Part shown: positions 1-37,963 of the stretch, piece by piece | Numbering within the stretch: position 1 is the first letter of the stretch | Layout of the letters: each line of letters opens with the position of its first letter | NCBI GenBank assembly: GCA_012523035.1 | Contig: JAAYJH010000040.1 | Coordinates: forward strand, 1 to 37,963 | Source: Fibrobacter sp. | Lineage (GTDB): Bacteria > Fibrobacterota > Fibrobacteria > Fibrobacterales > Fibrobacteraceae | Direction of reading: 5' to 3' | DNA length: 37,963 nt | The notes under the pieces: generated by a model | The model's database searches: none | What the model was told of the DNA's origin: nothing | Seen by the model: only the letters and a program-made list of their open reading frames with translations | Made by a program: the position numbers and the translations under genes

Positions 1-765
1 GCTTTTGAAAGAGAAAGCGTGGGCTGGATGAATTTAACAGAATTGTCCACAGATAAAGAAGAGTTTTCACTGCCTGCAATCGATAAAATGAAGGCCTATT
101 CTATCACTAATCCAAAAGATGTCAACGAATATTTTATAGTAGAATATAGGCCGCCAACAAATTTTGATTCTGGAATCGAAGAGACTGGTGTTTTAGTTTG
201 GTATATCCACTACAATAATCAAATTTGGGCAAATAACAATCCCAATAAAGATCCCCTCCACCCTAGAGTTAATGTCCAAAAAGTTTTACTTGGAAATAAA
301 AAACCTGTTGATTTTTATGCTCCTTTTGAGTTTGTCGATAAAACTTCTGCCTTAGTTTCTGGTGTGCACTATTTTATAAAGGACAACGAAGAATCTGTAT
401 GTTTTACTAATGATAATCAGCTACAAATAGAAAAATGCAGCAGTGACATGAAAGCGAGCAGCTCTTCTACACTAACAGAGCCTCCTTCTCTAAGCTCTAG
501 TTCTGCTGATACGCCTACCTATATTGTAGAGACTCTTTCAAAATATAAAACCACAATTAGAACACACAAAAACAAAGTTACTCTTTATACCGAAGTCCCT
601 GGAAATAAAAGTTTGGAACTTTTTGACTTGCAAGGAAATTTAATTCTCAAAAAAGAATTTCAAAATACAGAAGTTCAGATTTTTGTCCCACAAAAAAACA
701 CCTATGTTTTACGATTATCGGTTCATGGCCGTGCTATTGAACAAAAAATTTGGATCTCTAAATAA
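1..765 (+). CDS. M6-family metalloprotease-like secreted protein, C-terminal part (5' end outside window)
   Basis: The frame is open from base 1 (A-F-E-R-E-S-V-G-W-M), so this is the 3' end of a longer gene and the GTG at 19 is not a convincing start. The opening residues match the segment just after the catalytic region in M6 peptidases, where a helix ends in 'R..x-GW'. They are followed by an EYFIVEYR strand and a 'GVLVWYIHYN' strand typical of the M6 fold. The full-length paralogue in this window has the equivalent 'RIYMGW' and 'EYLLIENRQ'. Next comes a serine-rich linker (about codons 150-170), then a roughly 75-residue beta-rich C-terminal domain resembling FCB-group secretion/sorting domains. 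The catalytic motif lies upstream of the window, so activity cannot be judged. The gene converges on the TPR lipoprotein gene with only 4 bases between stop codons. Confidence 0.72.
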   Translation, partial: AFERESVGWMNLTELSTDKEEFSLPAIDKMKAYSITNPKDVNEYFIVEYRPPTNFDSGIEETGVLVWYIHYNNQIWANNNPNKDPLHPRVNVQKVLLGNKKPVDFYAPFEFVDKTSALVSGVHYFIKDNEESVCFTNDNQLQIEKCSSDMKASSSSTLTEPPSLSSSSADTPTYIVETLSKYKTTIRTHKNKVTLYTEVPGNKSLELFDLQGNLILKKEFQNTEVQIFVPQKNTYVLRLSVHGRAIEQKIWISK

Positions 766-769
766 GCTT

Positions 770-2725
770 TTATTCAAAGTCATACATACTATCATAAGTA
801 CTTTCTAAAATTTCTTCTTCTTTGCTTTTTATAATGTCTTCTGCAGTGCTTTCTTTGCTCTTTGTCATTGATTCATAATACTGCTTTGACAAGCGTTCAA
901 TATGTTGCTCATTTTGTGCGATACGATTGCGAAGTCGTTTGAGCTCTTCATCGGTGATTTCAACTCGGGTTTGTAAGCGTTTATCGGCTTCTTTTCCCCA
1001 AGGAGTGTCCCCGTGTTTAGTGCGTAATTTTTTAAAAACAATAGCGGCACTGTCTTTTGTATTTGGATTCATTTGATAATAAATACCTTTCATAAATAAA
1101 GCTTGAATGCCAGAACGGGTCTCTGGAAATTCTGTGTAAATAGAGTCATAAAGATACATAGCATTTCGATACGCCGAGTCCACAAGGTCCATCTCTTCTA
1201 AAGGCAAAGCCTCGGCTGCAAACCATAAACTTTCGGCTTGCAAAAATCGTTCGTATGCTAAATCTTCTTTTGTTTTGATGGTCACTCGCATGCCCAGGTT
1301 TTTTTGTGCCTGTTTTGCATATTCGGTGTCAGGGTATTCTTTTATAATCTTTAGATAAATTTCTTCGGCTGCATCTGCATCATTTTTAAACTCATCATAG
1401 ATAAATGCCTTTGCATAAGTTGCCCGTAAGACTTTTAAAGTGTCTTCTGATTTTTCAATCATGGTTTCTAGCCTTTGTAAAGCGCTGTCTAACTCGCTCA
1501 ACTTAAATAGAAACAACTCAGCAATTTGAAACTCATTGTCAAAAAACCTAGTCACTGCGGCAGCAGAGGTGTCTGCAGCAATGCTCTTATTATCGCTTTG
1601 TAAAACCAACATCCGTCTCAACGCATCTCTTCTTTCTCGACTATCTCTTCCCCAAGAGCTCCCCGGTTTTGCTATAAAACTACTATCGTAATAATCCATA
1701 GCCTTTTGATATTGTCGTGTTCGAACTTGTTCATCATCTCCTAAGTGAAAATAAGCCCGTGAGGCCTGGTCCGTTTTAGCGTAATCTTTGGTCACCATTT
1801 CAAATGCTAAGCGAGCTTTTTGAATTTCTCCTCCCAACTTTAGGAGCTCCGCATAACGCACCATAAAATCTGACCGTCTAGTGGCAAAATCTTTGTTCAA
1901 TATCAATGCTTCGTATTCTTTAGAGGCTTCTATGTATTGTTTTTGTTCTGCTAAACACTCGGCGGCTTGAATTTTTGCTGTCAATAAATCCCTTTCATTT
2001 AAATTTTCTATTTCTTTGGCTGTATAATGTTCTCTCGATTTCACCCAATTTTCTACTTTATAATACAAACCTGCTATACGAAAGTGTACTTTTCCTCGCA
2101 TATAAGGAGTGGCTAGCGAGTCTTTTAAAATATTTTCTAAAGCAGCAATGGCCTCTGTCGGAGATTCCGATTTTTCTTCTAATAGAGCTAATAAATTTTG
2201 GCCTTCGTAATAATAAGGATGCTTGGTCCCTTTTTCTAAAACAGGTTCTAAAGCAAAACGACTGATATTATACTCGCCATTTTTATACAGACTATAAGCT
2301 CTCTGGTATTCTACTGTTGGCATAGAATCATGATCAGAAAAATAGCGTTCAAATTCGTCGTATTTTACAATTGCCTTGGCCCACTCTTGCTTGTGTCTAA
2401 AAGATTCCGCAATTAAAAAAACGGCTTGAGCGGTTCTTTTTTTGTTTTTTGGAAAGCGTTCTAAGACTCGAGACCCCTTTTCTATCACTCGATCGTATTT
2501 TTTTCTTTCTTCTGCATCGAGATAAGTCTCTTCTTCTTGAGCTGTGTCTATACGAGCTTCTCTTAAATCTTTTGCTTCGTCAAAGGCTCGTTCTGCATTA
2601 AACATATGGTTTAAATAGGCACAACAAGTGCAAGCTTGCATCTGCCACAGAAAAGCCAAACCGACCAAAAGGAATAAAAACTTTAGGTGAGTCCGGTGTT
2701 TTTTGAAAAAAACTCTAAATGCCAT
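770..2725 (-). CDS. TPR-repeat outer-membrane lipoprotein, BamD/YbgF-like
   Basis: With the ATG at 2725 the protein has 651 residues. A TTG-type extension to 2794 would overlap the upstream gene and place 23 extra residues before the signal sequence, so I prefer 2725. The N terminus has a basic stretch, a hydrophobic core and then a Cys cluster (ACTCC, first Cys about residue 32), which reads as an imperfect lipobox. The rest is helical tetratricopeptide repeats with BamD-like patterns (AEAF..K..W..A...Y), ending in a charged coiled coil (about residues 600-651). Such proteins usually scaffold envelope complexes; the partner is unknown here. It lies 35 bases downstream of another TPR gene and rpoD and may be cotranscribed with them. 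Function beyond TPR scaffold is inference. Confidence 0.72.
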   Translation of the reverse strand: MAFRVFFKKHRTHLKFLFLLVGLAFLWQMQACTCCAYLNHMFNAERAFDEAKDLREARIDTAQEEETYLDAEERKKYDRVIEKGSRVLERFPKNKKRTAQAVFLIAESFRHKQEWAKAIVKYDEFERYFSDHDSMPTVEYQRAYSLYKNGEYNISRFALEPVLEKGTKHPYYYEGQNLLALLEEKSESPTEAIAALENILKDSLATPYMRGKVHFRIAGLYYKVENWVKSREHYTAKEIENLNERDLLTAKIQAAECLAEQKQYIEASKEYEALILNKDFATRRSDFMVRYAELLKLGGEIQKARLAFEMVTKDYAKTDQASRAYFHLGDDEQVRTRQYQKAMDYYDSSFIAKPGSSWGRDSRERRDALRRMLVLQSDNKSIAADTSAAAVTRFFDNEFQIAELFLFKLSELDSALQRLETMIEKSEDTLKVLRATYAKAFIYDEFKNDADAAEEIYLKIIKEYPDTEYAKQAQKNLGMRVTIKTKEDLAYERFLQAESLWFAAEALPLEEMDLVDSAYRNAMYLYDSIYTEFPETRSGIQALFMKGIYYQMNPNTKDSAAIVFKKLRTKHGDTPWGKEADKRLQTRVEITDEELKRLRNRIAQNEQHIERLSKQYYESMTKSKESTAEDIIKSKEEEILESTYDSMYDFE

Positions 2726-2760
2726 AGCTCTAAAATACAAAAAATCAAACTCAGTGCTTG

Positions 2761-4464
2761 CTAGTATAAGGTTAAATAAGTCAAATAATCGCAAAGTCTC
2801 ATATTATCCGAAATCTCGTTTTTATCAAAGCGAATCATACGGATTTTATTGGGCTCCCCAATAATGCGGGCTAAAATTTCAAAATTATCCACAGTTTCCC
2901 ACACCACTGCGTCTATAACGGTGTCTCCACATTCGGCCTCTCCTGTAGCACTCCCTATCCCAGAAATTCTAGAATTGTGTTTTAAAAAACGATTGTAAAT
3001 ATCAGGAGAACCACCAGAATAATTTGGAGTTGTCGAAGAATCTACGACCAAAACATGCACTCCATAATAACGCTTCATTTTATTAAACAAAACCGTATAT
3101 TGATGCAAATAGGGGGCTTGGTAAAAAGATTCTTGCCAAATATTAGGTGAAATTTCTGTGAAATTAGAAATGTCATAACTCTTAAAAAAAGTATCTTTGG
3201 ATTCTCCGTAACGCACCAAATAATGCCCTAACATCGTCGTATAATCGTGCTTTTTTGAAGGCCCAGAAACCCGCATGCTATCTGCCACTCTATTCAATGT
3301 TTCTGTGAGTTCACCATCATCTTTTGAATAAGTAGGCCTGTTTTTTGATTCCTGTATTCTCAATTGAATATCTGGATATTCTGGGTCGTGGTGTGCTATC
3401 TCTTGAAACTGTTGCTTGGCCTTTTCGAAAAGCCGTCCTTTTAAATAAGCTAAACCCAAAGCTTCTCTTAAAGGCAAATTCTCTGGATAAGTGCTTACCA
3501 AAGGCTCTAAAATTTCATAGGCGACTTGAGCTTTGTCTTGAGGAGTCATATAAACGCCATTTTCTGGACTGGGAGATGTTTTTTGACCCAAAGTCGCTAG
3601 AGCCTGTTCCGCCTCTTCATAATTAGGTCGAAGAGCTAGAATGCGTAAATAAGTCTTTTCGGCAAGATCAAAAGCCCCTTTATATTCATACAAATAACCT
3701 TGTAAAAGTAGTAACACAGTGTTTCCTGGAAAACGACTCAAGGCATATTCTAAAACAGCAGCAGCACTATCCAAATCACCAGATTGATGGTATATCATTG
3801 AAAGTTGTTCATAAGCTTTTTGAGAGGAGGCTTGGCTTAAAGAAATCGCCATTTTTGCTTCACTCTTTGCTTGGGAATAGCGTTTATCTTCTTCTAAAAG
3901 TTTAGCATACCATAATCGAAAATCTAAAAATGACGGGGCTTTTTCACACGACTTTCTAGCTAAATCAAGAGCAAAAGACAAATTCCCTATAGAATACGCT
4001 TCTCTGCTTTCTAAATAAAAGTTCAATGATGGATTCAATTCTTTTGTTTTAATAGATTGTATCAATGGTTTTATTTTATCTTCTAATTGAACTTTATGAA
4101 CTTGTTCTTGCTTCCAAAAATTGTGCAATAAACCCCACTCCGCTAATATCAAATCTGGATAAGAAATCAAAAGTGCTTCGAAGACTTCTTGAGATTGCAG
4201 ATAAAAACCTCTATACATTAATTCAAAAGCTCGATCCAAATCTTCTTTGGCAGAAAAAGAAAGGCTAGACAAGCCTTTGTTTAAATGAGGTGGCTTTCCT
4301 TTTTCTACAGAGTTTTCTTTTGAACCAAATGGAACACTTTCTAGTTTTAAATTTACGGGACCAAAATGTTGATAAAGCATAGTAGCCCAATAAAACAAAA
4401 ATGCTCCTACGATGAAGATTAAAAAATACTTCGCTGCTAATTGGGCTGTTTTGGGGTTTGCCAT
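2761..4464 (-). CDS. membrane-anchored TPR protein with an unrecognised C-terminal domain
   Basis: The start is set at ATG 4464 because an AAAGGTG ribosome-binding site sits six bases upstream; the GTG at 4473 is part of that site. The protein has 567 residues. It has one N-terminal membrane segment (about residues 13-31, YFLIFIVGAFLFYWATML) and no lipobox. TPR repeats follow to about residue 385, including 'YEYKGAFDLAEKTYLRILALRP' style units. The last 140-150 residues (from about YDISNFTEISPN) are not TPR and I do not recognise the domain. It contains a VHVLVVDSS strand, a GSATGEAECGD turn and two late cysteines. It is located 16 bases downstream of rpoD, so it is probably in the rpoD operon. 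Confidence 0.7.
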   Translation of the reverse strand: MANPKTAQLAAKYFLIFIVGAFLFYWATMLYQHFGPVNLKLESVPFGSKENSVEKGKPPHLNKGLSSLSFSAKEDLDRAFELMYRGFYLQSQEVFEALLISYPDLILAEWGLLHNFWKQEQVHKVQLEDKIKPLIQSIKTKELNPSLNFYLESREAYSIGNLSFALDLARKSCEKAPSFLDFRLWYAKLLEEDKRYSQAKSEAKMAISLSQASSQKAYEQLSMIYHQSGDLDSAAAVLEYALSRFPGNTVLLLLQGYLYEYKGAFDLAEKTYLRILALRPNYEEAEQALATLGQKTSPSPENGVYMTPQDKAQVAYEILEPLVSTYPENLPLREALGLAYLKGRLFEKAKQQFQEIAHHDPEYPDIQLRIQESKNRPTYSKDDGELTETLNRVADSMRVSGPSKKHDYTTMLGHYLVRYGESKDTFFKSYDISNFTEISPNIWQESFYQAPYLHQYTVLFNKMKRYYGVHVLVVDSSTTPNYSGGSPDIYNRFLKHNSRISGIGSATGEAECGDTVIDAVVWETVDNFEILARIIGEPNKIRMIRFDKNEISDNMRLCDYLTYLTLY

Positions 4465-4480
4465 TCTAAACACCTTTAAA

Positions 4481-5326
4481 CTAAAGTGTCAAAAAATCAG
4501 ACAATTTATCTTTATTTTCCTTGTTTTTTTGTAGTTTTCTAAGGGTTTTATTTTTGATTTGACGCACTCGTTCACGACTCAGCTTTAAATCTTCTCCAAT
4601 GTCTTTAAGAGTTGTATCTTCAATTGCATCCAAACCATAAAACATTTTTAGAATCTCTTCTTCTCTAGAAGGTAAGGACGATAATGTTTCTTGGATTAAT
4701 TTGCGTCGTTCTTCACTCTCCAGTTCATCGTCTTGATTTCCTTCTGCACCAAGCACATCCATCAAAGTACTCACAGAATCTCCCCCAACAGCATTGTCTT
4801 CACCAATAGGAGCGTCCAAAGAAATATCCACTATTTTTTCCATCACTTCCACAATATCGCGTTCTTGAGAGGCAAATTCTTCCATAGCAATAGTAGCCTC
4901 GTAATCTCCACCATTTTGAACCAACATGCGCTTGAATTTATTCACCAAAGCCAGCTTGTTGGGAGGGATTCGTACGGCACCTACTTGTTCAAAAAGAGCC
5001 TTTTGAATAGATTGTCGAATCCACCACACTGCATAACTAATAAACTTCACTTGTCTATCAATATCAAATCGCTTAGCTGCTTTAAATAAACCTAAATTCC
5101 CTTCGTTAATTAAATCCAACAAAGAAAGCCCGCGTCCTTGGTATTTTCTAGCCACACTCACCACAAAGCGAAGATTCCCTTGAATGAGCCGCTGCATAGC
5201 TGTATTTCTCGTCGCCTCAGATTCATTATTTTTAATGATCATCAACAATGCCATTTCTTCATTAGCTGTCAGGGTTGGATGTTTATTTAAATCACGAAAA
5301 TAAAGCGATTCATTAAAGTCACTCAT
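4481..5326 (-). CDS. rpoD: primary-type sigma-70 factor without region 1.1
   Basis: Directs RNA polymerase core to -35/-10 promoters. The start is ATG 5326, preceded by AGGTG six bases away; the in-frame GTG at 5335 belongs to that ribosome-binding site. The 281-residue protein has region 1.2 (LTANEE), 2.1-2.2 (GNLRFVVSVARKY, DLINEGNLGLFKAAKRFD), 2.3-2.4 (FISYAVWWIRQSI), region 3, and a region 4.2 helix-turn-helix (LKDIGEDLKLSRERVRQI). There is no region 1.1 and no non-conserved region insert. This is the usual form of the housekeeping sigma in Bacteroidota-like lineages, so rpoD is more likely than a group 2 sigma. It is followed closely by two TPR envelope genes. Confidence 0.85.
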   Translation of the reverse strand: MSDFNESLYFRDLNKHPTLTANEEMALLMIIKNNESEATRNTAMQRLIQGNLRFVVSVARKYQGRGLSLLDLINEGNLGLFKAAKRFDIDRQVKFISYAVWWIRQSIQKALFEQVGAVRIPPNKLALVNKFKRMLVQNGGDYEATIAMEEFASQERDIVEVMEKIVDISLDAPIGEDNAVGGDSVSTLMDVLGAEGNQDDELESEERRKLIQETLSSLPSREEEILKMFYGLDAIEDTTLKDIGEDLKLSRERVRQIKNKTLRKLQKNKENKDKLSDFLTL

Positions 5327-5376
5327 AAAAAGCACCTATATATTCAAAATTTCCCGTTTCTTGGAAAGATAATTAA

Positions 5377-5404
5377 AAGATACCATTAAAAATAAAATTG
5401 TTAA
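5377..5404 (-). promoter_or_regulatory. candidate promoter for rpoD and downstream TPR genes
   Basis: On the minus strand TTAACA (5399-5404) is separated by 16 bases from TATCTT (5377-5382), about 50 bases upstream of the rpoD start. The match to the sigma-70 consensus is moderate, and the AT-rich background makes chance matches likely. The 179-base gap between the DUF971 gene and rpoD holds no coding frame that I can support. Confidence 0.33.
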
Positions 5405-5505
5405 AGGCTTTTTAAAGATTTTAAGCTTTTTGGAGCCGATTTGTAAATAAAAAAACCAATTAACGCAAAACTTCTAAAGGAGCATTCTAGTATTAAAACT
5501 TCAAA

Positions 5506-5808
5506 TCACTTTTTATTTTCGCTAAAATCTTTTAGCAATCGATACGGATAAATACCACTCGCGTGCCCATCGGTCCATGTGATGCCTACTGCATAGCGGC
5601 CTATAGAACGCAAAGTTTCTATCAAAATATCTTTGGGAACCGAGCTTGGATCTAAAATTGGTTTTCCAGAAAACTCATCCACACACAATGCACAGGGGCA
5701 GGCCAAACGCAAATCTCTAAGGGCTATTTCCGAGCAAGAACCATCATTCCAGTCAAAGCGTATCTCATTTTTTTCGGTTTTTGAAATTTTTGTAGGCTGT
5801 AAAATCAT
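5506..5808 (-). CDS. DUF971 / GBBH-like N-terminal domain protein
   Basis: A 100-residue protein made of a single DUF971 domain. This is the small beta domain also found at the N terminus of gamma-butyrobetaine hydroxylases and at the C terminus of some Mrp-type iron-sulfur carriers. Visible hallmarks are the LRDLRLACPCALC segment with a CxxxC-like cysteine group, and the IRxxxRYAVGITWTDGHASGIYPYRLL core. Its ATG overlaps the mrp stop codon as ATGA (5805-5808), with GGAGTGA as a ribosome-binding site inside mrp, so translation is probably coupled. The link with mrp suggests a role in Fe-S cluster delivery; this is inference from context. Confidence 0.85.
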   Translation of the reverse strand: MILQPTKISKTEKNEIRFDWNDGSCSEIALRDLRLACPCALCVDEFSGKPILDPSSVPKDILIETLRSIGRYAVGITWTDGHASGIYPYRLLKDFSENKK

Positions 5809-6899
5809 AATTCACTCCAATTATAGGTGTAATTTGTCAATGCAGACTCATTGCTCAAAGCAATCGCCGAAAGTCCACACACCACCTGATCTGCAATTTT
5901 AACAAACTCTGCTGCAGACACGCTATTAGGGTGTGCAAGCACAGCTGGAGCACCTAGGTCTCCGGAATCTGCAATAAAAGGCTCTAAAGGCACTTGCCCC
6001 AAGAGAGGCACACCATATAATTTAGTCATCTTTTCTCCACCACCAGACCTAAAAATAAAATGTCGTTTATCACAAGAATCACACACAAAATAACTCATAT
6101 TCTCGACCACACCAAGTACCGCCACTCCCACCGAATCAAACATGGCCACCCCTTTTCTACAATCAGCCAAAGCCACCTCTTGAGGAGTAGTCACCACCAC
6201 AGCACCAGAAAGCGGGCAGTTTTGGGTAAGGGTGAGCTGGATATCCCCTGTTCCTGGAGGAAAATCCACCAATAAATAATCCAATTCGCCCCAGCGAACT
6301 CGGTGCAAAAAATTTTGAATCATTTGACTAGCCATAGGCCCACGCCAAATAGTGGCTTTATTTGAATCCGAAAACATACTCATCGAAACTACAGCGATTC
6401 CACCTTTGGTCAGCACAGGAGAAATCGTTTGATCTGAATGTACTTGAGGCGCTTCTTCTATTCCAAACATCAATCCCATCGAAGGGCCATAAATATCGGC
6501 ATCTAAAATCCCAACTTTTACTCCAGACAAACTCAGAGCCATCGCTAGGTTGGCTGTGACAGTGGATTTACCCACTCCTCCTTTACCAGAAGAAACCCCC
6601 ACAATGTGTGAAACATCTTTGAGCATCGAGTTTTTGGCCAGATCCATTTTTGGTTTGGTTGTTTTACCAGAGATAGTCACTTCAACTGACTTTGCTCCTA
6701 TATTTTTGAGGATACTTTCGGCCTCTTTTTTAAATTTATCTTTAATGGGACAAGCCGGTGTCGTTAATACCAAATCAAAAGACACATCTTTTTCTTTTGA
6801 AATTTTTAAGTTTTGAACAAAACCTAACTCGACAATGTTTCTCCCCAAATCGGGATCCATAATGGCTTCTAAAGCCTTTAAAATTTCTTGCTCTTTCAT
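5805..6899 (-). CDS. mrp: Mrp/NBP35-family Fe-S cluster carrier ATPase with N-terminal MIP18 (DUF59) domain
   Basis: Binds and transfers iron-sulfur clusters to target apoproteins in the cytoplasm, driven by a deviant-Walker ATPase. The DUF59/MIP18 domain occupies about residues 1-85, with its TTPACP cysteine motif at 46-51. The P-loop GKGGVGKST is at 105-113. The family's ILDADIYGPS follows at about 131-140, and the cluster-binding CxxC is Cys273/Cys276. The 364-residue length is normal. The gene overlaps the DUF971 gene by four bases, giving the three domains of plant HCF101 as two separate proteins. The ABC ATPase gene ends 32 bases upstream. Confidence 0.93.
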   Translation of the reverse strand: MKEQEILKALEAIMDPDLGRNIVELGFVQNLKISKEKDVSFDLVLTTPACPIKDKFKKEAESILKNIGAKSVEVTISGKTTKPKMDLAKNSMLKDVSHIVGVSSGKGGVGKSTVTANLAMALSLSGVKVGILDADIYGPSMGLMFGIEEAPQVHSDQTISPVLTKGGIAVVSMSMFSDSNKATIWRGPMASQMIQNFLHRVRWGELDYLLVDFPPGTGDIQLTLTQNCPLSGAVVVTTPQEVALADCRKGVAMFDSVGVAVLGVVENMSYFVCDSCDKRHFIFRSGGGEKMTKLYGVPLLGQVPLEPFIADSGDLGAPAVLAHPNSVSAAEFVKIADQVVCGLSAIALSNESALTNYTYNWSEL

Positions 6900-6931
6900 A
6901 ATCTTAAATTAGTAAAAAGCAATAAAAAAGA

Positions 6932-8383
6932 CTAGGTCAAAGAAAACTTAGGCATCTTCAGCAAATGAGTCATGCAACTAGGCCATTCATTTTGATAATG
7001 AGAAACTAAAATCAAAGTGCTCCGTATTGACAAAGAATCCAATAAATCTAAAATTCGCTCTCTATATTGAAGGGCCATTCCCTGAAAAGGCTCGTCTAAA
7101 ATCAAGACTCTAGGCTTTTTAATAGCCGCTCGCAAAATCAAAAGCACCCTTTTTTCTATGGGATTAAGCTCAGAAAACAAGACCTTTGGATTTTTAAAAC
7201 CCATTTTTGAACATAAACTTTGCACTTGATTTCGCTCTTCATAGGTCGCCTGTTTCAAATGTCCAAAAGGCAACACAAAACCAGAAAGCAATAAATCAAA
7301 AACACTCCAGTCACTCTGAAAATGCAAGGCCATTTCTGGAGAAAAAAAGCCCAATTGCTCCTTGTGCTCCCAGATATTTAAGGATTTTCCTGGCACTTTC
7401 CCCAACAACTTCACTCGATTTTTGTAAATCTGAGGATGATCAGCCGAAAGCAGTGACAACAAAGTGCTTTTACCAGCCCCATTTTCGCCCATAACCACCC
7501 AATGCTGGCCTTCATAAACTTTCCAAGTTAAATTTTGAATCACCGGAGTTTTCCCAAAAGAGACACCAATATCTTCCAAATCAAAAAGCACGCTCCCCTT
7601 ATTATTTGGCTCTTTTAGCTTTACAAACTCATAATTTACGGGCAATATTCTTGGCTTCGAATCCTTGGCCTCTAACTTTTGGGCTAAACAAGGCTTAAAT
7701 TTTCCATCTACACACTCAAAAGCTGGCAAGTTTAGAATTATTTCTTCCACTCTTGGCGTACGGATCAGAAACTTCAAAGCATAATGACTCATTTTCAGCA
7801 CAGATTCCCTTAAAATGGGCCGAAAATAAAAATCCAATCCTCCAAAAAGATCATCAAAATACACCCACTCTGGCTTTTCCATCCACATTCGCATCAAAAG
7901 AACCCTCCTTAACTCGCCGTTAGACAAGCTAAGCAAACTTCTATCCAAAATCTTTGGAGTCAAAAAGGCCAATTCCAAAGCTTCCTCTAGCATTTCTGGG
8001 TGAGTTTTAGCCAAAGCCTCGTCATCCACCCACAAATCACTTTGCAAAAAAAACTTAGAATCCAATAAAAAATTTTTCACCAAAATAGCTTCTTTATTTT
8101 CTAAACTGATCAAGCGTTGCTGCCAAAAGGGAGCCACTGTCCTCTGGATTTTTTGTTGGACCTGCTCTGACACCACGGAGACTCTTGATTTTTGCTTTAA
8201 AAACTTCCAAATCGATGAATCTAAAGCCCCTTCTGGATCCAAAATTTGAACCTGAGAATGCTCTTCAAATAAAGCCTCTATTTGTTTTAAATACACAATA
8301 ACTCCAAAAATAAATACATACAAAAAATACAAATTTACATTTCTTTTGGTATGGTGATAATTAGAAGCGCCTTGCCCCATCAT
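6932..8383 (-). CDS. ModF-like tandem ABC ATPase with one degenerate ATP site
   Basis: A soluble protein with two ABC nucleotide-binding domains in one chain (483 residues), laid out like ModF/PhrA. The ATG at 8383 has a strong AGGAGG ten bases upstream. Domain 1: the expected Walker A position reads DPEGALDSS (about 49-57), with the lysine replaced by Asp55. The signature LSNGE is intact (153-157), and Walker B reads VYFDD (174-178), with Asp for the catalytic Glu. Domain 2: Walker A GENGAGKST (299-307), Walker B LILDEP (427-432) and His462 are intact, but the signature is replaced by FSELNPIEK. In an ABC sandwich this leaves one complete composite site. No permease gene is adjacent. Substrate and role are unknown; some relatives are tied to molybdate, but nothing here shows that. 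Confidence 0.8.
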   Translation of the reverse strand: MMGQGASNYHHTKRNVNLYFLYVFIFGVIVYLKQIEALFEEHSQVQILDPEGALDSSIWKFLKQKSRVSVVSEQVQQKIQRTVAPFWQQRLISLENKEAILVKNFLLDSKFFLQSDLWVDDEALAKTHPEMLEEALELAFLTPKILDRSLLSLSNGELRRVLLMRMWMEKPEWVYFDDLFGGLDFYFRPILRESVLKMSHYALKFLIRTPRVEEIILNLPAFECVDGKFKPCLAQKLEAKDSKPRILPVNYEFVKLKEPNNKGSVLFDLEDIGVSFGKTPVIQNLTWKVYEGQHWVVMGENGAGKSTLLSLLSADHPQIYKNRVKLLGKVPGKSLNIWEHKEQLGFFSPEMALHFQSDWSVFDLLLSGFVLPFGHLKQATYEERNQVQSLCSKMGFKNPKVLFSELNPIEKRVLLILRAAIKKPRVLILDEPFQGMALQYRERILDLLDSLSIRSTLILVSHYQNEWPSCMTHLLKMPKFSLT

Positions 8384-8480
8384 TGAAGCACAGCCTCCTG
8401 GATATCAAAAGTGCACCCTAAACGAATAGATTTCCTTCTAATGCTTTTCTAATCTGATCTTTTTTTTTATCTTAATCACC

Positions 8481-9515
8481 ATGAATCCTATATTACACAA
8501 TGCTCTTCAAAATCAACGCATTTCTAGTGAAGAAGCCCTATATTTGCTTCAAGAAGTACCTTGGACCGAACTAGCCCAAGCCGCTCACCAAAAACGCATG
8601 CAAATGCACCCCGAAAACAAAGTAGGCTACACCGCCTATAGGATCATCAATTACACCAATATTTGCAATATTTTTTGTTCTTTTTGTTCTTTTTACAGAC
8701 ACAAAAGCAGTCCAGAAGCCTATATCCTCTCCAAAGAACAAATTCAAGAAAAAGCTTTAGAAGTCCGAGAAATGGGCGTGGACCAAATCTTTTTACAAGG
8801 CGGTGTGCACCCCGATATCCCTCTAAATTATTACACCGAAGTCTTAGAAATGCTCACTCAAAAATTAGGCTTTAGTGTCAGAGGATTTTCTCCTGTCGAA
8901 CTAGTTTATATAGCCAAAGCGAACCGGTTAAGCACCTCTGAATTGCTCGACATATTCAAAGACGCCGGGCTTTCTTCTGTGCCAGGTGCTGGAGCCGAAA
9001 TCTTAAGCGACAATATGAGAGAAAGGCTCAGTCCCAAAAAACTCCGTGCACAGGAATGGGCAGAAACCATGAGCACCTGTCACCAAAAAGGCTTAAAAGG
9101 CAGTGCCAACATAGTCTTTGGAAGCAACGAAAGCCCCCAAGATATTATAGAACACTTAGAAATCATTCGTCAAATTCAAGATGAAACTCACGGTTTCTTA
9201 AGTTTTGTGGCTTGGACATTTCAACCCCAAACCCCATACTTCCCCATTCGACATGTTAAAGCAAAAGAATATTTAAAAATCATAGCCTTGAGTCGCTTGT
9301 TTTTTGATAACATCCAACATATAGAAGTCTCTTTACTAGGCATGGGACTCACCCTTGGAGAACTTGGATTGCATAGCGGTGCCAACGACATCAATAGCAT
9401 TGTCATCGAGGAGAATGTGCTCGTTTCACAAGGCTTAAAAACCATCCAAGAAGCAGAAGATTTCATTCAAAATGCAGGTTTCACCCCTTATTATCGCTCC
9501 TTAAACTTTAATTGA
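8481..9515 (+). CDS. mqnC: cyclic dehypoxanthinyl futalosine synthase (radical SAM)
   Basis: Converts dehypoxanthine futalosine to its cyclic form in the futalosine route to menaquinone. The 344-residue protein has the radical-SAM CxxxCxxC at Cys62, Cys66 and Cys69 in an NYTNIC..FCSFCSFYR context. It also has the SVPGAGAEIL segment and a FVAWTFQP motif. The WTFQP form separates MqnC from the related aminofutalosine synthase MqnE, which uses a 'P.xFHPxN'-type segment. No other mqn gene is in the window. The ATG at 8481 has no clear ribosome-binding site. The gene is divergent from the ABC ATPase gene across 97 bases. Confidence 0.88.
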   Translation: MNPILHNALQNQRISSEEALYLLQEVPWTELAQAAHQKRMQMHPENKVGYTAYRIINYTNICNIFCSFCSFYRHKSSPEAYILSKEQIQEKALEVREMGVDQIFLQGGVHPDIPLNYYTEVLEMLTQKLGFSVRGFSPVELVYIAKANRLSTSELLDIFKDAGLSSVPGAGAEILSDNMRERLSPKKLRAQEWAETMSTCHQKGLKGSANIVFGSNESPQDIIEHLEIIRQIQDETHGFLSFVAWTFQPQTPYFPIRHVKAKEYLKIIALSRLFFDNIQHIEVSLLGMGLTLGELGLHSGANDINSIVIEENVLVSQGLKTIQEAEDFIQNAGFTPYYRSLNFN

Positions 9516-9594
9516 TCATCCTTTTACTCACTTTTTATGAATCTTAAACACAGTTATGACGATTTGTACAAATAAAAAAATTAAATTAAAAGAT

Positions 9595-11394
9595 ATGAAA
9601 CGATCCATACTCCTCTGTTTATTTTTATTTTCATTTATTTTTGCAAGACCTTCTATCGAATTTGACCGTGATCGAATTGAATCTGGTTCTGACTTCGAGC
9701 TTCGTTTGGTAGTTCCTACTCAAGAACTCCAATCCGATAGAGAAGTCCCTTCACTCAAAACCACCAACGGTTTTATATTAAACTCTATAGATAGTGTGGA
9801 CACCAAAATCCAAAGGGATTTCTTTTCTAGTTTTTTTGGGTCCAGCACGCCCATCCCCGTTCGAAAATACATTTTTAAACTCAAAGCCCCATCAAAAACA
9901 GGCTCACAAATCATTGGAAGCTTGCACTGGACCATTGCAGGCCAAGAACACACCCTTTCTCCTGAACTCCCTGTAACATTAGAACGCCCTTACAGTGCTC
10001 CTGGACTTACAGTTTCTCTAAGTCCAAGCAAAAAAACTCTCTACGAAGGCGAGCAGTTTTTTGTAACTTTTAAAATCAACACCTTCGAAAACTTTCATGG
10101 AAATATCTCTTTTGCAGGGGCAGACCTTGGGAATGATTTTATCGTGCACCGTGCCGACCTCAAAGATTTTAAGCTAAACCCCTCCAACCCCTTTGACTCT
10201 AAGATGGAAGGTAGCACCACCTTTGCGTGGCTCTCTCCTGTAAAATCGGGTGACTTAAAAATCCCTCCTTTACAAATAAACTACACCAAAGTGGGCGAGC
10301 CAAAAATCGTAGAAAAAACTCAATCCAAAGGCAACTTCACCTCTAGTTTTAGATCTGTGGTTCAAGAACCCATAGAAAGCATTGCTAAATCTTCTCCCAT
10401 TCAACTCCAAGTGCTCCCCTTGCCAAACAAACTCAAACCCACCGATTTCACTGGAATGGTAGGAGACTATTCTTTTAGTGCAGATTTCGATAAACACCAT
10501 TTAAAAATTGGAGAAGCCCTGACTTTGAACATTCAAATTAAAGGAGATGGCAAACCAGGCACAATCACTGACCCTATTTTGCCCGACTTTTCTGATTTTC
10601 GTTCTGTCCCTCCAGAAAATTCTATCACCAAAAGGATCCAAAAAAACAAAGTCATCACTTCTAAAAACATCAAGATATTTTTATACCCCAAAAAGCAAGG
10701 GCTTTTTAAGATTTCTCCTATTTCTTATAACTGGTTCAACCCAAACAAACGAGCTTATGAATCTGTAACCGCAGGCCCTTGGGAAATCGAAGTCGAAAAA
10801 GGAAATGAAGCAATCATCCACTCTCCCATTATGAGCTCCACTCCAACCGCCTCTAAAAAAGAAATCGAGGAACTAGGGCAAGACATTCGTTTTATTCGTA
10901 CAGACAACATAGCCATTAAAACTTATACCTTATTTTACAAATCATGGGTATTTTGGCTATTACTTTTCAGCCCTTTTCTATTTTATTTTATTGCCTCCTC
11001 TTTCATATTAAAGCATCGAAAAAAGATTAGCAATAAAGCTCTTATTCGAAAATCCCAAGCCAACAAAAATCTAAATCTGAACCTTAAAAAAGCAAATGAG
11101 CTGATCCACCAAGACTCGGACTCCAAAGATTTTTACGCCTCACTCGAAAAAACTCTCATTACTTATATAAACGATTTAACCAATCTTGAGTTTCAAGGCA
11201 TGACACTTTTACAAGTTCGAACAGAACTTTTGCAATTCAACTTAGACGAAACTTTAGTCGATCAAGTACAGAACGCTTTAGAGAGCTACTCTACCGCTCG
11301 TTTCTCTCACACTAGTGCTCTAGACTTAGACCACAAAAAGCAGGCTTTAAAATCCTTAAAAACTCTTTGCTCGAACCTGGAGCTTTTAAAATGA
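9595..11394 (+). CDS. batD: BatD-family aerotolerance membrane protein
   Basis: BatD proteins are large envelope proteins encoded in the Bacteroides aerotolerance (bat) clusters; the mechanism is not settled. The start is ATG 9595, which opens directly into a signal peptide (MKRSILLCLFLFSFIFA). An ATG at 9556 would put 13 polar residues in front. The protein has 599 residues. It has Ig-like beta domains in the periplasmic part (for example LSPSKKTLYEGEQFFVTF and KIGEALTLNIQIKGDG) and one membrane segment encoded at about 10942-11010. A helical cytoplasmic tail of about 125 residues (FYASLEKTLITYINDL) follows. The stop overlaps the batE start (ATGA). Confidence 0.82.
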   Translation: MKRSILLCLFLFSFIFARPSIEFDRDRIESGSDFELRLVVPTQELQSDREVPSLKTTNGFILNSIDSVDTKIQRDFFSSFFGSSTPIPVRKYIFKLKAPSKTGSQIIGSLHWTIAGQEHTLSPELPVTLERPYSAPGLTVSLSPSKKTLYEGEQFFVTFKINTFENFHGNISFAGADLGNDFIVHRADLKDFKLNPSNPFDSKMEGSTTFAWLSPVKSGDLKIPPLQINYTKVGEPKIVEKTQSKGNFTSSFRSVVQEPIESIAKSSPIQLQVLPLPNKLKPTDFTGMVGDYSFSADFDKHHLKIGEALTLNIQIKGDGKPGTITDPILPDFSDFRSVPPENSITKRIQKNKVITSKNIKIFLYPKKQGLFKISPISYNWFNPNKRAYESVTAGPWEIEVEKGNEAIIHSPIMSSTPTASKKEIEELGQDIRFIRTDNIAIKTYTLFYKSWVFWLLLFSPFLFYFIASSFILKHRKKISNKALIRKSQANKNLNLNLKKANELIHQDSDSKDFYASLEKTLITYINDLTNLEFQGMTLLQVRTELLQFNLDETLVDQVQNALESYSTARFSHTSALDLDHKKQALKSLKTLCSNLELLK

Positions 11395-12185
11395 CTTCAA
11401 AATTTCTTCTTGATAAAATGTTTTTAGGTGTTTCTATTTTATTTCTTTTGAACACCACTCCTTTGTTTGCTCATCAAAAATGTGAAATTGAACACCAAAA
11501 AGCAGTGCATTACTATCAAAACAATGAGTATGAACAAGCAGCAAATCAATGGAAAATCTGCATAGACAAAGGAATTGTACAAGCTGATTTGTTTTACAAT
11601 TTAGGGAATGCTTATTTTAAAATGAATCAAATAGGTTATGCTATTTTGTACTATAGTTCCGCCCTTCGATTAGACCCTGGAAACGAAGACTACAGCTACA
11701 ACTTAAAATACGCCCAAGGCTTTACCAAAGATAAAATTGATGCTTCCAGTGAAGAAAACCCTATTTTAAATACAATCTACAAGATCCACCACTTCTTTTC
11801 TCTCCAAACGGGTTTATACGCCATCATTGGACTTTTATGGTTGATTTCTTTTTTGGCCGTAGCCAAGCTCTATTCCAAAAACCCAACATTTAAAAATCTT
11901 TCTATCGCTTCTATCTTCACTCTAAGCATTATTTTAGCCATGTTTTTATTGAGTGTCTCTTACAAAGTCTTTGTCTTAGAAACCGAACACAAGGGTGTAG
12001 TACTCACTTCAAGTACTAATGTCACAAGCACTCCACAAGTGCAAAGCCAAACTCTATACGAGCTTTCCGAAGGGACCACTTTTGATATTGTTTCTTTTCA
12101 TCAGGGCTGGGTACAAATTCAACTCGGTGATAAAATCAAAGGTTTTGTTAAAGAAAGCGAAATAGGTGTTATCCATGAGTTTTGA
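11391..12185 (+). CDS. batE: BatE-family protein: TPR plus two membrane segments plus bacterial SH3 domain
   Basis: The start is ATG 11391, overlapping the batD TGA, with GGAG at 11379-11382. A TTG start at 11367 would add eight residues in front of the signal sequence and is unlikely. The 264-residue protein begins with a signal peptide (MTSKFLLDKMFLGVSILF...). One TPR region follows (YYQNNEYEQAANQWKICID, then DLFYNLGNAYFKMNQ). Two membrane helices (GLYAIIGLLWLISFL and ASIFTLSIILAMFLLSV) come next, and a C-terminal SH3-like fold contains the YELSEGTTFDIVSF and GWVQIQLG segments. This TPR-TM-TM-SH3 layout is that of BatE. It is translationally coupled to batD and overlaps the ZIP gene by 11 bases. 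Confidence 0.83.
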   Translation: MTSKFLLDKMFLGVSILFLLNTTPLFAHQKCEIEHQKAVHYYQNNEYEQAANQWKICIDKGIVQADLFYNLGNAYFKMNQIGYAILYYSSALRLDPGNEDYSYNLKYAQGFTKDKIDASSEENPILNTIYKIHHFFSLQTGLYAIIGLLWLISFLAVAKLYSKNPTFKNLSIASIFTLSIILAMFLLSVSYKVFVLETEHKGVVLTSSTNVTSTPQVQSQTLYELSEGTTFDIVSFHQGWVQIQLGDKIKGFVKESEIGVIHEF

Positions 12186-12966
12186 TTTTTCTAGTATCCC
12201 TTGGATAGGGGCTTTTGCCAGTTTAGTGGCTGGTAGTGCCACGGTTCTTGGTGCCTTGGGTGTTTTTGTGATGCCCAAAAAAAGTCCTCTTTTAGAAGAT
12301 GTTTTTATGAGTTTTGCTGCTGGGATTATGCTAGCAGCTTCTTTTTTTAGTTTAATACTTACAGGCCTTGAAGCTGCAAAAGATTCTGGCTTTTCTGATT
12401 TAATGGGTGTTTCTACTGTTATTTTTGGGATTCTGGCTGGAGCCTCTTTTGTTTGGATTTTAAATTATTTTATTCCTCACGAGCATTTTAATATGGGCAA
12501 AGAAGGAGTGATGGATTCTTTAAAACTCAAAAGGATTTGGCTTTTTGTGATTGCCATCGCCATCCATAACTTTCCAGAAGGCATGGCAGTCGGTGTTGGG
12601 TTTGCTGGAAACAATACGGCTAATGGGACTTCTTTGGCTCTAGGCATTTCCCTTCAAAATGTACCAGAAGGCTTTGCGGTTGCAGTCGCTCTCCTTGCCG
12701 TAGGTTATTCTCGTCTTTTTTCTTTTGGCATAGCTTCTATCACAGGTTTATTAGAGCCTTTAGGTGGACTTGTTGGAGTATTGACCTTAGGTGTTTCTCA
12801 AAACTTTTACCCTTTTATTTTGGGTTTTGCAGGAGGAGCTATGTTATTTATAATTTCAGATGAAATCATTCCAGAAACTCATCAAAAGACACATGCCACT
12901 GTCTCCACTTTTTCTCTTTTAATTGGTTTTGTACTTATGATGTTTTTTGATGTTTTGTTTGGCTAA
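12175..12966 (+). CDS. ZIP-family divalent metal transporter (ZupT-like)
   Basis: Imports divalent cations such as Zn2+ or Fe2+ across the inner membrane; the specificity cannot be read from the sequence. The start is ATG 12175, six bases after AGGTG; the GTG at 12166 is inside that site. The 263-residue protein has about eight membrane helices and a cytosolic metal loop (FIPHEHFN). The paired ZIP transport motifs are HNFPEGMAVG in helix IV and QNVPEGFAVA in helix V, followed by FIISDEIIPETH. It overlaps the batE end, so the two genes are probably cotranscribed. Confidence 0.9.
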   Translation: MSFDFSSIPWIGAFASLVAGSATVLGALGVFVMPKKSPLLEDVFMSFAAGIMLAASFFSLILTGLEAAKDSGFSDLMGVSTVIFGILAGASFVWILNYFIPHEHFNMGKEGVMDSLKLKRIWLFVIAIAIHNFPEGMAVGVGFAGNNTANGTSLALGISLQNVPEGFAVAVALLAVGYSRLFSFGIASITGLLEPLGGLVGVLTLGVSQNFYPFILGFAGGAMLFIISDEIIPETHQKTHATVSTFSLLIGFVLMMFFDVLFG

Positions 12967-13082
12967 ATCATTAAATCTTGAATCGTATTATTTTATAGTA
13001 TTCATTCAAAACTCTTGTTTTTATAAGCTGTCTTTTTTTTGTAAAAACATTATTTTTATTAATTGCTAAAATTAGAGTCTAT

Positions 13083-16000
13083 ATGTTTCAAAAAACCTTA
13101 ATTTTACTTGCTTTTTTATCTTTTTTTGCTTTTTCTGCAGACACTTTAGAAATCTTTGCATTAAGAGTAGAATTCAAAGAGGAAATTCCAGATAATTCTC
13201 TTACTACTGGGACAGGCCTTTTTGATTCTGACCCCGATGCAGCCAAAAAAAATTACAGCCTAGACCCGCAAGGCAGGCGTGCTAGTGCTCTGTACTGGAA
13301 CAAACACTTTGAATTTGCCAAACAATACTATAAACGAGTGAGTCAAGGCAAACTGATTTTAAAATATCGAGTCTTTCCAGAATCTGGCTCAGCATATAAA
13401 TTAGACAAACATATTATTGACTATAACCGCACCAACAAAAAAAAGAACGAAAAAACCGCCGAGTACGACGAAGCTCGAAGCCGTGACTACATGAGCTTTA
13501 TTTGGGATGCCATTCAAAAAGCCCATTCCGACGCAAAATCCCCTTTTAATGAGCCCGCTCCTCAAAACACAAACACCCAAAGAGCTTATATGATTATCCA
13601 TGCAGGCTCTAGCCGATTGCTAGACGGAGGCACTATGGGCACTAATGGGGCGAACACACCTGGAGATTTTATAGATGTCTTTGTGTCTAGTGACTTTTGG
13701 GAATACTTGCCCGATTCTTTGGCTCAAAAGAAACACACTCAAGGCATTGTTTTAAACACAAGCTCTATAGACACTCTGAAAGAGGTCATGGTGGTCAGTG
13801 AAACGGCATCGCAAGACGGCTTAAACTGGGGAATCAATGGTATTATCGTCAATCAAATCGGACGATTTTTAGGGATGCCAAACACTTACGATGTTGTGAA
13901 AGGGATTTCAAGGTTAGGCTATTTCGATCTAATGGATTTTGCAGGCTACAATGCCGGGAATGGATTTTTCCCAGTGCTCCCTAGTGCTTGGCTTCGTATT
14001 TATATGGGGTGGGCAGAGGCAATAGAAGTGCAGCCTTCTCAAAAAAACTTAAAATTTGAACTCGCTGCCGCTGGTTCTGGGCTTGGAGTAGAGATTTTAA
14101 AAATCCCTTTGACCAATACAGAGTATTTGCTAATAGAAAATCGCCAGAGATCGTGGAACAAAGAAGGGACCGTAGATGTTTTAATAGAAGACGCAGAAAC
14201 AGACAATGCTAAAATAAAAACTCACACTATTCCTATCGACAGCTTGTCTTTACTTTTTGAAGATAGTGTGTGCGTTAAAAACAAATGCACTCCAAACAAG
14301 AAAAAAGCTTCTGGAATTATTGTCGGCACCAGCTCTTTTGATGCCGCTCTTCCGGCAAGTGGTATAGTGGTATGGAAAGTTAACGAATGGTATCTTAAAG
14401 AAAGTCTTCCGTATGGTGTGGCTAATTTTTGGGGTGGAGACACCTTTAGAGACCATCAATTTGGTATTTCTTTAGTAGAAGCCGATGGTATTTTAAGTAT
14501 TGGTAAAACTTTTAAAAATGCCCTTGGCCAAGATGCCTATGATTATGGATCTGGTACAGACCTTTTGCCACACATTCGTTTTACTAAAGACTCTGCATTA
14601 GACACTGTGAGTTCCATTTTACCCAAAGCTTATGCCAATACAGCCACTACTATGGGGGGGCTCTCTGGCATAGAAATTCATGCGAAACCCAAATCTGCTT
14701 ACCGAAAAGAACGATCAGAAAACACTTTTATGGGAGACAGTGTTCTAAACTTTGCCTCTCTTAGCATGGAAGTAGAAATTTCTTTTGGTGAAAACAAAAT
14801 CCCTAAGTCTCAATTCCCTAAAAACATAGGTATCAAAACTAAATCCAACGCGGTGGTGAGCGTAGATTACCCATCTTCTTCTTTAAAATCAAAAGAAAAA
14901 GCCCTTGTATTTGCTTCTGAAAATGGTACTTTACAAATATTATCTGCTCACGGAGAAGCATTAATAGAGTCTGACACTTCTGTTTTTGGTGATCATGGTC
15001 TCAGTGTCAAAGGCTCCACTCCAGAACAAGCTTTGTACCGTTTAGGAGCTCCCAAAGATTCTTTGATAGGCATAGCTTCTAGTGAACACTTTATTGTTTC
15101 TAGCTACCCTTCTGGAGTTTTAGTGACCGAATTAGAGCCCTTATTAGATCAAGTCACTTATAAACAACGCTTTCTTAAAATCCCCAAATTAAAAACAGTC
15201 CCTCTCCTGTCTGGAGACACTCTATGGGTGGCCTCTAACTCTAAATTATATGCACTGACATTTAAAAAAGGCCTTCAAGTCATTGATTCTACCAAACTCC
15301 AAGGAACTGCAACACACCAAATAGCCCTTTGTAAAGCAAGTGGTACAACCATGATCGCCATAGCAAGCGAAGATGCCTTTTTAGAACTTTACACTCCACA
15401 AAACAAATCTTTATACAAAGCCTCTTTTAGTCAAAAAAAATCTAACGAATTTCTAAGCACTAAAGAACAAGTTTTTAGTATAGCTTGTTCTGATTTTAAA
15501 AGAGACGGGACAGCTCAAATCTGGTTACTAGGCAGTCTCGGCTATGGACGCATGATCCAAGCAGATTCTTCTCTCAAAGCCGCTTCCACTCCTAGACAAT
15601 TCAAACGAGGCTTCACTTCTGGAGCAGAAATATACCACGAATATTCTGCTCCAGCCATTGCAGATATAGATGATGACGGGTATCCTGATGTGGTTTTTTT
15701 AGGCCATAATTTGCTCTATGCTTTAAACAAAGATGGAGTGCCTCTCCAAGGCTTTCCTTCTAAAATTTCTAACGGGATTCCTGAATATTCCTTCCAGAGC
15801 GATCCACTTATTTTAAACTATTTCAACAAAGATAAGCCAGGGATTTTAATAGGAACTCCAAACGGGTTACTCAAAGCCTTTGACCACCAAGGAAAGCAAA
15901 TCAAAGATGGATTCCCTTTAGCAAGTGGTTCTTTTGAATACACAGACTCACTTTATCCTATGACAATCATACTTGGTGATTTTATTGATTCTTTGCCAAA

Positions 16001-16460
16001 ACCAATTGTTTATTCTTTTCACAAAGAATTTGTTTCTGGCTTTCAAATTCCAGAAGTAAAAACTAAACCTAAAAACTCTGTCCTTGCTTGGTCTTCACCT
16101 GGTCAATCCAACGAAAGAAACTACTATTTCGATGCCAATCAATTAAAGAAACCAAGTCTCAAAATAGCCTCTGAAAGTATCGAAGATTTTTATTTGTACC
16201 CCAACCCTATAAAAAATGGAATTGCAAAATCTAGATTTACACTGGGCATGGATGCTTCTTCAGCAAGCTTAGATATTTACGATATTTCTGGACACAAGGT
16301 CTTTAGCAAATCCTTAAAAAAGCCTTATAGCGGGAAAAATCAAATCGATCACATAGACTTGAGTTCTTTGGGAAGCGACATTTACACCGTAGTTTTAAAA
16401 GTCAAATTTAAATCTGGAAAAGAGAAACAAAAAACTTATCGAATTGGAGTGCTTCGTTAA
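13083..16460 (+). CDS. large secreted M6-like protein with destroyed zinc motif, beta-propeller-like region and C-terminal sorting domain
   Basis: A 1125-residue secreted protein. The signal peptide is at residues 1-19 (MFQKTLILLAFLSFFAFSA). An M6-metalloprotease-like domain spans about 20-470. Where active members read HEFGHxLGLPDLYD, this protein reads NQIGRFLGMPNTYD (Asn257, Gln258, Arg261), so all three zinc/catalytic residues are replaced while the surrounding fold signature is kept. After it comes the family's LPSAWLRIYMGW and EYLLIENRQRSW. From about 560 to 980 there is a beta-rich, propeller-like part with an FG-GAP-type Asp loop (ADIDDDGYPDVVFLG). The last 95 residues begin with FYLYPNPIKNG, a type IX-like sorting domain. 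The SUMF1-like lipoprotein starts two bases downstream. It is likely non-proteolytic and may act in binding or adhesion (inference). Confidence 0.8.
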   Translation: MFQKTLILLAFLSFFAFSADTLEIFALRVEFKEEIPDNSLTTGTGLFDSDPDAAKKNYSLDPQGRRASALYWNKHFEFAKQYYKRVSQGKLILKYRVFPESGSAYKLDKHIIDYNRTNKKKNEKTAEYDEARSRDYMSFIWDAIQKAHSDAKSPFNEPAPQNTNTQRAYMIIHAGSSRLLDGGTMGTNGANTPGDFIDVFVSSDFWEYLPDSLAQKKHTQGIVLNTSSIDTLKEVMVVSETASQDGLNWGINGIIVNQIGRFLGMPNTYDVVKGISRLGYFDLMDFAGYNAGNGFFPVLPSAWLRIYMGWAEAIEVQPSQKNLKFELAAAGSGLGVEILKIPLTNTEYLLIENRQRSWNKEGTVDVLIEDAETDNAKIKTHTIPIDSLSLLFEDSVCVKNKCTPNKKKASGIIVGTSSFDAALPASGIVVWKVNEWYLKESLPYGVANFWGGDTFRDHQFGISLVEADGILSIGKTFKNALGQDAYDYGSGTDLLPHIRFTKDSALDTVSSILPKAYANTATTMGGLSGIEIHAKPKSAYRKERSENTFMGDSVLNFASLSMEVEISFGENKIPKSQFPKNIGIKTKSNAVVSVDYPSSSLKSKEKALVFASENGTLQILSAHGEALIESDTSVFGDHGLSVKGSTPEQALYRLGAPKDSLIGIASSEHFIVSSYPSGVLVTELEPLLDQVTYKQRFLKIPKLKTVPLLSGDTLWVASNSKLYALTFKKGLQVIDSTKLQGTATHQIALCKASGTTMIAIASEDAFLELYTPQNKSLYKASFSQKKSNEFLSTKEQVFSIACSDFKRDGTAQIWLLGSLGYGRMIQADSSLKAASTPRQFKRGFTSGAEIYHEYSAPAIADIDDDGYPDVVFLGHNLLYALNKDGVPLQGFPSKISNGIPEYSFQSDPLILNYFNKDKPGILIGTPNGLLKAFDHQGKQIKDGFPLASGSFEYTDSLYPMTIILGDFIDSLPKPIVYSFHKEFVSGFQIPEVKTKPKNSVLAWSSPGQSNERNYYFDANQLKKPSLKIASESIEDFYLYPNPIKNGIAKSRFTLGMDASSASLDIYDISGHKVFSKSLKKPYSGKNQIDHIDLSSLGSDIYTVVLKVKFKSGKEKQKTYRIGVLR

Positions 16461-16462
16461 AA

Positions 16463-17320
16463 ATGAATGCCTTGTACAAAACATGTTTATCTAAGAATAA
16501 AACAACAATCTTCTTTTTGTTGTTTTTATTTTTATTAAACGCTTGCACACACACCACAAAGTCCGATTCAAAAGATGATTACCTTGACAATGATCCTCAT
16601 TTAAAAGGCTCTAGCGAAAGGCCGATTTCTTCTTCGAGTTTTGCAGAAACTACAAAATCCCCCACAGACTCTCTTTTTTGGAAGGATCGTTGGGTTTATA
16701 TCCCTTTTGAAGAAGGCTTTGAACTCTTATCTACCGAAGTCACTCAAGAAATGTATTCCTCTATCATGGACACACTTCCATTTCAAAAAGATATTCACGA
16801 CTCACTCCCTGTAATCTCTGTTTCGTGGTACGACGCCGCTCTTTTTTGCAATGCCTTGTCCAAAATTTTAGGTTTAGACTCTGTTTATGAGTATTCAAGT
16901 ATTGGGCCCAAAAACACTTTACTTCAATTGAAAATAAATCAAAATAACGGTGTTTATTTACCCAGTTTAAATCAATGGTTATACGCTTTAAATGGAAAGT
17001 CCGATACCGATTTGGACTCTACTACAGAAGATAACCTTAGAGTTTATGCTCATTTTGGAGGGAGCAACTCTGGCCCCATACAGGTGGCTCAAAAACAAGC
17101 AAATCACTGGAATTTATATGATATGTTTGGAAATGTAGAAGAATGGGTGGCCTATTGTGATGGCAAGCCAGTCCCGACCAATGCCTCTACCTGCATGGTC
17201 AAAGGTGGTTCTTGGGCTAGCCCTAGCCATCAATTGAAAAGTGATTTTGAAAAACGGCAAGTTCCTGATACTCGCTCCGATACCATTGGATTTAGAGTAG
17301 CAAAAAATGTTACTAAATAA
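16463..17320 (+). CDS. SUMF1/FGE-sulfatase-fold lipoprotein without the catalytic cysteines
   Basis: A 285-residue lipoprotein. The signal peptide ends in the lipobox LLNAC (Cys28), followed by a polar and serine-rich linker to about residue 70. A SUMF1-like C-type-lectin-fold domain occupies the rest. Family marks are STEVTQEMYSSIM, VISVSWYDAALFCNALSK, GVYLPSLNQWLYAL, NLYDMFGNVEEWV, VKGGSWASP and a terminal IGFRVAK. True formylglycine-generating enzymes carry redox cysteines near the C-terminal part of the domain. Here the stretch between GGSW and GFRV has none, so formylglycine formation is unlikely and a binding or structural role is more probable. It starts two bases after the M6-like gene. 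Confidence 0.83.
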   Translation: MNALYKTCLSKNKTTIFFLLFLFLLNACTHTTKSDSKDDYLDNDPHLKGSSERPISSSSFAETTKSPTDSLFWKDRWVYIPFEEGFELLSTEVTQEMYSSIMDTLPFQKDIHDSLPVISVSWYDAALFCNALSKILGLDSVYEYSSIGPKNTLLQLKINQNNGVYLPSLNQWLYALNGKSDTDLDSTTEDNLRVYAHFGGSNSGPIQVAQKQANHWNLYDMFGNVEEWVAYCDGKPVPTNASTCMVKGGSWASPSHQLKSDFEKRQVPDTRSDTIGFRVAKNVTK

Positions 17321-18248
17321 CACTATGCAAAATAAATCTCCCAGAAACAAAACCATTGCGTTGAGCCCTACCGAAGAAAAAAAATGGAGCCGTCTATTAA
17401 AAGAAAAAATAGATTACTCTAATTTAGAGCAAATAAAAAACAAAGTTTTATTAGGTGATTCCATAAAAATCATTCAAAATTTACCCTCAGAATCGATAGA
17501 CTTGCTTTTGACAGACCCACCCTATAACATGACCAAATATTATGCAGGCACTAGATTTTCTAAAACAAATTCTATAGAATACGAAACCTGGCTAAGGTCT
17601 TGGATAGAACCCATCACTCGACTTTTGAAAACAAATGCGTCTATATACATTTGTACCGAATGGCAATCTTCTAGCAGCGTAGAGAAGGTTTTAAGAGACT
17701 ACTTTTTTATACAAAACAGAATCACTTGGGAAAGAGAAAAGGGTCGGGCAGCCAAGCAAAACTGGAAAAACGCCTCTGAAGACATTTGGTTTTGCACCGT
17801 TTCCAAAGATTATACTTTTAATAATCAAGCTGTCCAGCTCAAAAAAAAGGTGATCGCTCCCTATAAAACAGCAGAGGGTAAGCCCAAAGACTGGCAAAAA
17901 GAAGGAGACCAAAAATACCGTCTCACCGCCCCTTCTAACCTGTGGACAGACATTTCTGTTCCATTTTGGTCTATGAAAGAAAATACAGAACACCCCACTC
18001 AAAAGCCAGAAAAGTTAATAGCCAAACTCATACTAGCAAGCTCTAATCCTGGCGACTTGATCTTGGATCCTTTTTTAGGTTCTGGCACCACCGCCACAGT
18101 CGCTCACAAATTGAATCGGAACTATATTGGCATAGAAAAAGAACTTTATTATGCTCAGTTAAGCCTTAAACGCATAGAAATGGCTTCAAAAGACTCCCAG
18201 ATTCAAGGTTTTAGAGATGGGTGTTTTTGGGAGAGGAATAGCAAGTAA
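17307..18248 (+). CDS. beta-class DNA methyltransferase (N6-adenine or N4-cytosine), no restriction partner nearby
   Basis: Transfers a methyl group from S-adenosylmethionine to an exocyclic amino group in DNA. The catalytic motif IV is DPPYN (residues 70-74). After a central recognition region come the motif X segment HPTQKPEKLIAKLILAS and the SAM-binding motif I LDPFLGSGTT. Motif IV before motif I defines the beta class. The layout resembles M.DpnA-type enzymes, but the target sequence cannot be deduced. The ATG at 17307 overlaps the lipoprotein gene by 14 bases; the ATG at 17325 is an alternative, and neither has a good ribosome-binding site. No endonuclease gene is adjacent, so it looks like a solitary methylase. 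Confidence 0.88.
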   Translation: MLLNNTMQNKSPRNKTIALSPTEEKKWSRLLKEKIDYSNLEQIKNKVLLGDSIKIIQNLPSESIDLLLTDPPYNMTKYYAGTRFSKTNSIEYETWLRSWIEPITRLLKTNASIYICTEWQSSSSVEKVLRDYFFIQNRITWEREKGRAAKQNWKNASEDIWFCTVSKDYTFNNQAVQLKKKVIAPYKTAEGKPKDWQKEGDQKYRLTAPSNLWTDISVPFWSMKENTEHPTQKPEKLIAKLILASSNPGDLILDPFLGSGTTATVAHKLNRNYIGIEKELYYAQLSLKRIEMASKDSQIQGFRDGCFWERNSK

Positions 18249-18273
18249 GTCTACATTCAATTAGTTCTTGAAG

Positions 18274-19059
18274 CTATGGAGTCAAACTTTTATAAGTATT
18301 TGGGACATGGAGCTTCCAAATCCCTTCTCCCCATTTTGCATCATTTTGAACTCGTTTGACTTGAATTTCTAAAATTTTTTTAGCATCTCTAAAATAAACT
18401 AATTGAGAGGGGAGTCTTTTTCTTTGAAAGTCTCGATAATCCTTAAAATCTAATCGTTCTATAAGTCCACCTAAACCCACCTGAGATAAAGAACTAACTT
18501 CTTTTGTGTCTTTATTTTGCTCAAAATACATAGACCTTCCGTATTTGTCTTTTGCCACTCTTCGTTCCACACCCTCTATATTTTTAATTTCTACTTCACT
18601 GTGCTCTGGCAAAAACTCTCCATAAAAAATATTTGTCAATTGATGTATATCAATCAAAGGGAGCTCTATATTCCCAACTATACCCACAAAAGGACCTCGC
18701 CCTTTTAAGAATCTTTTTTCTGTTGGAAAAGTCATAGTCCACTCATTGTCACTCCACAATAAAGAGGCAACTCCTATCCCTAAGGGCCCCATTAACTCTA
18801 AACGGTATCGAGTGCCTTTTTGTACAAATAAAACTCCACTAAACTCTTGTTTTTTTTTCTGATCATCTTCGAAACTTAGAGTCATCTTCACTCTTAAACT
18901 ATCATATTTAGATACTGTTTCTTTGGACTCTTCATTGTTCATCTTTAAGATTTTTGGGCTGGCACAAGAAGCCAATGCCAATACACTCAAAGCTAAAAAA
19001 ACAAAGAACAATTTTGTGTTTTTAGGGAATGAGTTTCCTTTTTGATCACTGCAATACAT
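18274..19059 (-). CDS. LolB-like / DUF4292-like outer-membrane lipoprotein
   Basis: A 261-residue lipoprotein with the lipobox ALASC (Cys32). The mature part has the alternating beta pattern seen in LolB and DUF4292 proteins: LRVKMTLSFEDD, FSGVLFVQKGTRYRLELMGPLGIGVASLLW, then a helix and a late strand region. LolB inserts lipoproteins into the outer membrane; assignment to that exact role is inference, because sequence identity in this fold is low. It lies one base downstream of a TPR lipoprotein gene and is the last gene of the purA operon. Its stop faces the methyltransferase stop across about 25 bases with no visible terminator. Confidence 0.68.
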   Translation of the reverse strand: MYCSDQKGNSFPKNTKLFFVFLALSVLALASCASPKILKMNNEESKETVSKYDSLRVKMTLSFEDDQKKKQEFSGVLFVQKGTRYRLELMGPLGIGVASLLWSDNEWTMTFPTEKRFLKGRGPFVGIVGNIELPLIDIHQLTNIFYGEFLPEHSEVEIKNIEGVERRVAKDKYGRSMYFEQNKDTKEVSSLSQVGLGGLIERLDFKDYRDFQRKRLPSQLVYFRDAKKILEIQVKRVQNDAKWGEGIWKLHVPNTYKSLTP

Positions 19060-19060
19060 A

Positions 19061-20953
19061 TTAGGGTTTTTCTATGAGATTCAAATTTTTAGCGTTAAAT
19101 TCTTCTATCTTTTTATGAATCAAACTCATTTTCTCTTTCAATCCCATTTTTTTGGCTATAGCCATATAGTGTTCCCAATACACAACATCATCTATATGAT
19201 ACTCCCCAGAAAACAATAAATTTTCCATGATTTTTAATGCTTCCGGATATTTTCCTAGCCGATACAAAGCCCAAGCTTTTGAATCTAGATAAGCCTGTTC
19301 TTTAGGTTTATAATATAAAGCAGAATCTATATAACGGTCTCCCATCTGTACTTCTTTTGAGTTGCGATTCAAATCGACCAACATATAACCTAAATAATTT
19401 AAAGCTTGATGGTGTTTAGGGTCTATATCCAAGAGTTTATTGAAAAAAATCACTGCTTTATCTATGAGTTCCATTCGCTCATAATTCACCGCCATATCAA
19501 AAAGGATGCTCACATTATTTGAATCCGATAAACGCAAGTTTTCTAAAAAAGAAGCGGCCTTTTTCCTCGCTTCTTTTGCTGTGTAAATCGAAACAGAATC
19601 TTTTTTCTTTTTTTCTAAATAATAAGCTTGATGCATTAGAGCACTAGCATACATAGTTTGAATCACTTGATACTTTCGATTAGCGTTCATGCGCATTTGG
19701 GCTAATGCAGTAGATGATTTCACTTTTTTAGTGATTTCTACTGAAGGCTTCCAGTCACTCCAATAACCTAAAAGTGAATCATAAATGTCATAAGCTTTTT
19801 GGTGTCTTCCATAGATATAATAAACAAAAGCTTGATTTGGCAAATAATTTTCTGGATCTAATTTTGCAGCTTTTTCTATTTCTGAAATTGCCGTTGAAGT
19901 GTCTTTTTCTGTCTGAGCAATAGAACTTAAATCGGCATGAGCAGAGGCCGCATAATTCTTGTGTTTGGTGAGCTTTTTAAGGTGCGCTTTAGCACTATCT
20001 ATTTGTTTTAAATCCAACTCTATCAATGCTATAAAATTGAGAATTTTTACAGAAGGCACCTTCAAATCAAAGTAAGCTGTTTTCAAATAATTTAAAGACT
20101 TTTCTAAGGAACCTTGTAAAATATAAACTCTTGCTTTTATTAAAATAGCAGTAGAATCTTTGGAGTCCTGCTTCAACACTTGATCTACTTGTTCTAGAGC
20201 TTCTTTATATCGTTTATTTTGAAGGAGTAACTCTCCTCTCAAATTGGCGTACTTTGTATCGCCGTGAATTTCGTAGGCTTTTTCTAATAAATCTATCAAA
20301 GCAGAGTCTTGACGAGAATTAGTCAAGAGTTGTATTTGCTTATCTAGAATCGATTTAACATAATTTACTTGCGGCAACAAAACATCGTACACTTTAATCA
20401 ATTCATCATATTTTTGGATGGATTCTAACAACATGCTATATTCATAAAGAATCATAAAATCTCGTTCATCTGCACTCATAGCTTTTTTAAAATAAACTTT
20501 GGCAGAGTCTATTTTTTTATTACGCATGTACAAAGAGGCAAGTAAACTGATATACGAAGTTTTTAAGTTTTTAGATATCCCTTTTCCTTCTTCTGCAATT
20601 TTTAAAGCCTTAGTAAAATCCCCTAATTCTGCATATTTAGAGGCTAACAAAAAATACAAATAAGCACTAGTAGGGTCTGCTTTTTGAGCTTCCTCTAATA
20701 AGATCAGAGTCACCTCTTGGTTAGTAGAGTCTCTTTGCCCTAAAACTTGAAGGAATAAAGTGTGAGATACATCTAGATCTTTGTAAACTGGAGGCGTAGT
20801 TTCTTCATTCAAAGTGTTGGCTTCAATATTTTGGACTTGATCTTTAGTATTGGTGTTCTGAAGTTCATTTTTTTGAATAGGCTTTGAAGCACTACAAGCT
20901 AAAACAACTAGTAGAAAAAACACAAGGTATAAAACAAACGAGAATTTACGCAT
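19061..20953 (-). CDS. TPR-repeat lipoprotein
   Basis: A 630-residue protein. The lipobox VVLAC (Cys20) follows a basic start and hydrophobic core. After a polar linker to about residue 60 the rest is tetratricopeptide repeats, for example AYLYFLLASKYAELGDFTKALKIAEEG in the first unit and HHQALNYLGYMLVDLN near the end. The last repeats (AYLDSKAWALYRLGKYPEALKIMENLL) resemble a widespread family of outer-membrane TPR proteins found next to LolB-type genes. The likely role is scaffolding in envelope biogenesis. The ATG at 20953 has AAGGTC upstream. The gene lies eight bases after the PASTA gene. Confidence 0.78.
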   Translation of the reverse strand: MRKFSFVLYLVFFLLVVLACSASKPIQKNELQNTNTKDQVQNIEANTLNEETTPPVYKDLDVSHTLFLQVLGQRDSTNQEVTLILLEEAQKADPTSAYLYFLLASKYAELGDFTKALKIAEEGKGISKNLKTSYISLLASLYMRNKKIDSAKVYFKKAMSADERDFMILYEYSMLLESIQKYDELIKVYDVLLPQVNYVKSILDKQIQLLTNSRQDSALIDLLEKAYEIHGDTKYANLRGELLLQNKRYKEALEQVDQVLKQDSKDSTAILIKARVYILQGSLEKSLNYLKTAYFDLKVPSVKILNFIALIELDLKQIDSAKAHLKKLTKHKNYAASAHADLSSIAQTEKDTSTAISEIEKAAKLDPENYLPNQAFVYYIYGRHQKAYDIYDSLLGYWSDWKPSVEITKKVKSSTALAQMRMNANRKYQVIQTMYASALMHQAYYLEKKKKDSVSIYTAKEARKKAASFLENLRLSDSNNVSILFDMAVNYERMELIDKAVIFFNKLLDIDPKHHQALNYLGYMLVDLNRNSKEVQMGDRYIDSALYYKPKEQAYLDSKAWALYRLGKYPEALKIMENLLFSGEYHIDDVVYWEHYMAIAKKMGLKEKMSLIHKKIEEFNAKNLNLIEKP

Positions 20954-20961
20954 AGGCGACC

Positions 20962-21720
20962 TTAATCTACAATTTTAAAGTCGATTCGAGTACCTGCTGA
21001 AAGATAATCTCCTGCTTTTGGAGCATGTTCTAAAACCACTCCAGGAGCTTCTCCTTCTTGTGGTACTCGTGTGATTTTACCGCTTACAAAACCCAACTCT
21101 TCTAATTTTGGAAATACTTCTTCTAAAGCTAAACCCTCAAAATCAGGCAAGAGTCTTTTACCTTTGGTGGCCCCAGCAGAAATAACCACATTCACAGTGT
21201 CTCCCACCCGCAAAAAAGTGTCTGCCATAGGCTCCGTTCGAATCACTACTCCTATAGGGATATTGAGGTGAGCCCCTTTCAGGATTTTCCCTTGAACCAA
21301 TCCAGCTCTATTCAAAGAAATCTCGGCTTGTTTTTGGCTTTTTCCTCTTAAATCGGGCACAGCTATTTCTCGAACCCCTTTGCTCAATGTCAAAAGCACA
21401 GTACGGCCTTTTTTTGCTTTTCTACCAGCCACTGGAGTTTGCCCTAATATGTGCCCTATAGGGACTTCGTTACTATACCTCTCTTCTGCTAGAATTTCAA
21501 AATTAAACTTCGCTTTTTTTAGAGTTTGAGCTGCTTCTTCTTGATGCAATTCCAACACATTGGGCACCTCTAGCTCGCTAGTAAAATTCCCTGCTATAAT
21601 AGGCATCACCAGTTGATCTACTAGCAATACTCCCAATAAAACAAGGACGAAACTAAAAAGAAAAGCTTGCATGACTGTGCTTTTCATTAAATTACTAAAG
21701 GCGCTTCTAATTTTCATCAT
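20962..21720 (-). CDS. kinase-less PASTA-domain membrane protein
   Basis: Has a short cytoplasmic N terminus, one membrane helix (about residues 18-45, AFLFSFVLVLLGVLLVDQLV) and three PASTA units. The units begin near LEVPNVLELHQEEAAQTL, IAVPDLRGKSQKQAEISL and RLLPDFEGLALEEVFPKL. PASTA domains usually bind peptidoglycan fragments on Ser/Thr kinases or PBPs, but no kinase or transpeptidase domain is present. The start is ATG 21720 (or 21717); the GTG at 21726 overlaps the ribosome-binding region. The gene begins directly after the Crp/Fnr gene. A role in cell-wall sensing or anchoring is inference. Confidence 0.85.
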   Translation of the reverse strand: MMKIRSAFSNLMKSTVMQAFLFSFVLVLLGVLLVDQLVMPIIAGNFTSELEVPNVLELHQEEAAQTLKKAKFNFEILAEERYSNEVPIGHILGQTPVAGRKAKKGRTVLLTLSKGVREIAVPDLRGKSQKQAEISLNRAGLVQGKILKGAHLNIPIGVVIRTEPMADTFLRVGDTVNVVISAGATKGKRLLPDFEGLALEEVFPKLEELGFVSGKITRVPQEGEAPGVVLEHAPKAGDYLSAGTRIDFKIVD

Positions 21721-21726
21721 ATCCAC

Positions 21727-22428
21727 TTAAATTTTATTTTCTAAAACATCTTCATCTAAAATTACAAGTTCTTTACCCACCACTGAAATCACACCCTTTT
21801 TCACTAGGCTAGAAAAAACTCGACTGACCGTTTCTCTTGTGGTACCTGTCATCTCTGCAAATTGCTGTTGCGTAGGGCGATTCCTAATGACCACACTCAT
21901 GCCACCTTCTTCGTTGTGCACCCTCACACCTTTTTCTTGAACCAGATTTTGAATGGTGCCCACCACCCTAGAAAACGCCGACATTGTCGAGAGTGAACCA
22001 ATGTGTCTATTTGCCTTACGCAACCTAGAGCTCATCTCTATCAAAAGAGAAATCGATAGCTCAGGGGTTTCTTGAAGCAAGGTCAAAAAAACTTCTCGAC
22101 GAATGATCAAAAGTGTAGCATCGGTCACCGCTTTCACAGAAGCAGAACGAGGCTCTCCATCGATTAAAGACATTTCTCCAAAAAAATCGCCCTTGCCTAG
22201 TAAAGATAAAATGGTTTCTTTGGCATCTGAATCGGTCATATAAACCTTGACCTCTCCATCTGCTATCAAATACAAGGCTTGTAAAGAATCATCTTTTTCT
22301 AAAATAATAGTCTCTTCTTTAAAATACTCTTTTTTTTCAACCAACGAAGCCAATTGATGGAGTTGGGCTTCGCTTAGTCTTGAAAAAAGGTCTATGCCTT
22401 TTAGTAATTTAACAGCATTTAGATCCAT
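21727..22428 (-). CDS. Crp/Fnr-family transcription regulator
   Basis: A 233-residue regulator. The N-terminal cyclic-nucleotide-binding beta barrel covers about residues 10-125, with the phosphate-binding cassette GEMSLIDGEPRSASVKA keeping Glu and Arg-Ser at the CRP ligand positions. A dimer helix follows, then a C-terminal winged helix with recognition helix TRETVSRVF. The Arg-Glu...Arg spacing matches that of CRP, which would suit TGTGA-like half-sites; the ligand is not proven. There is no N-terminal Fe-S cysteine set, so it is not Fnr-like. AGAGG precedes ATG 22428, and purA ends nine bases upstream. Confidence 0.9.
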   Translation of the reverse strand: MDLNAVKLLKGIDLFSRLSEAQLHQLASLVEKKEYFKEETIILEKDDSLQALYLIADGEVKVYMTDSDAKETILSLLGKGDFFGEMSLIDGEPRSASVKAVTDATLLIIRREVFLTLLQETPELSISLLIEMSSRLRKANRHIGSLSTMSAFSRVVGTIQNLVQEKGVRVHNEEGGMSVVIRNRPTQQQFAEMTGTTRETVSRVFSSLVKKGVISVVGKELVILDEDVLENKI

Positions 22429-22437
22429 AAAAACCTC

Positions 22438-23721
22438 TTAGTTCAAATCTACCACCATTGTTTGATCTCTTTTAGGGCCCACAGAAACAATCCCTATTTT
22501 GACCCCAACCAATTCTGACAAACGAATCAAATAATCTTGAGCCAACTTAGGCAATTCATCCCATGAACGGCATCCAGAAATATCACTACCCCATCCAGGT
22601 AGCGTTTCGTAAACAGGCATACAACGGCCCACTTTAGACAGTTGATTGGGGATCAAGTCCACTTTTTTACCATCGCACTCATAGTGCGTGCACACTTTAA
22701 TTTCATCAAAAGTAGCGAGGACATCTAGCTTTGTAATTGCCAAGTGAGTCAATCCATTGACAATGGCCGCTTTTCTTGCTACGGGTGCATCGAACCAACC
22801 GCAGCGTCTATTGCGTCCAGTGGTGGCTCCAAATTCATTTCCAATGCGTCGAAGTTCTTCTCCTAATTCATCGTTCAATTCTGTAGGGAAAGGCCCGTTA
22901 CCCACCCTAGTGGTGTATGCCTTCACTACACCAAAAACTTGATCTATAGCCTTAGGACCGACACCCGCTCCACAACTAGCATAACCAGCGACAGTGTTGC
23001 TCGAAGTCACAAAAGGATAAGTGCCCTGGTCCACATCTAAAATGGTCCCTTGAGCCCCTTCAAAGATCAATTTCTTGCCTTCTTTTAAACTATGAAACAA
23101 ATACTCACTCACATCGGCCACATAAGGGGCTATTTTTTTCCCTAAGTCCAAATAATCACGAATAACTTTTTCTGGATCTATTGGAGGAGCATTAAACATT
23201 TTTTCAAATTCTTTGTTGTGAATTTTTGCCATATTTTCTATTCTGGGGCGTAACTCTTTTTCATCTAACAAATCGCCCACACGAACACCGATTCGATTCA
23301 CTTTATCACTATAACAAGGGCCAATACCACGACCAGTAGTTCCTATAGCTTTTTCTCCAGCTTTTTCTTCTTTTAACTTATCTACGGTTGTGTGCCACGG
23401 CAATACCACATGAGCATTATTTGCAATCAGCAAACGACCTTCTGGATTTAATTTCTTTTGCCGAATATCTTCTATTTCTAAAAGAGTTTGTATAGGATCT
23501 AGCACCACACCATTACCAATCACGCACATTTTATCTTTGTGCATAATACCCGATGGGATCAAATGAAACACAAACTTTTGATCACCCACCTCCACAGTAT
23601 GACCAGCATTAGCTCCGCCCTGAAAACGCACAATCACATCTGCGTCTAAAGTTAAAAAATCTACTATTTTTGCTTTACCTTCGTCGCCCCATTGAGAGCC
23701 AATAACAACACGATTCGACAT
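22438..23721 (-). CDS. purA: adenylosuccinate synthetase
   Basis: Joins IMP and aspartate with GTP hydrolysis to make adenylosuccinate, the first committed step to AMP. The start is ATG 23721, giving 427 residues, the normal length. The TTG at 23736 would add five residues that do not belong to the family. Motifs are GSQWGDEGKAKIVD near the N terminus, GGANAGHTV, TTGRGIGPCYSDK, the GTP-side TTGRNRRCGWFD, and the TKLDVL segment that contacts the guanine base. First gene of a five-gene operon with the Crp, PASTA, TPR and LolB-like genes. Confidence 0.97.
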   Translation of the reverse strand: MSNRVVIGSQWGDEGKAKIVDFLTLDADVIVRFQGGANAGHTVEVGDQKFVFHLIPSGIMHKDKMCVIGNGVVLDPIQTLLEIEDIRQKKLNPEGRLLIANNAHVVLPWHTTVDKLKEEKAGEKAIGTTGRGIGPCYSDKVNRIGVRVGDLLDEKELRPRIENMAKIHNKEFEKMFNAPPIDPEKVIRDYLDLGKKIAPYVADVSEYLFHSLKEGKKLIFEGAQGTILDVDQGTYPFVTSSNTVAGYASCGAGVGPKAIDQVFGVVKAYTTRVGNGPFPTELNDELGEELRRIGNEFGATTGRNRRCGWFDAPVARKAAIVNGLTHLAITKLDVLATFDEIKVCTHYECDGKKVDLIPNQLSKVGRCMPVYETLPGWGSDISGCRSWDELPKLAQDYLIRLSELVGVKIGIVSVGPKRDQTMVVDLN

Positions 23722-23750
23722 AACACCTTCATTCAAAAAAATAAAAACTC

Positions 23751-23767
23751 ACAAGGTACTTCCTTGT
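23751..23767 (-). promoter_or_regulatory. short hairpin in the purA leader
   Basis: ACAAGG (23751-23756) and CCTTGT (23762-23767) pair across a five-base loop within the predicted 5' untranslated region, about 30 bases upstream of the purA start. The stem has only six base pairs and no known riboswitch fold is evident. It could be chance. Confidence 0.25.
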
Positions 23768-23835
23768 AGCCTTTTTCGTCTAAAAGTTAGAAAAAAAGAA
23801 ACAAAAAGCGACACTAAAAAGAGAGAAGAGGCAGT

Positions 23836-23864
23836 TTTATATTAATAATCGTGAAAAGATTCAA
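23836..23864 (-). promoter_or_regulatory. sigma-70-type promoter for the purA operon
   Basis: On the minus strand TTGAAT (23859-23864) lies 17 bases upstream of TATAAA (23836-23841). This gives a leader of about 105-110 bases before purA. Spacing and hexamers are good and there is no other gene between here and purA. Confidence 0.6.
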
Positions 23865-24765
23865 AAACACCTTCTTTTTACGACTATGAATCGATTCTAA
23901 GAGCAAAATAATTTTATTCGATTCTATGATCCCCTCTAAACATCCTTAAATCACTAGGTGTTTTATGGATAGTATTTGAATTCCGTTCGCTAGGCTAATT
24001 TCATGTTTTTAACTCTTTGAAAAAGCCCCTATAATTCAGAGTTTTATAGATGATTTAGCTCGATATAATTTGAAATAGACTTAAAAATCAATACAAAAGT
24101 TCAAGCGATTATTAAAATTTTTAAAATTGACTCGAAAGAGAGACATGAAGGTACTCGAAACACGACATATTCACGCTTTTTAGGCATGTTTTTTTAATGG
24201 AACTCGAGAAATTTTTAAGCATAAAAGCTTTGCTTTTGTGCGACGCATAGAAGCTCTTGAGGTGCGGTCTTTTTGTTGAAAATAAAAAAATATTTGCACC
24301 AAACAAAGATTCCTGTAAGAAAGAGAGCAAGTTCACGCCATGATGTAAATAGATTCTTTAAAAACACACCTTTCAAAATCGCTTCAAAAGAGCGCTTCGA
24401 TTGTTTTTAGAGAAGTTAAAATAAATATAAAGCTCAGAAATTATAAGACAGAACAAAAAACGCCGTATGTTTGTAGGACACTTTTTACAGGATTGGTGTT
24501 GTATGCCATTGGTTCCATGATTCACTTGAAAAAGCAATATGTCGCCAAGCCTTTCCAAACACTTATAACGCACATTTTTGCTGATTTATTACGCTTCACT
24601 CGCTATGAAGATGAAAGAGAGGTTTTGCTGTAAAAAACCAGGCGTGTGTGAGACTTCAAAATCCTTCTGTTTTTTTAGAAGACTAGATTTGAGAAGTTTT
24701 TTTGGCTAGATCTGTCTAAAGGACTTTTAGCAGATTGCCTTATAATGTGAAATGTTCGTAAACTC
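23865..24765. other. gene-poor gap between the purA promoter and the rpsG terminator
   Basis: About 0.9 kb with no gene I can support. It has AT-rich sequence, many stops in all frames and one hairpin at 24219-24241 (ten pairs including a G-T wobble, three-base loop, no T-run after it). It also holds the unstarted open frame listed separately at 24349-24633. No tRNA, rRNA, CRISPR or insertion-sequence ends were seen. A small RNA cannot be excluded by reading alone. Confidence 0.6.
24349..24633 (+). pseudogene. possible decayed coding fragment: 94-codon open frame without start codon
   Basis: The frame runs from just after a TAA at 24346-24348 to a TAA at 24631-24633. It has no ATG, GTG or TTG in the first half; the first candidates (TTG/GTG around 24490) would leave fewer than 50 residues. 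The conceptual peptide is protein-like in its second half, with a hydrophobic stretch (LFTGLVLYAIGSMIHL) then amphipathic and charged parts (LLRFTRYEDERE). I do not recognise a family. It may be the 3' remnant of a lost gene, or chance in AT-rich DNA. Confidence 0.25.
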
Positions 24766-24793
24766 TATAAAAAATGCTTCCTAAGAAGCATTT
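24766..24793 (-). terminator. intrinsic terminator after rpsG
   Basis: AAATGCTTC and GAAGCATTT (24785-24793 and 24772-24780 on the plus strand) form a perfect nine-pair stem with a four-base loop. Reading on the minus strand it is followed by a run of T residues (six A on the plus strand from 24774 down to 24769). It lies 33 bases past the rpsG stop and closes the ribosomal/RNA polymerase cluster. Confidence 0.85.
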
Positions 24794-24826
24794 ATAATAG
24801 AATTAAGTCTTAAAACTAGTAAAAAC

Positions 24827-25303
24827 TTACCAGCGGAAATGTGCAAAAGCTCTGTTTGCTTCTGCCATTTTGTGGACTTCGTTTTTCTTACGAACTGCGT
24901 TACCTTCTCCATTTTTTGCTGCTACAAGCTCTGCAGCCAAACGAGAAGCCATATTAGACTCTGTGCGTTTGCGAGCAGCATCGAGAAGCCAACGAAGGGC
25001 TAAGGCTTTAGCTCGATCTGGAGCCACTTCCATAGGGACTTGATAGTTTGCTCCACCTACACGGCGAGACTTTACTTCAAGTCGCGGCTTGATATTGTCT
25101 AAACAAACTTCAAATTTTTCGAGGGTGCTTTCTTTACCCTCTACTTTTTTATTGAGTTCATCTAGAGCTGTGTAAACGATTTGCTCGGCTACTGTTTTCT
25201 TGCCTTTTTTGAGAACAACACCCATAAGCTCTGTAACAAGAGTGGACTTGTAGCGAGGGTCTGGAAGTATTATACGATTTAAAGCCTTTCTTCTTCTGGA
25301 CAT
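24827..25303 (-). CDS. rpsG: 30S ribosomal protein S7
   Basis: Primary 16S rRNA binding protein that nucleates assembly of the small-subunit head. The 158-residue length is normal. Recognisable segments are MSRRRKALNR, the RRVGGANYQVPMEV loop, LRWLLDAARKR and the C-terminal AFAHFRW. AAGGT precedes the ATG, and the gene starts eight bases after rpsL. It is followed by a terminator and not by fusA, unlike the common str operon. Confidence 0.98.
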   Translation of the reverse strand: MSRRRKALNRIILPDPRYKSTLVTELMGVVLKKGKKTVAEQIVYTALDELNKKVEGKESTLEKFEVCLDNIKPRLEVKSRRVGGANYQVPMEVAPDRAKALALRWLLDAARKRTESNMASRLAAELVAAKNGEGNAVRKKNEVHKMAEANRAFAHFRW

Positions 25304-25311
25304 ATTTTACC

Positions 25312-25695
25312 TTATTTTTTAGCGTCTGATTTTCTTTTTACGCCGTATTTGGAACGACCATTCTGACGATTATTAACAGCTTGAGTGTCTAATGTACCGC
25401 GAATGATGTGATAACGAACACCTGGAACATCTTTTACACGCCCACCACGAATCAACACGATGGAGTGTTCTTGTAAATTATGCCCCTCACCTGGAATGTA
25501 TGCGGTGACTTCCATTTTATTGGATAAGCGTACACGGGCAATCTTTCGAAGCGCTGAATTTGGCTTTTTAGGAGTGCTTGTGTAAACACGCGTACATACA
25601 CCACGCTTTTGTGGACAAGATTTCAGAGCTGGCGAAGCAGTTCTGTTACTAAGTTTGGCACGCCCTTTACGGACAAGTTGTTGAATTGTTGGCAC
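25312..25695 (-). CDS. rpsL: 30S ribosomal protein S12
   Basis: Decoding-centre protein. It has 127 residues including [15 protein letters not shown] and [14 protein letters not shown], which carry the two lysines whose substitution gives streptomycin resistance; both are wild type here. It starts with GTG at 25695, supported by AGGAG six bases upstream. The candidate promoter upstream lies in the 68-base gap after rpoC. Confidence 0.98.
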
Positions 25696-25721
25696 TATTA
25701 TCTCCTAGAATTTGGAGTGCA

Positions 25722-25749
25722 AATATAAATTAATATCAGATAATTTCAA
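25722..25749 (-). promoter_or_regulatory. candidate promoter for rpsL-rpsG inside the rpoC-rpsL gap
   Basis: On the minus strand TTGAAA (25744-25749) is followed after 16 bases by TATATT (25722-25727). Each hexamer matches the sigma-70 consensus at five of six positions. The predicted start would give a leader of about 20 bases holding the AGGAG site. This suggests rpsL-rpsG can be transcribed apart from rpoBC. Confidence 0.55.
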
Positions 25750-25763
25750 GTACATATTTAAAA

Positions 25764-28700
25764 TTACCCACCAAAAAACTCATCTTCACCACTGTGAACA
25801 TCAGTTTCTAACATTTGAATCACTAAGTCATCATCTGATTCTTCTGTCTCTTGTAGAGCCTTTGCCTGATCTTCTTCGGCATCGGCATCCACCACCACTA
25901 AGTTTCTTAAATGATGTGAACCTGTTCCGCTTGGGATCAATCGACCAGTAATGACATTTTCTTTAAGTCCACTAAGAGCATCCACTCGACCTTCAATAGC
26001 AGCACGAGTGAGCACTTTGGTGGTTTCTTGGAAAGATGCTGCAGAAATAAAGCTATCCGTTGCAAGAGCAGCTTTGGTAATACCCAACAACATTGGAGTA
26101 AATTCAGCTGGTTTTTTATTTTGTGCTATAAGAGCTTCATTTTCTGTACGAAGGCGTGCTTTTGACACTTCTTCTTCCGCAAGAAATTCTGAATCACCAG
26201 GATTAGAAATTTTAACTTTACGCATCATTTGTCGTACGATACACTCAATGTGTTTATCTGCAATAGCCACACCTTGAAGTCTGTACACTGTTTGAATTTC
26301 GTTGACTAAGTGTCGTTGGACTTCTTCTGGGCCTAAAACCTTAAGAATATCGTGCAAATTCACGCTGCCTTCACAAATTTTTTGACCTCGACGCACTCGG
26401 TCTCCTTCGTGGACAGCTAAATGACGCCCTCTTGAAACTAAAACAGTCTCTTCTATTTCACGAGTTATTTCCGTTCCATCACTGTTTTTAACAACTACAG
26501 TGTCTTTTATAATCACTTTTTGATTGTTTCTTTCTTCTCCACCATATGAAACGATTCCGTCAATAGGTGCAATCACCGCCGTGTTCTTAGGAATTCGAGC
26601 TTCAAATAACTCTTGAACGCGTGGTAAACCTCCAGTAATGTCTCGAGTTTTACCTACTGCTCTTGGGAGTTTAGCCAATGTTTGGCCTACACTCACTTGA
26701 GCTTTATCCATTACAGAAAGAACAGCTCCATCTGGAAGCATAAAATGACCGATTTTCTCGCCCTTTTTATCTAGAACACTGATTGCAGGTCGTCGTTTTC
26801 CTCGTTTATCACTAATAATAGTCCAAGTTTCGATATCAGTAACTTCATCTTTTTCAACACGATAAGTAATGTTTTCAAAAAGATCTATAAACTGGGCTTC
26901 GCCTTCTACACTAGAAATAATTGGGCTACTATAAGCGTCCCATTCAAAAAGAACATCGCCTTGCTGGACTTTATCTTGATTTTTGACATGGATATTAGCA
27001 CCATAAGGGACTTGGAAGCGACCTTTGTTGATACCAAAAGTATCAAAAATCACCAACTCACCCATACGGCTCACCACAATGCGTTCCCCTTTGTTTTCTA
27101 CCACATCGACCATTTCTAATTCGACATGACCATCGACTATAGCCTTTTTATTGTTTTCTACAGTAAGACGACTAGAAGCACCACCAATATGGAAAGTTCG
27201 AAGAGTCAACTGGGTTCCAGGCTCACCAATGGATTGAGCGGCGAGCACTCCAACGGCTTCTCCCATATCTACTGGACGCCCCGAAGATAACATACGACCA
27301 TAACACTTGGCACACACCCCTTGAGGTGCGTCACAAGTCAGCACAGAACGCATTTTAACATGCTCTATACCCACAGCCGTAATCTTTGGTAAATCTCGTT
27401 CTTCAATTAAACTCCCTGAAGCAACAATGATTTCATCGCTAATAGGATGTTTAATGTCTTCACAAGGGACACGACCCAATAAGCGATCTTCTAATGGGAT
27501 CACAGTATCATCACCATCTTTAAACGCCGAAATATCGATGCCTTCTGTGGTTCCACAATCTGGAATAGTCACCACAAGCTCTTGAGCCACATCCACTAAT
27601 CGACGAGTCAAGTATCCCGCATCAGCAGTTTTAAGAGCGGTATCTGCCAATCCCTTTCGAGCTCCATGAGAAGAAATAAAATACTCCATCTCATTAAGAC
27701 CTTCACGGAAACACGAGGTGATAGGGTTTTCAATCACTTCTTGTCCGCCCAGCTGTTTAGTTGGTTTTTGCATTAAACCACGCATACCAGACAACTGTTT
27801 AATTTGCTCGCGACTTCCACGAGCACCAGAATCAGCCATCATATATACAGGGTTAAAGCCCTCTTTGTCTCTTGATAACAATTCCCACTGTTGATCGGCT
27901 ACATCCTTGGTTGTTTTTGACCATACATCCACAATTTGGTTGTATCGCTCACCATCAGTAATCACACCTTCTTCGTATAATTCACGAATAGTTGATACTT
28001 TTTCTGTGGCTTGGTCTAATAAATCTTGCTTTTCTTCTGGTATAACCATTTCGGCAATAGCCACAGAAGCTCCCGATCGGGTAGCCCAATGATAACCTAA
28101 ATCTTTTAGCTGATCTAAAAACTCTACAGTGAGGCGATTTCCGGTTTTACGATACAAATCATCCACAGATTTAGCAATTACTTTTTTACTAAAAAGATCA
28201 TTGGCATAACCTAATACATCTGGAACGATATCATTCAAGAAAACGCGTCCTACAGTGGTTTTAATCAAGGTGGATTCTAAGACTTTAACTAAACGGACCT
28301 TTTCACCCTTTTTAGCTACAAATTGCATCTCACCCTTATCATCAGCAAAATCTCTTTCACAAAGAGTGTCTTTTTCAAATGAAGTATAATATACTTGAGA
28401 GCCTTTCTCCAACTTCAAATAAACATTCGCATTTAAATCTACGAAACCATTTTCAAAGGCCCTAATGGCTTCTGCTTTATCTGAAAATCTCATGCCCTCG
28501 CCCTTTCGATTGAGACCAGATTTGGTCAGATAATAAAGACCAAGCACAATATCTTGGCTAGGCACCGCAATAGGCTGGCCCGATGCTGGGTGCAAAATAT
28601 TGTTAGAAGAAAGCATTAAAACACGGCATTCTAATTGAGTTTCAAAAGAAAGCGGTAAATGCACAGCCATTTGGTCACCATCAAAGTCTGCGTTAAACGC

Positions 28701-30230
28701 GGCACAAACTAAAGGATGCAAGCGAATTGCATTTCCTTCAATAAGTTTAGGGTAGAAAGCCTGAATACCTAATCGGTGTAGAGTTGGAGCACGGTTTAAC
28801 ATCACAGGATGGTCTTCTGTTATTTGCTCTAAAATGTCCCATACCTCGGGGCGTTCAGCATCTACAAATTTCTTTGCCGCTTTTAGAGTGTAAACTAAAC
28901 CTTGTTCTTCAAGTCGTTGGATAATAAAAGGTTTATAAAGCTCTAAAGCCATGCTTTTTGGAAGTCCGCATTCGTGCATTTGTAGCTCTGGACCCACCAC
29001 AATAACAGAACGACCAGAATAATCCACTCGTTTACCTAAAAGGTTCAAACGGAAACGACCTTGTTTACCCTTCAACAACTCTGAGATAGATTTTAAAGGC
29101 CTATTATTTCCTGTCCTAGCCACTCGACGACTTGTATCTAACAATTGATCCACAGCTTCCTGAAGCATTCGCTTCTCGTTAGATAAAATCACATTGGGGG
29201 CTCTTATATCGATGAGTTTTTTGAGACGATTGTTTCTGTTTATCACTCTACGATAAAGCTCATTTAAATCCGAAGTTGCAAAACGACCGCCATCTAATGG
29301 CACCAAAGGCCTAAGTTCTGGAGGGATCACAGGAAGCACATCTAAAATCATCCATTCAGGTTGATTGGGGATTAGACGGAATTCTTTTGGATATAATTCT
29401 ACAAATTGATCAAAAACATCTATAAATAAATCAGTTTCTAAGTTTCCTTTGTAGTTGGCTTTAAATTCGCTTACCGCTGCTGCAATGTCTCGAACCCAAG
29501 GCATTTCACTGCGCGAAAAAGCCTCTGGATTTTCATAATATTCACGAAAAGACTCTAACTGAGATTTTCTGAAAGCTTCTACTATTTGTAATCGCTTAAA
29601 GGCTTCATCTCTTTTAGTTTTAGATTTAGCTACAGCTAAAATACGAAGTTCATCGGACAATTCCTTTAGATTCAATCTAGACAAAAGGAGCTTCAGAGCA
29701 GATGCACCCATTTTTGCATCAAATGTACGGCCTTCGTTTTCTAAGTCCACATATTTAAACTCATCTATAAGCTCATTTACAGTCAAGTCCGTGTCACCTG
29801 GATCGATAACGATATACTTTTCATGATAAATTATATTTTCTAGTGATTTGGTGTCAATCCCTAAAAGACCACCAATCACGCTAGGTAAGTTGCGAACAAA
29901 CCAAGTGTGAGTTAAAGGAATTGCTAGGTCAATATGTCCCATCCTTTCACGACGAACTTTGGAATGAGTCACTTCTACACCGCATCGATCACAAATCACA
30001 CCTTTGTATCGAATTCTTTTAAATTTTCCACAATTACATTCCCAGTTTTTAACAGGACCAAAGATTTTTTCACAAAAAAGCCCATCTTTTTCTGGTTTAA
30101 ATGAACGATAATTAATGGTTTCTGGTTTTATAACCTCTCCAAAAGACCAATGACGAATCAAATCTGGAGATGCTAAGTGGATGGAGATATTGCCAGTATT
30201 TTCAGAATATTTAAACAGTTCTTCGGACAT
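25764..30230 (-). CDS. rpoC: DNA-directed RNA polymerase beta' subunit
   Basis: Catalytic large subunit of RNA polymerase, 1488 residues. The N-terminal zinc site is Cys65, Cys67, Cys80 and Cys83. The Mg2+-binding NADFDGDQ is at 513-520, followed by bridge-helix and trigger-loop regions; a second zinc-type cysteine group includes CDAPQGVCAKC. Compared with the E. coli protein as I recall it, about 65 extra residues (about 224-288) sit between KRLQIVEAFRKS and NQPEWMIL, just before the lid segment. GAGGAGA for translation start lies inside the end of rpoB, and only one base separates the two genes. Confidence 0.98.
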   Translation of the reverse strand: MSEELFKYSENTGNISIHLASPDLIRHWSFGEVIKPETINYRSFKPEKDGLFCEKIFGPVKNWECNCGKFKRIRYKGVICDRCGVEVTHSKVRRERMGHIDLAIPLTHTWFVRNLPSVIGGLLGIDTKSLENIIYHEKYIVIDPGDTDLTVNELIDEFKYVDLENEGRTFDAKMGASALKLLLSRLNLKELSDELRILAVAKSKTKRDEAFKRLQIVEAFRKSQLESFREYYENPEAFSRSEMPWVRDIAAAVSEFKANYKGNLETDLFIDVFDQFVELYPKEFRLIPNQPEWMILDVLPVIPPELRPLVPLDGGRFATSDLNELYRRVINRNNRLKKLIDIRAPNVILSNEKRMLQEAVDQLLDTSRRVARTGNNRPLKSISELLKGKQGRFRLNLLGKRVDYSGRSVIVVGPELQMHECGLPKSMALELYKPFIIQRLEEQGLVYTLKAAKKFVDAERPEVWDILEQITEDHPVMLNRAPTLHRLGIQAFYPKLIEGNAIRLHPLVCAAFNADFDGDQMAVHLPLSFETQLECRVLMLSSNNILHPASGQPIAVPSQDIVLGLYYLTKSGLNRKGEGMRFSDKAEAIRAFENGFVDLNANVYLKLEKGSQVYYTSFEKDTLCERDFADDKGEMQFVAKKGEKVRLVKVLESTLIKTTVGRVFLNDIVPDVLGYANDLFSKKVIAKSVDDLYRKTGNRLTVEFLDQLKDLGYHWATRSGASVAIAEMVIPEEKQDLLDQATEKVSTIRELYEEGVITDGERYNQIVDVWSKTTKDVADQQWELLSRDKEGFNPVYMMADSGARGSREQIKQLSGMRGLMQKPTKQLGGQEVIENPITSCFREGLNEMEYFISSHGARKGLADTALKTADAGYLTRRLVDVAQELVVTIPDCGTTEGIDISAFKDGDDTVIPLEDRLLGRVPCEDIKHPISDEIIVASGSLIEERDLPKITAVGIEHVKMRSVLTCDAPQGVCAKCYGRMLSSGRPVDMGEAVGVLAAQSIGEPGTQLTLRTFHIGGASSRLTVENNKKAIVDGHVELEMVDVVENKGERIVVSRMGELVIFDTFGINKGRFQVPYGANIHVKNQDKVQQGDVLFEWDAYSSPIISSVEGEAQFIDLFENITYRVEKDEVTDIETWTIISDKRGKRRPAISVLDKKGEKIGHFMLPDGAVLSVMDKAQVSVGQTLAKLPRAVGKTRDITGGLPRVQELFEARIPKNTAVIAPIDGIVSYGGEERNNQKVIIKDTVVVKNSDGTEITREIEETVLVSRGRHLAVHEGDRVRRGQKICEGSVNLHDILKVLGPEEVQRHLVNEIQTVYRLQGVAIADKHIECIVRQMMRKVKISNPGDSEFLAEEEVSKARLRTENEALIAQNKKPAEFTPMLLGITKAALATDSFISAASFQETTKVLTRAAIEGRVDALSGLKENVITGRLIPSGTGSHHLRNLVVVDADAEEDQAKALQETEESDDDLVIQMLETDVHSGEDEFFGG

Positions 30231-30231
30231 A

Positions 30232-33200
30232 TTATATTTCTCCTCTTGTTTTCATATCTAAGCCTAAGGCGTGAATTTCACGAAGCATCACACGGAAAGA
30301 CTCAGGAACACCAGGTGGCTCTGTATTTTTACCTTTTACTATTGCACTATAAATTTTGGACCTACCTGCTACATCATCCGATTTAACAGTCAGAAGCTCT
30401 TGAAGTGTATAGGCTGCTCCATAAGCTTCCAATGCCCACACTTCCATTTCTCCAAATCGTTGTCCACCAAATTGACTTTTTCCACCTAAAGGTTGTTGAG
30501 TCACCAGTGCGTACGATCCAATAGAACGAGCATGTATTTTATTATCCACTAAGTGATCTAGTTTCAAGTAATACATATAACCAATCGTCACTGGATTCAA
30601 AAAAGCTTCTCCTGTACGACCATCATAAAGTTTGGCTTTACCAATCACTTTATTTTCGTCGGCATTCATTTCATAATCCACAATGGGTTCTTTTGCATAT
30701 GCTTCTTTTAATTCTGATACGATCTCGTCAAAAGATGCTCCATCAAAAACAGGAGTTTCTACCTTAAAGCCTAAGACTTTTGCAGCCCAGCTTAAATGAA
30801 CTTCTAATACTTGACCAATGTTCATACGAGAAGGTACACCTAATGGATTTAACAAAATCTGTAAAGGACGACCGTCTTCTGTAAAAGGCATATCTTCTAC
30901 TGGGACTATTTTGGATACTACACCCTTGTTACCATGACGACCCGCCATTTTATCACCTATAGATAAACGGCGTTTTGTGGCGATGTAAACCTTAACCGTT
31001 TGTAAAACTCCTGGTTTAAGCTCATCTCCTTTGGTCACTTTATCAATTTCTTTTTCCATATTGTGCGTTAAATCTTCCAATGCGTTTCTCGCTGCATCTA
31101 CTAATTTAATCGCTTTATCTTGAAGCTCTTGACTGTCTTGTGTAAAAGTCGATTTCAAAGAAATATCTGTAATATCAATATAAGCAAAAGTCTGTTCTGT
31201 AATGGTCTGATTTTCTGGAACCAACTTTTCATTGGTTTCATAACTTAAAATTTTGCCCGTTGTCTTTCCACCTAATATTCTAAATAAATGTTCTCGACTG
31301 GTGTTTTTAATACGGTCCATTTCAAGCTGAAAGCGCTCACGAATTTCGTAGATTTTCTCTTGATCTTGTTCTTTACTTTTTTTGTTTGAACGGTCTTTTC
31401 TACTGAATACGCGTGTGTCTACAACCACTCCTTTCATACCTGGAGGAGCCTTTAAAGAAGAGTCACGAACATCTCCGGCTTTTTCACCAAATATAGCTCG
31501 TAACAATCTCTCTTCTGGAGAAAGTTCCGTCTCTCCTTTTGGAGTGACTTTACCTACCAAAATATCTTCTGATTTAACTTCAGCTCCAATACGAATGATG
31601 CCATTTTCATCTAAATCTTTAACGGCTTCTTCTCCTACATTAGGAACTTCTCGAGTTAATTCTTCTGGTCCTCGTTTTGTGTCTCGCACCTCTAATTCAT
31701 ACTCTTCAATATGTATAGAAGTAAAGGTGTCGTTGATCACCAGTTCTTCTGATATAATCACAGCGTCTTCGTAGTTATAACCATTCCAAGGTAAAAAACC
31801 AATTAAAACATTCTTTCCTAGTGCAAGTTCTCCATTTTCGGTAGAGACGCCGTCAGCTAGAATATCTCCAGCTTGAACATAATCTCCTACGGTGACTATG
31901 GGTTTTTGATTAATGCAAGAATTTTGGTTCGATCGTTCAAACTTACGAAGTGTATAAATATCTATAGGATCTTGTGTTAAAAACTCAAAATTTTCTCCTA
32001 AACCTTCTAGTGGATAAAACTGATCATCAATCAATTTACCATGTTCTACTTCGATTCGGGTAGCATCTACAAAAGTCACTAAACCAGAGTGTTTAGCCAC
32101 AACGACCGTTCCAGAATCTATCGCAGCTTTGCGTTCTAAACCTGTTCCAACTATTGGAGATTCTGAGCGCAACAAAGGCACAGCTTGGCGTTGCATATTA
32201 GAACCCATCAAAGCACGGTTTGCATCATCATGTTCCAAGAAAGGAATTAGGCCTGCAGCTACAGAAACAATTTGCATAGGTGCTATATCCATCAAATCCA
32301 CTCTAGGAGTTTCCTTATCGTCTATAGCGATTCTCTCTTTATTTAAAAGATGAGGGTATTCACTTTGGGCTCTAACCACCACAAATTCTTCTGTGAAACG
32401 ACTTTCATCGTTTAAATTAGTACTAGCAGGTGCCACTTGGTATGCATCTTCTTCGTCTGCAGTCAAATAAACCACAAAGCTAGAAACTATTTGCTCTACA
32501 TCGTTAGAAGCTTGAACATAATCTGCTTTACCATTAAAGTCTTCTATAATGGTTCCATTTTTAACAAAAGTAGAAGTGTCCCCCACTTTAAATTCAAAAA
32601 CTTTATTTGCAAAAGAGTTAAAGAGGTCTCTTTGACGATGGTCTAGTTTTAAGCGGACACGATCTTTTTGCCTTTCACTTAAATCCTCTAAAACAAATAA
32701 ATGAGGTTCTCGAACAAAACTTTTGAACAAAGTAAAATGCCACTTTTCTTCTGGGAAGAAAACCTCTTCGCCCTTTGAATTTTTAAAAGCTAAAAGACCA
32801 ACAATACGATATGGAGTTTCTATAAAACCAAAATGATTCACTATAGCAAAAGTGGACAAAGAGCTAATCAAACCAATATTTGGACCTTCAGGGGTTTCGA
32901 TAGGACATAAACGGCCATAATGAGTATAATGCACATCACGAACTTCATAAGAGGCTCTTTCACGAGAAAGTCCGCCAGGTCCAAGAGCCGAAAGACGGCG
33001 TTTGTGAGTGAGTTCGGCTAAAGGATTCATTTGGTCCATAAATTGAGACAATTGACCAGAACCAAAGAAAGCTTGAACCACAGAACTAACCATTCGAGTG
33101 TTTACTAAATCTCGAGGAGTAATGGCATCTGCGTCTCTAGGTGAAGTGAATAAATTTTCACGAATCACGCGACTCATTCTACTCAAACCAATAGACATTT

Positions 33201-34458
33201 GATTGGCTAGCAATTCTCCAACAGAGCGAGTACGACGATTGCCTAAATGGTCAATGTCATCTAAGGAATAATATTCAGCATCGTCATAGAGTCCAACCAT
33301 ATAAATTATAATGGCAAGAAAATCCTCTTCTGTCATGGTCATGGTGCCTAGACTTGGTTTTGATTTTTTATTTTCTATGATGATTTTTTCGGTTATCGAG
33401 TTGTAAACCTTAGCATTTAAACGATAGCGACCCACTTCGCCCAAATCGTAGCGACGATCTTCAAAAAACAACTCTGCAAAAAACGCTTCAGCAGTCGCTA
33501 AGTTGGGGGCTTCTTCTTGAGAACGATGGGTAATCAAATAAATTTGTTTTAAGGCTTCTTCTTTGTTTTTACACTTATCTACATTCAAAGTGTTATGAAT
33601 CAAAAGACTATCTTCTTCTTGAGCAATCAATGAAACTTCATTGACTCCACTCTCTAAAAGCCTTTCAATATTTTTGTCATCAATAACAGTGTTAGCCTCT
33701 AATATAAGTTCTCCAGATTCATGATCTATTATATCTTTGCGTATAATACGATGCATCAAATGATCTGGATCCACTTTTGTTATTTCAATGACTTCGCTAT
33801 TTTTATAAAATAAATCTAGAATTTCTTCTGTGGTTTCAAAACCAATACAACGCAATAAAACAGATGCTGGAATTTTCTTTTTTCTATCAATTACAAAATA
33901 AAGAGCATCTGCATTAGTTAAAAACTCTACCCATACACCACGATGAGGAATGATCCTGCTCTTAAAATCGGAACGACCATTTGGAAGGATTTCTTCATCA
34001 AAACTCACACCAGGAGAACGATGCAACTGAGACACCACCACTCGTTCAGCACCATTGATTATAAAAGTGCCATTGTCCGTCATGATAGGTAAATCACAAA
34101 TAAAAACATTGTTTTTTATTTCTTCTTTTAATCGCGTATCTTCTCCGTCTTTTTCGAAACGATGCAAAGATAAGTTCGCATATAGAGGAATAGAGTAAGT
34201 CAAACCTCTTTCTCTTGATTCCGCGACACCGTACTTAGGCACTCCAAAATTATAGCCCTCATACTTTAAGGAATTTAGCTCCTTAATATCAGTAATAGGA
34301 AAAATATCCTGAAAGACTCTCTCTAACCCTACATTCAAGCGATCTTGAATAGGCGTATTCTTTTGAAGAAATTGTTCATAAGAAGCTTTTTGAACCTCTA
34401 TTAAATATGGTAGTTCAAGCTTGAACTTATTGGAGGAATAACTTTTTCTCTCCGTCAT
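30232..34458 (-). CDS. rpoB: DNA-directed RNA polymerase beta subunit
   Basis: Second large subunit of RNA polymerase, 1408 residues. The rifampicin pocket is intact and of the sensitive type: SQLSQFMDQ with Asp475, His485 and Ser490 at the positions of E. coli 516, 526 and 531. Other landmarks are the CPIETPEGPNIGLI segment, GDKMAGRHGNKGV, and the C-terminal GGKSQFGGQRFGEMEVWALEAYGA. GAGG precedes ATG 34458. It is separated from rplL by 238 bases that contain a hairpin, and is coupled to rpoC. Confidence 0.98.
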   Translation of the reverse strand: MTERKSYSSNKFKLELPYLIEVQKASYEQFLQKNTPIQDRLNVGLERVFQDIFPITDIKELNSLKYEGYNFGVPKYGVAESRERGLTYSIPLYANLSLHRFEKDGEDTRLKEEIKNNVFICDLPIMTDNGTFIINGAERVVVSQLHRSPGVSFDEEILPNGRSDFKSRIIPHRGVWVEFLTNADALYFVIDRKKKIPASVLLRCIGFETTEEILDLFYKNSEVIEITKVDPDHLMHRIIRKDIIDHESGELILEANTVIDDKNIERLLESGVNEVSLIAQEEDSLLIHNTLNVDKCKNKEEALKQIYLITHRSQEEAPNLATAEAFFAELFFEDRRYDLGEVGRYRLNAKVYNSITEKIIIENKKSKPSLGTMTMTEEDFLAIIIYMVGLYDDAEYYSLDDIDHLGNRRTRSVGELLANQMSIGLSRMSRVIRENLFTSPRDADAITPRDLVNTRMVSSVVQAFFGSGQLSQFMDQMNPLAELTHKRRLSALGPGGLSRERASYEVRDVHYTHYGRLCPIETPEGPNIGLISSLSTFAIVNHFGFIETPYRIVGLLAFKNSKGEEVFFPEEKWHFTLFKSFVREPHLFVLEDLSERQKDRVRLKLDHRQRDLFNSFANKVFEFKVGDTSTFVKNGTIIEDFNGKADYVQASNDVEQIVSSFVVYLTADEEDAYQVAPASTNLNDESRFTEEFVVVRAQSEYPHLLNKERIAIDDKETPRVDLMDIAPMQIVSVAAGLIPFLEHDDANRALMGSNMQRQAVPLLRSESPIVGTGLERKAAIDSGTVVVAKHSGLVTFVDATRIEVEHGKLIDDQFYPLEGLGENFEFLTQDPIDIYTLRKFERSNQNSCINQKPIVTVGDYVQAGDILADGVSTENGELALGKNVLIGFLPWNGYNYEDAVIISEELVINDTFTSIHIEEYELEVRDTKRGPEELTREVPNVGEEAVKDLDENGIIRIGAEVKSEDILVGKVTPKGETELSPEERLLRAIFGEKAGDVRDSSLKAPPGMKGVVVDTRVFSRKDRSNKKSKEQDQEKIYEIRERFQLEMDRIKNTSREHLFRILGGKTTGKILSYETNEKLVPENQTITEQTFAYIDITDISLKSTFTQDSQELQDKAIKLVDAARNALEDLTHNMEKEIDKVTKGDELKPGVLQTVKVYIATKRRLSIGDKMAGRHGNKGVVSKIVPVEDMPFTEDGRPLQILLNPLGVPSRMNIGQVLEVHLSWAAKVLGFKVETPVFDGASFDEIVSELKEAYAKEPIVDYEMNADENKVIGKAKLYDGRTGEAFLNPVTIGYMYYLKLDHLVDNKIHARSIGSYALVTQQPLGGKSQFGGQRFGEMEVWALEAYGAAYTLQELLTVKSDDVAGRSKIYSAIVKGKNTEPPGVPESFRVMLREIHALGLDMKTRGEI

Positions 34459-34642
34459 TGGAATACCTCATTTTGTGAAAAACTCGTAGAATTTATTCTA
34501 AAAAACAATGGAATAAAAAAACATGAATTGGAATGACAACATAAGGGAAAATAGGGCTTTGAAAGTTTTAAAGTGTTCATATTTCTCTTCTTATTTTGCA
34601 TTTGAATCATTCATATTTTGCTATAAAATCTAAATAAACCCC

Positions 34643-34670
34643 AATAGCCCGCACAAAAGTGCAGGCTATT
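34643..34670 (-). promoter_or_regulatory. rplL-rpoB intergenic hairpin (attenuator or processing site)
   Basis: AATAGCC plus GCAC pair with GTGC plus GGCTATT, with one internal mismatch and a four-base loop. The hairpin lies 26 bases past the rplL stop. On the minus strand it is followed by GGGG and a broken T-rich run, so termination would be partial. Many bacteria have a partial terminator or RNase III site at this position to lower rpoBC output relative to L7/L12. The remaining bases of the gap (34459-34642) show no clear promoter. Confidence 0.55.
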
Positions 34671-34696
34671 TGAGTAAAATCAGAAAGTAAATGTCA

Positions 34697-35071
34697 TTAC
34701 TTAAGAGCTACCTTTGCTCCAAGATCTTCTAATTCCTTTTTAAGTTTTTCAGCTTCTTCTTTAGAAACTGCTTCTTTTACTAGACTATCTGGTTTCTCAA
34801 CTAGATCTTTAGCGTCTTTAAGACCAAGACCTGTGATAGTACGAACAGCTTTAAGAACGGCCATTTTTTGAGCCCCGTGTTCTACTAAAACAACATCGAA
34901 TTCAGTTTTTTCGTCTGCTGCAGCACCTTCTGAAGGAGCAGCGGCCACAACTGCGACGCCACTAGCAGCTTCAATGCCGTGAGTTTCTTTAAGATAGTCA
35001 GCTAATTCTTTAGCTTCGAGTAGGGATAGGCCCACAATTTGATCGCCTAATGCCTTTATATCTGTTGCCAT
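34697..35071 (-). CDS. rplL: 50S ribosomal protein L7/L12
   Basis: Stalk protein that recruits translation GTPases, 124 residues. It has an N-terminal dimerisation helix, an Ala-rich hinge ([17 protein letters not shown]) and the C-terminal factor-binding domain ([34 protein letters not shown]). GGAG is upstream of the ATG. It follows rplJ by 48 bases, the usual L10-L12 pairing. Confidence 0.98.
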
Positions 35072-35119
35072 GATTTGTTTCTCCGATTATTCCGTTTAAA
35101 TGATTTCGTGTTAGTGTGT

Positions 35120-35647
35120 TTAAGATTCTGAAGAGTTTGGAGATTCTTCTGAACCCTTTTCAAGTTTTTCTTGAAGAGCTTTGATTTGTCCAGCAATAGT
35201 TGAACCAGGACTTAGTGCAATCATCACAAGCTGTGCGATCATTCCAAGGCGGTCTGGCATTTTTGAAAGATTAACAATTTCTGAACCAGGTAAAAGTTCT
35301 CCATCTAAGAAGATGCTCTTGCTCACAAGGAAACCAGGATTTGCTTTGTGAAAAGCTTCGATTTCACGAGCAGGTAACAATGGATCTTCGGCTAAACCGA
35401 CCATCACAGATGTTGCACCTACAAGAACATCATCAAGACCAGTAATGTTGAGTTTTTCAAAAACACGCTTTAACATTGTGTTTTTTATTGCTCTATAATA
35501 AACGCCTTTTTTTCTTAATTCAAGACGAAGAGCATTATCTTTCTCAACAGTAATACCTTGATAGTTTAACAAATAAACCGCAGTGGCATCTTTGAATGAC
35601 TCAACGATGGCGTCCACAGTCTGTTGTTTTTTTTCTACAGATTTCAT
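35120..35647 (-). CDS. rplJ: 50S ribosomal protein L10
   Basis: Base of the ribosomal stalk, 175 residues. The N-terminal rRNA-binding domain includes ATAVYLLNYQGITVEKDNALR and YRAIKNTMLKRVF. The C-terminal helix (GQIKALQEKLEKG) holds L7/L12 dimers. AGGAG precedes ATG 35647. Only ten bases separate it from rplA, so there is no room for a separate L10 leader of the enterobacterial type. Confidence 0.97.
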   Translation of the reverse strand: MKSVEKKQQTVDAIVESFKDATAVYLLNYQGITVEKDNALRLELRKKGVYYRAIKNTMLKRVFEKLNITGLDDVLVGATSVMVGLAEDPLLPAREIEAFHKANPGFLVSKSIFLDGELLPGSEIVNLSKMPDRLGMIAQLVMIALSPGSTIAGQIKALQEKLEKGSEESPNSSES

Positions 35648-35657
35648 GGTTTCACTC

Positions 35658-36344
35658 CTATCGTGTCAAGCTTAAATCTAGTTTAATGCTTGGGGTCATT
35701 GTCGCCGTCAAAGTGAGACTTTTAATATAAGTTCCCTTTGAAGTTTGAGGCTTTGCTTTGATCACTGAATCTACTACCGATTTAATGTTGTCGATAAGTT
35801 GTTCTTCAGCAAAAGAAAGCTTTCCAACTGGCGTGTGAATATTTGCACCTTTATCAACGCGGTACTGAATTTTACCCGCTTTGAGTTCTTTAACAGTTTG
35901 AGCAACATTAAGAGTCACTGTACCTGCTTTAGGACTCGGCATCAATCCACGAGGGCCCAGTATTTTCGCCACTCTACTAATCACCGGCATCATGTCGGGA
36001 GTAGCAATAACGGCATCAAATTCTAGCCATCCTCCTTGGATTTTCTGCACCAAGTCTTCGCCACCGGCGTCGATAGCACCCGCTTCCTTGGCTGCCTCAA
36101 GATTATTATCTTTACAGAAGACAAGTACACGGACATCGCGCCCAGTGCCATGCGGCAACACAACTGTGCCACGAACCACTTGGTCGGAATGTTTGGGGTC
36201 CACACCAAGATTAAAATGAACTTCGACCGTTTGATCGAATTTAATCTCGGATTTTTTTAGTATTTGAATAGCTTCAGCTAAATCGTATTGTTGATTACGA
36301 TTGATTGCTTTCGCTAGATTTTTGTATTTTTTTCCTCTGAACAT
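35658..36344 (-). CDS. rplA: 50S ribosomal protein L1
   Basis: Binds 23S rRNA at the mobile L1 stalk and often represses its own operon. It has 228 residues with the family segments VEVHFNLGVDPKHSDQ, VRGTVVLPHGTG, GPRGLMPSPKAGTV and YRVDKGANIHTPVGK. AGGA lies upstream of ATG 36344. The gap to rplK is 42 bases. Confidence 0.98.
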   Translation of the reverse strand: MFRGKKYKNLAKAINRNQQYDLAEAIQILKKSEIKFDQTVEVHFNLGVDPKHSDQVVRGTVVLPHGTGRDVRVLVFCKDNNLEAAKEAGAIDAGGEDLVQKIQGGWLEFDAVIATPDMMPVISRVAKILGPRGLMPSPKAGTVTLNVAQTVKELKAGKIQYRVDKGANIHTPVGKLSFAEEQLIDNIKSVVDSVIKAKPQTSKGTYIKSLTLTATMTPSIKLDLSLTR

Positions 36345-36386
36345 GGTGTTTCCTGTCAGACACTATAACGGTGAATTACCTGCCTC

Positions 36387-36812
36387 TTAGCTAACAACTT
36401 CTACGCCCATAGAACGAGCTGTGCCCGCTACCATACGCTGTGCTGCTTCGAGGTCGATTGTGTTTAGATCCGGCATCTTTTGCTCTGCAATAGCCCGGAC
36501 TTGATCTTGAGTGATAGAACCAACTTTTTTACGATTGGGCTCACCCGAAGCTTTATCTATGCCAACAGCCTTTTTAATTAAAACAGGTACTGGCGGTACT
36601 TTTGTAATAAAAGTAAAACTTTTATCTGCAAAAACGGTAATCACTACTGGAATTACCATTCCTTTTGCATCTTGAGTTTTAGCATTAAACTGTTTGCAAA
36701 ACTCCATAATATTAACACCCTTTTGACCAAGGGCAGGACCTACTGGAGGTGATGGATTAGCTGCACCACCTGGTATTTGTAGCTTAATATAACCTGTAAT
36801 TTTCTTTGCCAC
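36387..36812 (-). CDS. rplK: 50S ribosomal protein L11
   Basis: Part of the GTPase-associated centre, 141 residues. I place the start at GTG 36812 ([10 protein letters not shown]), seven bases after GGAG. This gives the normal family length; an ATG at 36896 would add 28 residues overlapping nusG that do not resemble L11. Motifs are [20 protein letters not shown] and the C-terminal RNA-binding [16 protein letters not shown] and GTARSMGV. Confidence 0.97.
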
Positions 36813-36840
36813 TTTATTTCTCCATTTCAAGCCTATACAA

Positions 36841-37395
36841 TTAAGAACTTGGTTCGACTTGGTTAAAAGCAAGCTCAACTGGTGTGGAACGACCAAAAAC
36901 TGAAACCATTACTTTGATTTTAGATTTATCTGCCATTACTTCATTAATTGAGCCCTCAAAATCCTTAAAAGGACCTTCTTTTATACGGACTTGATCTCCA
37001 ATAGTATATGGAATAATCTCGTCTTCTATTAAATCATCTGACTCTATACCTAAAATGCGATCCACTTCACTTTTTCGCAAAGGAACAGGAGTTTTATTTA
37101 AACGACTAACACCACTAAAATGTGTGACACCGGGAATAGAAGCCACAATATGCTGGGTGAGCTCATCTAAGATCATCTCTACAATAACATAAGATGGGTA
37201 TAAATTATAAACCTTAGTTCTTGCTTTTCTCTTGCCAGAAGAACTTACTTTTACAGTTTTTTGTGGCACCAAGATACGACCAAACTTATCTTGGATTTCT
37301 TCGCGTTCTATCATTAGTTCAAGATGCTGTTTAATTTTATTTTCTTGCCCTGCAAAAGTGTGGACTGCAAACCACTGCATTTTTACATCTTGCAT
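36841..37395 (-). CDS. nusG: transcription termination/antitermination factor NusG
   Basis: Binds the RNA polymerase clamp and links transcription with Rho or ribosomes. The NGN domain spans about residues 6-115 ([37 protein letters not shown]). The KOW domain is C-terminal ([19 protein letters not shown]). The start is ambiguous: ATG 37395 (184 residues) fits best, GTG 37407 would overlap secE by eight bases, and ATG 37380 also fits the domain. Confidence 0.95.
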
Positions 37396-37399
37396 ATTG

Positions 37400-37588
37400 T
37401 TATCCACGACCTATAAAACGTTCTACTAGCCAAGACAAACCGAAGTCAAGTCCAGCAATATAAGAACCCATAATTAAGCTAAAAATAATGACGACCATAG
37501 TAGAACCTTTTAACTCTTCCCAAGTTGGCCAAGTTACTTTTTTTAGTTCTTGAATCACTTCTTTAATATATTGCTGAAATTTTCTCAT
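37400..37588 (-). CDS. secE: preprotein translocase subunit SecE
   Basis: Small clamp of the SecYEG channel, 62 residues with the single-helix short form. An amphipathic N terminus carries the conserved KKVTWPTWEEL, followed by one membrane helix (about 29-56). CGGAG precedes ATG 37588. It stands between tRNA-Trp and nusG, the common order. Confidence 0.96.
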   Translation of the reverse strand: MRKFQQYIKEVIQELKKVTWPTWEELKGSTMVVIIFSLIMGSYIAGLDFGLSWLVERFIGRG

Positions 37589-37606
37589 ATCTTAACTCCG
37601 AAGAAG

Positions 37607-37679
37607 CAGGTCAGGAGGGAATCGAACCCCCAACCGACGGTTTTGGAGACCGTTACTCTACCAATTGAGCTACTGACCT
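37607..37679 (-). tRNA. trnW: tRNA-Trp (anticodon CCA)
   Basis: A 73-base cloverleaf. Acceptor AGGTCAG pairs with CTGACCT, the anticodon stem is ACGGT/ACCGT and the loop is CTCCAAA with CCA at 37644-37646. The T-loop is GTTCGAATC and the discriminator base is G. The 3' CCA is not encoded (G is followed by CTT). It is located between rpmG and secE, where tRNA-Trp is common in many bacteria. Confidence 0.97.
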
Positions 37680-37687
37680 AAAACTCC

Positions 37688-37840
37688 TTATTTAGTTTCC
37701 TTGTGCATAGTGTGCTTACGACAAAATGGACAATACTTTTTGTGCTCCACCCTAGATGGATGAAGTCGTTTGTTTTTATCTGTATCGTAATTTCGTTGTT
37801 TGCACTCTGTGCATTCTAATGTGATAAGTTCCCTTGCCAT
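37688..37840 (-). CDS. rpmG: 50S ribosomal protein L33
   Basis: A 50-residue large-subunit protein. It begins [20 protein letters not shown] and contains CxxC at 10/13 and CxxC at 38/41, so it is the zinc-binding form. The gene is small and easily missed. AAGAGAG lies upstream of ATG 37840. It sits 14 bases after tuf and eight bases before tRNA-Trp. Confidence 0.96.
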
Positions 37841-37854
37841 TTATATATACTCTC

Positions 37855-37963
37855 TTAATTAAGAATTTCTGTTACGGAACCAGCACCAACAGTTCGTCCA
37901 CCTTCACGGATAGCAAAGCGGAGTTGCTTGTCCATGGCGATAGGAGCGATGAGCTCTACAGTA
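37855..37963 (-). CDS. tuf: elongation factor Tu, C-terminal end (gene continues past window)
   Basis: The last 35 codons match domain 3 of EF-Tu: [18 protein letters not shown], then [17 protein letters not shown] and stop. EF-Tu delivers aminoacyl-tRNA to the ribosome. The 5' part lies beyond the right edge. It leads the tuf-rpmG-trnW-secE-nusG run. Confidence 0.97.

Follow-up and report, generated by a model that had tools for sequence, protein, structure and literature searches.

T9SS-linked proteins and the M6-like family

Almost all work on the T9SS has been done in Bacteroidota. In the attachment complex of Porphyromonas gingivalis, PorV serves as the tether of PorU, and PorQ as that of PorZ (PMC12704123); PorK/GldK is a dead FGE fold that has been reused as a docking hub of the same system (PMC12421860). 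Fibrobacter, a major degrader of cellulose in the rumen, has been proposed to export its surface cellulases via the T9SS (PMC6851124). In NCBIfam, a family of proteins is described as "T9SS-dependent M6-like inactivated metalloprotease" (NF052323, T9SSA_dep_M6i), so that inactivation and T9SS dependence are already named for the wider family to which the protein described here is related. Active M6 metalloproteases, such as InhA and PrtV, are covered by the models TIGR03296 and PF05547. In the open-licence literature no paper was found on the operon, the intact relatives or the function of the pseudoprotease; the linkage of the family to porV and porU, the existence of relatives with an intact motif in T9SS operons and the missing segment ahead of the domain in Fibrobacteraceae are new.

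The pseudoprotease of Fibrobacter and its layout

The gene lies at positions 13083..16460 (+ strand) of a stretch of 37,963 nucleotides from a Fibrobacter sp. contig (JAAYJH010000040.1), the whole of which is called here the window. It is an intact open reading frame encoding 1125 aa, and its product matches NF052323 with E=4.1e-93 (best stretch 18-813). With this family it shares the order of an M6-like domain, a beta-rich part and a T9SS tail, as well as the loss of HExxH, but its score of 313.1 bits is below the curated cut-off of 600 bits; a relative from Ignavibacteriales reaches 1052 bits against the same model. Moreover, whereas NF052323 relatives on the Bacteroidota side show the residues A/S-S/N-S/N at the former site, Fibrobacterota have fixed N/S-Q-R; unlike those relatives, the window protein has no segment ahead of the domain, and its gene is parted from porV in class Fibrobacteria. 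These comparisons place the window protein as a divergent relative of NF052323, not an equivalog, within a phylum-wide branch that has fixed residues of its own.

The product starts with a signal peptide, read from the sequence (residues 1-19, MFQKTLILLAFLSFFAFSA; 13083..13139, + strand), and the M6-like (pseudo)catalytic region follows straight after it, with no intervening segment (residues 20-535; 13140..14687, + strand). An all-beta, propeller-like middle part is predicted by the model at residues about 536-1030 (14688..16172, + strand) and includes a weak FG-GAP match at residues 853-871. The protein ends in a T9SS type A sorting domain, or CTD (residues 1033-1125; 16179..16457, + strand), supported by Por_Secre_tail (PF18962; 28.1 bits vs a cut-off of 27, residues 1038-1108), with TIGR04183 slightly below its cut-off (21.3 bits, cut-off 23). 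In the model this CTD of 93 residues has seven strands and lacks the extra hairpin; its length and strand count do not discriminate between a cleaved and a retained CTD under the published criteria (PMC11285876). The intact frame of 1125 codons, the signal peptide and the sorting domain reported in a first-pass annotation, made from the sequence alone, are thus all present. In the genus of Candidatus Fibrimonas (Fibrimonadaceae; e.g. loci L056, L058 and L104) the orthologue has no counterpart of residues about 575-857 of the middle part and retains the M6-like region and the tail.

The full-length AlphaFold2 model (pLDDT 89.6, pTM 0.88) finds as its best PDB match the T9SS protein PorZ (5m11, E=2.5e-12), with low TM-scores (0.19/0.26); on the model, this match reflects the propeller and the CTD, which are common folds. 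The window protein resembles PorZ in its propeller-like part and T9SS CTD, and the family is gene-linked to PorV-type proteins, but it bears an M6-like domain that is absent in PorZ. The M6-like region modelled alone (pLDDT 88.6) has OgpA as its best match (E=1.4e-3), with PAPP-A and ADAMTS-5 ranked lower among the weak ones; no PDB fold match was obtained at E<=0.001, and a PDB sequence search with the domain profile found nothing. The model would therefore weakly favour a metalloprotease-type scaffold, and the assignment to the M6 family rests mainly on sequence. The sequence similarity to M6 proteins is significant, both in the NF052323 match and in a partial match to TIGR03296 (E=1.3e-13, best stretch 263-360), which at 51.5 bits is under the curated cut-off of 110.8; the G..P..YD flanks are retained, and no match to PF05547 was found for the window protein.

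Replacement of the zinc site and its conservation

Residues 257-270 (NQIGRFLGMPNTYD; 13851..13892, + strand) stand in the place of HExxHxxGxxD. The protein reads NQIGRFLGMPN where this pattern is expected, with the substitutions H257N, E258Q and H261R, and the putative third ligand is also replaced (N267). The window protein hence differs from M6 metalloproteases in the H, E, H and Asp positions, in addition to the absence of the segment before the domain. The surroundings are kept. Ahead of the former active-site helix, SETASQDGLNWG (residues 239-250; 13797..13832, + strand) is hyper-conserved in the alignment, and after it GYFDLMDFAGYN (residues 279-290; 13917..13952, + strand) is retained, a Met-turn-like stretch with the conserved Met found after M6 zinc sites. 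The first-pass annotation had described both the change of all three key residues and the survival of the flanks and of later M6 marks, and the two observations hold. It had also named a second intact HExxH-type site as one finding that would speak against inactivation; a sequence scan of the 1125-aa protein found none.

The replacements are shared by orthologues. Across 46 aligned Fibrobacterota sequences, position 258, once the catalytic Glu, holds Gln in 45, and position 261, once the second His, holds Arg in 45; at position 257, once the first His, 37 sequences have Asn, 7 have Ser and 2 have His. The mean column entropy of residues 236-290 is 0.96 bits, below that of the M6 core (1.63) and of the middle part (2.0-2.5), so that the replaced site is one of the protein's most constrained regions. 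The catalytic death of the window protein is well supported at the level of sequence. Orthologues with the same substitutions, proposed at first pass as a check, therefore exist throughout the phylum.

Distribution and linkage to porV and porU

The pseudoprotease gene is single-copy and phylum-wide in Fibrobacterota. A domain profile search found orthologues in 164 of 168 genomes, including all 89 near-complete ones, and protein searches found one in 59 of 61 genomes; the 45 near-complete relatives all carry it (45/45), each together with PorU-model matches.

Outside class Fibrobacteria, the immediate upstream neighbour, on the same strand, is a PorV-family gene in 59/59 distinct informative loci, which come from several phyla: 18 from Fibrobacterota, 12 from other groups and 29 from the GTDB phylum that includes the Ignavibacteriales genome (30 fetched, with one duplicate contig). 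Loci that start at a contig edge (L125, L129, L136 and L180) are uninformative. The gene porU precedes porV in 36 of the 41 loci outside Fibrobacterota. The neighbours were identified by NCBIfam models (PorU, NF033707, 952 bits; PorV_fam, NF033709, 307 bits). Within class Fibrobacteria, including the window, the pseudoprotease gene stands apart from porV and porU, which in the host genome are found on contigs other than that of the window; for this reason the linkage is inherited evidence only. As the gene is single-copy, phylum-wide and directly behind porV outside class Fibrobacteria, the linkage of the family points to the T9SS apparatus.

The host itself encodes SprA (1038 bits), PorU, a PorV-family protein and a PorZ-like frame, and a T9SS is therefore present. 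Its PorU retains the GHG...C residues; GHG and Cys are the dyad residues of C25-type peptidases. The PorZ-like frame (contig C115) has 744 residues and matches NF052228 over the last ~165 model positions, below the cut-off. The window protein has no match to NF052228 (PorZ). The idea that it replaces PorZ was dropped, since an NF052228 match of some kind is present in all 61 genomes searched, and the frame in the host also indicates that the pseudoprotease is not simply a substitute for PorZ.

The host PorV-family protein (L162:7388-9586, contig C101) carries an inserted propeller region. The same protein in Fibrobacterota (also L128:6800-9664 and L164:4813-7008) shows a region of ~370 aa of the two-component-regulator propeller type after the first barrel part, with weak PorZ matches and a split match pattern that recurs in most relatives; the protein resembles a PorV into which a PorZ-like propeller has been built.

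Relatives with an intact motif and the origin of the pseudoprotease

Distant relatives were located in Ignavibacteria-type genomes, in KSB1 and in Candidatus Eisenbacteria. Six relatives were found in the small phylum that contains Candidatus Eisenbacteria; all of them keep HExxH (five as HExxHxxGLPD and one as HEFGHILGALD), share PETxSQD...NGINGV-type surroundings and are encoded in the order porU-porV-M6 wherever upstream DNA is present. Since this group keeps the motif (6/6) in the same operon where it is visible, the sequences indicate that a protease of the T9SS operon underwent inactivation. The locus L145 shows HQFGH, a form with the Glu alone altered. The N/S-Q-R pattern is that of Fibrobacterota; the relatives on the Bacteroidota side, with A/S-S/N-S/N, keep D267, and HExxH occurs in none of the 30 Bacteroidota-side loci (0/30). 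In the GTDB phylum of the Ignavibacteriales genome, the family is present in 47 of 118 genomes sampled. The tree supports the intact clade (99/95), Fibrobacterota (100/100) and a group of KSB1, L145 and Ignavibacteria (87/84); it was rooted at the midpoint and its outgroup branches are long, so that one or more losses of the motif would fit it.

Between signal peptide and domain, as estimated with a simple hydrophobicity rule, the intact relatives have 52-63 aa, Chitinivibrionia-side sequences 27-50 aa, Ignavibacteria 17-28 aa and the Fibrobacteraceae examined 0. This segment may be a propeptide.

The porU-porV operons of Candidatus Eisenbacteria type with an intact-motif M6 protease (L143, L178, L179 and L181; also L177 and L180) suggest that the T9SS occurs beyond the usual phyla.

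Possible role and alternative explanations

The protein is probably a non-catalytic, T9SS-linked surface subunit acting near PorV/PorU and derived from an inactivated M6 protease. According to this explanation, the zinc ligands and the catalytic Glu would have been replaced in the lineage leading to Fibrobacterota (NQxxR for HExxH), the segment ahead of the domain would have been lost in Fibrobacteraceae, and strong purifying selection would have maintained the fold, the region around the former cleft and the sorting domain for the T9SS. The pseudoprotease would most likely be exported by the T9SS and may remain on the cell surface close to PorV (and PorU), where its former substrate cleft could bind a protein partner, e.g. 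a T9SS client or a subunit of the machine. The T9SS role itself is inferred from gene order and conservation. Precedents by analogy are the tethering of PorU and PorZ in the P. gingivalis attachment complex and PorK/GldK, a catalytically dead enzyme fold in the same machinery; the pseudoprotease differs from PorK/GldK in fold and location, and the FGE-like protein at this locus is a downstream neighbour. More tentatively, and with less than even confidence, the protein may be an uncharacterised T9SS subunit in which an ancestral operon M6 protease beside PorU/PorV turned into a docking subunit whose old substrate cleft accommodates a segment of a T9SS client or partner, with the motif replaced in at least two ways.

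The type A sorting tail and the signal peptide would also suit an ordinary T9SS cargo, that is, a surface-exposed pseudoprotease serving as an adhesin or substrate-binding scaffold, for which the propeller-like part would be appropriate and to which the proposed T9SS export of Fibrobacter cellulases lends some weight; T9SS tails are common on cargo proteins, and the tail alone is thus no sign of a role in the machine. We consider this unlikely because the gene is universal and single-copy in the phylum, where an adhesin would be expected to be patchy, because in several phyla the family shows linkage to porV and porU, and because the most conserved part is the former active-site region and not the propeller. 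The adhesin suggested at first pass thereby finds no support, while the secreted, intact pseudoprotease proposed with it is borne out by the open frame, the conserved replacements and the phylum-wide presence. Pseudoproteases are known as regulators of active relatives, and the host genome has a separate M6 protein with an intact HEFSH (L067:8270-9352, contig C31, at the contig end), for which, or for PorU, the pseudoprotease could be a decoy or inhibitor-like partner. This is distinctly improbable: the genome gave no sign of linkage between the pseudoprotease gene and the one for this M6 protein, the family being linked to porV/porU instead, and a role directed at PorU would merge with the T9SS-linked subunit favoured here.

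An enzymatic or metal-dependent activity retained via another set of residues would account for the extreme conservation of the pocket, with Q258 and R261 nearly invariant, and for D198 and H497, which are conserved in Fibrobacterota and not in the intact relatives. It is nevertheless very improbable, as there is no second HExxH, the conserved H173, D195, E240, D285, E347 and E352 for the most part occur in the intact relatives as well and are hence ancestral rather than part of a rebuilt site, and the new residues amount to one His and one clear Asp, fewer than a typical zinc site needs. Among the conserved columns, no new His/Glu/Asp set able to rebuild a zinc site was seen, which was a check proposed at first pass, and such a rebuilt site is judged unlikely. 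A decaying or non-functional remnant, to which the loss of the catalytic residues could be ascribed, is refuted by open frames, phylum-wide presence and near-invariant replacements and retains practically no probability; the first-pass view that simple decay is not involved agrees with the fixation of the replaced residues across the phylum and with the existence of relatives with intact HExxH.

For the T9SS-linked subunit, the core position in the phylum and the family linkage to porV/porU make the pseudoprotease a candidate for a missing part at the surface end of the T9SS, in a genus whose surface cellulases may depend on this system. It would be a further case, alongside PorK, of a dead enzyme put to new use in the T9SS, and the intact-motif relatives beside PorU/PorV raise the question of the substrate of the ancestral protease.

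Genomic neighbourhood in class Fibrobacteria

The gene of an FGE/SUMF1-like lipoprotein with a PorK/GldK-type fold (16463..17320, + strand; PF03781, E=5.6e-25) starts two bases after the stop codon, as previously annotated. It was also put forward as a possible partner: as a neighbour it is real, since 34 of 35 loci examined in Fibrobacteraceae have it directly downstream of the pseudoprotease gene, but it is seen in Fibrobacteraceae only and is therefore not the primary partner of the family. FGE enzymes have catalytic cysteines in the GGSW region. In the window lipoprotein this region is without cysteine, and the protein resembles the dead FGE folds of PorK/GldK type.

A ZIP zinc transporter gene (12166-12966) was considered as a sign of zinc biology and rejected, the neighbour not being conserved. 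According to the neighbour comparison, a LolB/DUF4292-like lipoprotein gene (18274..19059, - strand), which in most other Fibrobacteraceae is a near upstream neighbour on the same strand, and a conserved block encoding a TPR protein, a PASTA protein, a CRP-like regulator and purA (19061..23736, - strand) often precede the pseudoprotease gene in class Fibrobacteria; here, this purA-LolB block sits downstream, on the opposite strand. The PASTA-repeat protein between the TPR protein and the CRP-like regulator (20962-21726, 254 aa) has no kinase domain, and this kinase-less form is conserved in class Fibrobacteria.
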